NCBI RefSeq assembly: GCF_003967015.1
Contig: NZ_AP017560.1
Span: 2,852,001-2,916,000, forward strand
DNA length: 64,000 nt
Source: Pseudanabaena sp. ABRG5-3
GTDB lineage: Bacteria > Cyanobacteriota > Cyanobacteriia > Pseudanabaenales > Pseudanabaenaceae
Reading direction: 5' to 3'
Below, in pieces: positions 1-64,000 of this stretch. Position 1 is the stretch's first letter. Each line of letters opens with the position of its first letter. Under the pieces are notes generated by a model. That model had not been told where the DNA came from and did no database searches. It saw only the letters and a list, made by a program, of their open reading frames with translations. The translations under genes and the position numbers were made by a program.

Positions 1-342
1 CCGTGACACGATGTCATTAAATTGTTTCTGCACTTCGGGGCGATCGCTACCTAGCGCAGGTACAGTTTTCAAAATTGTTGATACTAGCTTGGGTAATTCG
101 GCCCGTACCATCGCGTCCATAATTTGGTTCGCATTTTTACCTGATTCAGTGATTTCCAACAGTTCTTTAATCAATTCACGCTTTTCTGATGAAATTACAG
201 GTGCGACTGATTCGGCTGGCTTCTTGGTTTCACTGCTCTCTTGCGGAACTTGAGCGATCGCCTTATTTAAACTTGATGACGGCAATGCCGCAGTTGTCAG
301 TAATGCAGAAATGGCAATGGTTGCAAAAATACGATTGAGCAT
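1..342 (-). CDS. DUF2059-type secreted protein (N-terminal part)
   Basis: The reading frame starts at an ATG at 342 on the minus strand and runs off the window edge, so only about 114 residues are visible. It opens with a signal peptide (MLNRIFATIAISALLTTAAL, followed by Ser/Ala residues), then a polar linker. From about residue 52 comes a helical segment reading EKRELIKELLEITESGKN, then QIMDAMVRAEL, the pattern of DUF2059 domains, which are periplasmic helical proteins of unknown function. The family assignment rests on this short stretch and the C-terminal half is not seen. It is transcribed away from the next gene's promoter side, in the same direction as the CCB-type gene at 399. Confidence 0.7.
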   Translation of the reverse strand, partial: MLNRIFATIAISALLTTAALPSSSLNKAIAQVPQESSETKKPAESVAPVISSEKRELIKELLEITESGKNANQIMDAMVRAELPKLVSTILKTVPALGSDRPEVQKQFNDIVSR

Positions 343-398
343 AGTTGTATTAATAAGTAGACGGTATTTATAAGTTGGATTGTTGCAAACTAACCCAA

Positions 399-1019
399 CT
401 ACTGATATTTGTCGAGATTGTAAGCAAGTTTATCGGCGATCGCTGTTACCCAATTTTCATCCTGTTTCGTATAACTACGGGGGGCACTAGCGCCTAATAC
501 CATGACTCCTTTTTCGCCCAGAGGTTGCACGATTACGCCCTGAGTATTTTCGGGTAAATAGTCAAACTCCACTCGTCCAGGGTAAAGCTCTAATTTGACC
601 AGATATACAGGCTTTTGGGTTTTCATCACCCTTTGAGCGATCGTGCCAATATTAACTTGCTTGCTTTTGCCTAAAATCCCTCTGCGGAGGATAGTTTGGC
701 GATCGTAATAAACAGCGACCACTTTGGTAACTGTATTAGTTAGCAAAATATGCGAAGCCCAAGCTAATTCCGTCTTAACTGCCTCTGGTAAATTTTCTGC
801 AATTTCAAAACCTTCTTCCCCCACTAAAGTTACTGCCTCGGGTAATTTTGGTTGCACTTGCTGCCATAGCAAACCAATTAAAATCAAAACTGCGCTCAAT
901 AAAATCCCCAAGGCATCAGCCCGTGACTGACTAGAGGTAAGATTTGCCGTCACCATTCGATTAGCTAATAGCGCCAATCCACCCACTATCCCCACCACAA
1001 GGGGCAAATATCGAATCAT
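399..1019 (-). CDS. cofactor assembly of complex C subunit B (CCB2/CCB4-like)
   Basis: A 206-residue membrane protein. Two hydrophobic segments lie near the N-terminus (residues about 4-22 and 37-52), separated by a short polar loop, followed by a soluble alpha/beta domain of about 150 residues. This layout and the segment around EAVTLVGEEGFEIAENLPE match the cyanobacterial and chloroplast CCB2/CCB4 (CofA) family. Those proteins help attach the covalent haem c(i) to cytochrome b6 of the b6f complex on the stromal (n) side of the thylakoid. Family membership comes from recognised sequence style; the function is known from chloroplast homologues. The gene stands alone between a DUF2059 gene and a divergent oxidase. 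Confidence 0.8.
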   Translation of the reverse strand: MIRYLPLVVGIVGGLALLANRMVTANLTSSQSRADALGILLSAVLILIGLLWQQVQPKLPEAVTLVGEEGFEIAENLPEAVKTELAWASHILLTNTVTKVVAVYYDRQTILRRGILGKSKQVNIGTIAQRVMKTQKPVYLVKLELYPGRVEFDYLPENTQGVIVQPLGEKGVMVLGASAPRSYTKQDENWVTAIADKLAYNLDKYQ

Positions 1020-1160
1020 TGTTACTCCTAATCAACTCCTAAAAACCTAAAATAGATCACTCTGTCATAATACTGAGTTTGTTGGTAACGCTTAAAGGTA
1101 AAGTTTTGAAAGACATTAATTTGAAAGAAATTAGCCTTTATTTAATCGTTTAATAGACTT

Positions 1161-1222
1161 TAAGTAGCATAACCAAAAACTGTGGCGCACGCGCAGCGTG
1201 CGCCACAGCTTTTGGTTACTTA
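1161..1222. repeat. dispersed palindromic repeat, copy 1
   Basis: A 62-bp near-perfect palindrome bounded by TAAGTA and TACTTA. The inner arms read AACCAAAA, then CTGTGGCGCACGC, with loop GCA at 1193-1195. The same outer TAAGTAGC and inner AAAAGCTGYGGCGC blocks recur at 13257-13348, and the left half recurs at 6532-6604, so it belongs to a repeat family rather than being an ordinary terminator. It lies just upstream of the LhgO gene. Confidence 0.75.
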
Positions 1223-1255
1223 AGCAACACAAGACTAAGTAAAGAGGAATGTAGC

Positions 1256-2437
1256 ATGTATGACTTCATTATTATAGGTGGTGGAATTGTTGGTCTTGCA
1301 ACGGGAATGACTTTGAGTCAGCAACATCCTCACGCCAAACTGTTGATTTTAGAAAAAGAAAACCAATGGTCGTTACACCAAACAGGTAATAATAGCGGTG
1401 TGATTCATTCTGGTATTTACTATAAACCAGATAGTTTTAAAGCTAAATTCTGCCGTGATGGTAATGCCTCTATGGCGGCGTTTTGCCAGAAATATGATAT
1501 TGGTCACGAAATATGTGGCAAGGTAATTGTCGCGACCCATCCCCAAGAGTTGCAGTTACTTGAAGATCTTTATCAACGTGGTCTCGCCAATGGACTTAAA
1601 GTAACAAAAATCAGTGCCGAAGAAGTTAGAGAAATTGAGCCCTATGTAAATTGTGTTGCGGGGCTGCGTGTATTTTCCACAGGGATTGTCAACTACCGCC
1701 AAGTATGTACGAAGCTAGTTGAGCTAATTCAGGATAAAGGGGCTGAAATCTTACTCAATGCTCAAGTTACGCAGATCAGAGATATTTCTGGAGGCAAAGA
1801 GATTATTACAAATGCAGGAACTTTTGTAACTCGAATGCTGATCAATTGTGGTGGACTACAAAGCGATCGCCTAGCCAAATTAGATCATGTTGATCCACAG
1901 GCACAAATTATTCCTTTTCGTGGCGAATATTACGAGTTAAAGCCTGAAAAGCGCCACTTAGTAAAAACCCTTATTTATCCTGTTCCTAATCCTAATTTTC
2001 CTTTTTTGGGTGTTCATTTCACCAAAATGATTGATGGTACTGTCCATGCTGGACCAAATGCTGTCCTTAGCCTCAAACGTGAAGGATATCAAAAAATGGA
2101 TTTTGATTTTCAAGATGCTGCCGAAATTTTGTCCTATTCTGGATTTTGGAAGCTAGCATCAAAGTATTCAAGAGATGGTATTCAAGAAATCATTCGTTCT
2201 TTCAGTAAAGCTGCATTTGTCCATAGTCTCCAGCAACTAATTCCTGAAGTAAAAGCAGATGATTTAGTCCCAACGCATTCAGGTGTACGCGCCCAAGCTC
2301 TCAAACCGAATGGACAATTAGTTGATGATTTTTTAATCATTAAAGATCGAAGTTCTATCCATATTTGTAATGCACCATCTCCCGCAGCTACCTCTTCTTT
2401 AGAAATTGGTAAAGCGATCATGAAGGAAATCACTTAA
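1256..2437 (+). CDS. lhgO: L-2-hydroxyglutarate oxidase (FAD-dependent)
   Basis: A 393-residue flavoprotein of the DAO fold. Residues 4-13 carry the FAD dinucleotide motif IIIGGGIVGL, followed by an acidic strand end (ILEKE). The segment TGNNSGVIHSGIYY near residues 44-57 is characteristic of the LhgO/YgaF branch. The C-terminal PSPAATSSLEIGK is the second FAD contact of the family. LhgO oxidises L-2-hydroxyglutarate to 2-oxoglutarate and passes electrons to quinone; it removes the by-product of promiscuous malate dehydrogenase activity. Length is normal for the family and no membrane segment is visible. It is monocistronic, with a repeat palindrome upstream and a hairpin downstream. Confidence 0.88.
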   Translation: MYDFIIIGGGIVGLATGMTLSQQHPHAKLLILEKENQWSLHQTGNNSGVIHSGIYYKPDSFKAKFCRDGNASMAAFCQKYDIGHEICGKVIVATHPQELQLLEDLYQRGLANGLKVTKISAEEVREIEPYVNCVAGLRVFSTGIVNYRQVCTKLVELIQDKGAEILLNAQVTQIRDISGGKEIITNAGTFVTRMLINCGGLQSDRLAKLDHVDPQAQIIPFRGEYYELKPEKRHLVKTLIYPVPNPNFPFLGVHFTKMIDGTVHAGPNAVLSLKREGYQKMDFDFQDAAEILSYSGFWKLASKYSRDGIQEIIRSFSKAAFVHSLQQLIPEVKADDLVPTHSGVRAQALKPNGQLVDDFLIIKDRSSIHICNAPSPAATSSLEIGKAIMKEIT

Positions 2438-2517
2438 CCCATAGATCTATTTCATCAATCTTTTGCAAAATTAGTAGTTTTGATTTCACTTAATTTAATT
2501 TGCGGTAGTGCTAAATA

Positions 2518-2556
2518 GGCAAGGATGGGCGACGCTTCGCGTCGCCCATCCTTGCC
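2518..2556. terminator. gene-end hairpin
   Basis: Perfect 18-bp arms (GGCAAGGATGGGCGACGC and its complement) around loop TTC, between the convergent LhgO and TPR genes. There is no U-run outside the stem, so termination is an inference from position. Confidence 0.6.
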
Positions 2557-2564
2557 AGAATTAC

Positions 2565-3944
2565 CTAATTTGCTAAGCCAAATATTTGTTTAATTGTTAC
2601 TTCCATTGCGAGCCTTCCATTAGCACTACGCCAAGGGGGCATCATGATAAGCCCTTTGATCACTAAAACAATTCCCCATACCTTGTACCAAAACTCATTA
2701 CGTCCCCAATAAGCATTGGCGATCGCCATTGTAACCAGTCCCTTATCTTCTAAAGAATCAGATTTTGCAACAAGTGACTGAGCCATATTCAGATAGAAAT
2801 CTGATTCATCTTTGTTTTTTAAAAGAAAATGACAGGCAAAAATATGTACAGTGATTATAGCCATATTCCCTTTAGCATCAAATTTCTGCATTAACTCTAA
2901 TGCTTTTTCAAAGTATGATAGTGCTTCTTGATATCGTCTCAACTTGTAGCAATAGATTACTCCCAAGCAGTTTAACGCTGAGATTTCATTGTGTTTATTC
3001 CCAATCTCACACATAACAGCTAAAGCTTCTTGAGCATATTTTAGGGCTTTATCTATCTGTTTTAACATGACGTAGCATTGCGATAATCCCTCTAATGCTG
3101 AAGCACTTCCAAGTCTATTATTACTTTCTTCGCTAATATCTAATTGGCGTAGAAGGGCAATCAATACTTGATCATATTGACCAACATTCAAATATGCTCT
3201 ACTGATATCGTTAAGGCAAGAACTTTCCATTTCCTGATCGCCAATTTCACGAGCTATCTCTAGGGATTCTTCTAGAAAATTTAGTCCTTTTTGCTGATAT
3301 TTTTTCTTGTTTTGAGTCGTTCCTAACGCATAGAAAGCATATCCTAAGTCATTTAAAGCATAACCTTCTTGTTTGCGATCGCCTATTTCACGAGCAATAT
3401 CTAGCTGCTGCTGAAACGAGGCGATCGCCTCAGAATAATCCTGTTTGATCCGTTGAATCCCTCCTAACCCACTGATCGCTTGTGCTTCTGCTTGAAGGTT
3501 ATTGGCTTGACGAGCGAGTTTTAGTTGCTGTTGATAATAATTACAAGATTTATCAAAATCACTGAGATTATAAAAAGCTCGTCCCAATCCATTCAGACAG
3601 ACTAAATCTTGCTCTGCACTTACCTTTCCTAAAAGATTTTGATATAGCTCAATCTGCTCTCGATAGTAGCCCCAAATCCTTAACTGCTCATGTAATTCCT
3701 TTGACATCGGACGACATGATAGAACCTTTCCTGCCTTTTGCCATTCTGACATTTCGCAAAGATGATGAAAAGCTTGTAAATAACGATCCACTTTTTCGAG
3801 ATTTTTTGCCTTCTCTGGTGGCTCATCCTCAACGGTTAAGAAATAGGCGATCGCATTATAAGCATCAAGGCGATCAAGAGGAACGCGCCTTGTATCAATT
3901 TCTAATGCAGCATAAAGTTTCTGTCCTGCGGTCAAATTCATCAT
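2565..3944 (-). CDS. TPR-repeat protein; in-frame C-terminal half of a split STAND protein
   Basis: 459 residues made largely of tetratricopeptide repeats of 40 residues (LGRAFYNLSDFDKSCNYYQQ, then ALNDLGYAFYALG, CLNDISRAYLNVGQYDQ, ALNCLGVIYCYKLRRYQEALSYFEKAL), followed by a hydrophobic C-terminal segment near residues 415-440. The first ATG lies two codons after the TAG stop of the upstream NB-ARC gene and is in the same frame (TAG AGA CTC ATG ATG). NB-ARC-TPR proteins of cyanobacteria are normally one chain, and the first 100 residues here (domain linking ATPase to repeats) look like the middle of such a chain. It could be a separately translated sensor subunit, a readthrough product, or half of a pseudogene. 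Confidence 0.8.
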   Translation of the reverse strand: MMNLTAGQKLYAALEIDTRRVPLDRLDAYNAIAYFLTVEDEPPEKAKNLEKVDRYLQAFHHLCEMSEWQKAGKVLSCRPMSKELHEQLRIWGYYREQIELYQNLLGKVSAEQDLVCLNGLGRAFYNLSDFDKSCNYYQQQLKLARQANNLQAEAQAISGLGGIQRIKQDYSEAIASFQQQLDIAREIGDRKQEGYALNDLGYAFYALGTTQNKKKYQQKGLNFLEESLEIAREIGDQEMESSCLNDISRAYLNVGQYDQVLIALLRQLDISEESNNRLGSASALEGLSQCYVMLKQIDKALKYAQEALAVMCEIGNKHNEISALNCLGVIYCYKLRRYQEALSYFEKALELMQKFDAKGNMAIITVHIFACHFLLKNKDESDFYLNMAQSLVAKSDSLEDKGLVTMAIANAYWGRNEFWYKVWGIVLVIKGLIMMPPWRSANGRLAMEVTIKQIFGLAN

Positions 3945-3950
3945 GAGTCT

Positions 3951-5390
3951 CTATCCAAATTCTGCAAATAACTCTTGACGATGTTCTAGAGCCACACTCC
4001 GAATCAAGTTGTGCATTCCTAGAAGGCGGCGATCATTATGATTAATAGATATCTCCACTAAAAAACGTCCAAACAAATCCTCTAATACTTGTAGTTGTCG
4101 CTCTTTACTATAAACCTCATTCCTTAAGCGTTGGATATAACTATCTAGCTGCAATAACCAACCACTCTCCTGCACAGGACGACGGTAGATTGCTGCTACA
4201 CAAATCAAGAGATAGGCATCTGCATTTTGTCGTTTCAACCGTTTAAAAACCTCATCGAGCCTACGCCGATAAACCTTCATCCAAATTCTACGTGTCAATT
4301 TATGTAACTTCCAATCATCATTTGCACTTTCTAATTTAGCCCCTGCCTCAGCCTCAGCTAAATGTTGTTCTACTAACTCGATCTCCTCTCCTACATTTCC
4401 CCAAAAAGCACGAGCATTACCCGCAAAAGACTCAACAATTTCGCCACTTAATACTCTGAGCATCAATGGATGTCCATGATATATTTTTCCGATTCGCATC
4501 AAGATTGGTCTATCTGCTAATGTCAAACTCATGTCCAAACCAACTTTCTCAAATAGGGCAACCTGTTCATCATCAAGTAACCCATGCAAAATCTCACGAT
4601 GATAGATATTAGGATAGCGCGAAGCTAAACTTTGGATTTTAGTTGGCAGGTCTTGAGAAGTGACAATTAATGCACTTTGAGAAGATTCAAATGCTAAAAA
4701 ATCTTCAAAAAACTTAGTCCACCATTCATCCTCAAAATCTCCCCAGCCATCTTCATTTTCGGTTAATAACGCTTCTAGAGAGTCAACTAAAACTAGAATA
4801 CGCTCCTCTCGCAACTGATTAATCAATCTCTTTAATATTGCCATTGGTTGTTTATCTTCGAGTAATAGACTCTCACCTAACTCTTCTAACCAACGACATG
4901 CTACTCCCACAAAGTCCCTTGGATGATCATCACTATCAAAATTCACCCGCAAAATTTTGCCAAATCGTGATTGAACATCATCAGCGATTTTTTCAGCTAA
5001 AGCCGTCTTCCCAATCCCCGTAATCCCTAGTAATAGAAGCAATCGACAGTTATTACGAATCTTCTTGGTTAAGTCGCTAACTAATTTTTTGCGCCCCACC
5101 CAGCGATCATCATAAACACTCCAATCAGCGATCGCTACAGGTAAAAGCTCAAAAATTGTGTCCCAGTTTTCACGCCAGTTCGGGATCTTTAACACATCAC
5201 AGTAAGTCTCAGCAGTCTCGCGCTTTACCCCATCACCATTGTAGAAATTGGTAAAAGTCTGGCGACGAATACATTTTCTATGTATTTCGCAAAACCAATT
5301 AATTGAGTCGTAGTCTTTTAATGCCTCTTTAACTAGCTGATGTCCGATTTTTGTTAATCTAAAAAGCTTTTGCCTGTTTCTTACCGTCAC
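3951..5390 (-). CDS. NB-ARC (STAND) ATPase with N-terminal HTH-like domain
   Basis: 479 residues. Residues 1-85 form a helical domain with the pattern RQTFTNFYNGDGVKRETAE, then CDVLKI, resembling the XRE-like N-terminal domain found on many cyanobacterial NB-ARC proteins. The NB-ARC core follows: Walker A GITGIGKT at 122-129, Walker B ILVLVDSLE at 198-206, a sensor strand LIVTSQD at 241-247 and the GHPLMLRVL (GLPL-type) motif at 306-314. The winged-helix region ends near MHNLIRSVALEHRQELF. The chain then stops at a TAG, and the TPR gene continues in frame. STAND proteins are ligand-triggered switches in signalling and antiphage defence; which applies here cannot be told. Confidence 0.85.
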   Translation of the reverse strand: MTVRNRQKLFRLTKIGHQLVKEALKDYDSINWFCEIHRKCIRRQTFTNFYNGDGVKRETAETYCDVLKIPNWRENWDTIFELLPVAIADWSVYDDRWVGRKKLVSDLTKKIRNNCRLLLLLGITGIGKTALAEKIADDVQSRFGKILRVNFDSDDHPRDFVGVACRWLEELGESLLLEDKQPMAILKRLINQLREERILVLVDSLEALLTENEDGWGDFEDEWWTKFFEDFLAFESSQSALIVTSQDLPTKIQSLASRYPNIYHREILHGLLDDEQVALFEKVGLDMSLTLADRPILMRIGKIYHGHPLMLRVLSGEIVESFAGNARAFWGNVGEEIELVEQHLAEAEAGAKLESANDDWKLHKLTRRIWMKVYRRRLDEVFKRLKRQNADAYLLICVAAIYRRPVQESGWLLQLDSYIQRLRNEVYSKERQLQVLEDLFGRFLVEISINHNDRRLLGMHNLIRSVALEHRQELFAEFG

Positions 5391-5587
5391 TCGTCTATAC
5401 CTATTAACCGACTATTTTCACTTAACTGCATATTTCAGCACAAATTGATGTAACTAAGCAAATCATAAATGACTATCTGTTAAGCGTGCAATCAAACGCA
5501 CAAATAACGTACAGATTAGGATGGTTTTCTAGTGACTCAAGGGATTTTTAGATCGTATATTCTCAATATTTACTGAGTAAATAAACA

Positions 5588-6538
5588 ATGAGAAAATTTA
5601 TAAGTTTACATACAATGGGCAAGTGGCTAATTAATCCACTCATTTTGCTAGGGATTCTAAATGTAGGGTTTACTCTTTTAAAATCAGATAGTGTCTCTGC
5701 TGGCAATCTTTACAATAATTGGAACTATGCGGCTGACCCAAACTATGACAGTCTCGCTGTTGGAAATTCTAATATATTTAATATTGGTGGAACGGCAGTC
5801 AAAGTAGATAACAGCTATGTTTGGGTTGCAATCAATGGAAATCTTCCAATCAATGGCTTATTTACAGGACCATATTATGGAGGTTATCGAGTTGCTAATC
5901 AAAACATTGGATATGGTGATTTTTTCTTTGATTTTGGTAATAGCAACTTTGTGAACGCTAGCAATTCATCAAGTCTATTTGCGATTAAGTTCGCAGCAAA
6001 CAATGACTCTGCTGCTGCCGCGCTAGGCATCTATGCTAATGTTCGAGCAAAAAGTGTCGTAGGCTCAAATGCTGGTTACTGGAATCCTGGGTCTAACCGT
6101 AACACAGTAAAAGCTAGAACAGGAATTGATCCAACGACTGGCGAATTTGCTTGGAATGATCCTTACTATAGCTATCCATCCAGCAGTTTCTTTTATCCGA
6201 ATGTGATTGCTTCGGGCAATAAAATTGGTGATATCAATCTACTCAATGCTTCAGAATTAGCAAATGCAGGTTTTGAAGGAAGTAGTTTTGGCTTTTCTGG
6301 AAGTAATACATTTGGATTTAAATTTGATCGAAATTTAGTCCCAGATGGTAACTATGTTGCTACTTTGATTTTAGAGTGTCTCAATGATATGACTGGACTG
6401 AGAGGATCTAAATTACCTCCAGAAGTGATTGTAAATCCTCCTTCCAAGCCAGTACCTGTTCCCGGAATGTTGATTGGTATGTTTGTAGCCTCAGGGATTT
6501 TAGGGAAACGTATTTTCAAGCAAAAAGCTATTAAGTAG
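5588..6538 (+). CDS. secreted PEP-CTERM-like surface protein
   Basis: 316 residues: an N-terminal signal peptide (hydrophobic core around LINPLILLGILNVGFTLL, cleavage probably near SVSAG), a Gly/Asn/Ser/Tyr-rich beta-type body, and a C-terminal sorting signal. The tail has PVPVPG at about 291-296, a hydrophobic helix (MLIGMFVASGILG), then basic GKRIFKQK, the layout of PEP-CTERM signals processed by exosortases. A cyanoexosortase gene is present in this window at 51986-52873. Predicted as an exported, cell-surface or extracellular-matrix protein. The body has no domain I recognise. Confidence 0.75.
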   Translation: MRKFISLHTMGKWLINPLILLGILNVGFTLLKSDSVSAGNLYNNWNYAADPNYDSLAVGNSNIFNIGGTAVKVDNSYVWVAINGNLPINGLFTGPYYGGYRVANQNIGYGDFFFDFGNSNFVNASNSSSLFAIKFAANNDSAAAALGIYANVRAKSVVGSNAGYWNPGSNRNTVKARTGIDPTTGEFAWNDPYYSYPSSSFFYPNVIASGNKIGDINLLNASELANAGFEGSSFGFSGSNTFGFKFDRNLVPDGNYVATLILECLNDMTGLRGSKLPPEVIVNPPSKPVPVPGMLIGMFVASGILGKRIFKQKAIK

Positions 6539-6604
6539 CTGGGCATAATTAAAAACAAAAATAAGAACCTGTAGCGCACGCTGAGCGTGCGCTACAGGTT
6601 CTTG
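6532..6604. repeat. dispersed palindromic repeat, copy 2 (left half plus hairpin)
   Basis: Begins TAAGTAGCTGGGCATAATTAAA, overlapping the stop of the surface-protein gene, and continues to a perfect 19-bp hairpin (6563-6603, loop TGA) with core GTAGCGCACGC. The opening matches the opening of the element at 13257 nearly base for base. No matching right boundary is visible, so this copy is partial or has lost its right end. Confidence 0.6.
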
Positions 6605-6622
6605 GATTTTATAAGCCCTTAT

Positions 6623-6700
6623 TAATTGTCGCAATTTTGGTTCAAATATTTGGCGAAAATAATCGACCTCACAGAAAATTTCTTCTAAAGATAACGCCAT
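6623..6700 (-). pseudogene. possible transposase N-terminal remnant
   Basis: The minus strand from the ATG at 6700 encodes MALSLEEIFCEVDYFRQIFE and then PKLRQL, similar in style to the N-terminus of IS982/IS4-like transposases. The similarity ends after about 26 codons, and nothing else of an insertion sequence is visible. This is a weak call from memory of family N-termini. Confidence 0.35.
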
Positions 6701-6762
6701 TTGCGCGGCGCAAATGGCGGAAAATGGTAAAAATCGCTAAGCGATTTTTACCATTTTCCGCC
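6695..6762. repeat. two overlapping perfect hairpins in a gene-free stretch
   Basis: The stretch 6539-6849 has no convincing gene. It holds a 12-bp palindrome (6695-6719, CGCCATTTGCGC with a single-base loop) directly fused to a 22-bp-arm hairpin (6716-6762, loop TAA). The shared GGCGG means only one can form at a time. Confidence 0.65.
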
Positions 6763-6849
6763 TTAACTGACGTTAAACTATTAGTCATGGGAGTTATTTC
6801 GCTGAGACTGACACCTTCGCCAACTTTCATAATCAAGCGATCGCTATAT

Positions 6850-7563
6850 CTATACAAATTCTCTTGTCTGTAACTTCAGCATTTCCGTCTGCACATTCAT
6901 CCCAATTACTAACGCATCACTGAGTAGAGAACTATATTGATCAGCCTGATTTTGCACATCTAAGGACTTTAATGCGATCAAGTTCTGCTCGATATTCTGA
7001 AAAAGCTCACGCTGACCACTGAGGAAACGACGATGCTCTCGTAGGATTTTTTCGGTAGTCAGACCACAAATGAGACTATCTCTAGTTAACTCCAGCGCTT
7101 GTAATATATCCTCACGATGATTAAGATTTGCTGATTGATTGCCGACAGACTTCAGGCGATCGCACAGATCTACCGCCGCAATCACCTGATTATATTTATC
7201 GACCTCATCTAATAAATGCGACAAGCAAGACATCTTTTTCGCACGAATCCAAGCAATAAAATTCCAACCTGCAAACAGAATTAATACAAGCAGAAACACA
7301 AAAATAGCAAATCCAATCTGCTCTTGGCGAGTATCGATTGACTTGCCAAGAGATTGAAATAGGAGAATGCTAATTGGCAAACTAAATATTGCAATCAAAA
7401 ATAAAGCGATCGCTTCACTCGTCAAAAAAGGAACTAAGTATTTAGGATTATTTAATAGAGAAATCCGATATACACTACCTATAAATAAACGAGTAACTTC
7501 TCTACCTGTGACCCTTTCGAGATCCTGTTCAGTAATCTGCAAAGTCCTAATATCTGTTTGCAT
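6850..7563 (-). CDS. conserved membrane protein of unknown function
   Basis: 237 residues. A soluble N-terminal segment (residues 1-40) is followed by two membrane helices around 47-70 (ALFLIAIFSLPISILLF) and 84-108 (IGFAIFVFLLVLILFAGW), then a helical, probably coiled-coil cytoplasmic domain with many Leu/Glu/Gln residues (LLDEVDKYNQVIAAVDLCDRL). I do not recognise the family. It is followed in the same direction by nothing close, and is preceded 21 bp away by another membrane protein gene on the same strand, so the two are probably cotranscribed. Confidence 0.65.
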   Translation of the reverse strand: MQTDIRTLQITEQDLERVTGREVTRLFIGSVYRISLLNNPKYLVPFLTSEAIALFLIAIFSLPISILLFQSLGKSIDTRQEQIGFAIFVFLLVLILFAGWNFIAWIRAKKMSCLSHLLDEVDKYNQVIAAVDLCDRLKSVGNQSANLNHREDILQALELTRDSLICGLTTEKILREHRRFLSGQRELFQNIEQNLIALKSLDVQNQADQYSSLLSDALVIGMNVQTEMLKLQTREFV

Positions 7564-7584
7564 AGTTGTTAGGCAGTCTCAGAT

Positions 7585-8301
7585 TTATGTAAAAAATAAG
7601 CTCTTAAGCGCATTCCATACGGCAAGGTAGAAATTTCCTTCACGGGGACGGAAAATATCAAATTTAGAGCCAAAGGAACCAAAAAATGGTCTCAATGTCC
7701 AAGCCATCTGACTACCAACAAAAGCATAGAGTCCCAGCCAGAACTTGAGAATAGAGATGCGGATTTTGCGGTTTTTATCAATGGCTGTATCGTCAATGGC
7801 TAAATCTTTATCTGCAATAATAGCTTCAGTTTTTGGTAGTAAAACCTGATAGAGAAAGTAAACACCAATAACGCCTGTCAGAGTAAATATGGCGACATTT
7901 AATAGAAGAAAAAATGAATAATTGTCAGCTGTAATTAAGAAAAACAAAGTGACTGGGGCAAAGCCAAATAGTAGCGTACTAGTAATTGTGACTGCACAAA
8001 GCAAAATTGCTGCATATTGGCTCAAGGTGGTTTTTGAGCCGAAATAAACATTAAAGAAATAGAGTGCTGGCAAACAAATTGCTAATGTAATTAAAAATAG
8101 GAATGGTAGCTTTGCGGCGGAAGAGATAATCTGCATCCAAGAGCTAATCGCCCCAATTAAACCACCATAAATTGCTAAAAATATAGAACTACATATTAAT
8201 AAACCAACTATTTTGGTGTTAATTTTAACGCCATCATAAATTTCTTTGATGAACTGATCGCGATCGCTAAGTAAGGCAAGAAGAACTGAGAAAAATGGCA
8301 T
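7585..8301 (-). CDS. multi-spanning membrane protein (cyanobacterial family, YIP1-like layout)
   Basis: 238 residues with about five to six hydrophobic helices after a short cytoplasmic start (MPFFSVLLALLSDRDQFIKE). The segments KIVGLLICSSIFLAIYGGLIG and KLPFLFLITLAICLPALYFF fit a conserved cyanobacterial family that databases sometimes label 'actin-binding WH2 domain-containing protein', a label I believe is spurious. The overall shape is like YIP1/DUF1282 membrane proteins. It is followed 21 bp downstream by the 237-residue membrane protein gene, suggesting an operon. No function can be stated. Confidence 0.65.
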   Translation of the reverse strand: MPFFSVLLALLSDRDQFIKEIYDGVKINTKIVGLLICSSIFLAIYGGLIGAISSWMQIISSAAKLPFLFLITLAICLPALYFFNVYFGSKTTLSQYAAILLCAVTITSTLLFGFAPVTLFFLITADNYSFFLLLNVAIFTLTGVIGVYFLYQVLLPKTEAIIADKDLAIDDTAIDKNRKIRISILKFWLGLYAFVGSQMAWTLRPFFGSFGSKFDIFRPREGNFYLAVWNALKSLFFT

Positions 8302-8480
8302 ATAGATTTTGGATAAATTTCAAGATTGGGATGGTAGTAATTTAGCGCAAAAATATTTTATCTACGGGATTTTGTGAAATCGTAATAGCAATTTACATAA
8401 TTTTTGCTCCACCGATGTAGACTAACCAAATGAGCATTGTGTTCCTATATAGTTTTTTGTAGTAGAACTCATCCAAAGCT

Positions 8481-10745
8481 ATGACTAATCCTTTTCAACA
8501 TGAGAAGAATCCTACTCTAGATACCAATAAACCTGCGATGGGTGGAGGATGGCAGGTCATTAGCTACTGGGCAGAAAAGACCTTAGATGTTAAAGGGGGA
8601 ATGCTGTGGAAAACATTGCTGCATAAGAGTGCCTGTCTATCCTGTGCATGGGGAACAGGTGGGCAGAAGGGGGGATTTCAGAATGAGGACGAGGAAAACT
8701 TGCAGCGCTGTGCCAAGAGTGTGGAAGCGATCGCCTCAGAATTAATGGAATCGATTCCGCAACATTTTTTTGAGAAGTATTCCATTTCTGAACTGCAAAA
8801 GTTAAGTTCAATGGAAGCCGATCGCTTAGGTCGCTTGAGTTTTCCAGTAATTAAACGCACCAATAGCGATCGCTACGAACGCATCTCATGGGATGAGGTC
8901 TATGAAATTGTTACAAAATCCTTTCAAAAATCACCAGAGCGTCTCTCTTCCTACAGCTCAGGGCGTTCATCTAATGAGGCGGCGTACCTTTTGCAATTGC
9001 TTATGCGATCGCTTGGTTCTAATAATCTTGCGGACTGCTCAGATCTCTGTCATTCGGCTTCAACGGTAGGACTAAAGAAAGTATTTGGTTCAGGAACCTC
9101 AATGGTCAGCCTTGCGGATTTGCACCAGAGCGATTGCATTGTTTTGATTGGTTCTAATGCACCTGCGAATCATCCGCGCTTGATGAATGAACTAATTAAA
9201 CTGCGCGATCGCGGCGGCAAAGTCATCGTGATCAATCCCTTGATTGAAGTAGGTTTAGTCAAATTCGCTTCACCAGCCTATCCGCTCAAATCCTTTCTCA
9301 AAGGTTCAGAAATATCTTCCCATTACATTCAGCCAATTTCAGGAAGTGACACTGCGGTTTTCTTAGGAATTCAAAAATCTTTGCTGGAGAATAATTGGAT
9401 TAATTATGAATTCCTTCAGCAGCATACCGAAGGTTGGGAAGCGGTCATTGAGCAGGTGCGATCGCTGGATTGGGCAGATATTGTCAACACCTGCGGAGTC
9501 TCCCGTGAAGAGTTGGAAATCGCTGCCGAGATGATTGGCACTTCGCAACGGGTAGTCTTTGGCTGGGCAATGGGCATCACGCAGCAATCTAATGCAGTAG
9601 ACAATATTTTTAGTATTGCTAATACCGCACTATTAACAGGTAATGCTGGCAAAGAAGGCGCAGGAACGATGCCAATTCGCGGACATTCCAATGTGCAGGG
9701 TTTTGGCTCGATGGGGGTAACGATTCGCCTCAAAGAGGAGATCATGCAGGCTTTAGAGAAATTATTGCAGCGATCGCTGAGTCGGGTGCAGGGCTATGAC
9801 ACTCGCGCTCTGATCGAGGCTAGCGATCGCCATGAAATTGATACTTTGCTCTGTCTGGGTGGCAATATCTATGCGGCAAATCCCGATCTCACTCAAGCTA
9901 AACGCGCTCTCGGTAATATCGAAACGATTATTTATATTTCCACCAAGCCCAATCTCGGACATTTTCATGGACTTGCGAAAGAGAATACTTTAATCCTGCC
10001 TGTCTTTGCTCGCTTTGAGAATCCCCATAAAACCACAACCGAGTCTGGCAACAACTTTGTGCGTCTCAATGATGAAGGTACATCGCATCTCCATCAACGC
10101 GAAGGTACAGATTTAATTTCCGAAGTAGAGTTTCTCTCTGAACTTGCCGATCGCCTGCATAGTAACGATGTTATTAATTGGCGATCGCTGCAAGATCCCA
10201 AATATATTCGCCAACTCATCGCCAAAACCATTCCCGACTATGCCAAAATCAGTGAAATCGATGATACTAATCAAGAATTTACGATCGCCAATCGCATCTT
10301 CCATACGCCCAACTTCCCAACGCGATCGGGTAAAGCCAAAATGTTTGTTACGCCTTTGCCAAAGCTAGAATTACCAACGCTTGCCAGTTTTAATTTGCCT
10401 GAACATACAAAAGCGATCGCGCTAATTCTTGGCACAGGGCGCAGCTATTCGCAGCATAATACTGTCGTTTATAAGGATGGCGACTACTATCGCGGGATGC
10501 CTCACCGCAACTGCATTTTAATGAGTAAAGCCGATGGCGATCGCGCAGGTTTTCAGGAACATCAGCGCGTAACGGTTAGAGGTAATGCAGGTGAAATGGC
10601 AAATGTCGAAATCATCTATGGACAGATTCGCGAAGGTTCAGCTTTAATGTTTTATCCCGAAGTCAATGCAATTTTTAAGGCCCCTATTGATGAACGTTGC
10701 GGCACACCTGCTTTTAAGCGTGTTCCTGTTGCGGTCTATATTTAA
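8481..10745 (+). CDS. FdhF/YdeP-family molybdopterin oxidoreductase
   Basis: 754 residues. The N-terminal CLSC pair at 52-55 (in KSACLSCAWGTGG), the NNLADCSDLCHSAS segment near residue 180-195 (position of the molybdenum-ligand region) and the later TGNAGKEGAGTMPIRGHSNVQG are the signature of the FdhF/YdeP family within the DMSO-reductase superfamily. The C-terminal molydopterin-binding beta-barrel includes LGTGRSYSQHN. Members bind bis-MGD; the physiological substrate is unsettled (E. coli YdeP is linked to acid resistance). Length is typical. It is transcribed alone; the stop codon sits inside the downstream hairpin. Confidence 0.85.
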   Translation: MTNPFQHEKNPTLDTNKPAMGGGWQVISYWAEKTLDVKGGMLWKTLLHKSACLSCAWGTGGQKGGFQNEDEENLQRCAKSVEAIASELMESIPQHFFEKYSISELQKLSSMEADRLGRLSFPVIKRTNSDRYERISWDEVYEIVTKSFQKSPERLSSYSSGRSSNEAAYLLQLLMRSLGSNNLADCSDLCHSASTVGLKKVFGSGTSMVSLADLHQSDCIVLIGSNAPANHPRLMNELIKLRDRGGKVIVINPLIEVGLVKFASPAYPLKSFLKGSEISSHYIQPISGSDTAVFLGIQKSLLENNWINYEFLQQHTEGWEAVIEQVRSLDWADIVNTCGVSREELEIAAEMIGTSQRVVFGWAMGITQQSNAVDNIFSIANTALLTGNAGKEGAGTMPIRGHSNVQGFGSMGVTIRLKEEIMQALEKLLQRSLSRVQGYDTRALIEASDRHEIDTLLCLGGNIYAANPDLTQAKRALGNIETIIYISTKPNLGHFHGLAKENTLILPVFARFENPHKTTTESGNNFVRLNDEGTSHLHQREGTDLISEVEFLSELADRLHSNDVINWRSLQDPKYIRQLIAKTIPDYAKISEIDDTNQEFTIANRIFHTPNFPTRSGKAKMFVTPLPKLELPTLASFNLPEHTKAIALILGTGRSYSQHNTVVYKDGDYYRGMPHRNCILMSKADGDRAGFQEHQRVTVRGNAGEMANVEIIYGQIREGSALMFYPEVNAIFKAPIDERCGTPAFKRVPVAVYI

Positions 10746-10775
10746 GGAAGCAGTGCGAGGCACTGCTTCCTTAAA
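10741..10775. terminator. gene-end hairpin, overlaps stop codon
   Basis: Perfect 16-bp arms (TTTAAGGAAGCAGTGC) with loop GAG, between convergent genes. The left arm includes the YdeP-family stop codon and the right arm ends one base before the stop of the next gene, so it likely serves both strands. Confidence 0.65.
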
Positions 10776-11258
10776 TCATTTTAGCCATTCTTCGAGGCTA
10801 GTTGTTAATTTGCCCGTAATCTGAGCAGTTAAGCGATCGCGTTTTTGTTTTTGCATCCATTTTTGAAATTGTTTTTCGTATTCTTCGCTATCGGTTTGAT
10901 ATGTCACCCATGCGTCTAGTGCCACTGCTAAGCCCCAAAATAAGAGCGGATAGATTGCCCAGCCAATTCTGCCAGAGGTTAATAAGTTTAACGCTACTAA
11001 AAAAGAATTGACGATCGCAAATTTCAGGACATTTGATTTAAAAGACTTCTTTTTATATTTATCGAATTCCACTTGCTCCTTGCGTACAGCTTGCGTAGAT
11101 TGCCATTCCTGTACTGCGGCGAGGAAATCCGCTTCACTCACACCCATATCTGAGGCAATTTCATATATTTGCTGTTTAGTTAGATTTTGACCATTAGTTC
11201 TCTTTGCGAGAGCATAGCGGAGAATCTGATCAACCTGTTCTTCGGAATAAGTATCCAT
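10776..11258 (-). CDS. 2TM domain protein
   Basis: 160 residues. The N-terminus (residues 1-50) is a small helical domain with EEQVDQILRYALAKR and QQIYEIASDMGVSEADF, similar to short regulatory 'SHOCT/2TM-associated' helices. Two membrane helices follow at about 77-94 and 98-117, then a charged C-terminal tail rich in Lys and Gln (EKQFQKWMQKQKRDR). This matches the 2TM domain family, of unknown function, often found attached to LytTR or kinase proteins but here alone. It converges on the YdeP-family gene. Confidence 0.7.
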   Translation of the reverse strand: MDTYSEEQVDQILRYALAKRTNGQNLTKQQIYEIASDMGVSEADFLAAVQEWQSTQAVRKEQVEFDKYKKKSFKSNVLKFAIVNSFLVALNLLTSGRIGWAIYPLLFWGLAVALDAWVTYQTDSEEYEKQFQKWMQKQKRDRLTAQITGKLTTSLEEWLK

Positions 11259-11343
11259 AATTTTCCTCCATAGTTATTTGGTGCAAGTAAACTTAGAATG
11301 TGGCTTGCTTTATGCGTTACGTTACACTAACGCATTCTACAGT

Positions 11344-11448
11344 TATAGCGGTTTTCAAATAAGTACATACTCGTTTGAAAGCCAAAAATTAATCACAGTA
11401 AGGTTTTGGAATTTTCATTTTGTCTATGGCAAAATGAAAACTGCTATA
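11344..11448. mobile_element. MITE-like element with TATAGC ends
   Basis: A 105-bp segment bounded by 14-bp inverted repeats, TATAGCGGTTTTCA on the left and TGAAAACTGCTATA on the right (one mismatch). There is no coding capacity. The right repeat supplies the stop codon of the idi gene, so insertion appears to have reset that C-terminus. No clear target duplication is visible. Confidence 0.55.
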
Positions 11449-11977
11449 GGGCAGCAATGAAGCGATCGCAGCAATCGCGGAGCCAATAGGTATAGGCTTC
11501 GGGATGTTCTTGAATATCCGCTTGTAAAACCTGTAAATCTATCCATTTCCAATCCTCGGCTTCATCAGGATTGAGCATTGGTTCGCGATCGCTATAGCCG
11601 ACAAACACATGATCAAACTCATACTCAATCAAATCATGATCTAACTCAGCACGATAAACGAAACTAAATAACTCCTTCAATTCACAATCAAAGCCCATTT
11701 CCTCTTGCAAACGACGATGGGCGGCGAGTAAAGTTGGTTCCTCATCACGAGGATGACTACAACAGGTATTTGTCCAGAGTCCACCTGAATGATATTTATG
11801 CTTGGCGCGTCTTTGTAACAAAAGCTGTCCTTGGGAATTCAACACGAAAATTGAAAAGGCACGATGTAACAGCCCGTCACGGTGTGCCTGCAATTTCTCG
11901 GCAGTCCCAATCTGGCGATCGCTAGTATCGACTAAAATAATTTTTTCTTCTAATTGGTTAGCTAATTGAGCTGCCAT
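11444..11977 (-). CDS. idi: isopentenyl-diphosphate delta-isomerase, type 1
   Basis: 177 residues, Nudix-fold type 1 enzyme. The catalytic Cys lies in TNTCCSHPRDEE (about residues 69-80), metal-binding Glu residues lie in LQEEMGF, and EYEFDHVFVGY carries the second catalytic Glu. It interconverts isopentenyl and dimethylallyl diphosphate for carotenoids, phytol and quinone tails. Most cyanobacteria I know of use the unrelated flavin-dependent type 2 enzyme (fni), so a type 1 enzyme is worth noting. The final codons and stop come from the inverted repeat of a MITE-like element. It is monocistronic. Confidence 0.92.
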   Translation of the reverse strand: MAAQLANQLEEKIILVDTSDRQIGTAEKLQAHRDGLLHRAFSIFVLNSQGQLLLQRRAKHKYHSGGLWTNTCCSHPRDEEPTLLAAHRRLQEEMGFDCELKELFSFVYRAELDHDLIEYEFDHVFVGYSDREPMLNPDEAEDWKWIDLQVLQADIQEHPEAYTYWLRDCCDRFIAAL

Positions 11978-12060
11978 GATGATATTTATAAAAAATGTTA
12001 AAAGCCTTATAAAGCAAGGGTCTTAACATTTTATCTGGTTTTGATTCAGAAATTAGCACA

Positions 12061-13215
12061 CTATGACTTGGTACTAATGGAATCCACAGGCAAAGTCACC
12101 GTGAATTTTGTGCCAGTATCAACTTGACTCTCCGCTTGGATTTCGCCGCCCCACAAATCAACACAGCGTTTGACGATCGCTAAGCCTAAGCCAGTTCCTT
12201 GAATTTTGCCAACATTGCTACATCGACTAAAGGTGTTAAACAATCGACTTTGCTCAGCCTCAGGAATACCAAGGCCGCGATCGCTCACACTAAAAATCAA
12301 TTTACGATCATCCTCTAAATAGTCAACTGCAATATTAACTTCATTGCCTTCTGGTGAATATTTGATTGCATTAGAAATGAGATTAGTAAAAATATGTCTG
12401 AAGAGATTAGGATCGATTTTGAGAAAATTAGGTAATGAATGACAACTTAAAATAATTGGATGTTTGTTATTGTCACTAAAACTAAGTAAGCTAATTAATT
12501 GCTCACAATACTCTTGGAAATTTATACTTTCTAAAGTGATTTCAAAGTTACCTGTCTCAACTTTTCCTAACAACATAATTTCATCTAAAAGCTGACACAT
12601 ATTTTGAATTGTTGACTCCATTCTTCTTGCATAGATTTGCTTTTTTTCTGGTGTTAATTGATGCCCTGATACAAGAATAATTTCACTAGTTAGTTGTAAC
12701 GCTGTCAAAGGATTGCGAAACTCATGGGAAACCATAGACACAAAATATGATTTGAGTTGATTTAGTTCTCTTTCCTTCTCTAGCGCTTTTAATGTAGCTT
12801 GTTCACTATCTCTAATCCGTTGTACGATTTGCGATCGCTCCATAGCATAGCGAATACTCCGTCTCAAAAGATATGTAGTGACTTGATCTTTGACTAAATA
12901 ATCTTGTGCGCCCTTAGCCATCGCTTGCAGGGCTAATTCCTCATCATCAAAGGCTGTCAAAATAATAATGGGAATATCAGGAAATACCTCATTAAATTTA
13001 GCGATGGTATCTAAACCTTCCGAATCAGGCAATTGCAAATCCAGTAACACCAAGTCAAAGTCGTTCGATTGACAATATCCAATTGCATCACTTAGGCGCT
13101 CAGCGATCTCCAATGACCACTGCCCTACAGAGGATCGAAGAAATACTTGCTGAAATAGCCGCGCATCGGTTGGGCTATCTTCGACTAATAAAACTTGGAG
13201 AGATTCTGGATTCAT
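12061..13215 (-). CDS. response-regulator/histidine-kinase hybrid (REC-HisKA-HATPase)
   Basis: 384 residues. A receiver domain comes first (LLVEDSPTDARLF, phospho-acceptor Asp59 in LVLLDLQLPDSEG, Lys109 in YLVKD), then a coiled linker, a HisKA helix with the phospho-His164 in MVSHEFRNPL, and an ATPase domain with N box NLISNAIKYSP, G1 DRGLGIPE and G2 GTGLGLAI. It has no membrane segment and is therefore cytoplasmic. The input is phosphorylation of the receiver, presumably by or together with the GAF-PAS kinase and Rcp1-like regulator encoded just upstream on the same strand. A palindromic repeat lies between it and those genes. Confidence 0.88.
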   Translation of the reverse strand: MNPESLQVLLVEDSPTDARLFQQVFLRSSVGQWSLEIAERLSDAIGYCQSNDFDLVLLDLQLPDSEGLDTIAKFNEVFPDIPIIILTAFDDEELALQAMAKGAQDYLVKDQVTTYLLRRSIRYAMERSQIVQRIRDSEQATLKALEKERELNQLKSYFVSMVSHEFRNPLTALQLTSEIILVSGHQLTPEKKQIYARRMESTIQNMCQLLDEIMLLGKVETGNFEITLESINFQEYCEQLISLLSFSDNNKHPIILSCHSLPNFLKIDPNLFRHIFTNLISNAIKYSPEGNEVNIAVDYLEDDRKLIFSVSDRGLGIPEAEQSRLFNTFSRCSNVGKIQGTGLGLAIVKRCVDLWGGEIQAESQVDTGTKFTVTLPVDSISTKS

Positions 13216-13256
13216 GGGCAGCTAAATGAGAACAAGTTGGTTAAAATCTAATTAAT

Positions 13257-13348
13257 TAAGTAGCTGGGTGCAGTTAAATATAAACCCCCAAAAGCTGCGG
13301 CGCGCACGCAGCTTTTGGTTCTGGTTTTTAATTACACCTAGCTACTTA
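13257..13348. repeat. dispersed palindromic repeat, copy 3
   Basis: A 92-bp imperfect palindrome bounded by TAAGTAGCTGGGTGCAGTTAAA on the left and its imperfect complement on the right, with inner arms CCAAAAGCTGCG/CGCAGCTTTTGG. The right end overlaps the stop codon of the Rcp1-like gene. The outer ends match copy 2 and the inner arms match copy 1. Confidence 0.75.
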
Positions 13349-13797
13349 TGAGGTAATTTAACTGTAGTTAACCAAAACTCGTTAATTCTTTGGACGGCGA
13401 GCATAAATTCATGAATATCAATGGGTTTACTAATATAACAGTTAGCATTGAGACTATAGGAGCGTAACACATCTTCCTCATCAGTGGATGTCGTTAAGAT
13501 CACTATTGGAATCTGCCTTAAATCTGCATCTGCCTTCACCTCTGCAAGAACTTCCCGCCCATCCATACCAGGTAAATTTAGATCCAGCAAAATTAAATCT
13601 GGACGAGCAACATCGCGAAATTCTCCACGACCATGGAGGTAATCCATGGCATCTTCTCCATTCTCAACCCAATATAATTTATTGGCGATTTTAGCTTTGC
13701 TAAACTCTCGAATTGTCAAATTTGCATCACTAGGAGAGTCTTCAACCAGTAAAACTTCAATTGGGCGATAAGGATAATTATTTTGATTATTGCTCAT
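13342..13797 (-). CDS. CheY-like response regulator, Rcp1 type
   Basis: 151 residues, a single receiver domain: acidic pair ED at 19-20 (VLLVEDSPSDANL), phospho-acceptor Asp72 in DLILLDLNLPGMDG, Thr in VILTTSTDEED and Lys in YISKPID. The insertion GEDAMDYLHGRGEF is characteristic of the Rcp1 class, partners of cyanobacterial phytochrome Cph1-type kinases. It starts 4 bp after the stop of the GAF-PAS kinase gene and is therefore translationally linked to it. It is the probable phosphate acceptor of that kinase and has no output domain. Confidence 0.9.
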   Translation of the reverse strand: MSNNQNNYPYRPIEVLLVEDSPSDANLTIREFSKAKIANKLYWVENGEDAMDYLHGRGEFRDVARPDLILLDLNLPGMDGREVLAEVKADADLRQIPIVILTTSTDEEDVLRSYSLNANCYISKPIDIHEFMLAVQRINEFWLTTVKLPHK

Positions 13798-13801
13798 AGG
13801 A

Positions 13802-15598
13802 TCAAACGGTAAAAAAGAAAGTTGTACCTACATTAGGAGTTGATTCTGCCCAAATTTGTCCACCATGCCGTAGAACAATTTTTTTGCAAATAGCTAGCCC
13901 GATACCAGTACCATCATATTCTCGCCGCGTATGCAGCCGTTTAAACACTTCAAAAATACGATCAAGATATTGAGACTTGATCCCGATACCATTATCTCTT
14001 ACCTCAAAGAGATAATGTGAGGTTTGCTCCTTTCCTTCAAGATCAGTAGGAACTTCGACTTTAGTAGCACAAATGTAAATACGAGGCTGTTCAGCTTTAC
14101 AAAATTTAATCGCATTGCCAATCAGATTTTGAAATAGCTGCACTAGTTGGCTGCGATCGCCATTAACTACAGGTAGGGGATCAATAATGATTTCGGCATT
14201 TTTCTCAGCGATCGCTAATTGTAAGTTTCGCATGGCCGCTTGGGCTACAGCATTGCAATCGGTGGCAGCAAACTCCTTGCCTCTGGTACTAACCCGTGAA
14301 TAGGCAAGTAAATCATGGATCAATTGCTGCATTCTTTTAGAGCCATCGATCACATATTCAGCATAGGAATTAGCTATGTCATCAAAGCGATCACCATATT
14401 CACTCATGAGTAATTGGGTATAGCCCATCACAGCTCGTAAGGGTTCCTGCAAATCATGGGAAGCAACATAGGCAAATTGCTCCAGTTCTTGATTTGAGCG
14501 CAGTAGTTCCTGATTAGTAAGCCGCAACTGTTCAGTAGCTTGGGTTAATTCCGCAGTTCGATCCTTAACTCGTTGTTCTAATTCTTCATTAAGACGCAAG
14601 ATCATCAGTTCAGCTTGTTTCTGTTCCGTAATATCCACAATCACAAACAGCCGACAAGTCTCATCACCGATCTGAATCAGCTCCGCAGAAACATGGCACA
14701 TAACTATGTCTCCATTACGCGAATATAAAGGTACTTCGTAATTTACAAGCTTGCCATCCGCCTCAAATATCTCCAACATTTTTTGGCGATCAGTTAGACT
14801 TCGCAAAATTTTTAGCTGAAAACTATTGTGTCCTAATATCTCTGAGCGATCGAACCCGAACAATCTTTCAAAACTATGATTGACATCTACTATATATCGC
14901 CCACCATCAACCCTAGCAATAACTTTCGCGATTGGACTGCCATAAAAAACCTTAGAGAATTTCTCTTCCGACATCCGCAGTTCTATTTCCGCTTGCTGCC
15001 GTTCCTGCTTGGTGCGTAAAGAGACAATACCAAAGCTCAAACTATCGGAAAGTTCTTGCAGTAGTTCCACTTCTCGTTGATTAAAAGCCCCAGATTCTCC
15101 TGAATAAATATTGAGACAACCAAAGACTACACCTTGATTGAGTAAGGGCAGTACTAATGATGATTGATAGCCCCTTTGCTGAGCAGCTTCACGCCAAGGC
15201 TCAAACTGAGGATCTTCAATCATATTTTGACAAGCTACAGGTTGCCCCGAACGAATTGCTTTGCCAGTAGGTCCCTGTCCACGAGGGGACTCATTATCCC
15301 AAGTTAGATTTATTGTCTTGAGATAGCCTGACTCATAGCCTGCCCAAGCCATAGGCTGGATCGACTTAGCTGCGTCATAACACACATAACCAATCCATGC
15401 CATACGATAGGCAGCTTCATCGGTAATGAGTTGCACTAGGTTTTGTAATAATGTCTTTTCATCAATAGCACGAATCACAGCTTGGGTACAAGCACTCAGG
15501 ACACGCAAAGCTCGATTAACTATTTGAAAATCACGCTGTAAATCGCTTGTTATATTCTTGTCCTGTGCTGACTGGGCTAATACATAATCCATATCCAT
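13802..15598 (-). CDS. GAF-PAS histidine kinase (phytochrome-kinase type)
   Basis: 598 residues: a GAF domain (about 35-195), a PAS domain (about 210-330, ending in the usual CRLFVIVDITEQKQAE linker), a coiled coil, HisKA with His381 in YVASHDLQEPLRAVMGY, and a HATPase domain (NLIGNAIKFCK, DNGIGI, GTGIGLAI). The HisKA/HATPase type is that of phytochrome-like kinases. I see no conserved chromophore-Cys motif in the GAF, so I read it as a small-molecule or redox GAF rather than a photoreceptor. It is the first gene of a three-gene minus-strand signalling cluster. Confidence 0.87.
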   Translation of the reverse strand: MDMDYVLAQSAQDKNITSDLQRDFQIVNRALRVLSACTQAVIRAIDEKTLLQNLVQLITDEAAYRMAWIGYVCYDAAKSIQPMAWAGYESGYLKTINLTWDNESPRGQGPTGKAIRSGQPVACQNMIEDPQFEPWREAAQQRGYQSSLVLPLLNQGVVFGCLNIYSGESGAFNQREVELLQELSDSLSFGIVSLRTKQERQQAEIELRMSEEKFSKVFYGSPIAKVIARVDGGRYIVDVNHSFERLFGFDRSEILGHNSFQLKILRSLTDRQKMLEIFEADGKLVNYEVPLYSRNGDIVMCHVSAELIQIGDETCRLFVIVDITEQKQAELMILRLNEELEQRVKDRTAELTQATEQLRLTNQELLRSNQELEQFAYVASHDLQEPLRAVMGYTQLLMSEYGDRFDDIANSYAEYVIDGSKRMQQLIHDLLAYSRVSTRGKEFAATDCNAVAQAAMRNLQLAIAEKNAEIIIDPLPVVNGDRSQLVQLFQNLIGNAIKFCKAEQPRIYICATKVEVPTDLEGKEQTSHYLFEVRDNGIGIKSQYLDRIFEVFKRLHTRREYDGTGIGLAICKKIVLRHGGQIWAESTPNVGTTFFFTV

Positions 15599-15659
15599 AA
15601 ATTATCCATCGAAAAAGAAAAGCTAAAATATCTGCTAATGAATTTGGTGTTTTCACGAA

Positions 15660-16247
15660 ATGTTAATCAATCAGCAACGATACATCGGTTTAACTCTGAC
15701 AGGGTTGGCGACCATTGTGCCACTAGTCACGCTGAATTGCGATGTCACATCCGCACAAACGATTAACTTGACTACTTTTCGCAGTACTGCCCTATCTAAA
15801 CACAATGCCTATCGCAGTATCCATCACAGTCCTGCAATGACACTCAACAACTCAGTGAATATTACGGCACAGGCTTGGGCAGATCGGTTAGCTGCTACGG
15901 GGACATTTGCCCATAGTTCTTCTGCTCAGAGAAATGGTGCTGGGGAAAATCTATATGTCTACTACACAACTGCAACTTCTATCACTTCCGACAATCTCGC
16001 TAAAGGGGCAATAGATTCTTGGTATAACGAGGTGAAGCTTTATAATTATGCTGCTTCTGGATTCTCTTCGGCTACTGGTCACTTTACACAGGTGGTATGG
16101 AAGGGCAGTACTCAATTAGGGTGTGGTGCATCTAAGGGAACTAAAACACTGAATGGCACAAAATTTAATGCTTTTTATGTAGTTTGCCATTACAATCCTG
16201 CGGGGAATGTATTTGGCAAGTTTCCTACAAATGTGTTGAAGCCTTAG
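15660..16247 (+). CDS. secreted CAP/SCP-domain protein
   Basis: 195 residues with a signal peptide (hydrophobic YIGLTLTGLATIVPLVTL, cleavage near TSAQT) and one CAP domain. Recognisable are HNAYRSIHHSPAMTLNNSVN (first helix), FAHSS, GAGENLYV, and GHFTQVVWKGSTQLGCG, with the usual cavity residues His, Glu and His. The final segment (FYVVCHYNPAGN) closes the fold with a disulfide partner. Bacterial CAP proteins are extracellular; their substrates are mostly unknown. It starts 61 bp from the divergent kinase gene. Confidence 0.85.
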   Translation: MLINQQRYIGLTLTGLATIVPLVTLNCDVTSAQTINLTTFRSTALSKHNAYRSIHHSPAMTLNNSVNITAQAWADRLAATGTFAHSSSAQRNGAGENLYVYYTTATSITSDNLAKGAIDSWYNEVKLYNYAASGFSSATGHFTQVVWKGSTQLGCGASKGTKTLNGTKFNAFYVVCHYNPAGNVFGKFPTNVLKP

Positions 16248-16347
16248 ATCTAAAGTTCTAAAGTGCATTGTAAGTCAGCGTACTTTAGCTCTAACCCCAA
16301 AATATCGATTAGAATATATTACAAAACTACATACTCGCAGGAGTTTT

Positions 16348-16773
16348 ATGGATACCATCGACTTAGAAAAGCTTTTGCAAAGAGGCTACTACGTCACTCT
16401 GGGCGCAACTTCATCGTTAATTGAGGTAATCCAAGACCCCACCAAACGCGAAGAAAATTTGAGAAGGTTGGGTCGCAGTTTTGATGAAATTACGCAGGAG
16501 CTTGCCGAAAAGGGTGTAACAACTGAAGCTGAGGCTCGTAGCTATGTGGATAAATTTATCGCCCAACAGGTAAACGGTACTAACACTGATACTGAATCTG
16601 TCGGTCTCACCACAGTAACTACTACTGCAAAAACCGTTGATGATAATAGTTTTGATAATACTTCGGATAAGTCTGAGAAAAAAGTGAAAGCTAGTATGCG
16701 AGATGAGATTGCAGAACTCACGCAGCAGCTAGCAAGCTTACGTTCTGAACTAGAACAATTACGCTCAAATTAA
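16348..16773 (+). CDS. conserved small coiled-coil protein (phasin-like pattern)
   Basis: 141 residues. The N-terminal half is helical (DLEKLLQRGYYVTLGATSSL, then LRRLGRSFDEITQELAEKG), which fits the cyanobacterial proteins sometimes annotated as phasin-like. A Thr/Asp-rich linker covers residues 72-110, and the protein ends in a coiled coil (AELTQQLASLRSELEQLRS). A good ribosome-binding site (CAGGAG) precedes the ATG. No catalytic motif is seen and the function is unknown. A strong terminator overlaps its stop codon. Confidence 0.6.
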   Translation: MDTIDLEKLLQRGYYVTLGATSSLIEVIQDPTKREENLRRLGRSFDEITQELAEKGVTTEAEARSYVDKFIAQQVNGTNTDTESVGLTTVTTTAKTVDDNSFDNTSDKSEKKVKASMRDEIAELTQQLASLRSELEQLRSN

Positions 16774-16807
16774 CAAAAAAGGAGACTCAAAGAGTCTCCT
16801 TTTTTGT
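16773..16807. terminator. intrinsic terminator hairpin
   Basis: Arms of 16 bp (ACAAAAAAGGAGACTC) with loop AAA. The A-run and T-run are both in the stem, so it could act on either strand. Confidence 0.85.
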
Positions 16808-16935
16808 ATAACCATTTTTCGCATCTCAAACTGAAATATCGCAAAACCACATATTTACTGAAAGCCTAAATGCAATTGTGTATTCAAATCCTGTAAGGAA
16901 ACATATTCTATATCTAGTGTCTGCTATGATGCTTA

Positions 16936-17580
16936 GTGGAAAATAAAACACTAGATTTGTTTATGGTGGCTCAAATTAAAACGGCTCAGATTAAGACGAA
17001 TCAGCCCAAGACCAATCAAAATCAAACTAATCCGCATCAATCTAATCAGACCAAGACTAATCCGACAGTTACCAATTTACCAAAAACCACATCTCTCGTG
17101 ACCCCAATTAAAAGCAATGTTCAGGTTTTTATTGCGCCTCATCGTAATCTCTATACTGATATCATCGCCCAAGGCTTACGGATAGCAGGGCAAGGTACAC
17201 AGGTATTACTTGTCCAACTCTTTCAAGCAGGCATTAATCAAGGCTTGAGTAATCCTCGTCGGTTGGTAGAAAATCTTGAATGGCTACGTTGTGATGCTCA
17301 GCGCGATCTATCTAACCCAGAGATCGAACTGACCGATGAAGAAAAGACCGCAGTTTTAGAATTGTGGGACTATGCCAAGGTTGTCATTAAAGCTGGTAAT
17401 GCAGGTTTAGTTGTCCTTGATGAGGCGAATTTGCTTGTGGCGCGATCGCTAATCACTGAAGAAGAGTTGCTCAATGTACTAGAAACGCGATCGCCTAAAG
17501 TGAATATCATTTTGACGGGTGTTGCTATGCCAGAAAGTATTGCTGATTATGCCGATCAAGTTACCCATCGTCGCCATTAA
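16936..17580 (+). CDS. corrinoid adenosyltransferase-like P-loop-fold protein lacking Walker A
   Basis: 214 residues from the GTG at 16936, or 205 from the ATG at 16963. Residues about 12-50 are a low-complexity Lys/Thr/Asn/Gln tail. From residue 58 on it follows the CobA/CobO fold: VFIAPHRNLYTD, GTQVLLVQLFQAG, then the Walker-B-like strand GLVVLDEANLL and the ending NIILTGVAMPESIADYADQ, matching the LTGR-type region of CobO. Where CobA has GxGKGKT, this protein has APHRNLYTD, without Gly or Lys, so ATP binding by the usual loop is unlikely. The enzyme activity is therefore doubtful and a regulatory or structural role is possible. Confidence 0.7.
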   Translation: MENKTLDLFMVAQIKTAQIKTNQPKTNQNQTNPHQSNQTKTNPTVTNLPKTTSLVTPIKSNVQVFIAPHRNLYTDIIAQGLRIAGQGTQVLLVQLFQAGINQGLSNPRRLVENLEWLRCDAQRDLSNPEIELTDEEKTAVLELWDYAKVVIKAGNAGLVVLDEANLLVARSLITEEELLNVLETRSPKVNIILTGVAMPESIADYADQVTHRRH

Positions 17581-17606
17581 CTAAAATTTCAGTAAGCCAA
17601 AAATGA

Positions 17607-17629
17607 GAAAGCTCGCTGAGCGGGCTTTC
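17607..17629. terminator. gene-end hairpin
   Basis: Ten-base arms (GAAAGCTCGC / GCGGGCTTTC, one G-T pair), loop TGA, between convergent genes. Confidence 0.5.
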
Positions 17630-17981
17630 AAGACCCCAACTTAAACGCCTCAAGAAATAATCCATAGGTCACACCTATCTTTAGTGAATTCAACATTTCA
17701 TGGGTTAATTTTCTAGGGGCTAAGTTACCATCAGCAAGAGTTACTCTTTTTGTACTATAAGTAAATCTGCTAATCATTTCTACGATAAAAACCGTAATTG
17801 CCGCCGCCTCAATGTCTAAATTCGATTTAGCACCAGTGGAAGTTGAGATCACCGATGCCAAGAAGAAACCCATTAATAAACTGATCAATATCAAAGACGA
17901 TCGCCGCCAAGATTGACGTGACCAACGAGATATCTGTCCAGAGACAACGTTTACAATAGTGCTGATACGGGTATTCTGCAT
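17628..17981 (-). CDS. DUF565 / Ycf20-like membrane protein
   Basis: 117 residues. A basic, amphipathic N-terminus (SGQISRWSRQSWRRSSL) precedes two membrane helices, LILISLLMGFFLASVIST (about 30-47) and a second around 58-75 (AAAITVFIVEMISRFTY). This is the Ycf20/DUF565 family of cyanobacteria, algae and plants; a plant homologue affects non-photochemical quenching. The bacterial role is not established. The neighbouring divergent gene encodes a Ycf55-like protein, so two plastid-conserved families of uncertain function sit side by side, with start codons about 50 bp apart. Confidence 0.75.
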   Translation of the reverse strand: MQNTRISTIVNVVSGQISRWSRQSWRRSSLILISLLMGFFLASVISTSTGAKSNLDIEAAAITVFIVEMISRFTYSTKRVTLADGNLAPRKLTHEMLNSLKIGVTYGLFLEAFKLGS

Positions 17982-18032
17982 AGTTGTGTATTTGAAAGTT
18001 ATTAGCGCTAATTCTATTACGTCAGTTCCTCA

Positions 18033-19811
18033 ATGAGTGATGAGTTATATAGGTTACTTTTAGTTGATAGCGATCGCATTTTTCGGATGGGGATGCGGGC
18101 TTGGTTGGCACAATTTCCTAATTTGGAAGTTGTGGCAGAGGTGGATTCTGCTGAGGCAACTTTGGAATTTCTCAGCGATGATGCAATAGATATTGACTTG
18201 ATATTACTGGATCTGAACTTAGAAAGAAGTAAACCAGAACTTGGTGACAAGCAACTATCAGGCTTAGAACTTTGCCAGCAACTAAAGTCAAGGTATCCAG
18301 ATTTACCAATTTTGTTGTTAAGTGCGCCCCAACCGCCCGAACTAGTGGCGATCGCTTTACGGGCTGGGGTTGAGGGATATTGCCTCAAAGGAACTAAGCC
18401 TGAAGAATTAATCATCGCTATTCGTCAGGTTGCGTCAGGAGAGATATATTTAGGCGATCGCAATAATCCTCAGATTAACCAATCTCAGCAACCATTTACA
18501 AATCTACCCGATGAACCCGTCAGCGTAGTAGCAATCATTCGGCATAATTTCTATTTGTCTGGACTGCGGCGAATTGATCGTGCTTTAGATGAAGTGAAGG
18601 CAGGTTTAGAGGGAGCCAATCCTCAACAAATTAGCGATCGCTTGACTCAGTTAGTTTTAGCAGGGCAAGTGCGAGAGTTACAGGCGGCACGTTGGCTAGT
18701 GCATCAACTATGGAAGCCAGCAAAAAGACCGCATATTCTTTCGCAATCAAATGATGTCAGTCCTAATAACTTAGCCAGTGATTTATCCGTAGAAGTTGCG
18801 AATCCTCAAGTAGAAATAAGCAGCATTACTAACGAGTCAAATATCCTTGCTATTCAAGCGAGTCTATGGGATCGGACTGTAGAAAAGCTGCAAGCAAATT
18901 TAGCAAATTTGAGTAGAACTCCTTTAGAAATTGATATTTTAAAGGATGAGAAAAAACGGGAACTGTTATATATTGCGTTGCGGCAGGTGGAGCAAAGCTT
19001 AACAGAATTACGTTTCTCTGAGATTCAACCCAATCAACTGCATGATCAAATACCAACGATTTTAAAAAATATTTGGCAGGAAACGGTTATTAACTTTTTT
19101 GGTAAATACTATAGCCTGAGCCATCCTTTGAATACTTCAGAAGTAAATGTTGTTGATGTACTACTCAAGGATGTCGCAATTGTGCAAGTTGCCTTTTTAA
19201 ATAAAATTCCGCAAATTGAGAATTTTTTATCCCATTTATTATTTGAGACAGAATTAATAGTTAACAATGCTAATTTAGTGATCGGTACGCCCGAAGCCAT
19301 GCAGCGAGCCGAATTAATTCTCGACAATTTATTGATTCAAATTGCCAATGGCGTAATTCAACCGCTTTTAAATCATTTTGCCGATGTGGAAGAAGTAAAG
19401 CACAAATTCTATCGCTACAATCTATTACCCACCCGCGAGATTGAGCGATTTCGCAATGATTTATCTTGGAAATATCGCTTAGAGAAATATATTACCGATC
19501 CGCAATTAATCTTTGAAAGTCGCCAAGTGCTGTTTGCTTTTGCGAATTCTGGGATTAAGCAAGTCAGTATCTATGCCCCACGTAGTCAGGAATTACAACA
19601 ATTAGAAGGAATTCAATTGGCAGTAACTTTAGTACTAGAGCTGCAAGATGCGATCGCTCCGAGACTAAAATCAGCGATCGCTCTTCTCGGTAGTGGATTT
19701 GTGTATGTCTTAACTAATGTGATTGGGCGCGGAATTGGACTAATCGGACGTGGTGTGTTGCAAGGAATTGGGACTGCTTGGCAAGAAAGCCGTCCTAAGC
19801 CTAAGAAGTGA
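18033..19811 (+). CDS. response regulator with DUF3685 (Ycf55-like) domain
   Basis: 592 residues. The N-terminal receiver domain (about 6-135) has VDSD for the acidic site, phospho-acceptor Asp60 in LILLDLNLE, and YCLKGTKPEELIIAIRQVASGE, the NarL/OmpR-like end. The remaining 450 residues match the cyanobacterial DUF3685 domain related to Ycf55 of red-algal plastids, with the segment YIALRQVEQSLTELRF and ending in hydrophobic GSGFVYVLTNVIGRGIGLIG, which may lie at the membrane. No DNA-binding domain is visible. The last codons (Pro-Lys-Lys-stop) lie inside a hairpin shared with the convergent gene. Confidence 0.8.
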   Translation: MSDELYRLLLVDSDRIFRMGMRAWLAQFPNLEVVAEVDSAEATLEFLSDDAIDIDLILLDLNLERSKPELGDKQLSGLELCQQLKSRYPDLPILLLSAPQPPELVAIALRAGVEGYCLKGTKPEELIIAIRQVASGEIYLGDRNNPQINQSQQPFTNLPDEPVSVVAIIRHNFYLSGLRRIDRALDEVKAGLEGANPQQISDRLTQLVLAGQVRELQAARWLVHQLWKPAKRPHILSQSNDVSPNNLASDLSVEVANPQVEISSITNESNILAIQASLWDRTVEKLQANLANLSRTPLEIDILKDEKKRELLYIALRQVEQSLTELRFSEIQPNQLHDQIPTILKNIWQETVINFFGKYYSLSHPLNTSEVNVVDVLLKDVAIVQVAFLNKIPQIENFLSHLLFETELIVNNANLVIGTPEAMQRAELILDNLLIQIANGVIQPLLNHFADVEEVKHKFYRYNLLPTREIERFRNDLSWKYRLEKYITDPQLIFESRQVLFAFANSGIKQVSIYAPRSQELQQLEGIQLAVTLVLELQDAIAPRLKSAIALLGSGFVYVLTNVIGRGIGLIGRGVLQGIGTAWQESRPKPKK

Positions 19812-19832
19812 TGCTTTGCATCACTTCTTAGG
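19800..19832. terminator. hairpin encoding both convergent C-termini
   Basis: Arms of 15 bp (CCTAAGAAGTGATGC) with loop TTT. The left arm encodes Pro-Lys-Lys-stop of the plus-strand gene and the right arm, read on the minus strand, encodes Pro-Lys-Lys-stop of the adaptor gene. Confidence 0.7.
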
Positions 19833-21104
19833 TAGGTTTGCCACATCCATAATCGCCGCACCGTTGCGTAATTGGAGAATGTTACCAGTTACAATTTTGT
19901 CCTTAGCGGTTAAACCTTCCAATACCTCTTGATTATTGCCAGTAATCTTTCCTAATTTGACTGGCTTCTGGTTGGCAATCAGTGACTTGCCGTCGGGAGA
20001 AGTTTCGGCAACAAATACAAAGTCTTGTCCACCAAGGCGGGAAATTGCGGAAGTGGGAACTAATACACCAGAACGTGAAGACCAAATTAATCTAGCTCTC
20101 ACAAATTGATTCGCTTTAAGTTGATTATTGGCATTGTTAAAGTTCGCTTTCACTAGAACCGATTGCGTTTGCGGATTGATATTTGGCGAGATAAAAGCAA
20201 TATTGCCTTTTACTAGAGGCTTGTCCTGAGTATCCAAAAGTTCTACAGGTTGACCCATCTTCAAACGCGGTGCATTCTCAACGGGAACAGAGATTTGAAC
20301 TTCCAATACTTGGTTTTGTGTCACTGTTGTTAGTTGAGTTGTGCTGTTGACATTATCACCAACCTTGATGGGAATATCGCCAACAATTCCCGCAAAGGGA
20401 GCTGTCACCGTATAGAAATCTAACTGAACTTCCTGTTGAATTGCCCCAGAGCGAGATGCTTCGATTCTTGTCGCAGCACTATTGATATTGGCTTGCTGGG
20501 CAGTAATTTGAGCATCAATTTTACCTAACTCAGCCCTTGCATTTCTGAGACTATTGGAGACTTCATCCAGTTTTTGCTTGGCGATCGCACCCTGTGAAGC
20601 CAAGTCGGAATAGCGTTTAAATTCTTTTTGATTAAAATCGAGACTGGATAAGGTGGATTCTTTAGCGGCTTGCAATTGAGCGAGTGTAGCTCTGGCGCTT
20701 TCAAAATCAGCCTGAGAACTTGCCACAACTGCTACCGACTGCTGCAATGCAGCCTGTTGCTTGGCGGGATCGATTCGCAAAATGGGCGCACCTGCCTCCA
20801 CGCGATCGCCTGCTTTGACATAGATCTCCTGCACATAGCCATCAACTCGCGGCTGTAATGTCACCGATTGGCGCGATTGTAGATTTGCCACATAGTCAGA
20901 ACTATCGGTAACTGTACCTGTTTCAACCGCAGCAATTGGCACAGGCACGGCTCTAGATCCTGCTTGGGGTGCATTGCCTGAACAGGAAACTAGCAAAACA
21001 CTAATTACAGCACCTAAGGCTTTGTTCCATGATTTATGACTGAGAGATTTGTCTCTTGTAGCGATCGGCTGTGGGAGTTGAGGTTTTATCATGAATATTG
21101 GCAA
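19821..21104 (-). CDS. RND efflux periplasmic adaptor (HlyD/AcrA family lipoprotein)
   Basis: 427 residues. A lipobox LLVSC (Cys41) follows a hydrophobic helix. Next come a beta-barrel/lipoyl region (VTLQPRVDGYVQEIYVKAGDRVEAGAPILRID), a long alpha-hairpin (about 115-215, Gln/Ala/Ser rich), the second lipoyl half (FYTVTAPFAGIVGDIPIKVGDNV) and a membrane-proximal domain ending LTAKDKIVTGN. This is the MexA/AcrA type that links an inner-membrane RND pump to an outer-membrane channel. No pump or TolC gene lies next to it, so the partner must be elsewhere or be shared. It ends inside the hairpin shared with the Ycf55-like gene. Confidence 0.88.
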   Translation of the reverse strand: MPIFMIKPQLPQPIATRDKSLSHKSWNKALGAVISVLLVSCSGNAPQAGSRAVPVPIAAVETGTVTDSSDYVANLQSRQSVTLQPRVDGYVQEIYVKAGDRVEAGAPILRIDPAKQQAALQQSVAVVASSQADFESARATLAQLQAAKESTLSSLDFNQKEFKRYSDLASQGAIAKQKLDEVSNSLRNARAELGKIDAQITAQQANINSAATRIEASRSGAIQQEVQLDFYTVTAPFAGIVGDIPIKVGDNVNSTTQLTTVTQNQVLEVQISVPVENAPRLKMGQPVELLDTQDKPLVKGNIAFISPNINPQTQSVLVKANFNNANNQLKANQFVRARLIWSSRSGVLVPTSAISRLGGQDFVFVAETSPDGKSLIANQKPVKLGKITGNNQEVLEGLTAKDKIVTGNILQLRNGAAIMDVANLPKK

Positions 21105-21194
21105 AGTCTTTTTGATGTATCGGTGCTATGAGCCTATTGATCTATAGCAATAAATAAGATTACAAAATTCACCCTTTAGGAGCTATTTACTCTA

Positions 21195-21231
21195 AAACAA
21201 TAAAGGAACGCTTAGCGTTCCTTTATTGTTT
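21195..21231. terminator. gene-end hairpin
   Basis: Arms of 17 bp (AAACAATAAAGGAACGC) with loop TTA, just after the chlG stop codon on the minus strand. Confidence 0.65.
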
Positions 21232-22216
21232 AGATCCCTGCATGACCCATCGCAATACCTGCGACTAGCATCCCAATCACGAGGAAGGGTTGAGCGCTGG
21301 CTTGATATTTGACATCATTCTTAAGTGGATCTCTTAGGAAATACATATCTTGAAAGGTAATCTGCGGAATCACTAATAGCACGATTAAACTCGCTAATAG
21401 TTGCTGTCCGACAGTGACGAGATACACCGCAATCCCAATTTGGAAGACATCGATCGCTGTTGCCGATATTAATGCCGCCTTCTGCACACCAAAGATGACT
21501 GGCAAGGACTGCAATCCTAATTCGCGATCGCCTTCAACGCTCTTAAAGTCGTTAACTACCGCAATCCCTAAACCTGCGAAGCTGTAAATCAAGGTCACAA
21601 CTACCACTGTCCAGTTGAGATGTCCGTAGAGGGCATGACCTGCCCACCAAGGTAGCGCGATATAACTGGCTCCAAGGGCATAGTTACCCAGCCAACCATT
21701 CTGCTTGAGCTTTAAAGGTGGTGCAGAGTAGATATAGGCAACCAGTGAGCCGCCCAGCGCCAATTTGGTCATGATAAAGTCGGTATGACCTGCGGTGATA
21801 TCGAGGATCGCTGCTACACCAATGCCACCGAGCAACAAAATCCAAATCTGAGCGATGACTTGATTGAGGGGAATGGCTCCCGATGGAATTGGACGGTATG
21901 GCTCGTTAATTGCGTCAATTTCGCGATCGTAATAGTCATTAATCGTCTGGGTATAGCCCGTCAGTAGGGGGCCAGACATGAGCATACAAAGTAGCGATCG
22001 CAATACGTTTTCAATTGACCATGTAAATTCGCCAGAGGAGGCTGCGCCACAGAGTACGCCCCACATCAGGGGTATCCATGTAATCGGTTTCATCAATTGC
22101 AAGCGGATCTTCCAGATCGAAGCTTCTTTAATGTCCGCACCTTTCATTCCGAGCATTTGGCGGGTACGGGCCTCGCGAGACTCGCTCGCTGGTACGTCAG
22201 GGGTTGGAGACGACAT
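21230..22216 (-). CDS. chlG: chlorophyll synthase
   Basis: 328 residues, a UbiA-superfamily prenyltransferase with eight to nine membrane helices. The first Asp-rich motif NDYYDREIDAINEPYRPIPS (about 92-111) and second motif DFKSVEGDRELGLQSLPV (about 222-239) bind the Mg-phytyl diphosphate. The cytosolic start MLGMKGADIKEASIWKIRLQ and the ARTRQ stretch are typical of ChlG rather than of quinone-pathway relatives. It attaches phytyl or geranylgeranyl to chlorophyllide, the last step of chlorophyll a synthesis, in the thylakoid membrane. Length is normal. Confidence 0.95.
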   Translation of the reverse strand: MSSPTPDVPASESREARTRQMLGMKGADIKEASIWKIRLQLMKPITWIPLMWGVLCGAASSGEFTWSIENVLRSLLCMLMSGPLLTGYTQTINDYYDREIDAINEPYRPIPSGAIPLNQVIAQIWILLLGGIGVAAILDITAGHTDFIMTKLALGGSLVAYIYSAPPLKLKQNGWLGNYALGASYIALPWWAGHALYGHLNWTVVVVTLIYSFAGLGIAVVNDFKSVEGDRELGLQSLPVIFGVQKAALISATAIDVFQIGIAVYLVTVGQQLLASLIVLLVIPQITFQDMYFLRDPLKNDVKYQASAQPFLVIGMLVAGIAMGHAGI

Positions 22217-22341
22217 ATTTACAAAAATTTATAGACTTGCGGTTGATTATAGCTTTTAGGCGATCGATGTACCATGCTAAAGCAATCAAATAAGCTATGA
22301 CATAATAACTATGCTTTACCTATGGCTAGATAGTTATCTCA

Positions 22342-23331
22342 CTAGCCACTAGACTTGGCTTTGTATGCTTCTACGAGTAAAACTATATTTGAAGCAGTAA
22401 GATGCAAAACGTAAGCTGCTAAGTATTCAGGTACTTCTTTTATTTCCGATCCTTGACCATGACCCGATGTTTTATTGCGAACAGTTGGAACACCACCCTG
22501 AAGGACATTTGTTAAACTTGTTAAATGGTCTTGAAGGTACAGAGGAATAAGTTCTTCTTTTAGGACAACCTTAATCAGGTTTGAAGCATTAGGCTTTTTG
22601 CCATAATCCCAATTAAATTTGTCACAAATAGTTTTCATTGTGCTTTCAAAGGCTTTCAAAGCTTCAACAATTGCTGCTTTATATTCTTGATTTCGATAAT
22701 GCTCATGAGCGCTTCGGAACTCTTGCTCAGCACCAATAAAATCTTCCTCAGAAATTAGAGTTAGTGCTGGGATTACAGCTTCTGCATGAATAAAGAGTGA
22801 ATCAACTCGAACAATTTGTCCTTTAATATACTGATAACCGATTCCATGCTCATGAAAACGGTAATTTAATTCATTAATAGCGCCAGTAGCTGTTTGATCT
22901 AACTTAATTCCGTCATATTCATATTCTTCTAATAAATCTGGTATTTTATCTTCAATATAAGAAAATGTTAGTTCAATGATATCAAGAAGATTGTCAATGT
23001 TAGTATTATCATCAAGTAGAAAAGACTGACACTGCTCAAATGGATTAGAAGACTCAGATAGACCCAACTCTCTAGCTAATAATTTATAAATTGATTTCCA
23101 TACTCGGTTGACTATTGGTTCTACCAATGTGTCTGGGGATTTAAGACTAGCCAAAAGATTACTGGGACTATCGAAAAGATTCCTTATACGATAAGCTCCT
23201 ATTGCATCTTTCCAGATATATATTACCTGTCGCCGAAATTCAATTGGTAAACTTGTGTATTGATAAATCTCTGTTTGATTACCACGCTCGACAGCTTTTT
23301 TTCTCTTGGAATATATATCAATAATTGCCAT
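22342..23331 (-). CDS. Abi_C-containing STM4504/CBY_0614-type protein (possible abortive infection)
   Basis: 329 residues, soluble and helical. The start MAIIDIYSKRKKAVERG and the middle FRRQVIYIWKDAIG resemble the STM4504/CBY_0614 family. The C-terminal third contains FRSAHEHYRNQEYKAAIVEALKAFESTMKTIC, then TVRNKTSGHGQG, the signature of the Abi_C domain found in abortive-infection proteins; that domain is suggested to bind RNA, but mechanism is unproven. It sits at the edge of a patch with an insertion sequence, an ATPase remnant and toxin-antitoxin debris, which supports a mobile or defence origin. It appears complete. Confidence 0.75.
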   Translation of the reverse strand: MAIIDIYSKRKKAVERGNQTEIYQYTSLPIEFRRQVIYIWKDAIGAYRIRNLFDSPSNLLASLKSPDTLVEPIVNRVWKSIYKLLARELGLSESSNPFEQCQSFLLDDNTNIDNLLDIIELTFSYIEDKIPDLLEEYEYDGIKLDQTATGAINELNYRFHEHGIGYQYIKGQIVRVDSLFIHAEAVIPALTLISEEDFIGAEQEFRSAHEHYRNQEYKAAIVEALKAFESTMKTICDKFNWDYGKKPNASNLIKVVLKEELIPLYLQDHLTSLTNVLQGGVPTVRNKTSGHGQGSEIKEVPEYLAAYVLHLTASNIVLLVEAYKAKSSG

Positions 23332-23486
23332 GTTTATATACTAATTAGTACTTTGATCAGGATAATAAATGATTATAACTATTCTAAAACCTCAGTAAGA
23401 GAAAGTCTTCCATTATTCTCAAAATTGTCTGCTGATAATATTAATACTAAGTAATGGGCGTATTTGCCAGAGCTATTCACACCAAT

Positions 23487-24432
23487 AGACCTCTTGCAGA
23501 ACCGAAAATATGTTAGATTTACGGATTTTGAATTTTTACATTCGCCCTAAAATTAAGTCATGAAATACGAAACCAGTCAAAATCTATCAAGAGAAGAATT
23601 TAAACGCTTATTTGGCGTAAAAAGAGAAACATTTGCTCAAATGATGGAACTGATGAAACAATCCGCCAAAAGTAAAGGAAAAGGAGGTGTGAAAGCCAAA
23701 CTAAGTCTCGAAGATCAAATCTTGGTTACTTTGCAATATTGGCGCGAATATCGTACCTATTTTCATATCGCTAACGATTGGGAGGTATCAGAATCAACGA
23801 TCTGCCGTGCTGTCAAAAAAGTCGAAAATGTCTTAATTAAATCAGAGAAGTTTCGGTTAGCAGGAAAAAAGTCATTGTGGCAGGAACAACATCCTGCCCT
23901 AATTGCAATTGATGTAACTGAGACCAAGGTCGAACGACCCAAACATCACCAAAAACGTTTTTACAGTGGCAAGAAAAAGCATCATGCTCTCAAAGCTCAA
24001 CTAGTGGTCGATCTGACTAATCTCAAGATTATTTGTACCGCTTATGGTAACGGTCATCAGCACGATTTTTCGTTATTCAAAGCCAGTGGAGTTCGTTTTC
24101 ACTCTCAGACACAAGGTTTAGCGGATAAGGGTTATCAAGGTTTACAAAACTTGCACCCCAACTCGCTAATTCCTATCAAAAAGCCTAAAAATGGCTCTTT
24201 ATCCAAGGACGATAAGCGGTTTAATCGCCAACTTGCTCGTCAACGTATTGCCATTGAGCATGTTAATCGCCGTCTGAAGATTTTTAAAATTCTTTCTTTG
24301 CCTTATCGTAACCGTCGTCGTCGTTTTGGCTTGCGTTGTAATTTGATTGCTGCCATTTATAACTTTGAAGTCTCTCTTCCTGCTTCTAAAAATTGCTCTC
24401 CTCTGTCTTAATTTCAGTTCTGCAAGAGGTCT
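23487..24432 (+). mobile_element. IS5-family insertion sequence (complete)
   Basis: A 946-bp element with 21-bp terminal inverted repeats, AGACCTCTTGCAGAACCGAAA on the left and the complement of AGACCTCTTGCAGAACTGAAA on the right (one mismatch). The flanks suggest a short TA duplication. It carries one intact transposase gene. The high identity of the ends and the intact gene point to recent insertion. It split an already decayed ATPase fragment. Confidence 0.9.
23560..24411 (+). CDS. IS5-family transposase (DDE_Tnp_4 type)
   Basis: 283 residues. The N-terminal helix-turn-helix region (LSLEDQILVTLQYWREYRTYFHIANDWEVSESTICRAV, about 48-85) is followed by the DDE nuclease domain. The first Asp is in PALIAIDVTETKVERP, the second in GLADKGYQGLQ and the Glu in ARQRIAIEHVNRRLKIFKIL. 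The YGNGHQHDFSLFK stretch is characteristic. It is a cut-and-paste transposase, with full length and no frameshift, so it is presumably active. The start ATG lies 74 bp inside the left inverted repeat. Confidence 0.93.
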   Translation: MKYETSQNLSREEFKRLFGVKRETFAQMMELMKQSAKSKGKGGVKAKLSLEDQILVTLQYWREYRTYFHIANDWEVSESTICRAVKKVENVLIKSEKFRLAGKKSLWQEQHPALIAIDVTETKVERPKHHQKRFYSGKKKHHALKAQLVVDLTNLKIICTAYGNGHQHDFSLFKASGVRFHSQTQGLADKGYQGLQNLHPNSLIPIKKPKNGSLSKDDKRFNRQLARQRIAIEHVNRRLKIFKILSLPYRNRRRRFGLRCNLIAAIYNFEVSLPASKNCSPLS

Positions 24433-24705
24433 AATAAAAACAGCAAGATTTGATAAAAAATCTATCGTGACATCTTTAAGCCCTCTAAAGTTTTATACCC
24501 GTAGTTTTTCTATATGTATAGATGCCCCACATTACTTAAATTCATTTTTAATCATTGTAGCGATATTTGAGAGAAATTAGACTAAACCTTGATTATAATT
24601 AATGTTTTGGAGAGATGGTGGAATGCGGTAAATGCAGGTAAAGTTAAAACATATTACTGAGATTCTGGCTTTGATATAGTAGTTATAGATAGTTGGTGAA
24701 AAACT

Positions 24706-24903
24706 ATGAGTATCCAAGAACTTGAAACAGCGATAAAAAAGCTGTCTGTTAAGGAATTAGCCAATCTAACAACATGGCTGATAGATTACCATGAGCAAAT
24801 ATGGGATCAGCAAATAGAAGACGATCTTGATTCTGGAAAGCTTGATCAATTATTAGATGAGATTGATAGCGAGTACGAAGCAGGTTTAGCCAAAAGTTTA
24901 TGA
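24706..24903 (+). CDS. small antitoxin-like protein of a type II toxin-antitoxin pair
   Basis: 65 residues, acidic and helical (ELETAIKKLSVKELANLTTW, ending in DEIDSEYEAGLAKSL), as in the short antitoxins paired with RelE/ParE-like toxins in cyanobacteria. The stop TGA overlaps the ATG of the following toxin remnant by 4 nt (ATGA), the usual coupling in such operons. It is intact although the toxin is broken. A DNA-binding domain cannot be recognised in this short sequence. Confidence 0.7.
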   Translation: MSIQELETAIKKLSVKELANLTTWLIDYHEQIWDQQIEDDLDSGKLDQLLDEIDSEYEAGLAKSL

Positions 24904-25165
24904 ATCACCTGACTCTACCTAGGTTTTGGCAAGCCTATAACAAACTTCCAAAAGAAATCCAAACACTCGCCGACAAAACTATGAGTTATTAAAAAACAAC
25001 CTTTTACATCCATCACTTCACTTTAAGAAAGTTGGCAAACGCAAACAATTATGGTCTGTGAGGATCACTGATAATTATCGAGCGCTTGGACTTGAAAAGC
25101 CAGAAGGTATTGTCTGGTTTTAGATTGGCACACATAGCGATTATGATGCAATCCTAGATCAGTAG
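24900..25165 (+). pseudogene. broken RelE/ParE-type toxin
   Basis: Starts at the ATG overlapping the antitoxin stop (MNHLTLPRFWQAYNKLP, then KEIQTLADK). A frameshift near 24980 moves the frame, after which YELLKNNLLHPSLHFKKVG, then KRKQLWSVRITDNYRALGL follow, the RelE/HigB-like core. An in-frame TAG at 25121-25123 stands where a Trp codon is expected (VWF-stop-IGTHSDYDAILDQ). With at least two lesions it cannot make a functional toxin. Confidence 0.8.
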
Positions 25166-25205
25166 AGGTTAGCCGATATTTAACGTTATTTAATCTAGAA
25201 ATATT

Positions 25206-25352
25206 ATGACATTAGCAATTAATGCTGAACCAGTTCCACTGAAAACTGACACCGATGGCGTAGTGCGCGTTGGCAAAACCCTTGTCACCCTCGATACAGT
25301 CATCAAAACCTTTCAGAATGAAGCAACGGCTGAAGCAATTGTTTATCGTTAG
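25206..25352 (+). pseudogene. truncated DUF433 antitoxin
   Basis: A 48-codon frame, VPLKTDTDGVVRVGKTLVTL followed by DTVIKTFQNEATAEAIVYR and a stop. The DGVVRVGxTxVTLDTVI pattern is the first two thirds of DUF433 antitoxins. The part that normally continues (a Pro-Ser-Leu ... Ala-Asp-Val-Tyr segment) is absent, and the next bases resemble the very end of such a protein (RQVEQAS), implying an internal deletion. Confidence 0.75.
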
Positions 25353-25382
25353 ATTAATTGCACGTCAGGTAGAACAAGCTTC

Positions 25383-25415
25383 ATGAAGTTCCTAGCTGAT
25401 GAAAACTTCGATAAC
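25383..25415 (+). pseudogene. start of a DUF5615 PIN-like toxin, cut off
   Basis: ATG followed by KFLADENFDN, the N-terminus of DUF5615 PIN-like toxins that usually follow DUF433 antitoxins. The reading frame then runs into a hairpin and the end of the flavoprotein gene, so only the first 11 codons remain. The pairing with the DUF433 remnant upstream strengthens the call. Confidence 0.65.
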
Positions 25416-25422
25416 ACAATAC

Positions 25423-25453
25423 AAAAGAAGCCTCGCAATGCGAGGCTTCTTTT
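25423..25453. terminator. gene-end hairpin
   Basis: Arms of 14 bp (AAAAGAAGCCTCGC) with loop AAT, at the 3' end of the minus-strand flavoprotein gene. It ends in a T-run on both strands. Confidence 0.75.
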
Positions 25454-26463
25454 TAAACCGTAGTAGGAACTTTGATGTTTTCTTCCCATTTGCGAGGAGA
25501 ACTAGCACGGCGTATATTTCGCCAAATTTGAGTTGCGGCTAAGGTTCCATCCGCTACAGCGATCGAAACTTGATTCAAACCTTTCTTCAAATCGCCGAGG
25601 GCAAAAATGCGATCGTGGCTAGTCTTACACATATCATTAGTCACAAGATTCTGTCCATCATATTCCAATCCCTCAATGCCTTTGAGATATTGATTGTGGT
25701 AAACAGAACCCATACCCACTAAGCCAGTGGTAGCTTCCACAATTGTGCCATCGGTAAGTTCCACACCACTGAGTTGATGATTTTCACCGTGGAATTTAGC
25801 GATCGGGGCTTCGTACAATGGATAGCCATGCTCTGCAAGCTTCTGTTTGGTTTTATCACTGACTTCACATAAGCCATGAGTCAAAACAGAGATATAGGGA
25901 GTGAACCAGTTCAAGACAAAAGCTGCACCAATTTGTCCTTCTGTATTCGCAATCAAAACTGCCTTCTGATCCCACATATCAAAACCATCACAGATCATGC
26001 AGACATGAAGCGTGTAACCTGCATAATCATAGACATTCTGCATATCTTCTAACTGGGGCAGATTGTCGATAATTCCTGAAGCGGCAACCAAATACTTACT
26101 ACGGAATACAGGATAAATACTGTTAGTTTTGCCAACCTTTACTTTCACAGCAAAGGTTTCGCCTTCATCGACGACTTCTTCCACATAGCCGCGCAAATGA
26201 TCGGCTCCCCAATCCAGAGCGGTCTTTGTACCATGATTTAAAATGTCGCGACCGGGGGTGGTGGGGTCAAGTCCGACATAGTTACGCAAATCTTGCATCC
26301 ATAGCGATCGCCCTTTACCTTTTTCGACAATTAGGCACTTTAGACCATAGCGAGCAAGATAGATTGCTGCCGATAGTCCACCCATACCTCCGCCCACAAC
26401 GATCGCATCGTAGACAGTATCAAGGCGCTCGTTTAGATTTTTACTAGAGAGTTTCATAGCCAC
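25453..26463 (-). CDS. thioredoxin-reductase-like flavoprotein (DDOR-like)
   Basis: 336 residues. FAD motif VVGGGMGGLSAAIYLARYG (about 22-40), a disulfide pair CMIC (HVCMICDGF, about residue 155-160) and the C-terminal FAD motif FALGDLKKGLNQVSIAVADG. Where NADPH-thioredoxin reductases have GxGxSA, this protein has LIANTEGQIGAAFV, without the NADPH glycine pattern. That fits the diflavin disulfide oxidoreductase (DDOR) branch described in cyanobacteria better than NTR. It lies next to a peroxiredoxin gene on the same strand and may belong to the same oxidative-stress function. Electron donor unknown. Confidence 0.75.
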   Translation of the reverse strand: MAMKLSSKNLNERLDTVYDAIVVGGGMGGLSAAIYLARYGLKCLIVEKGKGRSLWMQDLRNYVGLDPTTPGRDILNHGTKTALDWGADHLRGYVEEVVDEGETFAVKVKVGKTNSIYPVFRSKYLVAASGIIDNLPQLEDMQNVYDYAGYTLHVCMICDGFDMWDQKAVLIANTEGQIGAAFVLNWFTPYISVLTHGLCEVSDKTKQKLAEHGYPLYEAPIAKFHGENHQLSGVELTDGTIVEATTGLVGMGSVYHNQYLKGIEGLEYDGQNLVTNDMCKTSHDRIFALGDLKKGLNQVSIAVADGTLAATQIWRNIRRASSPRKWEENIKVPTTV

Positions 26464-26487
26464 CCCATTTAAATTTTGTTGATTAAA

Positions 26488-26520
26488 AATAGAAAAGTGC
26501 GCTCAGCGCACTTTTCTATT
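26488..26520. terminator. hairpin in outermost tandem copy
   Basis: Arms of 15 bp (AATAGAAAAGTGCGC) with loop TCA. It stands between the flavoprotein start and the prx gene end. Confidence 0.55.
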
Positions 26521-26619
26521 CTAGAGATTAGCCTTCAAATGCTCTGCTCATTAAAATAGAAAAATGTATTAGAATCACCTTTCTATTTTAGAGATTAGCC
26601 TTCAAATGCTCTGCTCATT

Positions 26620-26656
26620 AAAATAGAAAAGTGTGCTTCACACACTTTTCTATTTT
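26620..26656. terminator. hairpin after peroxiredoxin gene
   Basis: Arms of 16 bp (AAAATAGAAAAGTGTG) with loop CTTCA, 5 bp past the prx stop codon. The middle copy, around 26550-26588, has lost perfect pairing. Confidence 0.7.
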
Positions 26657-26661
26657 TATAA

Positions 26662-27234
26662 TTAGCCTTCAAATGCTAAGCGAGGAGCAGATACACCAGC
26701 AGGTGCAGCACCCTTCAAGTAAGCCAAGACGGTATCAGCGTCAGAAACTTCAAAAGGATCATCACCAGCGTTATCGCCAAAACCAGGCTCAACGAAAAGC
26801 TTCTCGATCTTGCGATCGTTGATTACGGCTGCATAGCGCCAAGAACGGAAACCAAAACCGATGTTGGACTTATCAACTAGGAAACCAAGCTTGCGGGTAA
26901 ATTCACCATTACCATCGGGTAGCAAGAATACCTTCTTAGCACCAATTTCCTTGCCCCACTTGAACATAACGAAAGCATCGTTTACAGAAACACAGATAAC
27001 TTCGTCAACGCCCAAAGCTTTGAATTCATCATAAAGCTCTTCGTAGCGAGGTAAGTGATTAGAAGAGCAGGTAGGAGTAAATGCACCAGGTAAAGAGAAA
27101 AGTACTACCTTCTTACCACCAAACAGATCGTCAGTGGTGCGATCTTGCCAACGATAAGGATTAGGACCACCTACGGACTCGTCACGTACACGGGTCTTAA
27201 ATACTACATTTGGTACGGTGTCAATAACTGCCAT
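26662..27234 (-). CDS. type II peroxiredoxin
   Basis: 190 residues from the ATG at 27234; an upstream TTG at 27255 is less likely because the family begins MxVIDxVPNVVFKTR. The peroxidatic Cys56 is in LPGAFTPTCSSNH and a second Cys81 (VDEVICVSVND) is at the resolving position of PrxII proteins. It reduces peroxides with thiol reductants. The C-terminal tail AAPAGVSAPRLAFEG is not part of the catalytic core. It is divergent from perR with a PerR-type operator between; the same pairing exists in Synechocystis (slr1738/sll1621). Its 3' end is tandemly duplicated downstream. Confidence 0.92.
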   Translation of the reverse strand: MAVIDTVPNVVFKTRVRDESVGGPNPYRWQDRTTDDLFGGKKVVLFSLPGAFTPTCSSNHLPRYEELYDEFKALGVDEVICVSVNDAFVMFKWGKEIGAKKVFLLPDGNGEFTRKLGFLVDKSNIGFGFRSWRYAAVINDRKIEKLFVEPGFGDNAGDDPFEVSDADTVLAYLKGAAPAGVSAPRLAFEG

Positions 27235-27265
27235 GTTTTTAGTTGGTTGTTTCAATAGACTTATC

Positions 27266-27280
27266 TAAGAATAATTCTTA
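27266..27280. promoter_or_regulatory. PerR/Fur-type operator (7-1-7)
   Basis: TAAGAATAATTCTTA is a perfect 7-1-7 palindrome located 32 bp upstream of the peroxiredoxin ATG in the perR-prx intergenic region, as expected for a Fur-family box. Binding by the PerR protein is inferred. Confidence 0.75.
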
Positions 27281-27412
27281 TTTAGAAATTAGTCAATAGC
27301 TATAGGCATTCAATTATTAGAAAAAGTTTAATAAATTTGTCGTTCCTAAATAGGGGTGTTATGATTGTGTCCTAGACAACTAAGACTTTAGTTAAAACTT
27401 TCAGATTAGATC

Positions 27413-27832
27413 ATGCAAAAGCAAGCGGATAGGGTTGTCCAAATACTGAAATCAAAGGGGTTGCGTGTTACACCCCAGCGTTTTGCTGTATATGCAAACC
27501 TGCTCGATCGCCAAGATCACCCTACTGCTGAGCAAATCTTGAACGATCTCAACCAAAATGCGCCTACTTCTTCACAGGCAACGGTTTATCTGTCGCTGCA
27601 AACTTTGCGAGATGCAGGACTCGTGCGCGAGGTGCTACTAGAGCAAGGCGTATGTCGCTATGATGCCAATGTGGAGCCGCATCACCACTTCCGATGCAAA
27701 TGCTGTGGTGAAATTGAAGACATTGAGTGGGAAGCTTTTTCAGGTTTAGGATTTAATCAAATTCGTGCAGGACTAAAAGTTGATAACTATGAAGTGACGG
27801 TTAGCGGTATATGCGATCGCTGCAATCAATAA
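27413..27832 (+). CDS. perR: peroxide-responsive repressor PerR (Fur family)
   Basis: 139 residues. Winged-helix DNA-binding domain (residues 1-80: GLRVTPQRFAVYANLL, SSQATVYLSLQTL). His36, Asp84, His90, His92 and Asp103 fall exactly one position before the metal-sensing ligands of B. subtilis PerR (H37, D85, H91, H93, D104), and CxxC pairs at 95/98 and 134/137 form the structural zinc site. Asp rather than Glu at the key position favours PerR over Fur. It would be inactivated by Fe-dependent His oxidation on H2O2 exposure. It likely represses the divergent prx gene. Confidence 0.9.
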   Translation: MQKQADRVVQILKSKGLRVTPQRFAVYANLLDRQDHPTAEQILNDLNQNAPTSSQATVYLSLQTLRDAGLVREVLLEQGVCRYDANVEPHHHFRCKCCGEIEDIEWEAFSGLGFNQIRAGLKVDNYEVTVSGICDRCNQ

Positions 27833-27837
27833 TTTCA

Positions 27838-27872
27838 TTAAAAAAGGAGTGCGTTACGCACTCCTTTTTTAA
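27838..27872. terminator. bidirectional terminator hairpin
   Basis: Arms of 16 bp (TTAAAAAAGGAGTGCG) with loop TTA, between perR and the convergent DUF948 gene; the right arm includes the latter's stop codon. Confidence 0.8.
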
Positions 27873-28411
27873 TCTTCTGAATTTAAATCACCCATAAATC
27901 CCTCAGAACGGATGTCATCGGGCGTAATCAGTCTGCCTTGATTAGCAATATCCTCTTCATCATCTATAGAGGAACTACCTAAATCGCGAATAGATTGGTT
28001 ATTGCCACGTAGGTTTTCCTGATAAGTCTCTTTGCGTCTTTGTCGAGGACGACGACCCAAAGATTTTAAACCTGCCTTAATACCAGCAAATGCACTTTTC
28101 GTAGCGATCGTCGCACTAGAGGCACTCTGACGCACGCCCTTAATACCATCATTTACCTGCTTCACTGCCTCACCTGCACTTTTTGCACCTTGATTTAGTT
28201 CATCACTTAACTCACTTAGCTCTAAACCAGTCATCCGAATGGCTTCAAGGGTAGCAGGTAACTCTCTAGTTAAAGTATCGGCAAGACGAATAATGCTATT
28301 AGCAGCTTTTGCTAACTCTTGAAATGTGGGAATTGCCGTGAGCAAAAGAATTGTCAGGCAAACGACCACTAATAAAAAGGATAAACCTAGCAGGAAGATA
28401 GCTTCTGACAT
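27869..28411 (-). CDS. DUF948 domain protein
   Basis: 180 residues. An N-terminal membrane helix (FLLGLSFLLVVVCLTILLLTAI) is followed by a long amphipathic helical region with heptad Leu/Ile (LADTLTRELPATLEAIRMT) and a Ser/Gly/Ala stretch (INDGIKGVRQSAS), then a charged, disordered tail. This is the DUF948 layout found across bacteria and thought to act at the cell envelope. It forms a three-gene cluster with the YtxH-type and membrane proteins upstream. Function unknown. Confidence 0.75.
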   Translation of the reverse strand: MSEAIFLLGLSFLLVVVCLTILLLTAIPTFQELAKAANSIIRLADTLTRELPATLEAIRMTGLELSELSDELNQGAKSAGEAVKQVNDGIKGVRQSASSATIATKSAFAGIKAGLKSLGRRPRQRRKETYQENLRGNNQSIRDLGSSSIDDEEDIANQGRLITPDDIRSEGFMGDLNSED

Positions 28412-28454
28412 AATTTCTTATAAGTGCTTGCCTTAGTACTCGCTTTTTAAATGT

Positions 28455-28817
28455 CTACTCTTCATCTTCAACGGGCATATCATCTATAGAAATAGATGAA
28501 TTATTTGATGTATTTCCTATAGACAGTACTAATTCATCTTGGAGCTTTCGACTTGCCTCTTGCCCAGTAGCGATCGCCTCTTGCAATCTTATCAATGCCT
28601 CATCAATAGTTCGTTGAGCCTGTATGGTTAGGCGATCGGCTTGATACTGTACATTAGCTCCTACTTCCTCCGCTAGTTTGGGTAGATCTTTAGCAGATCG
28701 CTTTAAAACCTGACGGGTTTCCTTGCCTGAACGGGGTGCAAATAAAATACCCACAGCCGTACCGATCGCAGTACCGACAATCAATCCACCAAAAAATTTA
28801 CCTGCGCCGTTTGACAT
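28455..28817 (-). CDS. YtxH-like membrane-anchored protein
   Basis: 120 residues. The start GKFFGGLIVGTAIGTAVGILFAPRSGKETR is the YtxH signature: a glycine-rich membrane helix followed by FAPxSGxExR. The rest is an amphipathic helix rich in Ala, Gln and Glu, with a short acidic tail. YtxH proteins are general-stress or envelope proteins of unknown biochemistry. Its start codon overlaps the end of the next upstream gene by 20 bp, so the two are translationally coupled. Confidence 0.8.
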   Translation of the reverse strand: MSNGAGKFFGGLIVGTAIGTAVGILFAPRSGKETRQVLKRSAKDLPKLAEEVGANVQYQADRLTIQAQRTIDEALIRLQEAIATGQEASRKLQDELVLSIGNTSNNSSISIDDMPVEDEE

Positions 28818-29196
28818 TATGCTTGCTCCCTGACGACTTGCTGCCTGACGACCTATGACTTGATTTGTTATTTAGAGAGTTTGACGCACCTTTGCTAGAC
28901 TTTTGCCAACGACTCCCTAAAAAGGATACACCACGCCCAAGCATAGACAATAATTTCCGAATTCTTTCTAGCTGCATTTGCAATTTTTGATATTGCTCTC
29001 GCAGAGATCCCACACCACCACGCGCAACCTCAAGACTGGGGGAAGAGACCTGTAAACCACTTTGGCAAGCTTCTGTCCAACCATCTACAGTTTTTACAGT
29101 GGCAGTCAGTGCTTTTTTGAGCATCCAAACCTGCCATGCTGCCCATAGCAATCCTGCACTAAGTATTAACTGTAAGGCGATCGCAATCCAAATCAT
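28798..29196 (-). CDS. small membrane protein upstream of YtxH gene
   Basis: 132 residues: an N-terminal membrane helix (IWIAIALQLILSAGLLWAAWQVWML) followed by a helix with coiled-coil pattern (LREQYQKLQMQLERIRKLL) and a Ser/Lys/Arg-rich basic tail (SSHRSSGSKSSGSKHNVKRR) that might bind nucleic acid, phospholipid or acidic protein. No family is recognised. It is the first gene of the envelope cluster and overlaps the YtxH gene by 20 bp. Confidence 0.65.
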   Translation of the reverse strand: MIWIAIALQLILSAGLLWAAWQVWMLKKALTATVKTVDGWTEACQSGLQVSSPSLEVARGGVGSLREQYQKLQMQLERIRKLLSMLGRGVSFLGSRWQKSSKGASNSLNNKSSHRSSGSKSSGSKHNVKRRR

Positions 29197-29349
29197 TTTT
29201 TTAACAAGAACCCATAGGACGTTTAAGATTTGTAATATAAGAAAAAAAGTAACATATGCTTCTTTTTTTATCTGATTTTTTGTGTGGTTTGTTTTTACCG
29301 ATTTTTTAACCGTTGGTATTTATAACAGCTTTCAATTCTATGAGGAGTA

Positions 29350-29398
29350 TATAGCAATCCTATCTAACTGGTGATCCCAGGGTTATCTAATTGCTATA
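29350..29398. repeat. short inverted-repeat element with TATAGC ends
   Basis: A 49-bp segment with TATAGCAAT at the left and ATTGCTATA at the right. It lies in the otherwise gene-free stretch 29197-29554, where I see nothing else apart from AT-rich promoter-like sequence before the FHA gene. It shares its ends with elements at 11344 and 61834. Confidence 0.4.
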
Positions 29399-29554
29399 AA
29401 AAGGGTAGAATATTCATAGATTTTGCTTAATCTAAATTCAGTTTCTGCTAGTGACAGAATATGTCAGCAAAAGCCATGAATCTGGAAAAGGAACTCAAAA
29501 TTTATTAAACACGTCTCACAATATATAAATAGGTTATATTGGCAATTGATTGAG

Positions 29555-30271
29555 ATGCACACAACAAAGTTGTCTAACGGTTCAGTGACCCTTCTACACC
29601 CACACCCCTATCTAATTGTTCATGCTGATGAGGGGCAGCAGATGATTCCGCTTATCAACGCAGATTTTTGGACGATTGGGAGGGGCTATGATAACTCAAT
29701 TGTACTAACAGATAAATGGGTTTCGCGCTATCACGCCACATTGCAAATTGTCGGCGCTTCCAAAAATGATGGATTTGACTCATCTATGAGAGGTGATTCC
29801 AAGCCACGCACGACTAACAATGAGTCAGGTAGTTTCTATCTAGTAGATTTTGGTAGTCGTAATGGATCGTTCATGCGGGGACAGAGAATTACCTTCCCAA
29901 TTTTGCTAAAAAGTGGCGATCGTATGACCATTGGCAAAACTGATATTGATTTCTTCTCACCTCACAAACGTGAACCTCACCGCACTCCCAGTGAGCATAT
30001 GCGGTTATTCCATCAGCCCACTGCACCTGTCTCCCGCACTACCCTTACGCCTTCTGAGGAGCGTGTATTTTGGCAGGTAGTCCAGGGCTTTACCAACAAA
30101 GAAATTGGTAAGCGTCTCCAAATTAGTCCACGCACAGTCCAAACTCACCTCAGCAGCATCATGACTAAACTGAATTTGGAAAATCGTTCTCAGATTGTGC
30201 GCTACGCCTTTGAGCAAAGCTATCGTCCTAACGCAGATAGCGCCGCCGATAATACAGATTTAAACAATTAA
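29555..30271 (+). CDS. FHA-domain LuxR-type transcription regulator
   Basis: 238 residues from the ATG at 29555; a TTG three codons earlier is possible. An FHA domain (about 25-135) shows the core IGRGYDNSIVLTDKWVSRYHATL and FGSRNGSFMRGQRI, binding phosphothreonine peptides. The C-terminal LuxR helix-turn-helix reads LTPSEERVFWQVVQGFTNKE, then IGKRLQISPRTVQTHLSSI. The FHA-LuxR fusion makes it a transcription factor regulated by a Ser/Thr kinase. Target unknown. A pair of terminator hairpins follows. Confidence 0.88.
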   Translation: MHTTKLSNGSVTLLHPHPYLIVHADEGQQMIPLINADFWTIGRGYDNSIVLTDKWVSRYHATLQIVGASKNDGFDSSMRGDSKPRTTNNESGSFYLVDFGSRNGSFMRGQRITFPILLKSGDRMTIGKTDIDFFSPHKREPHRTPSEHMRLFHQPTAPVSRTTLTPSEERVFWQVVQGFTNKEIGKRLQISPRTVQTHLSSIMTKLNLENRSQIVRYAFEQSYRPNADSAADNTDLNN

Positions 30272-30278
30272 ACAATTA

Positions 30279-30313
30279 AAAAAAAGGAGAGTGCAATGCA
30301 TTCTCCTTTTTTT
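30279..30313. terminator. terminator hairpin, first of two
   Basis: Stem GGAGAGTGC/GCATTCTCC with loop AAT, flanked by an A-run and a T-run. The T-run is shared with the next hairpin. Confidence 0.75.
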
Positions 30314-30377
30314 AACAACATAAACTGCCAAAAAGATTGCTTCGCAATCTTTTTGGCAGTTTATGTTGTTAAAAAAA
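30307..30377. terminator. very long perfect hairpin, second of two
   Basis: Perfect 34-bp arms (TTTTTTTAACAACATAAACT and onward to GATTGC) with loop TTC. It is the longest perfect stem in the window; its left arm overlaps the T-run of the previous terminator. Between here and 30480 no gene is visible. Confidence 0.75.
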
Positions 30378-30480
30378 GCGCAAAGAGCTGTAATTGTTAA
30401 GAAAGAACCTATAAGCTACTTTCTGCTTCTTGGGTTCAGACTAAAATATACAAGTCATCATTCTTTCAGATATTGAAACC

Positions 30481-30606
30481 ATGCTCGATCTCAAAGTTAT
30501 TTTGCCTGTTCTAACGATCGTCTTTACCATTAGCTGTCTATTTTTCGGCACTCGTAATGGGTTTTACGACACCGACAAATATCACGGCAATGGTTCTGCC
30601 CATTAA
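30481..30606 (+). CDS. 41-residue single-helix membrane protein
   Basis: ATG to TAA encodes MLDLKVILPVLTIVFTISCL, then FFGTRNGFYDTDKYHGNGSAH. One membrane helix is followed by a short hydrophilic tail. The size and tail suggest a small subunit of a photosynthetic complex; NdhP of the NDH-1 complex is one candidate, but I am not sure of this. A strong terminator follows directly, which supports a real gene. Confidence 0.65.
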   Translation: MLDLKVILPVLTIVFTISCLFFGTRNGFYDTDKYHGNGSAH

Positions 30607-30641
30607 AAAATAAGGCGGTGCTTCGCACCGCCTTATTTTTT
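30605..30641. terminator. terminator hairpin
   Basis: Arms of 17 bp (AAAAAATAAGGCGGTGC) with loop TTC, directly at the end of the 41-residue gene. Confidence 0.85.
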
Positions 30642-30938
30642 GTTTGCGTACAAAAATATGTGGTCAACATGTTAAGCTAGTCTGTCTGAAAGCTAATATC
30701 TCTAAAGAATTAGCGATCGCCATATATCCTACTCAGAGACTACTGAGAAACGGAAACCGCCTATGCAGTCGATCTGTCGAGTTAGCAAATACATTGCTCT
30801 CGATAAGTGGCGTAACCCCAGAGATGGGAATAACTAGGAATGCCCAATCGTGAGGTTGGGTACTCGCTCTCTAACTCCTAAGTGCGTTGATTGTCGGGTT
30901 TAGTCACGTCCACCTCAAAACACGTTCAAGTTTTTATC
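30642..30938 (+). other. structured-looking leader upstream of rpsO
   Basis: About 300 bp with no convincing protein gene. It includes GAAACGGAAACCGCC near 30748, CCCCAGAGATGGGAATAACT near 30815 and the stem CCCAA-TCGTGAGG-TTGGG near 30843. The sequence could be a long rpsO 5' UTR, a separate non-coding RNA, or the decayed end of an IS200/IS605-type element. Not recognised. Confidence 0.35.
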
Positions 30939-31208
30939 ATGGCACTTTTGCAAGAACGCAAGCTCGAAATTTTCTCCGAATACCAAAAACATCCTACCGA
31001 TACTGGTTCTTCTGATGTTCAGGTTGCATTGCTCACCGAGCGAGTCAACCAGTTGACCACTCACCTCAAGCTACATCCTAAGGACTTCTCTTCTCGTCGT
31101 AGTTTGCTCAAAATCATTGGTCAACGTAAGCGTTTGCTAGCTTATGTTCGTAATCAAGATCGCGCTCATTACAAGCAACTCATCCAAAGCTTGGGTGTAA
31201 GAGGCTAG
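30939..31208 (+). CDS. rpsO: 30S ribosomal protein S15
   Basis: 89 residues, the exact length of bacterial S15, starting at the ATG at 30939 (MALLQERKLEIFSEYQKHPT). The conserved DTGSSDVQVALLTERVNQLT, then HLKLHPKDFSSRRSLL and RKRLLAYVRN segments bind 16S rRNA helices 20-22. An upstream in-frame start would add 16 residues absent from the family. It is followed by the PAM68-like gene on the same strand, an arrangement I recall as conserved in cyanobacteria. Confidence 0.97.
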   Translation: MALLQERKLEIFSEYQKHPTDTGSSDVQVALLTERVNQLTTHLKLHPKDFSSRRSLLKIIGQRKRLLAYVRNQDRAHYKQLIQSLGVRG

Positions 31209-31215
31209 TTTTTAA

Positions 31216-31244
31216 ATAGTATTCGTGCAAAACACGAATACTAT
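31216..31244. terminator. hairpin between rpsO and PAM68 genes
   Basis: Arms of 12 bp (ATAGTATTCGTG) with loop CAAAA, no T-run after it; could attenuate rather than end transcription. Confidence 0.5.
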
Positions 31245-31276
31245 GACAACTTCTTTAGCGCTAGTGAGGAACAAAA

Positions 31277-31792
31277 GTGAGTAAGCCAACTGAACGTATC
31301 CCTTTCGAGCCAAATAATCGTAGTAAAAAAGCAAAAGCTAAGGAACCTAAAAAGCCCCCTGTTGCTCCTACTGCGGCAAATACAAGTAACTCGAAACCCA
31401 ACACAATTAGCAACACAACTACAAAATCATCCCCTAAGCGCAATGATTCTTTAGGTATTCCTGATGAAGTTAATCGTCGGATTGTTCGACGGGCAGCTTT
31501 ATTTTGTGGTATTCCTACAGGCTTAGGCATTAGTACCTTTGTCGTTAGCTACATCATTGTGAGCAGACACATATTTGATTTACCCACTTCCGCAGTGGTG
31601 CTAGTAAGTATGTTGTTTTTAGGTTTGGGAGTTGTCGGTCTCAGCTACGGTGCTATTTCCGCTTCTTGGGATGAGGGGCGCGTTGGTAGCTGGTGGGGCG
31701 GCGAAGAGTTTAGCAAAAACTTTGGGTATTTAAAGGAATCTTGGAAAGCACAACAGCAACTTGTCAAAGCTGGTCAGCAATCTAAAAAGTAA
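31277..31792 (+). CDS. PAM68-type photosystem II assembly factor
   Basis: 171 residues from a GTG start. A Lys/Pro/Asn-rich soluble N-terminus (residues 1-70) is followed by DEVNRRIVRRAALFCGIPTG, two membrane helices (about 75-97 and 105-128), and the strongly conserved YGAISASWDEGRVGSWWGGE. This is the PAM68/DUF3464 family: Sll0933 in Synechocystis and PAM68 in Arabidopsis act in early photosystem II assembly (CP47 handling) in the thylakoid. Linked to rpsO. Confidence 0.9.
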   Translation: MSKPTERIPFEPNNRSKKAKAKEPKKPPVAPTAANTSNSKPNTISNTTTKSSPKRNDSLGIPDEVNRRIVRRAALFCGIPTGLGISTFVVSYIIVSRHIFDLPTSAVVLVSMLFLGLGVVGLSYGAISASWDEGRVGSWWGGEEFSKNFGYLKESWKAQQQLVKAGQQSKK

Positions 31793-31798
31793 TCCCAA

Positions 31799-31841
31799 AA
31801 GTAAAAAGAAACCCGCACATAATGCGGGTTTCTTTTTACTT
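31799..31841. terminator. bidirectional terminator hairpin
   Basis: Arms of 19 bp (AAGTAAAAAGAAACCCGCA) with loop CATAA, between convergent genes; it includes the stop of the V4R gene. Confidence 0.8.
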
Positions 31842-32492
31842 GAGTAGCCTTTGCAAAATTGTCGCGTGATCTAGCCCTTCGTTCAGGAAGGAATCAACAA
31901 TTTGGAGTCTTTCGGGTAAGCCGATGATATAGGTGTTGTGACTAGCATCCAAGGATTCGCAGGTTGTTTGAACTGCTAATAACTCACGACCTGTTAAGCG
32001 GGTAAAAAATGAAGTGAGAATACCTGCCTCTAAATAACCTGTTGGTAGTGAATTACCAGCAATCTTACGGACATAGGGGGAATTGTAGGTCTTGATCAAA
32101 ATAAATCCTTGAGCTTGATGTTGCGGATCGAACTCAAATTTACCCCAGCCATGGGTTTTCCAACATTCTTTTAAGCTTTGAATGAAGGTGATCATATCCA
32201 TCTCAGCTAAGTTCTGGCAATAATATTCTTCAAGGGACTCAGTAAACCTTGTATAAAAGTTTTTGCCCCACCATTTACCACAGTTAAATAGCACTAGTCG
32301 CGATGCTTGTCCTGTCTCCTTGGCTAAGCCTGCATAGAGGGAAGAGATTAGAGTGTCAGGAACCGCTAATAGACGATCGCCTCGACGATTTTCTAATAGT
32401 CCAATTTCCAGATCTCCCTTAACATAGGCGTTGTAGTCAAAGAAATTGGCAGGGATGCGATTTTCTTTAATGAGATCGGCGACAGAAATCAT
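31836..32492 (-). CDS. V4R-domain protein (Slr0147-like)
   Basis: 218 residues. A 4-vinyl-reductase (V4R) domain occupies about 90-205, seen in LAEMDMITFIQSLKECWKTHGWGKFEFD, then the Cys-containing sensor pattern of V4R (TTCESLDASHNTYIIGLPER). The start VADLIKENRIPANFFDYNAY fits the partner protein at 33389. V4R domains bind hydrophobic small molecules, possibly chlorophyll precursors. By order and type this corresponds to Slr0147 of the slr0144-slr0152 'PAP' operon needed for photosystem II assembly in Synechocystis. Last gene of the cluster. Confidence 0.8.
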   Translation of the reverse strand: MISVADLIKENRIPANFFDYNAYVKGDLEIGLLENRRGDRLLAVPDTLISSLYAGLAKETGQASRLVLFNCGKWWGKNFYTRFTESLEEYYCQNLAEMDMITFIQSLKECWKTHGWGKFEFDPQHQAQGFILIKTYNSPYVRKIAGNSLPTGYLEAGILTSFFTRLTGRELLAVQTTCESLDASHNTYIIGLPERLQIVDSFLNEGLDHATILQRLLK

Positions 32493-32505
32493 GTTGGTTA
32501 GTCTC

Positions 32506-32964
32506 CTAGTAAATTAGCGTGACTTGGGCGGAGGTAATCAAAGGCTGAAGGAGGGCTAGTTGATTAGGACTAAACTGTTGGCGCAGTACTTGATTGAGCA
32601 ATTTGTAGAGAGCATCGTTGAGGCGGCGCATATCGCGCATGGACATGATTCCTTCTAACCAACTGAGCAACCTTTCTTTTAAAAAGTTTTCGTCATTCAA
32701 TAACATTGCCATCGAGCTATAGCGCAAAACTAGAACAAGATTTTTGATGCCAACTTCTAGATCTTCTACCGCTACATTCGGCAGCTCTGATTGAACTTGA
32801 TCGGCAACGCTTTGCAAAATATCAATTTCACGATCGCGGATTAGTTTATAGAGTTTAAGGCGATCGGGTAATGAACTCACATAGCTTTCCATGAGTCCAA
32901 GCTCGTCCGATGCAAGATATCGATCCTGCGCTTGGTTAATTAATTCTTGAATCTTCGGAATCAT
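32506..32964 (-). CDS. phycobiliprotein-fold protein (Slr0146-like)
   Basis: 152 residues from the ATG at 32964. The sequence IQELINQAQDRYLASDEL, then YVSSLPDRLKLYKLIRDRE and ADQVQSELP is the globin-like fold of phycobiliproteins, but there is no chromophore-binding Cys in the expected place. It belongs to the small family within the PAP operon (Slr0146 position). It may be a pigment-free structural or sensing relative of phycobilisome subunits. It lies 13 bp from the V4R gene and is probably translationally coupled in the operon. Confidence 0.7.
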   Translation of the reverse strand: MIPKIQELINQAQDRYLASDELGLMESYVSSLPDRLKLYKLIRDREIDILQSVADQVQSELPNVAVEDLEVGIKNLVLVLRYSSMAMLLNDENFLKERLLSWLEGIMSMRDMRRLNDALYKLLNQVLRQQFSPNQLALLQPLITSAQVTLIY

Positions 32965-33110
32965 AGTTCTTACAGTGAGAATTATTGAGATTTTATTTCC
33001 TAAGCAAAGTAGCAACAGGTAGATGTTAAGTGTCTAAATCTAAATAGTGAGGAATCAAGAAGATTTATTGTATTTCACCCAGTAACGGCTAACCTTCTAA
33101 ATGACTTAGG

Positions 33111-33392
33111 TCAAAAGAATTTAGAAATATCATCTAGAAAATCTTCAACAGTAACGCTATTGTCATCAACAGCATTAACACTGGGGGCAGAGTCATGGCT
33201 TGTGACGGCAATTTCGGGAACCCCATTCCAAGCGATCGCTCGAAAATATTGCCTTACGGGCATCAATAAACTCAAAGTTGGATAGCTACCATTTTGAGTA
33301 TTGACAATGACTGGGGCGATCACTTGATTTTCCCAATTTACACCTTGCCAAAAACTGCGTAACGGCTGTAAGCGCCAATCGGAACTGTTCAT
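33111..33392 (-). CDS. small conserved protein of the PAP-like cluster (Slr0145-like)
   Basis: 93 residues. WRLQPLRSFWQGVNWEN, then VNTQNGSYPTLSLLMPVRQY and a Ser/Asp-rich C-terminus (SVNAVDDNSVTVEDFLDDIS). No known domain. Its start overlaps the end of the upstream V4R gene by 4 nt (ATGA), typical of operon coupling. The position between two V4R genes matches Slr0145 of Synechocystis. Function unknown; assigned by context. Confidence 0.7.
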   Translation of the reverse strand: MNSSDWRLQPLRSFWQGVNWENQVIAPVIVNTQNGSYPTLSLLMPVRQYFRAIAWNGVPEIAVTSHDSAPSVNAVDDNSVTVEDFLDDISKFF

Positions 33393-34069
33393 TTTAGAAA
33401 TTCTCCATTTCGCAAACGCCCTTCGATGTCACGAGTTGTCGCACCTTCATTGAGCCAGAATGAAGCTGCATCAATGCGATTTTTGCCACCAAGCAAGAAT
33501 TTACAGTAGTTTTCGCCCATGGAATAGCATTGGATCTCGATACACTCTAGTTCTTTATTCACGAGATGGGTAAAGAATCCTGAAAATAAACCTGCATACA
33601 AATGGCAAACGGGTTTACCTACATCACCCAGACTACGAGCCACCGCCGAGTCAAACACGCTAATAAACATAAAGCCCTGCTTGCGATCGCTCATATCCAC
33701 TTGCCATCGTCCCCAACCCTGCGAGGTAAAGGGCCACCACCAAGTTTCTAACAAGAAGGGCAAATTAGTCTGGCGAATACTGCGCCCAAAATCCCTTTCA
33801 AACCACTTGGTGAAAAATAGTGCATCTTGCAAGCCCCACTCACAACCAATCGAATACATGACTGCTGCTGAAGCGTCACCCACTTCATCTTCTAACCCCT
33901 CTTGTAGTCCAATGATAAAGTCTTCACTAGTGAAGATATTTCTCAAACCATTCCAATCTTCAATGATTCCTTTTTCAAAATTAGGTAGGAAAAAATCTTG
34001 CAGGCTGTAATGATTATTTTTTCTTTTATGTTTGGCTGCAATATTTGGACGATCTACGGCAACAGTCAT
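33389..34069 (-). CDS. V4R-domain protein (Slr0144-like)
   Basis: 226 residues with a V4R domain at about 100-215. Recognisable are GDASAAVMYSIGCEWGLQDA, GWGRWQVDMSDRKQGFMFIS, then ECIEIQCYSMGENYCKFLLGG, the Cys-rich ligand loop of V4R proteins. The start region DFFLPNFEKGIIEDWNG is shared in layout with the second V4R protein of the cluster. It corresponds to Slr0144 of the PAP operon, where loss lowers photosystem II activity. Thought to be peripheral at the thylakoid; ligand unknown. Confidence 0.8.
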   Translation of the reverse strand: MTVAVDRPNIAAKHKRKNNHYSLQDFFLPNFEKGIIEDWNGLRNIFTSEDFIIGLQEGLEDEVGDASAAVMYSIGCEWGLQDALFFTKWFERDFGRSIRQTNLPFLLETWWWPFTSQGWGRWQVDMSDRKQGFMFISVFDSAVARSLGDVGKPVCHLYAGLFSGFFTHLVNKELECIEIQCYSMGENYCKFLLGGKNRIDAASFWLNEGATTRDIEGRLRNGEFLK

Positions 34070-34168
34070 AAGTAAATACTCCTAATCCAAAAAATTATTG
34101 AGATCAAAACTAGTATTAGTAGTTAAGGTTGTTGAGTGTAAAGACATACTTTAGTCATGCGACTATTT

Positions 34169-34663
34169 TTACTCGAAAATATCAGCTCTTTTAGTGTTTG
34201 CCAATTGTTCACCAACACTAAAGTTGGTATTTTCCAACTGACGCACTACCGATCGCGTAATTAGTTGTCCAACCTCTACCAATGTCTGACCTGTGATCGG
34301 GCTAAGTAGGGGTTTTTCACAGCGTCGTCCAATCAGCGCTTCAATGTCCTGAATCGATTGGACATACATACCGATAGGCAGCTCAACCACAATTCCTTCC
34401 CCCATAACCTTAGCCTGACAAGCAAGCCGAGAGTTAGGTTTACAGGTAGTAATTACTTCTAAAGTACGCTGCTCACGCTTACCCATTGGGCTAAGTGAAG
34501 ACATACCTTCCTGAATATAAACGTGGCAGGTCGCACACATGCCACGTCCGCCGCATTCTTTTAAAATATGTAGCTCGTCCCCCATTAATCCAGAGAGCAA
34601 TGCACCATTTGTTGCAATATCTGCTGTCTGAGCAATAGGCTCAATTCTTACGCGCTTAGCCAT
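34169..34663 (-). CDS. [2Fe-2S] ferredoxin with C-terminal extension (PAP cluster)
   Basis: 164 residues from the ATG at 34663, which has a GAGG ribosome site; upstream start at 34750 would add 29 non-family residues. The iron-sulfur ligands are Cys in CGGRGMCATC (C-x5-C-x2-C) and the Cys in RLACQAKV about 37 residues later. The last 70 residues (IQDIEALIGRRCEKP, GQTLVEVGQLITRSVV) form an extra helical domain not present in photosynthetic ferredoxin PetF. Similar ferredoxin genes occur in the Synechocystis slr0144-slr0152 operon. It may pass electrons during assembly; partner unknown. Confidence 0.85.
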   Translation of the reverse strand: MAKRVRIEPIAQTADIATNGALLSGLMGDELHILKECGGRGMCATCHVYIQEGMSSLSPMGKREQRTLEVITTCKPNSRLACQAKVMGEGIVVELPIGMYVQSIQDIEALIGRRCEKPLLSPITGQTLVEVGQLITRSVVRQLENTNFSVGEQLANTKRADIFE

Positions 34664-34774
34664 TGTTAGCTTGCCTCTGCGATGGTTCCCCTTAATATTA
34701 AAGGCTAGTTTAACGCATTTAAGGTCTATGCGTAGAGTACTTCCCGCCAAATTGCTTAGAATTGTTAAGCCTAA

Positions 34775-35755
34775 TTAAGATGGTGTAAGGATCTGCTTTT
34801 GACGACTATCGAGACAATCTTGTTCGAGCATTTGATCAAAGTTACGAATTACCTGTTTACATCGCTTGATATATGCCGAAACCCATGTCTGAATTTGTTG
34901 AAGCTGCTCTGGAGTACAGGCGATCGCACTTTGCTTGGGATGGGTTATTTGTCCATTTCGATCAACTTCAAATTCTTGGAGCCAAGCAGATTCTGGGCGG
35001 CTAGATTTCCAGTAATTAGTGACAACAACCTTGCCAAGGTATTGGGTAGTAAAGTGGCTGAGTTTGTTTAAGGCGGATAAAAGTTCATCTAACTTATACT
35101 CTTGTGTACCAGTTTTCGCTGATACTTGCTTAGTATGGCTATCAGTAGCTTTATTCGCAGCACTATTAATTGGTACTGCTGTAGATGATGCAGGAGGTGT
35201 TTGAGGCTTAGTTGTGCTTGGCTTAGTTATATTTGTCTGCTGAGTTTGTCCGTTTGCACTTGCAGGCGTTACAGATTGCTTGAGATTAGTAAAGTTATGG
35301 GTAGCGGGAATATCTGCCACTGCTGCTTGGGCTGGTACTTTGGCATTATTTGCCGTCCAACTTGTGCTTGGCAAAGACTGCTGAGTCACCGAACCTAATA
35401 AGAGCTTAAAGTATGCGACTGTGTTGTATGTATCTGTTTCGATCAGATATTTGATTTTGGTAATACAGCGCTGATACTCAACTGATGCAAGCTCACTATC
35501 TGTAAGTACTAGCAGTACTAACCCATGCGTCAGTTTGTAGATAAATACAATATGACCTGCAAAGTGAAACTCAAAGGATTCAAACCCTTCTGGTAAGTTT
35601 TCGACAACTTGCAGCACTCCCTGACCTAATGCTTGTTTAGTCCTATCTAATACGGTATCTAGTCCGTAAAAATAGGGGCGCATACGGCGGTTTGTGAGGG
35701 CGATCCCCACAACTCCTGCTAAATTCAAAAAATCCTGAATGACCTCCCGACTCAT
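34775..35755 (-). CDS. cyanobacterial two-domain protein at the head of the PAP-like cluster
   Basis: 326 residues. The N-terminal part (1-115) looks like a roadblock/LC7-type or longin-like fold ([42 protein letters not shown]). A Pro/Thr/Gln linker covers about 125-215 ([20 protein letters not shown]), and a conserved C-terminal domain follows ([39 protein letters not shown]). I do not recognise the family. It is the first gene of the minus-strand cluster and only 19 bp separate its start from divergent rbcR, so the promoters must overlap coding sequence. Confidence 0.65.
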
Positions 35756-35774
35756 CTTTTCTCACGCTGCTTCT

Positions 35775-36701
35775 ATGATCGACATACCGTTCACCCTAGA
35801 CCAATTACGCATTCTCAAGGCGATCGCTGCTGAAGGTAGCTTTAAACGCGCCGCCGATAGCCTTTATGTGTCTCAACCCGCCGTTAGCTTGCAAGTCCAA
35901 CATCTAGAACGACAGCTAGATGTACCTTTGTTCGATCGCGGGGGCAGAAGGGCACAGTTGACGGAGGCTGGACAGTTGTTACTTTCCTATGGCGATCGCA
36001 TTTTAAGCCTTTGTCAGGAAACTTGCCGTGCCATTGATGATTTACAAAATCTCAATGGTGGGACTCTAATTATAGGTGCTAGTCAAACAACTGGAACCTA
36101 TCTGATACCACAAATGATTGGTTTATTTCGCAAAAAATACCCTGAAGTCTCGGTACAACTCCATGTCCATTCTACAAGGCGAACGGCTTGGAGTGTTGCG
36201 AATGGGCAAGTAGACTTGGCAATTATTGGTGGTGAAATTCCTGCGGATTTGGTGGATTCTTTAGAGGTTACCCCCTATGCTGAAGATGAGCTAGCGCTAA
36301 TTCTACCAACTTCTCATGCTTTAGCACAGGTAGGAGCCTTGCCCATTGATGAGTTATATAAGCTGCAATTTATTACCCTAGACTCGCAGTCAACCATTCG
36401 TAAGGCGATTGATCGGGTGTTGTTAGATAGCGGCGTTGATCCCCGTCAGTTAGAAATCGCGATGGAGCTGAATTCGATTGAGGCGATTAAAAATGCGGTA
36501 CAGGCAGGTTTGGGGGCAGCATTTTTGTCAGTGACGGCGATCGAAAAGGAGCTGCAAATGGGAGCTTTGCAGCAGGTCAGGATTGATGGGGTAGTAATTA
36601 AGCGCATGTTGTTACAAATTCGTAATCCCAATCGCTATCGGTCTAAGGCAACGGAAGCTTTTTGTAACGAGGTTCTACCAATATTTCGAGACAAGACTTA
36701 G
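35775..36701 (+). CDS. rbcR: LysR-type regulator RbcR
   Basis: 308 residues from the ATG at 35775 ([20 protein letters not shown]); an earlier ATG at 35739 would overlap the divergent gene. The winged helix ([28 protein letters not shown]) and the LysR effector domain ([39 protein letters not shown]) fit the RbcR/Ycf30 subgroup very closely. It activates RuBisCO or CO2-fixation genes in response to metabolites such as NADPH or RuBP. The stop codon falls at the start of a hairpin. Separation from the CcmR/CmpR subgroups is from memory of sequence. Confidence 0.9.
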
Positions 36702-36731
36702 TAAAAGGGGGCGCTTCGCGCCCCCTTTTAC
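36701..36731. terminator. gene-end hairpin
   Basis: Perfect 14-bp arms (GTAAAAGGGGGCGC) with loop TTC, starting at the last base of the rbcR stop. Confidence 0.75.
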
Positions 36732-36784
36732 TTAATGGTGATTGCGATACAATGGTAGCCCTGACATAAATTTCACTTTGCGCT

Positions 36785-37831
36785 ATGAGCTACTTCCGCC
36801 CTGCTATTGATGCGATGACTGGCTATGTCCCTGGGGAGCAACCCAAGTCGGGGATTAAAGTTATCAAACTGAATACTAACGAAAATCCCTATCCGCCCTC
36901 ACCAAAGGCGATCGCGGCTTTGCAAACTATTGATAGTGATTCATTGCGGCGCTATCCTGACCCCTTTGCCCATGAGTTTTGTCAAGCGGTAAGTGATGCT
37001 CTTGGTGTGCCTAAGGATTGGGTAATTGTGGGCAATGGTAGTGACGATGTTTTAAATATTTTAATTAGGGCTTGTGCGGAAAGTGGCGATCGCAAGGTGG
37101 TTTATCCGATGCCGACCTATGTGCTTTACCGCACCCTTGCAGCAATGCAGCCATCAGAGACGGTAGAAATCCCCTATGGCGAAAATTTTCAATTGCCCAT
37201 TGATGAACTTGTAGCGGCAAATGGCGCAGTAACTTTTATTGCTTCACCCAACAGCCCTTCGGGTCATGCTGTACCTCTCGATGATTTACGCCAATTAGCA
37301 AAAAGGGTTTCAGGTATTGTGGCGATCGATGAAGCCTATGTCGATTTTGCGGAATACTCGGCTTTAAGCTTGGTACAGGAATTTGACAATGTGATTGTGT
37401 TACGCACTTTATCCAAAGGTTATTCTCTTGCAGGGTTGCGTCTAGGCTTTGGTATTGCTAATCCCAAGCTTTTATCTGGGCTATTTAAGGTTAAAGATAG
37501 CTATAACATTGATGCCGTAGCGATCGCTGTGGGGACTGCCGCCATGCGCGATCAAGAATATAAAAATGCCAATGCTGAAAAAGTCAAAATTTCAAGAACT
37601 AAACTTACTTTAGATCTCAAAAAACTCGACTATACCGTTCTAGAGTCGCATGGTAATTTTGTGCTTGCCACTCCACCCAAAGGCAACGCTGAAGAGATTT
37701 ATTTAAAACTCAAAGAATCTGGCATTTTAGTCCGCTATTTCAATCAAGCAGGACTAGCTGATAAATTACGAATTACCGTTGGCACGGATGAACAAAATCA
37801 AGCTCTAATCGATTTTCTATCGACTCTTTAG
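36785..37831 (+). CDS. hisC: histidinol-phosphate aminotransferase
   Basis: 348 residues, a fold-type I PLP enzyme. Seen are LNTNENPYPPSPKAI (substrate loop), VGNGSDDVLNIL, IDEAYVDF, and Lys211 in LRTLSKGYSLAGLRLGFG forming the Schiff base, followed by Arg219 and the C-terminal RITVGTDEQN phosphate contact. It converts imidazole acetol phosphate to histidinol phosphate. The last 59 codons are repeated in diverged form at 40393-40569, at the far end of an accessory segment, so this gene has gained or exchanged its 3' end. Confidence 0.95.
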   Translation: MSYFRPAIDAMTGYVPGEQPKSGIKVIKLNTNENPYPPSPKAIAALQTIDSDSLRRYPDPFAHEFCQAVSDALGVPKDWVIVGNGSDDVLNILIRACAESGDRKVVYPMPTYVLYRTLAAMQPSETVEIPYGENFQLPIDELVAANGAVTFIASPNSPSGHAVPLDDLRQLAKRVSGIVAIDEAYVDFAEYSALSLVQEFDNVIVLRTLSKGYSLAGLRLGFGIANPKLLSGLFKVKDSYNIDAVAIAVGTAAMRDQEYKNANAEKVKISRTKLTLDLKKLDYTVLESHGNFVLATPPKGNAEEIYLKLKESGILVRYFNQAGLADKLRITVGTDEQNQALIDFLSTL

Positions 37832-37852
37832 CATTTTCTGATGTGCATGGGT

Positions 37853-37984
37853 ACTGGTTCCGCCTGATAGGATTATCTGGCTAAAATCCTTGTGATGCAG
37901 GGATTTTAGCCATTTTAAGATCAAATCATCGAAATCCAGATACCCAAAGAGTTTCAGGGCTTTGCCCCATATCGCGGAACCAGT
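37853..37984. mobile_element. MITE-like element after hisC
   Basis: A 132-bp segment bounded by perfect 11-bp inverted repeats (ACTGGTTCCGC) and holding an inner 12-bp hairpin (TGGCTAAAATCC). It has no coding capacity and no obvious target duplication. It stands at the junction between hisC and the accessory genes. Confidence 0.55.
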
Positions 37985-38018
37985 GTCGCCAATTAGTCCC
38001 ATTAAAACTATAGTCGTA

Positions 38019-38885
38019 TTATTTAGTTGATGTAGACAAAATCAAACCTATATCTACTTTCTCAAGTATGTGGTCAGTCCAGTCAGGAAGGTCTTCTTCT
38101 CCTAAAACTGATGCACCGAGATTAGTATAAGTTTCCTTAGTGTGGTTATAGGTATCAAATAAACGGGAATAGTCAGGAAACTCAGGCTTAGGTGGTAAAG
38201 CGACAATAGCCAACGGGAAACTACTATCTAATTCTTTCACATCTTTTATCCACCAAGACAGAGCATCTAACGTTTCCTTATGGGTGCGAATCTCAAAAGA
38301 AACTCCGTGAGCAGCTAGATATGGATGACCATTAGCTACTGCTACATCGAAATTATGAGAATCGCTAACTCCCTTAATGATCGCACTACCATCTTTTTTG
38401 AAAAGCTTGTCTGCATCTTCTTTCCCAAACCGTTTTTTTAAACGATTCTTCACACTAGAAGTAACGATTCTTTTTGCCGACTGGCGATCGCGTACATTTT
38501 GTTCTGTAGGAATTTCATCAACTAAATATGTATTGATAGTATCTTCAAAAAGACTATCAACATTTTCAAGTGAGCCTCTGGGTTCAGTGAACTGAATACT
38601 ATTAATCCATCCTCGCGAAACTTTACGCAATCGGTCTACCCTACTCTGCTCGTTGTTCGGATCATCATTAGGGAAAAGCAGACCTTTTTTAGAAGCTCGT
38701 TTCATACGGTCAGCAAAATCACGCAAAAACTTTATATCTTCTTTCCCAAAACACTTGACACGTTCCCAGCTACGTAAAAAATGAACTTTGACAATTTTTT
38801 CATCAAAAACAAGTACACCAATATTGATCCGTTCATCTGCAATCGGATTAGGTACATACTGGATTACACTGTATCTGCTTGCCAT
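38019..38885 (-). CDS. DUF3037 protein paired with HipA-like kinase
   Basis: 288 residues. The start MASRYSVIQYVPNPIADERI, then NIGVLVFDEKIVKVHFLRSW is the DUF3037 signature. The C-terminal half is less conserved (HGVSFEIRTHKETLDALSWW). DUF3037 proteins are commonly encoded right after HipA-like kinases, as here (25 bp from the next gene), and the pair is suspected to be a toxin-antitoxin or defence unit, though this is not shown. Both genes are intact. The pair is flanked by a MITE-like element and by remnants, suggesting a mobile origin. Confidence 0.85.
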   Translation of the reverse strand: MASRYSVIQYVPNPIADERINIGVLVFDEKIVKVHFLRSWERVKCFGKEDIKFLRDFADRMKRASKKGLLFPNDDPNNEQSRVDRLRKVSRGWINSIQFTEPRGSLENVDSLFEDTINTYLVDEIPTEQNVRDRQSAKRIVTSSVKNRLKKRFGKEDADKLFKKDGSAIIKGVSDSHNFDVAVANGHPYLAAHGVSFEIRTHKETLDALSWWIKDVKELDSSFPLAIVALPPKPEFPDYSRLFDTYNHTKETYTNLGASVLGEEDLPDWTDHILEKVDIGLILSTSTK

Positions 38886-38910
38886 AATTGCCTCATTCCC
38901 AGCACAGAAT

Positions 38911-39696
38911 CTAAAAGTTTGCTAGTAAATTATGCTGTCTTTCTATCAAGTATTCTACTAACACTAATCTTTCGTCAATGTTTATGCCCCATTCTTGAGG
39001 TATGTTACAAACCGTTTGCATAATCATTTGTTCGGTTATTTCTCTTAGAGCATTTAAGGCAGGGCTTAAATCTTCATCCTTGAGTTTATATGTGGATACT
39101 ATCAGATGATCAGGCATTGCTGGAGAGAATTTTCTACCTAAACGCTCAACTGTCCACTCAGCGTTACCTACAAAAAAATTACCATGATCGACTGAATAAA
39201 CTAGGCGTGGGGATTGATTTTTATATATGAATTGGTGATCACTTGCATACATCCAACCATAAAGAATTGCTAAGGAAGCAAATCTTTCTAAATTTTTAGA
39301 CTTGTCAAAATGCAAAAAAAGCTCACGGTCATCTGAGCAGTCGGGAATAAATTTTGTGCCATGAGCAATGCCAGTAGCTAAATAGCTAAAATCTGGGTTA
39401 ATTTCAATCAGATCTTGTGAAATTTCGATCAAATATGGCTCACCCACTGGAGCATTCATCGCTTGCCCCAACTTTGCAACAACTCGATCATTAATGATTT
39501 GGCGACCTGCTTGCTTGCCTTTAACTACATATTCACTCCCGTCAATGCCCCTAACCAACACAGGCTTTGCAGAAGATTGCCACCCTCTACGAATAGTTGT
39601 AGCAATAATGGGATCTTCGGGATTGGCGACCGCCTCATCTAATGCTTGACGCAATTTTTCACTACGCGCATTCTGTGACTCAAGGGTTTCTGGCAC
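38911..39696 (-). CDS. HipA-like kinase family protein
   Basis: 261 residues. The N-terminal lobe (WQSSAKPVLVRGIDGSEYVV KG) is followed by RVVAKLGQAMNAPVGEPYLI, then the catalytic-loop equivalents GWMYASDHQFIYKN and the metal-binding VDHGNFF. The protein is much shorter than E. coli HipA (440 residues) and lacks a HipB-type partner, fitting the short HipA-like family that pairs with DUF3037. By analogy it would phosphorylate a translation or tRNA-synthetase target, but no target is known. Transcribed first in the two-gene unit. Confidence 0.82.
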   Translation of the reverse strand: MPETLESQNARSEKLRQALDEAVANPEDPIIATTIRRGWQSSAKPVLVRGIDGSEYVVKGKQAGRQIINDRVVAKLGQAMNAPVGEPYLIEISQDLIEINPDFSYLATGIAHGTKFIPDCSDDRELFLHFDKSKNLERFASLAILYGWMYASDHQFIYKNQSPRLVYSVDHGNFFVGNAEWTVERLGRKFSPAMPDHLIVSTYKLKDEDLSPALNALREITEQMIMQTVCNIPQEWGINIDERLVLVEYLIERQHNLLANF

Positions 39697-39752
39697 AAAT
39701 ATATCTAAGAATCTACAGAAACAAGAATATTATTGTAGACCAGAATATGAGT

Positions 39753-40005
39753 TTAATTAACAGGTTGAAATTGCTCGATCGCATACCTCGCTGCCGATGC
39801 AACCTGTGGATGAGCATCTTTGACAAGATAATTTAAAGCCGACAGACTTTTATCACATTTGGGATGACCAAGAGCCTCAGCCAAACGCTGTCTGGTTAGC
39901 CAATCCTTGGACTGAGCAAACCGTAAAATTTTATCAACACAACGTAGATCGCCAATTTCAATTTCACCTAGAGCCGCGATCGCCGCTACTCCTTTACTGA
40001 AAAAT
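39753..40005 (-). pseudogene. C-terminal remnant of a HEAT-repeat protein
   Basis: The minus strand reads AAIAALGEIEIGDLRCVDKI, then AQSKDWLTRQRLAEALGHPK, NYLVKDAHPQVASAARYAIE and ends QFQPVN-stop at 39753. These are HEAT repeats of the type in bilin lyases and NblB-like proteins. The frame is closed by a stop at its 5' side and no start codon or N-terminal part exists, so it is a fragment, joined directly to unrelated sequence. Confidence 0.65.
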
Positions 40006-40393
40006 GCTTACAAAGATGGACTACAGGCATTAGGAACATATAGCGTCAAAGTTAAACCAACTGAAACCAAAAAATGTGAAGGTAGTGTCGATATTGATGC
40101 TGCGGTTAAGTCTATCTATCCTGAAGAATCGCGATGGGATTATGCGATCAGATATGACAGAAAGACATATTTTATTGAAATTCATAGTGCGGAAACATCT
40201 CAGGTCACACCAGTTTTAAAAAAAATATACATGGTTAAAGGATTTTTTAGTTGCAAAAGCACATAAATTAAATAAAGAAGACAAACGATTTTATTGGATT
40301 GCTTCAGGTAGAAATCATATCTTGAAAGGAAGTGTTCAAGAACGTAAACTAGCCCAATCAGGAATCATGCTGGTTGGGCAGCTTAATTTGTGA
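39991..40393 (+). pseudogene. frameshifted gene of unknown function
   Basis: Plus-strand codons from 39991 give LKNAYKDGLQALGTYSVKVK, then DIDAAVKSIYPEESRWDYAI, RYDRKTYFIEIHSAETSQV. In an A-run near 40218-40224 the frame shifts, after which WLKDFLVAKAHKLNKEDKRF, YWIASGRNHILKGSVQERKL and LAQSGIMLVGQLNL-stop continue. A complete protein of about 140 residues is implied. I do not recognise the family; no start codon is obvious, and its 5' end abuts the HEAT remnant. Confidence 0.6.
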
Positions 40394-40569
40394 TTAATTT
40401 TGTCCTTGCTACACCATCAAAAGGCAATGTTGAAGAGATTTATTTAAAACTCAAAGAATTTGGCATTTTAGTCCGCTATTTCCATCAAGCAGGAATAGCT
40501 GATAAGTTACGGATTACTGTTGGCACTGATGAGCAGAATCTATCTTTGATTAATGCTTTGAGTAATTGA
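40393..40569 (+). pseudogene. hisC: diverged copy of the hisC 3' end
   Basis: 58 codons and a stop encode NFVLATPSKGNVEEIYLKLK, then EFGILVRYFHQAGIADKLRI and TVGTDEQNLSLINALSN. This matches the C-terminus of the intact HisC at about five of every six residues, with clear DNA similarity. It has no start or catalytic part. It is followed by a good terminator, which suggests that this is the original hisC end and terminator, displaced by an insertion. Confidence 0.88.
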
Positions 40570-40597
40570 ATTAATGGCGAGTGCTAATTTACCTTTG

Positions 40598-40638
40598 AAA
40601 AAACTAGAAGTAGTCAAAAATACTCCTTCTAGTTTTTT
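40598..40638. terminator. intrinsic terminator
   Basis: Arms AAAAAACTAGAAG / CTTCTAGTTTTTT (13 bp) ending in a T-run, after the displaced hisC end. No other gene needs it on this strand. Confidence 0.75.
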
Positions 40639-40729
40639 GATGCTAGACAGTTAAAGCATGATTGCTCTATTTGCGGCTTTTTTATTGGAATAAAATAAAT
40701 ATTTCAGAATCCATCCCCATTAGCTAGCT

Positions 40730-41386
40730 CTAATCTAGCTGTTGTTGTATCCAATCTCTAAAACTACGAATTAATTGATTGTCATCAATTGATTCTGCTT
40801 GTTGCAAAAAAGCATCTAAAATCGCACTAGAAATAATTGGAAAAGTAGAGCTAGATTCCTGCTCTAGATAGCCATCACTTTGCAAAGCATAAATTTTTAT
40901 ACCTGTTTTGTTGTATCGCCAAATTTCAGCTACACCTAACTGTTGATAGATAGAAAATCGGCGATCGCTAGAGCTATAAAGGTCAACTTCAACAACTAAA
41001 TCGGGTGCGGGATCGTTGTATATATCAATTTTAAATCTACGAACTAGGTGAGCATTTTGAATATAAAAACAAGAGTCTGGCTCTACGCCCACTGCCAAAT
41101 CCTTGCGATTAAATGTTGTAGAGCCAAAGCTTTTAATGCTTAACCCTAGCTCCTCGGTCAAGGTGATAATTAGTCTTTCTAAGATGCGATTGATCGCTTC
41201 ATGTAGTTCTAATGGCATCCTGATTTCTAAAACTTCATGATAGTAGGCTAAACGAGCAGTACGATGTTCGCCCATTTCGTTCAGCAAGGCTTCATAGGTT
41301 TGCCAGCTAATATTTGGCAATATTGCGGTATTACTAGCAAACAATGGGGCAATTTCTTTTTGCGGAAGTATAGGACTAATAGTCAT
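40730..41386 (-). CDS. Uma2-family (DUF820) putative endonuclease
   Basis: 218 residues from the ATG at 41386; a longer frame would run through the tRNA gene. The restriction-enzyme-like fold shows the motif pattern RLAYYHEVLEIRMPLELHEA, AVGVEPDSCFYI, and the active-site strand PAPDLVVEVDLYSSSDRRF with Asp and Glu-Val-Asp, in place of PD-(D/E)xK. The family is greatly expanded in cyanobacteria and nuclease activity is presumed, not shown. It starts 27 bp downstream of the tRNA-Ala gene on the same strand and may be cotranscribed with it. Confidence 0.8.
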   Translation of the reverse strand: MTISPILPQKEIAPLFASNTAILPNISWQTYEALLNEMGEHRTARLAYYHEVLEIRMPLELHEAINRILERLIITLTEELGLSIKSFGSTTFNRKDLAVGVEPDSCFYIQNAHLVRRFKIDIYNDPAPDLVVEVDLYSSSDRRFSIYQQLGVAEIWRYNKTGIKIYALQSDGYLEQESSSTFPIISSAILDAFLQQAESIDDNQLIRSFRDWIQQQLD

Positions 41387-41412
41387 AGGGTTGCCCTTGC
41401 TATTAAGAAAAA

Positions 41413-41485
41413 TGGAGAATAGGAGGCTCGAACCCCTGACCTCTGCGGTGCGATCGCAGCACTCTACCAACTGAGCTAATTCCCC
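41413..41485 (-). tRNA. tRNA-Ala (anticodon CGC)
   Basis: A complete 73-nt cloverleaf on the minus strand. The acceptor is GGGGAAT/ATTCTCC plus A73, D arm GCTC/GAGT, anticodon arm CTGCG-loop-CGCAG with anticodon CGC (complement at 41450-41452), and T arm AGGGG-TTCGAGC-CTCCT. CCA is not encoded. The anticodon arm contains a complete HIP1 octamer GCGATCGC. It reads alanine codon GCG. Confidence 0.92.
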
Positions 41486-41514
41486 AATCTAGGATATGTA
41501 TATTAGCATATTTC

Positions 41515-41549
41515 AAAAACGAGGCGGCACTCAGTGCCGCCTCGTTTTT
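41515..41549. terminator. gene-end hairpin
   Basis: Arms of 16 bp (AAAAACGAGGCGGCAC) with loop TCA, then a T-run. It lies between the secreted-protein gene end and the tRNA. Confidence 0.75.
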
Positions 41550-41558
41550 TATTTGATA

Positions 41559-42071
41559 TTACTTGTTGGTAGAAATCGGCGATCGCAACTCACTGCTTAC
41601 CAAAAAACGAGTTATTATCTGTTCATACCCTGAACCATCGGGGAATTCAACCATTAGCACAGGTTTTTTAATAGTTTCAGAGGGAATCTGAAGCATATAT
41701 ACATAATCGCCGTTATGAAATTCAAAATAAGTACCTTGATTGGGATTATAGGTTCTCGCAGTAAGTTTTACCCCAGTAGTGCCGTTTTTGTTCACACTGC
41801 GATAGTGCTTTGGTTGTGAAACATCCTTAAGATCAGCACAAATATACAGAGCATAGTCCTTAGTTTCTGCATAGGCGAGAATGCCACCTGTCCCCTCACA
41901 GGTTTTGTCATTAGCTAACTCATTAGTCAAGCCAGTAATTAAATGTTCCGCAGCAGCTTTACCTACAATAGTAAATAAAGACAAAGATAATCCTAACGAC
42001 AGCGCAGTTAGAGCCTTTTGAGAAATAAGTTGCAAGTTAAATTTAGAAATATGTTTATTAATTGATCGCAT
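41559..42071 (-). CDS. secreted protein of unknown function
   Basis: 170 residues. A hydrophobic N-terminal segment (ALTALSLGLSLSLFTIVGKA) is a signal peptide or anchor after a basic start. The mature part includes CEGTGGILAYAETKDYALYI and FEFHNGDYVYMLQIPSET, a beta-rich pattern with two Cys residues near 58 and 77 that might pair. No domain is recognised. It is followed by a hairpin and the tRNA on the same strand. Confidence 0.6.
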   Translation of the reverse strand: MRSINKHISKFNLQLISQKALTALSLGLSLSLFTIVGKAAAEHLITGLTNELANDKTCEGTGGILAYAETKDYALYICADLKDVSQPKHYRSVNKNGTTGVKLTARTYNPNQGTYFEFHNGDYVYMLQIPSETIKKPVLMVEFPDGSGYEQIITRFLVSSELRSPISTNK

Positions 42072-42220
42072 CTCAAAACCTCATGATTTTGTTAATTGTT
42101 TCTGTTACTGCTTGTAACTAGTTACAGAGATGCTCGTAACCCCGTCATGAGCTTAACAATGATGAAAACTGTTGTAATCAGCAACTTTGCCTAAAATTAG
42201 GATAGGCCGCGCAATCAAGC

Positions 42221-42255
42221 TTCCTGTGGGCAGCATGAAATGCTGTCCACAGGAA
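42221..42255. terminator. hairpin upstream of the prenyltransferase gene
   Basis: Arms of 16 bp (TTCCTGTGGGCAGCAT, one G-T pair) with loop GAA, 40 bp before the ATG. It may be a stem-loop in the 5' UTR rather than a terminator. Confidence 0.5.
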
Positions 42256-42294
42256 TTAAAATCTTTTATTCAGTAGACTTGGCAAGCATTCACT

Positions 42295-43191
42295 ATGAAC
42301 TCAGGCATCACCAATAACGAATCAACATTTCACAAGGTCGTGCGTCTCTTGCGTTGGCATAAACCCGCAGGCAGACTGATTTTGATGTTGCCTGCGCTAT
42401 GGGCAACCGTGGCAGCCGCTAAATCGCAGCACCAATTACCACCCCTTGATTTATTAGGCGTAGTGATCCTTGGGAGCTTGGCAACTAGTGCCGCAGGTTG
42501 TGTAGTTAATGACCTCTGGGATCGCGATATTGATCCACAGGTCGATCGCACGAAAACCCGTCCCCTCGCTGAGCGATCGCTATCGATACAAGTGGGGATA
42601 GCCGTTTTGCTAGTTTCTGGACTCTGTGCATTTTTACTATCAACCTATCTCAGTCCCCTTAGTTTTGGCTTATGTTTTGCTGCTGCCCCTGTGATCGCCA
42701 TTTATCCCGCCTGTAAGCGCTTTTTCCCAGTGCCGCAGCTAGTACTTTCGATCGCATGGGGCTTTACGGTACTGATTCCTTGGAGTGCCGTCACTGGAGG
42801 ACTTGATCGCTATGCTTGGGAATTATGGATCGCCGTGATCGCATGGACAATGGGCTTTGATACGATTTATGCCATGAGCGATCGCGAGGATGATCTCAAG
42901 GTTGGAGTTAACTCCAGCGCCCTGTTTTTTGGAAGATATGTAACGTTTGCGATCGCCATTTTTTTGACGATTACCCTAGGAAGCCTACTTTGGCTGGGTT
43001 GGGAGATGCAGCTCGGTTACACACACTACTTTGCTTGCTTGACGGCAGGAGTAATATGGATATGGCAATGCAACAGACTGAACCAAGCTGAAATTCCTGC
43101 CGAGTTATACCAAAAAGCCTTCGGTCAAAATGTATGGATCGGCTTTATCATACTAGCGGGAATGCTTCCATCGACCTTCAGCCTAGGCTAA
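42295..43191 (+). CDS. 4-hydroxybenzoate polyprenyltransferase (plastoquinone type)
   Basis: 298 residues, UbiA superfamily with about eight membrane helices. The first Asp motif is NDLWDRDIDPQVDRTKTRPLA (about 66-86) and the second is DTIYAMSDREDDLKVGVNSSA (about 193-213). The start LRWHKPAGRLILMLPALWAT is typical of UbiA rather than ChlG or HO synthase. The cyanobacterial homologue (slr0926) prenylates 4-hydroxybenzoate for plastoquinone. It lies on its own between a hairpin and CP12. The gene would be ubiA in most annotations. Confidence 0.88.
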   Translation: MNSGITNNESTFHKVVRLLRWHKPAGRLILMLPALWATVAAAKSQHQLPPLDLLGVVILGSLATSAAGCVVNDLWDRDIDPQVDRTKTRPLAERSLSIQVGIAVLLVSGLCAFLLSTYLSPLSFGLCFAAAPVIAIYPACKRFFPVPQLVLSIAWGFTVLIPWSAVTGGLDRYAWELWIAVIAWTMGFDTIYAMSDREDDLKVGVNSSALFFGRYVTFAIAIFLTITLGSLLWLGWEMQLGYTHYFACLTAGVIWIWQCNRLNQAEIPAELYQKAFGQNVWIGFIILAGMLPSTFSLG

Positions 43192-43294
43192 ATCCCTCAT
43201 TCTTGAAGGCAATTTCCTACTCCTGACGTAAGATGGCTAGCAAGCATTAAGTCTGATAGGATCTAGATTACAGAATAGTAGAAACAAAAAATAC

Positions 43295-43516
43295 ATGAGC
43301 AATATTAAAGAGAAAATTCTAGAAGAAGTACAGCAAGCTAGAGAAACCTGTGAAGTTAGTGGTACTGGTTCTAAGGAATGTGCTGCTGCATGGGATGCAG
43401 TAGAAGAGTTACAAGCTGAAGCATCGCACCAAAAACAAGATAAGCCTAAGAACTCCCTTGAAATCTATTGCGATGACAATCCTGACGCTGCTGAATGTCG
43501 TTTATACGAAGATTAA
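43295..43516 (+). CDS. CP12, Calvin-cycle regulator
   Basis: 73 residues. Cys19 and Cys29 in ETCEVSGTGSKECAAAWDAVEEL and Cys58 and Cys67 in YCDDNPDAAECRLYED form the two redox disulfides; AWDAVEELQAEA is the conserved core. It is disordered when reduced. Oxidised CP12 links GAPDH and phosphoribulokinase into an inactive complex in the dark. Length is normal for cyanobacterial CP12. Confidence 0.95.
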   Translation: MSNIKEKILEEVQQARETCEVSGTGSKECAAAWDAVEELQAEASHQKQDKPKNSLEIYCDDNPDAAECRLYED

Positions 43517-43572
43517 TTATCTAAGAAATACGCAAAAGAGAGATAGCGCCATACGTTACATCTCTTTTGCGT

Positions 43573-43627
43573 CTAGTCCCAAAGAAGAAAGGATGCGCAA
43601 AGCGCATCCTTTCTTCTTTGGGACTAG
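43573..43627. terminator. long gene-end hairpin
   Basis: Perfect 26-bp arms (CTAGTCCCAAAGAAGAAAGG then ATGCGC) with loop AAA, after CP12. No T-run follows. The rest of 43628-43806 shows only AT-rich promoter-like sequence. Confidence 0.65.
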
Positions 43628-43806
43628 GATTACGCTAAAATTTGTCTCTAAATTCACAAATTTGTAAAATTGTCAGTTACATTGTGAAAATTGCAAAGCC
43701 TATAGTTGAGTTAATTTGCGGTTTGATATTTTCTATACCAATGAGAAAATCGCAATGATTACGAGATAGGAATAGTTAGCAACTTGTAGCCAATTGGGAA
43801 TAGGGT

Positions 43807-45552
43807 ATGACACAACTAAGCGTTATGGAGTTGGCAAAGCAGGGTGATCCCCAAGCGATCGCTACTTTGATAAATCGCTCTTTAGAATCTAAAGGCATCC
43901 ATGCCCAAGCAGCACTTGAGGGAGAATGTCTCAAAATTTCTTTACAAGCATCACAGATACCCAACCAAAAAGCAGTAATTACAATTATTCAACGGGGTAT
44001 GCTGATTTTGCAGGTGGAGCAAATCAAACGGGTCAAGATTTTGACCTATCGCTCTGACAATAATTACCTAGCTTGGCAATATGAGATTTTCCTAAATCCT
44101 CATTCCAAACAATCATTACCTAGCCCAGTAATTGCCAATTCCTCAAATTTAGTACAAGATCCAAATATGAATCTTGTCAGTAATCCAAAAGGGGTTATCC
44201 TAGTACAAAAGTTATCTCAAATTCAGCAAAACTTGCAGGAATATCAAGATATTATTGTGCGGTTTACCGATGAGCATGTTGGCACTGTCCGATGCTTGAC
44301 TACTCTCACGGAATTAATTCAAGTAATTAGTAAGCCTAGCTTTTTATTTGCGGCTGTAGCTTCCAATCCAAGCTTACGAAGTTTACTCGATACAATCGCA
44401 GAATCTAGCAAAACAGACGAAAATGGCGATCAGGTAATTACAAACCTATCAATATTACAACCGGGGCAACAATGGCAAAAAGCAAAGATTCGCCTTGTTA
44501 CTAAAATATTTTTAGAACCTGCTCAAGATCATGGGAATACAGAAGTAAACCACCAAGGCATTACTTTAGACTTGCAAGAAACATCACCCCAACCTAGTTC
44601 TTACCCTGTTTTAGAAAGCCCAAAACCCGAAATAGCACAATCTATACCCGATGAAACTATTACGTATCCTGTTCTAGAAAATTCTAGTTCTGAAGTAATA
44701 ACTCCCAATCCTCCGCAAACAGAAGAACCTAGTTTTAATGCAAAGGAAGTTCCATTAGTATCTGGTACAAATCCCAATACAGCAGATGCCCTGTTTGAAG
44801 ATTTTCTAGAATCTCCATCATCAAGTACTGCATCAAATTCTAGTTTAGACTTTAATACGGCAGACAACCTATTTGAAGATTTTCTGGAATCCCCATCAAC
44901 AAGTTCGTCACCAAATATTTCATCAGTAGACAAACCAATATCTTCTCCATTAGCAAATAACGGATCTGATCGTTCTCAAGAATCTCAAAGTGCCACTACT
45001 GTCGAATCATTATTTGATGATTTTATGACTGCTGGGTCAGCTAATAGTTATAGCGAGATGGGGATTAGCGATCGCGAGGAGTTAGAGGAACTACCTGTTA
45101 ACCCAACTGTACTCCATAGGGTGAATGATGAGACTGCACCTACGGATTTAGATGATGACCTATTTAATGATTTCTCCTTTGATGTGCCATCAATTGGGAG
45201 TGAGCAAAAATCATCTGATACCCTTACATCAGACAAAACGGATCTAAAAGGAGATATCAACTCAATAAAATCAAGAATTCCTAAACAGGATCTAGATAAA
45301 TTGCTCCTATTAATGGATGAAGAGGATCAGACAAATGCAGAAGATCCAGCTATTCGCAATCAAAACATAGACCTAAAAGCAGACATCCCTAAAACCACAA
45401 AATCAGAAATTACTGATCTAGGAGCAATCACAATAGAGCGGATATTGGGAAATATGGAAACTATTTCTCTCAATGAGGTTGAGTTAGCCTCTAATCCTTC
45501 TATGGTAACGTTGGAAGATCTTTCTGGAGACTTAGATTCTTTAGGCTTTTAG
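43807..45552 (+). CDS. large cyanobacterial protein with repeated Leu-Phe-Glu-Asp-Phe motifs
   Basis: 581 residues. The first 105 form a compact domain of a cyanobacterial family (MELAKQGDPQAIATLINRSL, LQVEQIKRVKILTYRSDNNY). The region to about 250 is helical, and residues 250-480 are acidic, Ser/Thr/Pro-rich and probably disordered. In it ADALFEDFLESPSSS, ADNLFEDFLESPSTS, VESLFDDFMTAG and DDLFNDFSFDVPS repeat. The last 100 residues are again more ordered. The repeats are probably short linear docking motifs. No enzyme motif is visible; function unknown. Confidence 0.6.
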   Translation: MTQLSVMELAKQGDPQAIATLINRSLESKGIHAQAALEGECLKISLQASQIPNQKAVITIIQRGMLILQVEQIKRVKILTYRSDNNYLAWQYEIFLNPHSKQSLPSPVIANSSNLVQDPNMNLVSNPKGVILVQKLSQIQQNLQEYQDIIVRFTDEHVGTVRCLTTLTELIQVISKPSFLFAAVASNPSLRSLLDTIAESSKTDENGDQVITNLSILQPGQQWQKAKIRLVTKIFLEPAQDHGNTEVNHQGITLDLQETSPQPSSYPVLESPKPEIAQSIPDETITYPVLENSSSEVITPNPPQTEEPSFNAKEVPLVSGTNPNTADALFEDFLESPSSSTASNSSLDFNTADNLFEDFLESPSTSSSPNISSVDKPISSPLANNGSDRSQESQSATTVESLFDDFMTAGSANSYSEMGISDREELEELPVNPTVLHRVNDETAPTDLDDDLFNDFSFDVPSIGSEQKSSDTLTSDKTDLKGDINSIKSRIPKQDLDKLLLLMDEEDQTNAEDPAIRNQNIDLKADIPKTTKSEITDLGAITIERILGNMETISLNEVELASNPSMVTLEDLSGDLDSLGF

Positions 45553-45580
45553 TCTCCAATAGATACTTACAAACATTTTG

Positions 45581-46846
45581 CTATTTCTCATTTTGTATTA
45601 ACTGTTCACAAATCTCACTCAGTCGCAAATTGGGTGGAAACTTTCCATCAGTTTTGATCTGTTTGATGAATTCGGCAGGAATACGCCATAGTAGTTTGCC
45701 ATCAAGAGCTTTGATAATATCACCACGATCAATAACTCCTGCAACTGAGCCTACAGGCGATCGCACAATTACATAGCGCAACTGTTTTTGTTCAATGAGA
45801 CTGATCACATTGACAATGGGAGCTTTGAGATCAACTGTGTCAATTTCATCTAAGGGGGTTACTAAGGTCTGTAAAGATTTTGCTTCCCACTCATGACTGT
45901 CAATATGGCGGATTGCTTCTGCTGACACCAGACCACGATCTCTTCCATTTGCAGAAGCAATATAAATAGGATTGGCATCTTTTTCTTCCATAAGAAGAAA
46001 TTTGTCCGCAAAGTCACGTAATGAGATATCAGCATCAACTAGACGAAAATCTCTGGTCATAGCTGATTCGGCATTAATGGCTAGTAGAGCTTGCTGGAGG
46101 TTGTTTATATACAAATAGCTACCCGCATTACCAAATAGTAGCCAGCCTAACAGTAGAAAAAATATGCCAGACAACAAATTACTAGCAAATACTAGTCCCG
46201 CGTAAATCATGATGATTACGCCAAATACCTGTCCTGAACGTGCTGCCCAGCGAATACCCGTAAAGCGATCACCCGTTAATTTCCAAATAGCCGCTTTGAG
46301 AATGTGACCACCTGCAAAGGGAAGCGCAGGAATTAGACTAAATATGCCAATAAATAGATTTATTTGGGCAAAATACAGAGTGATTATTGCCCAGATAGCA
46401 CGAATACTACCGATACTTGTAGGCAAATTTTCGATGGCTTTAGGATTACTAGAAAAAATAGAGTCTCCTGCAATTAGCCAAGCAATCGTAAATCCGATCA
46501 CGCTTAAAACTAAGCTAACTAACGGGCCAGAGATCGCAATGCTAAATACAGAGAATGGATCTTTGGCTTCCTGCTCAGTACTAGCGCCACCAATAAACTG
46601 AATGTTAACTGCATTGATCTCGACTCCCCTAAGCTTAGCCATAAGGGCATGAGCAATTTTATTAAACGCGATCGACAAAAAGAATAGGATGGCGGTAATC
46701 ACACCGTAACCTAGGGAAAAGGATGGCGACAACTTGGCATAGGCATTTCCCAGTAAGATCGCAAGAATAGTGAGTACAAGAAACCATGATGAATCTACAT
46801 ATAGTGAGATACCAAAAATGCTGCCGATGCGGATACCGCCTCTCAT
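45581..46846 (-). CDS. site-2-protease homologue with CBS domains, zinc ligands lost
   Basis: 421 residues. Membrane helices of the S2P M50 type fill the first 255 residues, and a pair of CBS domains follows (SLRDFADKFLLMEE and PIVNVISLIEQKQLRYVIVR). The family's HExxH zinc site (AHELGHSLVA) is SIAFNKIAHALMA here, with Asn-Lys for His-Glu; and the second motif (NLIPxxPLDGG) is SLIPALPFAGG, with Ala for the ligand Asp. The rest of the fold is well kept. It is therefore probably an inactive pseudoprotease, perhaps a sensor or regulator. DNA confirms both substitutions. Confidence 0.88.
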   Translation of the reverse strand: MRGGIRIGSIFGISLYVDSSWFLVLTILAILLGNAYAKLSPSFSLGYGVITAILFFLSIAFNKIAHALMAKLRGVEINAVNIQFIGGASTEQEAKDPFSVFSIAISGPLVSLVLSVIGFTIAWLIAGDSIFSSNPKAIENLPTSIGSIRAIWAIITLYFAQINLFIGIFSLIPALPFAGGHILKAAIWKLTGDRFTGIRWAARSGQVFGVIIMIYAGLVFASNLLSGIFFLLLGWLLFGNAGSYLYINNLQQALLAINAESAMTRDFRLVDADISLRDFADKFLLMEEKDANPIYIASANGRDRGLVSAEAIRHIDSHEWEAKSLQTLVTPLDEIDTVDLKAPIVNVISLIEQKQLRYVIVRSPVGSVAGVIDRGDIIKALDGKLLWRIPAEFIKQIKTDGKFPPNLRLSEICEQLIQNEK

Positions 46847-46927
46847 GATGTGTTTTTCCTAGATCTGTTTACTGATTGGCGCTGAAAGCTCTTGATAACA
46901 TCTTACCCATTAGCGATCGCTGCTTTA

Positions 46928-47998
46928 TTAACGTTGTTCAGGGTGGCAAACTATTGGATTACCACTATCACAGGTATCATTAATTGCTGTAATCAATTCT
47001 TGCAATCGCCCAAAACTATGTTGATTAAAGTGCATAATTAACCGTGGCAAATCGATAATATGTTGCTCATTAGCTTCTTTGGGTAGAGACTGACTACGCT
47101 CTATTTTTCCCTTGATCAAAATATCACTGAAGTTATCGTTTAAGCGATCAAGATGCTCATCAGTAATTTCAAAATTTAAGCGAATTACAAACAAATCACC
47201 CACCCATCGACAGGAATGATAAACACTGTAAAACGAAGAAATATACTGACAAGCCTCATCAATATCGTCAGTAATTTTGTAGAGACTGCGATCCTCCTTG
47301 ACAATCAATCCTCTTGCAATTAACTGCTCTTGGACAAAAATATCCCATTGATTCCAGTAATCACCGCCCTTCTTATCCATTAACACCATCGGGCGTGGCG
47401 TAGTCCGTCCCGTTTGGCAAAGCGTCAAACATTCAAAAAATTCATCCTGTGTACCAAATCCCCCAGGGAAAAGCGCGATCGCATCACTCTCTTTCACAAA
47501 ATATAATTTGCGCGTAAAGAAATAGCGAAACTTAACCAGACGAGAATCTTCAGGCACAAAACCATTACTGGTTTGTTCAAAAGGCAAACTGATATTTAAA
47601 CCAAAGGAATTTTCTCCCGATCCCTCATTACCTGCCGCCATAATACCGCCCCCAGCCCCAGTAACTACCATAAAGCCTCTTTGGGTAATCTGCTCAGCAA
47701 AATCATAGGCTTGCCGATATTCAGGAGCATCCGCGTGGGTACGCGCCGAACCAAAAATACTCACCTTGCGCTTAAAGCGGTAAGGATAAAACATGGCGAT
47801 CGCCTTTTGCATATCCTGCAATGAACCCGCCAAAATTTTCCAGTCGAGACGCTCAGCATCGGTCTGACTAAGTTGGGTGATCGCCTTTAAAGCACTGTAA
47901 ATTAGCTCTCCATGCTCGGTCGATTCGAGATTATCAACCAGCTTATGCAAATCCTCTGCAAGAGCTTTAATATCTGAAGTTGAAGGAATTATAGCCAT
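46928..47998 (-). CDS. LOG-family (lysine decarboxylase-like) protein
   Basis: 356 residues from the ATG at 47998. The Rossmann-type LOG domain has SIFGSARTHADAP, VVTGAGGGIMAAGNEG, and the signature PGGFGTQDEFFE. Extra N-terminal (85 residues, helical) and C-terminal (110 residues) regions make it longer than the cytokinin-forming LOG enzymes (about 200 residues). The family cleaves nucleoside 5'-monophosphates to release cytokinin bases or ribose phosphate. Activity in this long cyanobacterial subgroup is unproven. Confidence 0.82.
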   Translation of the reverse strand: MAIIPSTSDIKALAEDLHKLVDNLESTEHGELIYSALKAITQLSQTDAERLDWKILAGSLQDMQKAIAMFYPYRFKRKVSIFGSARTHADAPEYRQAYDFAEQITQRGFMVVTGAGGGIMAAGNEGSGENSFGLNISLPFEQTSNGFVPEDSRLVKFRYFFTRKLYFVKESDAIALFPGGFGTQDEFFECLTLCQTGRTTPRPMVLMDKKGGDYWNQWDIFVQEQLIARGLIVKEDRSLYKITDDIDEACQYISSFYSVYHSCRWVGDLFVIRLNFEITDEHLDRLNDNFSDILIKGKIERSQSLPKEANEQHIIDLPRLIMHFNQHSFGRLQELITAINDTCDSGNPIVCHPEQR

Positions 47999-48157
47999 AA
48001 ACATCATTTTAGTAGATGAGGGAGCTTGATCCTCGCACTCAATCTAGGTTTTTGGGATCTACTTTGGCATCTACGTTTTTGGTTAGATTGCGATAAGCAA
48101 CCATTTCGTAAGATACTTACTAAGTAATAAAAATTAACAAAGAATTAATACTCAGTT

Positions 48158-48454
48158 ATGGCAAACATTACGTTTGTGAATGAAGGCAAGGAAGCGATCG
48201 CTATGGATGGCGCAAACCTCCGCATCAAGGCTCTCGAAAACAACATCGATATCTACAAATTTGTTGCGAAGCTCACTAACTGTAATGGTTATGGACAATG
48301 TGCCACCTGTGTTGTAGAGATTGTGGATGGACTAGAAAATCTATCCCCTAGAACTGAATTTGAAGAAAAAAAGCTTAAAAATAAATCTGCTAACTATCGT
48401 CTTGCTTGTCAGACATTAGTCAACGGTGATGTTAGCGTCAAGACAAAGCCATAG
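48158..48454 (+). CDS. [2Fe-2S] ferredoxin (C-x5-C-x2-C type)
   Basis: 98 residues. [17 protein letters not shown] gives three Cys ligands (C-x5-C-x2-C) and [11 protein letters not shown] the fourth. This is not the photosynthetic PetF pattern (C-x4-C-x2-C); it resembles the low-abundance cyanobacterial ferredoxins and the ferredoxin of the PAP cluster in this window. Partner unknown. A 17-bp hairpin overlaps the end. Confidence 0.87.
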
Positions 48455-48457
48455 TTT

Positions 48458-48494
48458 TCTGTGCAAATCTCGGCTTTGCTGAGATTTGCACAGA
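48458..48494. terminator. gene-end hairpin
   Basis: Arms of 17 bp (TCTGTGCAAATCTCGGC, one G-T pair) with loop TTT, after the ferredoxin gene. Confidence 0.6.
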
Positions 48495-48605
48495 GATTAT
48501 GTGCGGTAAAACGTACTCCCTACAAATATCCACAAACAAACGATAAGTGCTAGGTTAAACTAGAATAATTGTCCATGAATCCTTTAGGCGACAGAGAAAC
48601 CCCCT

Positions 48606-49733
48606 ATGGCGCGTGATTATTACGAAATCCTTGGAGTTGATCGCAATACTGACAAAGAGGAAATCAAACGAGCATATCGACGTTTAGCTCGAAAATATCA
48701 CCCCGATGTCAACAAAGAAGCGGGGGCAGATGAACGATTTAAAGAAATCAACCGTGCTTACGAAGTTCTCTCAGAACCAGAAACTCGTGCGCGTTACGAT
48801 CGTTTTGGCGAAGCTGGCGTATCAGGCGGCGGTGGCGCACCTGATATGGGCGATATGGGTGGATTTGCCGATATCTTTGAAAGCTTCTTTAGTGGCTTTT
48901 CTAATACGGGGCAACAGCAAGCACGCCGTCGCAGTGGTCCCACTCGTGGTGAAGATTTACGCTTCGATCTGAAGCTAGAATTCCGTGAAGCCGTATTTGG
49001 TGGCGAAAAGCAGATCAAAATTTCGCACTTAGAAACCTGTGGCACTTGTAGCGGCTCGGGGGCAAAAGCAGGAACTAGACCACGTACTTGTGGCACTTGT
49101 AGTGGCACTGGTCAAGTACGTCGCGCCACACGTACCCCCTTTGGTAGTTTTACGCAAGTTTCTACCTGTCCTACCTGTAACGGTACTGGTCAAACCATTG
49201 AGGATAAATGCGAAAGCTGCAATGGTTTAGGACTCAATCAAGTTACGAAGAAACTTAAAATCACCATTCCCGCAGGTGTTGATAGTGGTACGAGACTGCG
49301 CGTATCTAACGAAGGTGATGCAGGACAGCGTGGAGGTCCTTCGGGCGATCTCTATGTTTATCTATTCGTCCAAGCTGATAATGAGTTTGAGCGGGAAGGT
49401 ATTAATATTCTTTCAGAAATCAAGATTAGCTACTTACAAGCAATCCTTGGTGACAAAATTGCAATTAACACCGTTGATGGCAAGAAACCGCTCACGATTC
49501 CTTCAGGTACGCAACCTGACACAGTACTGACCCTAGAAGGATTAGGTGTACCGAAATTAGGCAATCCCGTTGCTCGTGGCGATCATTTAATCAGAGTCAA
49601 GATTGATATTCCGACCAAAATCGGTAGCGAAGAACGGGAAGTCCTCGAAAAGCTGAAGGAAAAGCAATTTGGGAATGCCGCTAAAGGTGGCATTGGCGAT
49701 ATTCTAGGCGGCATATTTGGCAACCAAAAGTAA
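48606..49733 (+). CDS. dnaJ: chaperone DnaJ
   Basis: 375 residues. J domain with HPD ([12 protein letters not shown]), a Gly-rich linker ([17 protein letters not shown]), four CxxCxGxG zinc repeats ([40 protein letters not shown]) and the C-terminal peptide-binding domain ([20 protein letters not shown]). It stimulates the ATPase of DnaK and delivers substrates. Full length with all zinc ligands. It is followed by a TusA-like and an rsgA gene on the same strand; the grpE/dnaK genes are not here. Confidence 0.95.
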
Positions 49734-49741
49734 AACCCGAT

Positions 49742-49780
49742 AATTTAAAAAAGCCTTGCTTTGCAAGGCTTTTTTAAATT
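49742..49780. terminator. terminator hairpin after dnaJ
   Basis: Arms of 18 bp (AATTTAAAAAAGCCTTGC) with loop TTT. Includes symmetrical A and T runs. Confidence 0.85.
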
Positions 49781-49814
49781 TATAATATTTTTTTCAAGAA
49801 CAATTCAGAGATAT

Positions 49815-50048
49815 ATGTGCATTCAGGCTATCCAGTCAATCGATTTACGTGGTGTTCCCTGTCCCCTTAGTTTTGTGCGGGCAAAATTGCATTTAGAAAA
49901 GCTAGAAACAGGACAACTGCTAGAGGTTCTGCTCGATGGGGGTGAGCCGATTGAGCAAGTCCCCAATAGCCTTATTTCTGATGGACATAAGGTCAAGGGG
50001 ATTGAAGAGCGCGATCGCTTTTTCGCATTAACTGTCCAAAAAGCATGA
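49815..50048 (+). CDS. TusA/SirA-like sulfurtransferase
   Basis: 77 residues from the ATG at 49815. The TusA motif LRGVPCPLSFVRAK carries the catalytic Cys in a CPxP-like loop (CPL here). The remaining IKD-type fold has LEKLETGQLLEVLLDGGEP. TusA proteins relay sulfur as a persulfide for tRNA thiolation or molybdenum cofactor. It is directly upstream of rsgA; the stop precedes that start by 13 bp. The 'P' two residues after Cys in most TusA is Leu here. Confidence 0.8.
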   Translation: MCIQAIQSIDLRGVPCPLSFVRAKLHLEKLETGQLLEVLLDGGEPIEQVPNSLISDGHKVKGIEERDRFFALTVQKA

Positions 50049-50061
50049 TGCAAGTGTTGCT

Positions 50062-51132
50062 ATGTTGGCTCTAACAGGTACGGTCTTGGCTGTACAGGCT
50101 AACTTTTATCGGGTCAGACTGGATCACTCTTTCCGCTTAGAGTTGCTTGATGAATTTGGACAAAATACTAGTCAGATTATTGATGAATTGCTCTGTACTA
50201 GACGGGCAAGGCTGAAAAAAATTGGGCAGCAAATCTGTGTAGGCGATCGCGTTACCATAGAGGAACCTGACTGGCATGGTAGAAGGGGTGCAATCTCAGA
50301 AGTAGATCCACGCCGTAATTTGCTAGACCGTCCAACGGTGGCAAATGTTGATCGCATTTTATTAGTATTTGCTCTTGCGGAACCGAGTCTTGATCCACAT
50401 CAATTAAGCCGCTTCTTAGTGAAGGCTGAAAGCACTCAGGTCGAAGTTTTGCTATGCCTGAATAAGCGCGATCTGGTTAATGATGAAACATGGGAGGCAT
50501 GGCGCGATCGCCTCAAGTCTTGGGGATATCCTCCAGTTGCCATTAGCACCTATACCCATGAAGGGATTAATGAACTAGCTCAACATTTACAAAATGGTGT
50601 TACCGTCGTCGCAGGGCTATCAGGCGTTGGTAAATCCAGTCTCATTAATTTATTAATTCCCAATTTACGAGTTCGCGTGGGTGAAGTTTCTCAAAGATTG
50701 GGGCATGGGCGACATACGACACGCCATGTCGAGCTGTTTGCCTTGCCTGCGGGAGGCTATCTGGCGGATACCCCCGGATTTATGCAGCCCAATCTCACTG
50801 TTATTCCTCAAGAACTAGCGGATTGTTTTCCTGAAGCAAAGCAAAGATTAAGCGCTGGCGATGTCTGTCATTTTAATAATTGTTTACATCGTCGCGATGA
50901 ACCTAATTGCTTAGTACGTGGCGATTGGGAACGTTATGAGCATTACCTCGCCTATCTCGAAGAAGCGATCGCCTATCAACAAAAGCTCAAAGCTACTACT
51001 ACGGCTGATTCTTCGCTGAAAGTTAAAGATGCCAGTGATGGTAAACAACAGGAGCCAAGATTACTCAAAAAGCGCTACCGCCGTGAGTCTCGCCGCAGTG
51101 AACATCAAAATTTAGATGAAGATTTGGATTAA
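50062..51132 (+). CDS. rsgA: ribosome small-subunit GTPase RsgA
   Basis: 356 residues with the circularly permuted G-motif order: G4 NKRD, G1 GLSGVGKSSL, then G3 DTPG. An OB-fold is at the N-terminus (ALTGTVLAVQANFYRVRLD), and a C-terminal zinc knuckle reads CHFNNCLHRRDEPNC. RsgA (YjeQ) matures the 30S subunit and releases late assembly factors. A charged C-terminal tail (RYRRESRRSEHQ) may touch rRNA. It follows a TusA gene in an apparent operon, with a hairpin after it. Confidence 0.95.
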   Translation: MLALTGTVLAVQANFYRVRLDHSFRLELLDEFGQNTSQIIDELLCTRRARLKKIGQQICVGDRVTIEEPDWHGRRGAISEVDPRRNLLDRPTVANVDRILLVFALAEPSLDPHQLSRFLVKAESTQVEVLLCLNKRDLVNDETWEAWRDRLKSWGYPPVAISTYTHEGINELAQHLQNGVTVVAGLSGVGKSSLINLLIPNLRVRVGEVSQRLGHGRHTTRHVELFALPAGGYLADTPGFMQPNLTVIPQELADCFPEAKQRLSAGDVCHFNNCLHRRDEPNCLVRGDWERYEHYLAYLEEAIAYQQKLKATTTADSSLKVKDASDGKQQEPRLLKKRYRRESRRSEHQNLDEDLD

Positions 51133-51135
51133 TGT

Positions 51136-51174
51136 TTTATGGAAACGCACCCTGAAGGGGTGCGTTTCCATAAA
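51136..51174. terminator. gene-end hairpin
   Basis: Arms of 18 bp (TTTATGGAAACGCACCCT, one T-G pair) with loop GAA. Confidence 0.65.
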
Positions 51175-51288
51175 GAAATGTGCTTTGCTCATTCATCTAA
51201 TTTCTGTTAATACTTTTGCAAGGCACGATATAGTAGCTAACGAGCTTTATGCTTGTCCCCAAATCAAAGGTCATAGCTTAAATTAGAT

Positions 51289-51945
51289 ATGAAAAAGTAT
51301 ATTTCCCTTGCTGCTGGTTTAGTCTTATTTGCAGTCAGTGCTTGCACTCCCTCTACGCCTGTAGCTGATAATGCCACCCCTACAAAATCCGCATCACCTA
51401 CAGCAACATCCTCAGAAAAGCCTTCAGAAAAACCCAAGGATAGTGCAACCCCCAAAGCAACTGACAAACCAACCACCAATTCTGAGGGTTGGCAAGACTA
51501 CAAATCTGCGGCTGGGAAATTTAGTATCCAGTTACCTAGCAAGCCACAGGAACAGTCTCAAGATCAAAAAACTGATGTGGGAACGATTAAGTTAAATATG
51601 GTAATTGCAGAAGCTAATGACTCAGGTTATTTTGTGGGGTATGCAGACTTTCCGAATAAGATCGCTAATCCTGCGGATGTACAGAAGGGACTATCAGATT
51701 CTGTAAAAGGCTCCGTTGGCAATCTGAAGGGAGAAATTAAGTCTGAGAAAGAATCTACCCTTGGCGATATTCCTTGCCGTGATTTTGAAGCTACTGGAAA
51801 GGTCAAAACGACAGATGTATCAATGAAAGGAAGGTTTTGCCTTGCTGACAATCGACTCTATCAAGTGTTTGCCTTAGGAGCAAAGGATAAACTAGCAGCT
51901 ACTGATGTCGATCGCTTTATTACTTCTTTTAAAATCGAAAAGTAA
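51289..51945 (+). CDS. putative lipoprotein, unknown function
   Basis: 218 residues. A lipobox FAVSAC (Cys19) follows a typical signal. A Ser/Thr/Lys/Pro-rich linker covers about 22-65 (SPTATSSEKPSEKPKDSATP). The globular part (WQDYKSAAGKFSIQLPSKP, FVGYADFPNKIANPADVQKG) is a beta-rich domain of about 145 residues that recurs in cyanobacterial lipoproteins. No enzyme residues are obvious. It converges on the exosortase gene; the terminator hairpin lies between them. Confidence 0.7.
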   Translation: MKKYISLAAGLVLFAVSACTPSTPVADNATPTKSASPTATSSEKPSEKPKDSATPKATDKPTTNSEGWQDYKSAAGKFSIQLPSKPQEQSQDQKTDVGTIKLNMVIAEANDSGYFVGYADFPNKIANPADVQKGLSDSVKGSVGNLKGEIKSEKESTLGDIPCRDFEATGKVKTTDVSMKGRFCLADNRLYQVFALGAKDKLAATDVDRFITSFKIEK

Positions 51946-51953
51946 TTTTTCCC

Positions 51954-51987
51954 AAAAAAGAGGAGCGCTAGGCGCTCCTCTTTTTTT
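51954..51987. terminator. bidirectional terminator hairpin
   Basis: Arms of 15 bp (AAAAAAGAGGAGCGC) with loop TAG, between the convergent lipoprotein and exosortase genes. Confidence 0.85.
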
Positions 51988-52873
51988 AGGCTTCTTCATA
52001 TTCATCATCGTCATCTCTAGTTAGCCAATTACAGAAAGCTAATAGAGCCGATACAGAAATAACTGAAAACATTTGTGAACCATCCCCATCATGCCAATAT
52101 TTGAATAGCTCTGCTTGGTTAGAAATGGGCACCAGCAAAGATACTCGCAAGGAATTGACAATAAAAGCGATCGCTACAGCCGAAGGAAACATAATCCACA
52201 TATGGAATCGAGATACAGGAAACACTAAGACAAACATCAAAGTAATGCGAAGGAGCATGAAAATTGGTGGTAGTCCTGCACAACCTCTAGCAACTTCTAC
52301 TGCACCATAGGGACTGAGAATTGTGACTCCCTGTTGAACAACTTTTAAACCTCCATACCACAATACAGAATTAGCAAATTGAGCAGTAAAGACATTAACG
52401 GGGATAAATTTTTCGATCGCTGAGAATAAAAATGGAACAGGTGTTCCTAGCGTTGCTGTCAGCAAAATCGGCTGCCAATATTGCTTTAACCCTTTCCAAC
52501 CTGAAGCAATTAGCGCCATCCCAACCGTTGACATCACAGGCGTAAGGATAAATAGAATATCGTAAACTCTACGGGTCAATAAACTTTTGATCAACACCCA
52601 AGTAATTAATAATGCACCAGTAGCGATCGCTGATGGTGTCGTCTCAAATTTTAAATTGTGGCGATTACGAATTACCAATAAAACCGCCACTGCCCAAGTC
52701 AAAATTACCATCGCTGTATCGTCAAGATTATCCCCCAGACGACATTGAAGTGCGACGTTAATAGCGATGAGACTTACCCATGTTGCTAGTAACCAAAATT
52801 CTAATTTCCGCAATGTTTGTTGTAAGGAATTTAGGAAATCAGTAAAGTCACCGCGCAAAATATTGTTGAGCAT
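51986..52873 (-). CDS. cyanoexosortase (exosortase A type)
   Basis: 295 residues with eight or so membrane helices. The exosortase catalytic triad is visible: Cys in GAVEVARGCAGLPP, Arg in FIVNSLRVSLL and His in YWHDGDGSQMFSVI. The closing acidic tail DDDDEYEEA is unusual. Exosortases are membrane cysteine transpeptidases that cleave PEP-CTERM signals and export or attach their substrates. The surface protein at 5588-6538 carries a matching tail. The usual small partner gene (cyanoexosortase-associated protein) is not next to it. Confidence 0.88.
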   Translation of the reverse strand: MLNNILRGDFTDFLNSLQQTLRKLEFWLLATWVSLIAINVALQCRLGDNLDDTAMVILTWAVAVLLVIRNRHNLKFETTPSAIATGALLITWVLIKSLLTRRVYDILFILTPVMSTVGMALIASGWKGLKQYWQPILLTATLGTPVPFLFSAIEKFIPVNVFTAQFANSVLWYGGLKVVQQGVTILSPYGAVEVARGCAGLPPIFMLLRITLMFVLVFPVSRFHMWIMFPSAVAIAFIVNSLRVSLLVPISNQAELFKYWHDGDGSQMFSVISVSALLAFCNWLTRDDDDEYEEA

Positions 52874-52905
52874 GGCTAGTTAGATTAAAAAGATTATCTT
52901 TAACT

Positions 52906-52940
52906 ATAAAAGAGGCAGTGCAAAGCACTGCCTCTTTTAT
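52906..52940. terminator. gene-end hairpin after ctaE
   Basis: Arms of 16 bp (ATAAAAGAGGCAGTGC) with loop AAA, between ctaE and the exosortase gene on the minus strand. Confidence 0.7.
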
Positions 52941-53064
52941 CATATTCTCACAAGTATAGCCATACCTCAGAAAATTGAAAATCAAATTCAGTAAGGTTTT
53001 TAGATTGAAAAAATAGCAACGTCATTTCTGAAATCTAAGGCAATGACTATTTTTTGAATTGGAA

Positions 53065-53685
53065 TTAGAGAATATAAAGTAACAGAAATAGAATGATCCA
53101 GACAATATCAACAAAGTGCCAATAGATGGAGGCAGCTTCAATGCCAAAGTGACTAGTACTGCTGTAATGTCCTACTTTAAGCGATCGCACTAATACTGAG
53201 GCGATTAAAGTCAGCCCGATGATTACGTGCAAACCATGAAAACCCGTGAGGACATAAAAAGTACTCGCAAATAGATTCGTGGTTAGCCCAAATTCTAGAT
53301 GCTGGTATTCATAGATCTGTCCAGCAATGAAGATCGCGCCCATGATGAAGGTAGCGAGAAACCATAACTGGGCAGCTTTGACTTTGTTCTCTTTAATTGC
53401 ACTATCAGCTTGGTGAATCACGAAGCTACTGGATACCAGAATGATTGTGTTAATTCCAGGTAAGAGAAGCTCGAGTTCAGGTGTGCCTTCGGGGGGCCAT
53501 GAGGTAGCGACGGAGCGAAAGGTCAGATAGGCGGCGAACAGCCCGAAAAAGAGCATTCCTTCAGAAATCAGGAAGACAATTAATCCAAAAACCCGTAGGT
53601 CGGGATGTTCGGCATGACCCGTTGACTCATGGGCATGAATTGCATCTTCGGAGATGGTCGTAGTGGTAGCGATCGATCCTTGCAT
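53065..53685 (-). CDS. ctaE: cytochrome c oxidase subunit III
   Basis: 206 residues with five membrane helices. Conserved segments are LRVFGLIVFLISEGMLFFGLF, ELELLLPGINTIILVSSS and the ending FVLTGFHGLHVIIG with HFVDIVWIILFLLLYIL. It is an accessory core subunit of the aa3-type respiratory terminal oxidase in thylakoid or plasma membrane. Third gene of the ctaC-D-E operon, transcribed after ctaD with a 95-bp spacer containing two palindromes. Confidence 0.94.
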   Translation of the reverse strand: MQGSIATTTTISEDAIHAHESTGHAEHPDLRVFGLIVFLISEGMLFFGLFAAYLTFRSVATSWPPEGTPELELLLPGINTIILVSSSFVIHQADSAIKENKVKAAQLWFLATFIMGAIFIAGQIYEYQHLEFGLTTNLFASTFYVLTGFHGLHVIIGLTLIASVLVRSLKVGHYSSTSHFGIEAASIYWHFVDIVWIILFLLLYIL

Positions 53686-53713
53686 AGGTAAATGTTTGGA
53701 TAATTTGGACTCA

Positions 53714-53780
53714 ATTAGGCAAGGGGCTTAAGCCCCTTGTTCAGTAATTAGGCAAGGGGTTTAAGCCCCTTGTTGCGGAA
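53714..53780. repeat. tandem pair of 20-bp palindromes between ctaD and ctaE
   Basis: CAAGGGGCTTAAGCCCCTTG at 53720-53739 and CAAGGGGTTTAAGCCCCTTG at 53753-53772, each within a 33-bp direct repeat that begins AATTAGG. The left arm and right arm can pair as a loopless palindrome or between copies. It could reduce expression of ctaE relative to ctaD. Confidence 0.7.
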
Positions 53781-55433
53781 TTAAGATGCAGCGATCGCCT
53801 CTTGACGATCTTCTTTATATTCTTCACCGTAGTCATAGGGACCTGTCGCTAGTACAGGATCACCAACCCAGTTATGGGGAATAGGAGGTGAAGAGGTTGT
53901 CCATTCTAGGGTTAGGGCATTCCAAGGATTATCGGGAGCTTGCTCACCTTTAAACCAACTGTAAACCGCATTGATCACGAAAGGCACTGTAGAAAATGCC
54001 AAGATCAATGCACCAACGGTGCAGATCATATTAATGGGCGCAAATTGCGGATCGTACTGGGCAACGCGGCGCGGCATACCCTGCAAACCAAGGATGTGCA
54101 TGGGTCCAAAGGTTAAGTGCATTCCGATAAAGGTCAGCACAAAATGGATTTTGCCCCAGAATTCGTTCAACATCCGCCCAGTCATCTTGGGGAACCAGTG
54201 ATATAGTCCAGCGTAAATGCCAAACACACTGCCACCAAAAAGGACGTAATGGAAGTGAGCCACCACGAAATATGTGTCATGCACATGGATATCAACGGGA
54301 GCCGAACCAAGCATAACGCCGCTCAAACCACCGATTAAGAAGGTAGAGATAAAGCCCATCGCAAAGAGCAAGGGACTATCTAGGCGCAACTTACCGCCCC
54401 AAAGTGTCGCCACCCAGCTAAATACCTTGATCCCCGTTGGCACAGCTACCAATAAAGTTGCCACCATAAAGAACACACGCAACCAGTCAGGTGTGCCACT
54501 GGTAAACATATGGTGCGCCCACACAAATAATCCCAAAGCGCAAATCATCATACTGGAATAGGCGATCGCTTTATATCCAAAAATTGGCTTGCGGCTATGA
54601 GGTGGGATCACTTCAGAAATGATGCCAAATACGGGCAGGATCATCACATAGACTGCGGGATGGGAATAAAACCAGAATAGGTGCTGATACACAACGGGAT
54701 CGCCGCCACCCGTGGGATTAAAGAAGTTAGTACCGATCAACAGGTCAAACCCCAGTAGCACCATTGCGCCTGCCAATACAGGGGTTGCCAATAGCGCCAA
54801 TACCGATGTTGCCATCATCGCCCAGCAAAAGAGAGGCATACTGAACAAGTCCATCCCCTTCATTCGCATCGACCAGATCGTGACGATGAAATTCACCGCC
54901 GCCAAAATCGATGAAGTCCCCACCAAAAGGATGCTGAGAATCCAGATCGCTTGTCCAACATGCTCATCGGTCAAAATGCTCAAAGGTGGATAGGCTGTCC
55001 AACCCGTAGAAGCAGGACCTACAAAGAAACTGCCCATGAGCAATAGTCCCGCAGGAATGGTCAACCAAAAGGCGATCGCATTTAAGCGAGGGAATGCCAT
55101 ATCTCGCGCCCCAATCATCAGAGGCACAAGGTAATTGCCGAACCCCCCCGTCACCGCAGGCACGATCCACAAAAAGATCATCACCGTGCCATGCATGGTA
55201 AACAGGCTGTTATAAAAAGCGGGATCAACGAGATCGGAGTCTGGCGTGGCAAGCTCAACACGCACCGCCGAGGCAAGCGCCCCACCGATCAAATAAAACA
55301 TAAATGATGTAACGAGATATTGAATCCCAATTACTTTGTGATCGACGCTAAAGGTAAAGAACTCCCACCAAGGAGTCTTTTGGGGTTCTGCCCCTGCGCT
55401 CGAACTTTGAGTTGGAGTAAGAGTTTGGGTCAT
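53781..55433 (-). CDS. ctaD: cytochrome c oxidase subunit I
   Basis: 550 residues with 12 membrane helices. The haem and copper ligands lie in FTMHGTVMIFLW, GGDPVVYQHLFWFYSHPAVYVMILP (His-Tyr cross-link region), WAHHMFTSG and VHDTYFVVAHFHYVLFGG. The proton-channel region around GALILAFSTVP closes the fold. It is the catalytic subunit of an aa3-type oxidase reducing O2 to water. Full length. Second gene of ctaC-D-E. Confidence 0.96.
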   Translation of the reverse strand: MTQTLTPTQSSSAGAEPQKTPWWEFFTFSVDHKVIGIQYLVTSFMFYLIGGALASAVRVELATPDSDLVDPAFYNSLFTMHGTVMIFLWIVPAVTGGFGNYLVPLMIGARDMAFPRLNAIAFWLTIPAGLLLMGSFFVGPASTGWTAYPPLSILTDEHVGQAIWILSILLVGTSSILAAVNFIVTIWSMRMKGMDLFSMPLFCWAMMATSVLALLATPVLAGAMVLLGFDLLIGTNFFNPTGGGDPVVYQHLFWFYSHPAVYVMILPVFGIISEVIPPHSRKPIFGYKAIAYSSMMICALGLFVWAHHMFTSGTPDWLRVFFMVATLLVAVPTGIKVFSWVATLWGGKLRLDSPLLFAMGFISTFLIGGLSGVMLGSAPVDIHVHDTYFVVAHFHYVLFGGSVFGIYAGLYHWFPKMTGRMLNEFWGKIHFVLTFIGMHLTFGPMHILGLQGMPRRVAQYDPQFAPINMICTVGALILAFSTVPFVINAVYSWFKGEQAPDNPWNALTLEWTTSSPPIPHNWVGDPVLATGPYDYGEEYKEDRQEAIAAS

Positions 55434-55470
55434 AGAGGGGAATTGTTAATGGATGATGGGTAACGGGTGA

Positions 55471-55535
55471 TTAGCTTTTGGCTTTTGGCTGTTAGCTTTT
55501 GGCTTTTTTACTTTTGCCTTTTTACTTTTTACTTG
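55471..55535. repeat. short tandem repeats (TTTTGGC / TTTTTACTTTT) between ctaC and ctaD
   Basis: TTAGCTTTTGGCTTTTGGCT, repeated again as GTTAGCTTTTGGCTTTT, then a TTTTTACTTTT run. It overlaps the last codons of ctaC at its right end. This resembles the short tandemly repeated repetitive sequences of cyanobacteria. Confidence 0.55.
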
Positions 55536-56508
55536 TCATGCCCATTTGAGCGACCTTGCCTGCAAGGTATTCATGCTCTGACATTTGGGATGGAGGACGT
55601 GAAGCGACGATCGCTTCGGGATCGTTGCTAGCGATTTCTTGCTGTTCCTTGAGCCACTTGGCATAGTCTTCGGGAGTATCAATCACCATAGTGGTACGCA
55701 TACCGCCGTGATAGGAACCGCACAACTCAGCACAGACGACAGGATATTCACCAACTACACGGGGCGTAAATTCGAGATAGGTTTCACGTCCGGGGATTAC
55801 GTCCTGTTTGATGCGTAATTGAGGAACCCAAAAAGCATGGAGTACATCAACAGCATTCATATTTAAACGAATCTTTTTGCCGACAGGCACATGTAACTCC
55901 GCAGTGGCAATTTCATCACTGTAGTTAAAAACCCACGCAAACTGCATGGCACTGACATTGATCGCGACAACATCAGAATCCTCTGATGGTATGACCCCCG
56001 CCATCATTACGCCATTATTATTCGACGAAGCTAGTGTTGCTTTCGATGTCATAGAATTTGAGTGCATTCCACCACTTTCATGATGGGCAGCATGATCTAC
56101 ATGGGCAACGGCATTGTGCATTCCACCATGAGCCATACCACTCAGATCTTGTGTACCTTGCATCGCAGTATAGACATCAAAGCTATAGATGGCGACCCAC
56201 ATCACAATTACAGTAGGAATTGCTGTCCAAGCTATTTCGAGGGTTAGGTTCTCGTGAATTGCAGGTCCATCAGCTTCATCGCCTTTACGTTTCCGAAATT
56301 TGATGATCGAATATAACAAGACTCCCTCAACGATGAGGAAAAATCCCGCCGCGATCGCGAGGATCGTGTTGAATAAGCCATCATACAGAGTGGCTTCATC
56401 ACCTGCGGCAACGGGAAGCAAGCCATTGTTGCGACCATACCAAATGCTGGCGGCAATGATCAGCCCAATGATGACGACTATGGAAATTAGTTTGTTGTTT
56501 ACTTTCAT
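55522..56508 (-). CDS. ctaC: cytochrome c oxidase subunit II with His/Met-rich insert
   Basis: 328 residues. An N-terminal signal-anchor (ISIVVIIGLIIAASIWYG), a second helix (AIAAGFFLIVEGVLLYSIIKF) and the CuA domain ending HAFWVPQLRIKQDVIPGRET, then CAELCGSYHGGM supply the Cys, His and Met copper ligands. Between the second helix and the CuA domain lies an extra stretch of about 45 residues (about 132-176), HGGMHNAVAHVDHAAHHESG and onward to NSMTSK, rich in His and Met. It may bind copper. First gene of ctaC-D-E. Confidence 0.94.
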   Translation of the reverse strand: MKVNNKLISIVVIIGLIIAASIWYGRNNGLLPVAAGDEATLYDGLFNTILAIAAGFFLIVEGVLLYSIIKFRKRKGDEADGPAIHENLTLEIAWTAIPTVIVMWVAIYSFDVYTAMQGTQDLSGMAHGGMHNAVAHVDHAAHHESGGMHSNSMTSKATLASSNNNGVMMAGVIPSEDSDVVAINVSAMQFAWVFNYSDEIATAELHVPVGKKIRLNMNAVDVLHAFWVPQLRIKQDVIPGRETYLEFTPRVVGEYPVVCAELCGSYHGGMRTTMVIDTPEDYAKWLKEQQEIASNDPEAIVASRPPSQMSEHEYLAGKVAQMGMTSKK

Positions 56509-56681
56509 GGTGAGGTTGCCCTATCGTGCTGCTCCTACAAAGTGAATCGAAATCAATGGGAGCGTCCTAGCGGATATTTTGAGAATTAGGACAGATTGAC
56601 ATAGTGTCTATACTTGCATCTAATTCCAGAATGAGGGGCAATTGTTTGCAATCTTTTAGCAATTTCTTTGGGATCATGCTG

Positions 56682-56720
56682 AATAAATGAGGGCAGTGCT
56701 ACGCACTGCCCTCATTTATT
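56682..56720. terminator. gene-end hairpin after argJ
   Basis: Arms of 18 bp (AATAAATGAGGGCAGTGC) with loop TAC, 40 bp after the argJ stop on the minus strand. Confidence 0.75.
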
Positions 56721-56762
56721 ATTTAACTGCATTGCTCAGCAATGCCTAACCTAACCCTAACT

Positions 56763-57974
56763 TTAGGTCGTATATTCAGCATTAATTTTGACGTAATCGT
56801 AGCTGAGGTCACAACCCCAAGCCGTTCCACTGCCATCACCATCGCCCACACCGACATTGATGATCACGGTGTCATTTTTGAGGTAGTCACTAGCGGCGGC
56901 GCGATCATAATCCTGTGGTGTGCCGTCTTGCATCATCACAAAATCACCGAGTTGAATATTCAACACATCTTGATTAAAGTTCACATCTGCGCGTCCTGCT
57001 GCTGCGGCAATTCTGCCCCAGTTAGGGTCATTACCAAAGACAGCAGATTTTACTAATGAAGAACCGACAATGGTTTTGGCAATTTTGCGAGCATCCTCAG
57101 TGCTAGATGCACCTGAAACATTGACCTCGATCATACAGGTTGCGCCTTCCCCATCACGGGCGATCGCCTTGGCAAGACTCATACATACTTCTTGCAGCAT
57201 CGCTTGTAACTGTTTCGCCGCAGGGGAATTTTCGTCATCAATAGTTACACCTGACTGTCCATTACTGAGAGCTAGCACCATGTCATTGGTACTGGTATCC
57301 CCATCAACGGTTACTTGGTTAAAACTAGCATCGATTGAGCTGGATAACATTTTTTGCCAGAGCTTGGGTTCGACACCCGCATCACAGGTGACAAATCCGA
57401 GCATCGTTGCCATATTGGGGTGAATCATGCCCGAACCTTTGCAGATACCCCCAATTCTCACGGGTTTACCATCAATTACGGTTTCCAAGGCAATACTTTT
57501 CGGCACAGTATCGGTAGTCATGATCGCTTTGGAGGCAGCTTCACCACCATCGGGTGAAATTAGGGTTGCAATTTTGGCAATGCCTGCCCGCATTTTGTCC
57601 ATGAGCAGTTGCTTGCCGATGACACCCGTTGATGCAACCAAAACCCCATCTTCAGTATTTAAAGCTTTTTGGACTAGTTCTGCTGTTTCCACGGCATTGC
57701 GCCAACCTTCTGCACCTGTGCTGGCATTGGCTTGACCCGCATTGCAGAGAATTGCGCTAATGTTACCACCTTTGGCTAAAACTTCACGGTTAAAGTCCAC
57801 ACAGGCCGCACGGACACAGGACTTGGTAAATACCCCTGCGGCGATCGCAGGTACATCAGATGCAATCAGAGTTAAGTCAGGTGCGCCCGATGGTTTCAAT
57901 CCTGCGGTTATTCCTGCGGCTTTATAGCCTTTAGCGGCAGTCACGCCGCCTGCAATTACTTGCCAATCTGCCAT
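56763..57974 (-). CDS. argJ: glutamate N-acetyltransferase / ornithine acetyltransferase
   Basis: 403 residues. The autocatalytic cleavage site is in GSGMIHPNMATMLGF (between Ala and Thr); the new N-terminal Thr is the nucleophile. Other family segments are CNAGQANASTGAEGW and FGNDPNWGRIAAAAGRADV. It moves the acetyl group from N-acetylornithine to glutamate, recycling it in arginine synthesis, and in the bifunctional form also uses acetyl-CoA. Full length; the two-subunit mature form is inferred. Monocistronic. Confidence 0.95.
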   Translation of the reverse strand: MADWQVIAGGVTAAKGYKAAGITAGLKPSGAPDLTLIASDVPAIAAGVFTKSCVRAACVDFNREVLAKGGNISAILCNAGQANASTGAEGWRNAVETAELVQKALNTEDGVLVASTGVIGKQLLMDKMRAGIAKIATLISPDGGEAASKAIMTTDTVPKSIALETVIDGKPVRIGGICKGSGMIHPNMATMLGFVTCDAGVEPKLWQKMLSSSIDASFNQVTVDGDTSTNDMVLALSNGQSGVTIDDENSPAAKQLQAMLQEVCMSLAKAIARDGEGATCMIEVNVSGASSTEDARKIAKTIVGSSLVKSAVFGNDPNWGRIAAAAGRADVNFNQDVLNIQLGDFVMMQDGTPQDYDRAAASDYLKNDTVIINVGVGDGDGSGTAWGCDLSYDYVKINAEYTT

Positions 57975-58018
57975 GATTTTATTAATTTCCTCTTTGGATA
58001 ATCAGTTGGAATAATCAT

Positions 58019-58044
58019 TTGAGCCACGCTTTAGCGTGGCTCAA
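58019..58044. terminator. gene-end hairpin
   Basis: Arms of 11 bp (TTGAGCCACGC) with loop TTTA, between the thioesterase end and argJ start. Confidence 0.55.
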
Positions 58045-58047
58045 TAT

Positions 58048-58530
58048 CTAAATTCCTGTAAGTTTGGCGATCGCTCCTTCTAAAGAGCTTGGTAGCGATC
58101 GCAACAACTTACGTTTTTCAAAATCTACAGGTACGAGTGTCACTGTTGCTGTTACACATAGATCTGTTTCTGTACGAATTTGATATTCCCAGTTGAGACG
58201 TACCTTATCTGGCACAAGCTTCGTCATGACCAGCACATCATCTCCCATCCTTGCTGAACGGTGATAACGCAAAGACATCTCTGCTACAGGTAAATCCACC
58301 CCTGCCGAGATTAGTTCCTCAAAGCTCATCCCCACTGTCCGCAAGCATTCTACCCTTGCCTCTTCCATCCAAGTTAAGTACATCCCATGCCACACTACAC
58401 CTGAATAGTCCGTATGGTGAGGATAGACCCGCACAGGGTAGTTGAACCAACCATCATTGGTATTAGTTGGTTGAAATTTAGTAATCTCACTGGTTAGAGT
58501 TGTAGAAGGTAAATCTGCCATTGTGGTCAT
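58048..58530 (-). CDS. 4HBT-family thioesterase (DHNA-CoA hydrolase type)
   Basis: 160 residues, a hot-dog fold. The catalytic Asp lies in YPHHTDYSGVVWHGMYLTWMEEAR, with the further LRYHRSARMGDDVLVMTKL strand. This closely follows Slr0204 of Synechocystis, which hydrolyses 1,4-dihydroxy-2-naphthoyl-CoA in phylloquinone synthesis. Acyl-CoA specificity cannot be read from the sequence with certainty. It is 15 bp downstream of the DUF3110 gene on the same strand. Confidence 0.85.
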   Translation of the reverse strand: MTTMADLPSTTLTSEITKFQPTNTNDGWFNYPVRVYPHHTDYSGVVWHGMYLTWMEEARVECLRTVGMSFEELISAGVDLPVAEMSLRYHRSARMGDDVLVMTKLVPDKVRLNWEYQIRTETDLCVTATVTLVPVDFEKRKLLRSLPSSLEGAIAKLTGI

Positions 58531-58545
58531 ACCTAGAATAAATAA

Positions 58546-58929
58546 CTACAGTAAATTCTCTAAGCGGCGACGCATCATGGCAATTACGGGATCTTCGACT
58601 ATGATTTCCTCCTCTGGCTCTGACTGATCCTTTTCGAGATCCTTAGACCAATCAGTTTTATCAACATTTTTTTCGGGGGGAACCAGCAGACCTTCGGTTG
58701 GCACGATGTTTAGTTCATAGTCTGCATCTCGACAAAATGCTTCTAAATCTTCACTGTCAATGCTTTCTACTGTCGGCGATAGAAAATCCTGCGCTTCTAG
58801 TAGACCTGCATAACGAATTGCATCATCCTCTTGTTCAAAAGCAATCACAATGTTGTTGCCTTCAATTTCTAGAGTATAGATACCTTCATTATCGGTGTTG
58901 GCGTTAAACAGCAATACCCAAACTTGCAT
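58546..58929 (-). CDS. DUF3110 domain protein
   Basis: 127 residues. MQVWVLLFNANTDNEGIYTL, then EIEGNNIVIAFEQEDDAIRYA and CRDADYELNIVPTEGLLVPP are the DUF3110 signature, a small cyanobacterial/plant family related to ferredoxin-like folds. An acidic C-terminal tail (EPEEEIIVEDP) follows, ending RRRLENLL. Function unknown. It is transcribed with the thioesterase gene and divergently from the acetyltransferase. Confidence 0.8.
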   Translation of the reverse strand: MQVWVLLFNANTDNEGIYTLEIEGNNIVIAFEQEDDAIRYAGLLEAQDFLSPTVESIDSEDLEAFCRDADYELNIVPTEGLLVPPEKNVDKTDWSKDLEKDQSEPEEEIIVEDPVIAMMRRRLENLL

Positions 58930-58980
58930 AGAAAAAACTCGACCATTAGAAAAGCTTTAATATTGTATAGCACGCTTCAT

Positions 58981-59598
58981 ATGCCTGTCGCTAAGCTAAC
59001 CCAACGGGTGAGCTTAGCGATGATCAAAATTTTGCAATGGGGAGTTATATTTTTGCATCTCGATCGCTATACCACAGGAACCTACACCGTCGGCGCACCA
59101 CTTTGGAAACAAGTCCTTTGGTACTTTATCGGCGCACCAATTGCGCGTAGTTACTTCATACCTTTTTCAGGATTAAAGGTGATTATTTTGCGCTGTTTTG
59201 GTGCAGAAATTGGTCAAGGTGTGCGGATTAAAACAGGGGTGCGCGTCAAATTTCCTTGGCGGTTAATTATCAAAGATTTTGTCTGGATCGGGGAAGATGC
59301 TTGGCTGGATAATCTTGACTTGATTACGATCGAGAGTCATTGCTGCATATCTCAAGGTGTATATCTCTGTACGGGCAATCATGACTGGGACGATCGCGAT
59401 TTTGCTTTGCGGACTGCCCCCATTTATATCGAATCAGGTAGTTGGATTGCTGCTCGCGCAACTATTGCCGCAGGGGTTCGAGTTGGACAGGGTGCAGTTT
59501 TAGGTTTAGGTAGTGTGGCGACGCGATCGCTAGAACCAATGACAATTTATATGGGCAATCCTGCGATCGCCATTAAGTCACGTAAAATCAAAGAGTAG
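58981..59598 (+). CDS. WcaF-type hexapeptide acetyltransferase
   Basis: 205 residues from the ATG at 58981; a TTG at 58924 would overlap the DUF3110 start and adds nothing conserved. An N-terminal helix pair (LDRYTTGTYTVGAPLWKQVL WYFIG) precedes left-handed beta-helix hexapeptide repeats (IGQGVRIKTGVRVK, IGEDAWLDNLDLITIESHCC, GVYLCTGNHDWDDRDF with the acetyl-CoA loop). WcaF proteins O-acetylate sugars in exopolysaccharide synthesis. The first Met is uncertain. A long hairpin overlaps the stop codon. Confidence 0.85.
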   Translation: MPVAKLTQRVSLAMIKILQWGVIFLHLDRYTTGTYTVGAPLWKQVLWYFIGAPIARSYFIPFSGLKVIILRCFGAEIGQGVRIKTGVRVKFPWRLIIKDFVWIGEDAWLDNLDLITIESHCCISQGVYLCTGNHDWDDRDFALRTAPIYIESGSWIAARATIAAGVRVGQGAVLGLGSVATRSLEPMTIYMGNPAIAIKSRKIKE

Positions 59599-59627
59599 CA
59601 AGCTTGGCTTGCTACTCTTTGATTTTA
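59583..59627. terminator. long hairpin over the WcaF stop
   Basis: Perfect 21-bp arms (TAAAATCAAAGAGTAGCAAG and final C) with loop TTG. The WcaF-type stop codon is inside the left arm. Confidence 0.75.
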
Positions 59628-59650
59628 GAAATTATATTTTTTTAATTATT

Positions 59651-60616
59651 ATGACTGTTGCCAATTCAGCCCCTAGTTCCCAAACAAAACAAGCAAAAAT
59701 TGGACTAGCTTCACGATTAGTTAATGGCATTTTAGCAATTAGCCCTTTATTTAATATTGCCAAACAACGCGCTCGGAAGATGATGATCGAACGCGCCGAG
59801 TCAATGGGCGTAAACTGGCGACAAATTGTTGCTGATTTGCAAAAACAAGATCTTGATGGCGAACTTGCCAAAGTCCAAAATCCTAATGTTAAGTATCCCG
59901 AATATTACCTCAAGCATTTCCATGCCTATGAAGAAGGGAATCTCGGCTGGCTACCTGCAACGGAAGTAGAAGTCGCCGCTTATGCTGTGCATTCACGGAT
60001 TTGGAATGATGCGGAACCTCCTGTAAAAGGCGATTCCCGTCTACGTCAAAGCTATATTGATATCGTCAAAGAGAAACTCCCTACTGCACCTCAAGATATT
60101 CTTGATATTGGTTGTAGCGTGGGGATGAGTACTTTCGTACTACACAATGCTTATCCACAGGCGAAAATTACAGGCTTGGATTTATCTCCCCATTTTTTAG
60201 CGATCGCTAATTACAATACGCGCAACAAACATCCCGAATTGCTGGAATCCCAACAAATTAACTGGATTCACGCCGCCGCCGAAAGCACAGGATTACCTGA
60301 TGCTTCCTTTGATTTCGTTTCCTGTTTTCTACTATTTCATGAATTGCCTCAAGATGCGACGCGGCAAATTTTGCGTGAAATCCGTCGTGTCTTGCGTCCC
60401 AATGGTTACTTCACACTTATGGATATGAATCCCTACTCGGATATCTATCTCAAAATGCCTCCCTACATCCTGACTTTACTCAAGAGTACCGAACCCTACC
60501 TCGATCAATACTTCTCTTTTGATCTCGCCTCCGAGTTAGTCGCCGCAGGTTTTGAAGCTCCTAGCATTACTGCCAACACTCCACGCCACCGTACAGTAAT
60601 CGCTAAAGCGGCATAA
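59651..60616 (+). CDS. class I SAM-dependent methyltransferase
   Basis: 321 residues from the ATG at 59651. The SAM motif I DILDIGCSVGMSTFVLHNA is preceded by an N-terminal region of about 150 residues that includes RARKMMIERAESMGVNWRQI and YYLKHFHAYEEGNLGW. Downstream motifs are ITGLDLSPHFLAIA, IHAAAESTGLPDASFDFVSC and LREIRRVLRPNGYFTLMDMN. This is the architecture of a cyanobacterial methyltransferase family related to UbiE/menG enzymes. Substrate unknown. Preceded by a hairpin, followed by one. Confidence 0.85.
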   Translation: MTVANSAPSSQTKQAKIGLASRLVNGILAISPLFNIAKQRARKMMIERAESMGVNWRQIVADLQKQDLDGELAKVQNPNVKYPEYYLKHFHAYEEGNLGWLPATEVEVAAYAVHSRIWNDAEPPVKGDSRLRQSYIDIVKEKLPTAPQDILDIGCSVGMSTFVLHNAYPQAKITGLDLSPHFLAIANYNTRNKHPELLESQQINWIHAAAESTGLPDASFDFVSCFLLFHELPQDATRQILREIRRVLRPNGYFTLMDMNPYSDIYLKMPPYILTLLKSTEPYLDQYFSFDLASELVAAGFEAPSITANTPRHRTVIAKAA

Positions 60617-60651
60617 ATAATAGAGGAACGCAAAGCGTTCCTCTATTATTT
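60615..60651. terminator. bidirectional hairpin
   Basis: Arms of 17 bp (AAATAATAGAGGAACGC) with loop AAA, between the methyltransferase and the convergent pentapeptide gene, whose stop falls in the right arm. Confidence 0.75.
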
Positions 60652-61704
60652 GTGGACTTTTCCATCGGGTAGAGTCGCTCCTTTGAGAATTGCACCAACT
60701 AGATTGGCACTGCTTAATTCCGCACGGTTGAGAACTGCATCGGTTAAATCTGCATTAGCCAGATTCGTTCGAGCTAGATATGCCTCAATGAGATTAGTCC
60801 GTACCAAAATAGCATCTCTCAGATCCGCACGACTGAGATCAGCACGGGAAAACTTGGCATCAGTTAAGTCAGTCCCCTGCATCTTGACACGACTTGCCTT
60901 AATGTCTGCCATCACGGCACTTCGCAACGACACACCGTTAAAATCAGCATCAATAAGAATCGCTCTTTCTAATTTGGCATTATTGAGAACTGCACCTGAC
61001 AGCGTTGCATTACTGAGATTTGCTTCACTGAGAAAAATTCCCTGCATATTAGCATTATTCAGCTTAGCTTCTTGGAGGTTCGCTCCACTAAGAGTTGCCT
61101 CTTGAAGATTCGCTCCACGGAGATCTGCCTTATGCAAGTCAGCCCCAGATAGATTGGCTCCCCGCAAGTCAGCCCCAGATAGATTGGCTCCATTCAGACT
61201 AGCAATACTGCGCTTTTTTCTATTAGAATCAAGATCATGCTGATCGCCAACAGCTCTTTCCTGTCTAAGGTTTGCACCTCTCATGCAGGCTCCAACAAGG
61301 TTAGCTCCATTTAAGTTAACCGTTCGCATATCCGCTTCAATTAAGTTCGTATCCATCAGATTTGCCAAACTGAGATTAGCCCCAAATAGAGTTGCACCTT
61401 GAAGACTTGCACCATGCAGATCAGCATTGGACAGATTGACATTACTTAAACTCGCTTGGTTGAGGTTGGCTCCACATAGATGTGCGCCCATCATCACGGC
61501 TCCACGCAAATTAGCACGAGTTAGGCAAGCAAAGGTTAAAACGGTACTGTTGAGGTAAGCTTTAGATAAATTGACATCCAACCAATCGGTACGGCTGAGG
61601 TTTGCGCCACTAAGTTTGATGCCATTAAGATTGATGCCGCTAAAATCGCGATCGCCTTTTGCATAACGTCGCAAAATATCTTGAGGAGTAAGTGCTGCAT
61701 CCAT
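60646..61704 (-). CDS. pentapeptide-repeat protein
   Basis: 352 residues of A(D/N)LxX repeats forming a right-handed quadrilateral beta-helix. A 25-residue non-repeat insert (RQERAVGDQHDLDSNRKKRS, about 148-168) interrupts the helix. The N-terminus (TPQDILRRYAKGDRDFSGIN) is the cap often seen in cyanobacterial members. No signal peptide is present, so it is probably cytoplasmic. Function unknown. Confidence 0.9.
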   Translation of the reverse strand: MDAALTPQDILRRYAKGDRDFSGINLNGIKLSGANLSRTDWLDVNLSKAYLNSTVLTFACLTRANLRGAVMMGAHLCGANLNQASLSNVNLSNADLHGASLQGATLFGANLSLANLMDTNLIEADMRTVNLNGANLVGACMRGANLRQERAVGDQHDLDSNRKKRSIASLNGANLSGADLRGANLSGADLHKADLRGANLQEATLSGANLQEAKLNNANMQGIFLSEANLSNATLSGAVLNNAKLERAILIDADFNGVSLRSAVMADIKASRVKMQGTDLTDAKFSRADLSRADLRDAILVRTNLIEAYLARTNLANADLTDAVLNRAELSSANLVGAILKGATLPDGKVHK

Positions 61705-61833
61705 ACTTGAAAAACCTTATTAAAAGTACCATTTTGGTAATGAAATACTCTGCTCCACGCAGAACTTCACTACTGTTTGAGAACTACCAACCAAGGTAGC
61801 CATAAACTGGAGAAAATAACCTCATGGCATTAA

Positions 61834-61880
61834 TTATAGCGGGTTTCATTGTGCTGTAGTCACAATGAAACCCGCTATAA
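61834..61880. repeat. inverted-repeat element with TATAGC ends
   Basis: Perfect 20-bp arms (TTATAGCGGGTTTCATTGTG) around a 7-nt loop, in the 275-bp gap before uvrC. Its outer TATAGCGG matches the end of the element at 11344. Confidence 0.6.
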
Positions 61881-61910
61881 ACATTGTATTGTGGTAGTCC
61901 TAAAAATTGT

Positions 61911-61949
61911 GATAAGGATGTGCGGCGCAAAGCGCCGCACATCCTTATC
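61911..61949. terminator. hairpin in front of uvrC
   Basis: Perfect 18-bp arms (GATAAGGATGTGCGGCGC) with loop AAA, 31 bp before the uvrC ATG. No gene ends here, so it is either an element or a 5' UTR structure. Confidence 0.55.
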
Positions 61950-61979
61950 TATTTATCACTACCTTGATATGATTGATTA

Positions 61980-63857
61980 ATGACTGAGCCATTATTGCAA
62001 AATCCTGAAAAATTACATGCGCGATTGAAAGAAATACCTCTGGAAGCAGGGGTTTATTTTATGCGCGATCGCCATGATGGTGTCATCTACATCGGCAAAT
62101 CAAAGGCACTACGCAATCGGGTGCGATCGTACTTTCGTAGTAGTCAGGACTTATCGCCACGCATCGCCATGATGGTGCAGTTGGTGCATGAAATCGAGTT
62201 TATTGTCACTGACTCTGAATCGGAAGCCCTTGCGCTCGAAGCAAATCTTATTAAGCAATATCAGCCCTATTACAACGTACTGCTGAAGGATGACAAGAAA
62301 TATCCTTATGTTTGTATTACTTGGTCAGAGGACTATCCACGTATTTTTATTACCCGTAAACGTAGGATGGGCAGCACAAAGGATAAATACTATGGGCCTT
62401 ATGTGGATGTCTTTAATCTCAAACGGACTTTGGGAATTATTAAGCGTGCTTTTCCCCTACGACAAAGACCCATACCAATGTTTAAGGATCGTCCCTGCCT
62501 AAACTATGACATGGGACTATGTCCAGGGGTATGTCAAGAGAAGATTTCGCCTGAGGAATATCGTAAAACGATGCTAAGGGTAGCCATGATCTTTCAAGGA
62601 AGATCTAGCGAATTAGTGGAAGCCTTTACGGAAAAGATGGAAGTAGCGGCGGAGAATTTGGAATTTGAGAAGGCGGCGGATCTGCGCGATCGCATTCAAG
62701 TTTTGCAAAATCTCAACTCTAATCAAAAGGTATCACTACCTGACGATACGGTTTCGCGTGATGCGATCGCCCTAGCCTATGACGATCAACATACCTGTAT
62801 TCAGCTATTCCAGATTAGGGCAGGTCGTTTAGTGGGAAGGTTAGCCTTTTTGGCAGATAGTCAGAGCGATACCCCAGAGGCGATTTTGCAGCGCACCTTA
62901 GAGGCTCATTATCAAAACTGCGATCCTGTGGAAATTCCCAATGAAGTCCATACACAACTAGAACTTCCTGAGGTGGAAATTTTGCAGGCATGGTTGAGCG
63001 ATCGCAAGGGACGTAAGGTGACAATTGCCACTCCCCAACGCCAACTTAAAGCCGAGCTAATCGAAATGGTGGAACGCAATGCCCAGTATGAATTAGCAAG
63101 AATTCAAAAACAAAGCGATCGCAATTTGCAAGGATTGGAAGACTTAGCCGAACTTCTTAATCTCGATAGTCTACCCCATCGAATCGAAGGCTATGATATT
63201 TCGCATATACAAGGTTCTGATGCTGTAGCGAGCCAAGTTGTATTTATCGATGGTATTCCTGCGAAACAACATTACCGCCATTACAAAATCCGTAATCCTG
63301 ATGTTAAAGCTGGGCATTCCGATGATTTTGCCAGTTTAGCGGAAGTAATTGCCAGAAGATTCAAAAATCATGCCAATCATCAATCACCCATCACCAATTC
63401 ACCAGAAACTGATTTCCCTGATGTCGTCATGATTGATGGTGGTAAGGGGCAATTATCATCGGTGATGAAGATCATTGATAAGTTAGGTTTGCGCGATCGC
63501 CTAACCGTAATTAGTCTTGCCAAAAAGCGCGAGGAAATTTTCTTGCCTGAGCAGTCAGAGCCATTGATCAGTGGCGATCCCGAACGAGCAGGAGTGCAGG
63601 TGTTGCGGCGATTGCGGGATGAGGCTCACCGTTTTGCAATTACCTTCCATCGACAAAAACGTAGTCAAAGGATGCAGCGATCGCATCTCGATCAGATTAC
63701 GGGTTTAGGGCATCATCGCCAAAAATTACTACTTGAGAAGTTCCACTCCGTTGAATATATTCGCCAAGCTAGCGTTGAACAGATCGCAGAAACAGATGGG
63801 ATTGGGAAGAAGCTAGCCCAACATATTTATAATCATTTTCATCCTGCTCCTGAATAA
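61980..63857 (+). CDS. uvrC: excinuclease ABC subunit C
   Basis: 625 residues. The GIY-YIG nuclease ([25 protein letters not shown], about 19-43) makes the 3' incision; the UVR domain ([21 protein letters not shown]) binds UvrB; the RNase H-like endonuclease ([29 protein letters not shown]) makes the 5' incision; and two helix-hairpin-helix motifs close the C-terminus ([24 protein letters not shown]). It acts with UvrAB in nucleotide excision repair of photoproducts. Full length; preceded by an isolated hairpin. Confidence 0.96.
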
Positions 63858-63882
63858 TGTCGCCACAGGTGACAATGTTATT

Positions 63883-64000
63883 TATTTAAAAATCTCTCCC
63901 AAGCATTCAATCAATTCATTAACCACAATTGGCTTACTCAGATATTGATTTGCACCTAAACTAATGGCTTTTTGGCGATGGCGATCGCCTGTACGTGAGG
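63883..64000 (-). CDS. C-terminal end of a response-regulator or hybrid kinase
   Basis: The minus strand enters from the window edge and stops at 63883. The visible 39 residues read SRTGDRHRQKAISLGANQYL, then SKPIVVNELIECLGEIFK. This is the last part of a receiver domain (SKP is the conserved Lys region), and the SRTGxxHRQKA pattern is seen in the receiver of CheA-type hybrid kinases. The gene continues beyond the window. Confidence 0.8.

Follow-up and report, generated by a model that had tools for sequence, protein, structure and literature searches.

The hisC–tRNA-Ala(CGC) interval of Pseudanabaena sp. ABRG5-3, a candidate integrase-free exchange site for small putative anti-phage defence cassettes

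Displacement of effector-immunity modules in the T6SS arrays of Vibrio cholerae has been attributed to homology-facilitated illegitimate recombination (PMC5361080). In those arrays, modules are added beside a conserved gene through a homologous anchor at one end and an illegitimate joint at the other, and leftovers of earlier modules remain. In Escherichia coli, prophage e14 replaces the 3' end of icd by site-specific recombination at 11-bp repeats (PMC4759930). Other members of the PDC-M66/DS-6/HipAD group are reported to provide kinase-dependent phage defence that is restrained by a DUF3037 partner (PMC12548924 and PMC13092281). HIP1-associated recombination in cyanobacteria has been described for plasmids and cloned sequences in earlier work cited by PMC4390886.

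The interval between hisC and tRNA-Ala(CGC) was analysed within a stretch of 64,000 nucleotides (the window, to which all coordinates refer); sampled relatives are given as G numbers. Like the V. cholerae arrays, the interval combines one homologous anchor with illegitimate joining, lies beside a conserved gene and retains leftovers of earlier modules, the mechanism being inferred in both cases. Unlike those arrays, it holds defence candidates behind a biosynthetic gene, it is anchored in hisC and a tRNA gene, and among its leftovers is a fragment of an anchor gene. As with e14 at icd, the 3' end of a metabolic gene appears to have arrived with incoming DNA in a diverged form, with a second 3' end on the far side; in contrast to e14, an integrase was not found, the modules comprise one or two genes and several donors are indicated. 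The interval is fairly likely to be an integrase-free exchange site for small candidate anti-phage defence cassettes, with the second hisC end as the stranded border of a Uma2 cassette. This would suggest a way in which strains can trade small defence systems without an integrase, by anchoring them in a core biosynthetic gene on one side and a tRNA gene on the other; leftover pieces of adjacent core genes (HEAT, hisC) would mark the origin of each cassette. The hisC site was named in no title or abstract opening of the literature searched.

The intact hisC gene (36785..37831, + strand, 348 aa) ends in codons of the 'M56 type' (..DFLSTL*). It is followed by a spacer, CATTTTCTGAT (37832..37842, +), MITE 1 (37850..37987, 138 bp), intact genes for a DUF3037 protein (PDC-M66B; 38019..38885, − strand, 288 aa) and a HipA_2 kinase-like protein (PDC-M66A; 38911..39696, −, 261 aa), the 3' fragment of a HEAT-repeat gene (39753..39987, −), a broken gene (39976..40393, +) and a second hisC 3' end, the remnant (40395..40569, +). 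The first-pass annotation had described this order correctly, and had taken it for a single accessory cassette. We found that the unit extends further, up to tRNA-Ala(CGC) (41412..41486, −), the sole Rfam match, and that what is stacked here (remains of M56, a PDC-M66/HipAD-like pair that is intact, and a Uma2 gene) is not one cassette; its pieces have at least three different affinities. The decayed MITE 2 (~40634..40734, limits by eye), of a ~100-bp family, the gene for a Uma2 protein (PDC-S17; 40730..41395, −) and the closing tRNA had been overlooked. A terminator had also been placed after the remnant; it is absent from the three terminator-like hits of our scan (2.8 expected by chance), although an AT-rich hairpin was seen by eye 3' of the remnant at ~40598-40638.

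Pfam identified DUF3037 (PF11236, 1.1e-12) and HipA_2 (PF20613, 2.2e-13) in the intact pair. As in PDC-M66/DS-6/HipAD, genes for a HipA-like kinase and a DUF3037 protein adjoin and both PADLOC M66 models match (M66B 1e-11; M66A 2.7e-6, a weak and partial match covering residues 40-102); unlike the members studied elsewhere, the window pair is a defence candidate by sequence.

The contents 3' of hisC were compared in 24 same-genus relatives. PDC-M56 was found in six, with a remnant of it in one more; Uma2/PDC-S17 occurs in four (one with M56 too) and as a remnant in another; eight sites are empty (4-146 bp) and five hold something else. The site thus carries varying one- or two-gene modules, or none. 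The first-pass annotation had named absence of the cassette pattern from all relatives as a refuting outcome; this holds by half, since the two-ended pattern was seen in none of them and the variable site in most. A hisC 3'-end search of 25 relatives gave exactly one match in 23 and none in G009 and G011, the hisC of G011 being too diverged for the search; no second end was seen in these 25 genomes, at a sensitivity that a copy as diverged as that of G011 would escape.

The broken gene, previously an unknown pseudogene, is a 5'-truncated and frameshifted homologue of PDC-M56B (88% to G001). PDC-M56 consists of an AAA ATPase (A) and a small partner (B); both are present in six relatives (PADLOC on the G001 proteins: M56A 5.3e-177, M56B 4.3e-57), whereas the window system is incomplete, A being gone and B broken. 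The window spacer resembles the one that separates hisC from PDC-M56A in relatives (CATTTTCTAAT in G002 and G014) and on this likeness is the putative trace of the lost M56A ATPase gene.

Tail type, over the last ~36 bp of hisC, tracks the presence of M56 in 16/16 genomes, with the tails classified after inspection; two genomes outside the 16, G010 (Uma2 only) and G015 (no M56), have an LS-type tail too. Each character changes five times on the body tree, with agreement in 4/4 independent pairs (n = 4 only, sign test p = 0.125). Identity over the last 33 nt is 81.0% within M56 genomes, 76.6% within empty ones and 64.0% between them, compared with 84.8%, 82.8% and 83.2% over the preceding 300 nt. 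Between G008 (M56) and G017 (empty), 12 of the 27 differing aligned columns of hisC fall in the last 40. As these ~36 bp go with M56, the exchanged unit seems to start inside hisC, and each cassette apparently brings a hisC tail of its own. The earlier proposal of a cassette tied to the hisC 3' end, and hence to a biosynthetic gene, is borne out in that M56 cassettes go with a particular end.

Such M56-linked tails are also what an integrase-borne island at the hisC 3' end would leave, and e14 likewise supplies its own icd end (PMC4759930); replacement of the 3' end of a metabolic gene is accordingly not confined to tRNA targets, the setting from which the first-pass annotation had cited it. 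The two hisC ends would then be attL- and attR-like repeats of an element that lost its integrase. However, as noted at first pass, no integrase was found: Pfam detected none in the interval (five named ORFs and four more of 61-80 aa), and genome searches for tyrosine integrases found none in the window (the nearest lies ~84 kb off in this genome) and none at the site in 11 genomes, namely this one and ten relatives that carry a module there, whole or as a remnant. Tyrosine integrases do occur in these genomes, away from the site. With a tRNA gene as right border and joints that vary from cassette to cassette, an island of this kind is very improbable.

We also considered, with some doubt, that the hisC 3' end forms the left edge of a family of exchangeable defence cassettes that do without an integrase. 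Each would have its own last ~10 hisC codons; the cassettes would line up one behind another, every one with a hisC end, and be swapped or excised by homologous recombination between the diverged ends. If true, the direct repeats of the window (37654-37831 and 40395-40569) would permit the HipA_2/DUF3037 cassette to loop out as a ~2.7-kb circle, leaving hisC-Uma2.

The second hisC copy matches hisC residues 291-346 at 84% (E 5.4e-23) and the intact gene at 80.7% of bases (142/176), with homology beginning at 40395 and stopping at TGA 40569. The differences are unevenly spread, 18 in 148 bases and then 16 in the last 28 (p = 8.3e-7), a pattern as between orthologues; stop codon and tail length also differ. 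Local duplication of the strain's own hisC end followed by neutral decay would have spread the differences evenly and leaves these features at odds with it. The changes by codon position (8, 5, 13 over 165 bases) include an excess at positions 1 and 2, which indicates that the remnant has decayed, in keeping with duplication, yet such counts alone cannot settle the choice between import and duplication. Pairing of the remnant with the intact gene is rejected by the full-length tree with G016 (AU p = 0.003); it is not rejected without G016 (p = 0.105) or by tail-only trees (p = 0.29 and 0.18), the remnant being short. The suggestion that hisC of another lineage was carried in is supported by the first of these tests and not by the others. 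We regard local duplication as improbable, and the two hisC ends as probably derived from different lineages.

On the full-length tree, the remnant falls in an eight-row group with G006, G016, G013, G018, G038, G011 and G007 (98/96); the same split receives just 68/81 when the remnant and the last 36 bp are left out of the tree. Holding the remnant in the six-row hisC clade of the window is rejected (p = 0.007). A sister relationship to G006 was weak (53/75) and lost on adding G016 to the tails, and the tests neither favour nor reject a grouping with G006 and G016 alone (p = 0.20 for tails, 0.18 for full length). A nine-row grouping (p = 0.009) was set aside as badly chosen, with G015 and G004 forced in; G015 was likewise discarded as the source, the remnant being 82% identical to its hisC. 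The best sampled match reaches 83.0% of bases (88% over a 156-base local match), so that no close donor is found among the sampled genomes, and nothing better turned up outside the genus when 291 genomes of the class, among them most of those of the genus, were searched. The last 33 nt of the remnant are not clearly of Uma2 type, with 70% identity to G006 and 58% to G010, but 73-76% to G018, G007 and G038.

The first-pass annotation had the incoming cassette replace the strain's hisC end and push the original downstream. In such a displacement, a foreign hisC 3' end with M56 would have recombined in the hisC of a resident hisC-Uma2-tRNA arrangement with the remnant-type end, and its far end joined inside the resident gene, leaving the last 175 bp downstream. 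The order of remnant, Uma2 and tRNA is as in three relatives, and displaced genes likewise come to lie downstream in the analogous event proposed for T6SS arrays of V. cholerae (PMC5361080). Moreover, window and G002 differ by 9% in hisC and by 1.8% in LysR (98.2% identical), the gene directly upstream, and one of these two hisC genes has thus probably been replaced. A resident end should nevertheless resemble that of the sister G002, the closest relative; the remnant is just 78% identical to it, and their pairing is rejected on the full-length tree (AU p = 0.004). Given also the similarity of LysR, it is more probably the downstream copy that is foreign and the newcomer, which makes displacement unlikely. 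It more likely came with the Uma2 gene, as a hisC end adjoins Uma2, in convergent order, in G010, G006 and G016.

We therefore favour, among these readings, the exchange of modules between hisC and the tRNA gene. Modules would travel between strains on chromosomal DNA that enters by transformation or a like route, with recombination in hisC at the left end and within or past the tRNA gene at the right. ComEC and DprA domains are present; they are weak evidence, since control genomes such as E. coli have them too. An M56 module in the window would have been partly overwritten by the DUF3037/HipA_2 pair with the 3' end of its neighbouring HEAT gene, the pair-bearing DNA joining M56B at a 12-bp overlap. 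On the tRNA side another cassette (hisC 3' end, MITE and Uma2) would have been added, joined by homology within the tRNA and illegitimately just behind M56B, so that the second hisC end would be its stranded left border, from another lineage. One homologous joint, at the affinity switch across tRNA-Ala, and joints with little or no homology (HEAT/M56B, 12 bp; M56B/remnant, with no clear microhomology by eye) are found, as in homology-facilitated illegitimate recombination; the joints may have arisen in a single uptake event or in several, in more than one possible order.

The HEAT fragment is 84% identical to residues 153-223 of the HEAT protein of G006, where the pair sits between HEAT and glk; in G000, G022, G020 and G015, HEAT and glk adjoin and the pair is absent. 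The fragment is, on this evidence, putative donor DNA, a passenger from a genome with the pair beside its HEAT gene. It joins M56B at 39976..39987 in GCGATCGCCGCT, which contains the HIP1 octamer; only 8 of 2,999,955 random joints had an overlap as long. Among homologues of the putative parent genes, the 12-mer is present in M56B of G001 and in 5/18 HEAT homologues, and missing in 13/18 HEAT homologues and 5/6 M56B relatives; the octamer is found in 18/18 of the HEAT homologues. As in HIP1-associated recombination, a joint of unrelated sequences falls in GCGATCGC; unlike the reports on plasmids and cloned sequences, this is a natural chromosomal example, for a motif whose function is unsettled. 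HIP1 as a general driver of rearrangement was rejected, being in both sequences at 1/90 large-indel breakpoints (against G002, G022, G021 and G012), with no sign of enrichment there; the yardstick is rough, a count of how often HIP1 lies close to aligned positions in just the window sequence (2.6-4.2%). The joint is a single case and no rule.

On the right, the Uma2 protein matches PADLOC S17 (1.9e-40). Its region is 89-99% identical to G004 over 41033-41407 and 79-80% over the first 150 bp beside MITE 2. Affinity switches across tRNA-Ala, from a G004-like left flank to a right flank 97% identical to G002 and 73% to G004. By eye, a few bases 3' of the G015 hisC resemble the start of MITE 2. 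MITE 1, separated at its outer end by 7 bp from the hisC spacer, shows no target-site duplication and has no further family copies in this genome beyond that in the window. It is short, with 14-bp terminal inverted repeats that match at 12/14 positions (read from the alignment), and has dispersed copies in relatives, as expected of a MITE; those of G040, G012, G005, G010 and G020 were aligned.

Behind the intact hisC gene (36785-37831), which is followed directly by an 11-bp spacer (CATTTTCTGAT), the window (C1:2852001-2916000 of the 5.66-Mb genome) carries MITE 1 (37850-37987, 138 bp), a DUF3037 gene and a HipA_2 gene, both on the minus strand, a 3'-terminal HEAT-repeat gene fragment, then a broken gene and another copy of the hisC 3' end (40395-40569; the remnant), followed by a decayed MITE 2 (40634-40734), a Uma2 gene and tRNA-Ala(CGC) (41412-41486). 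As far as the second hisC end, this confirms the layout given in the first-pass annotation. The broken gene has an intact homologue in six relatives, where it lies behind a ~380-aa AAA ATPase gene that is itself directly 3' of hisC. In one of these genomes (G001), PADLOC identified the ATPase as PDC-M56A (5.3e-177) and its partner as PDC-M56B (4.3e-57), together referred to as M56. The DUF3037/HipA_2 pair of the window matched PDC-M66B and PDC-M66A, and the Uma2 protein PDC-S17. PMC12548924 (also PMC13092281) reports PDC-M66-type phage defence, in which protection is lost without the HipA-like kinase, and toxicity follows loss of the DUF3037 protein.

The two named hisC records nearest to the window's gene come from Pseudanabaena (90 and 85%), which marks the strain as a Pseudanabaena-like cyanobacterium. 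The genus searches covered 26 genomes, this one included, and hisC loci were viewed in 24 of the 25 relatives; G009 gave weak, paralogue-like matches only. M56 lies between hisC and the tRNA gene in the sister genome G002 and in G022, G008 and G014, M56 plus Uma2 in G004, Uma2 in G010, G006 and G016, and a Uma2 remnant in G020. Only 4-146 bp separate hisC and the tRNA gene in G012, G003, G005, G021, G017, G013 (a run of N), G039 and G040. G001 has M56 behind hisC, with the tRNA gene absent there, and G019 (stretch L121) has a small insertion and ATPase fragments that mark a decayed M56 module. Other contents were found in G015, G018, G011, G007 and G038 within the stretch covered behind hisC (about 10 kb for most, 1.5 kb for G038). 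The hisC-tRNA interval is thus variable among relatives, and what it holds is defence-like. The window spacer CATTTTCTGAT is close to the spacer behind hisC in M56 genomes, so an ATPase gene was probably once present here also. Tyrosine integrases are encoded in all 11 genomes searched (this one and ten relatives that carry a module or the remains of one: G001, G002, G004, G006, G008, G010, G014, G016, G020 and G022), and none was found on the hisC-site contig, or near the site on whole-chromosome contigs. The nearest in this genome is about 84 kb away, and the earlier claim that no integrase is present thus holds for tyrosine integrases.

With tail types defined only once the tails had been seen, hisC ends in LS[ITV][LF] in 8/8 genomes with M56 or its remnant (window included), and in LIG or LIC in seven of the eight empty-site genomes (EVV in G013). 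Outside these 16 genomes, G010 (Uma2) has LSNF and G015 (no M56 now) LSIL. On a hisC tree lacking the last 36 bp, tail type and M56 presence change five times each, and 4/4 independent pairs are concordant (p=0.125, too few for significance). Between G008 (M56) and G017 (empty), the hisC alignment has 27 differing columns, of which 12 fall within the last 40; empty G012 shows 1 difference from G003 and from G005 in the last 40 columns, with 85 and 112 overall. Over the last 33 nt, identity averages 81.0% among M56 genomes and 76.6% among empty genomes, but 64.0% between the two groups; in the 300 nt before that, the corresponding means do not split (84.8, 82.8 and 83.2%). The exchanged unit thus seems to begin inside hisC.

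The first-pass annotation suggested that the cassette carried hisC sequence from another lineage. The remnant is most similar to hisC of G008 (83.0%), ahead of the intact copy (80.7%) and the sister G002 (78.4%). In full-length trees including G016, forcing the remnant with the intact gene was rejected (p=0.003), as was forcing it with the intact gene plus G002 (p=0.005), with G002 alone (p=0.004) or with the six-row clade of the window (p=0.007). The foreign origin is supported by these trees, but not by the full-length tree without G016, in which pairing with the intact gene gave p=0.105, nor by tail-only trees (p=0.29 in one, 0.15-0.18 in another). The same values are what a local duplication of the window's own hisC end can draw on. 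Remnant and intact copy differ at 18/148 and then 16/28 bases (p=8.3e-7), an uneven pattern that looks like that of orthologues and unlike even decay; with the p=0.003 rejection, this makes local duplication distinctly improbable. Import from an unsampled lineage is the most likely origin, and the remnant probably came together with Uma2, which hisC adjoins in three relatives. The annotation further proposed that the incoming cassette pushed the resident hisC end downstream, which would require the resident end to have differed from the hisC end of the closest relative. Over 36650-37831, however, hisC of the window differs from that of G002 by 9%, much more than the upstream LysR gene (1.8%), so one of the two hisC genes was itself probably exchanged earlier, and displacement therefore keeps some standing as an unlikely order of events.

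MITE 1 has its outer end 7 bp away from the M56-type spacer. The switch from HEAT to M56B falls inside GCGATCGCCGCT (39976-39987), which is complete in M56B of G001 and in 5/18 HEAT homologues; the HIP1 octamer occurs in 18/18 HEAT homologues versus only 1/6 M56B relatives. When 2,999,955 random joints were made within this window, 8 overlapped by at least 12 bp. A link of HIP1 to illegitimate recombination between cloned sequences has been described (PMC4390886); at other breakpoints in this window there was no HIP1 enrichment (1/90). By eye, no clear overlap was seen at the M56B/remnant joint. The HEAT fragment is a passenger brought along with the pair: in G006 the HipA_2/DUF3037 pair sits between a HEAT gene and a putative glk, which are adjacent without the pair in G000, G022, G020 and G015. 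At the right border, Uma2 is 89-99% identical to G004 over 41033-41407, and the sequence from 41487 on is 97% identical to G002 and 73% to G004, so the affinity switch sits at the tRNA gene. The first 150 bp of Uma2, beside MITE 2, are only 79-80% identical to G004, so the gene itself is mosaic.

We somewhat favour integrase-free cassette exchange between hisC and the tRNA gene, with illegitimate joints, as the best explanation. Modules would be swapped by allelic exchange, with homologous recombination inside hisC on one side and at the tRNA gene on the other, and illegitimate joints would account for capture of the HEAT-borne pair and for cassette stacking. Like many bacteria, this genome encodes ComEC and DprA domains, so DNA uptake is plausible. 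The model resembles the homology-facilitated illegitimate recombination proposed for T6SS arrays (PMC5361080) and, in E. coli, for dimorphic loci (PMC2884548). The HIP1 counts, the LS-type tails outside the 16 genomes and a dropped nine-row tree test slightly lower our confidence in cassette exchange and slightly raise that in local duplication.

A second, diverged HipA_2/DUF3037 pair lies apart from hisC in G001 (contig C98, 1608-3256; stretch L186), adjoined by two small genes that by eye resemble a helix-turn-helix/PIN pair. The MITE 2 family (~100 bp, ends near GGYACTGG/CCARTRCC; stretches L187, L188, L190 and L191) has many dispersed copies in G015 and G004. In G020 (contig C29, L191), the Uma2 gene between hisC and the tRNA gene is internally deleted, and a MITE 2-family copy lies beside the tRNA gene.
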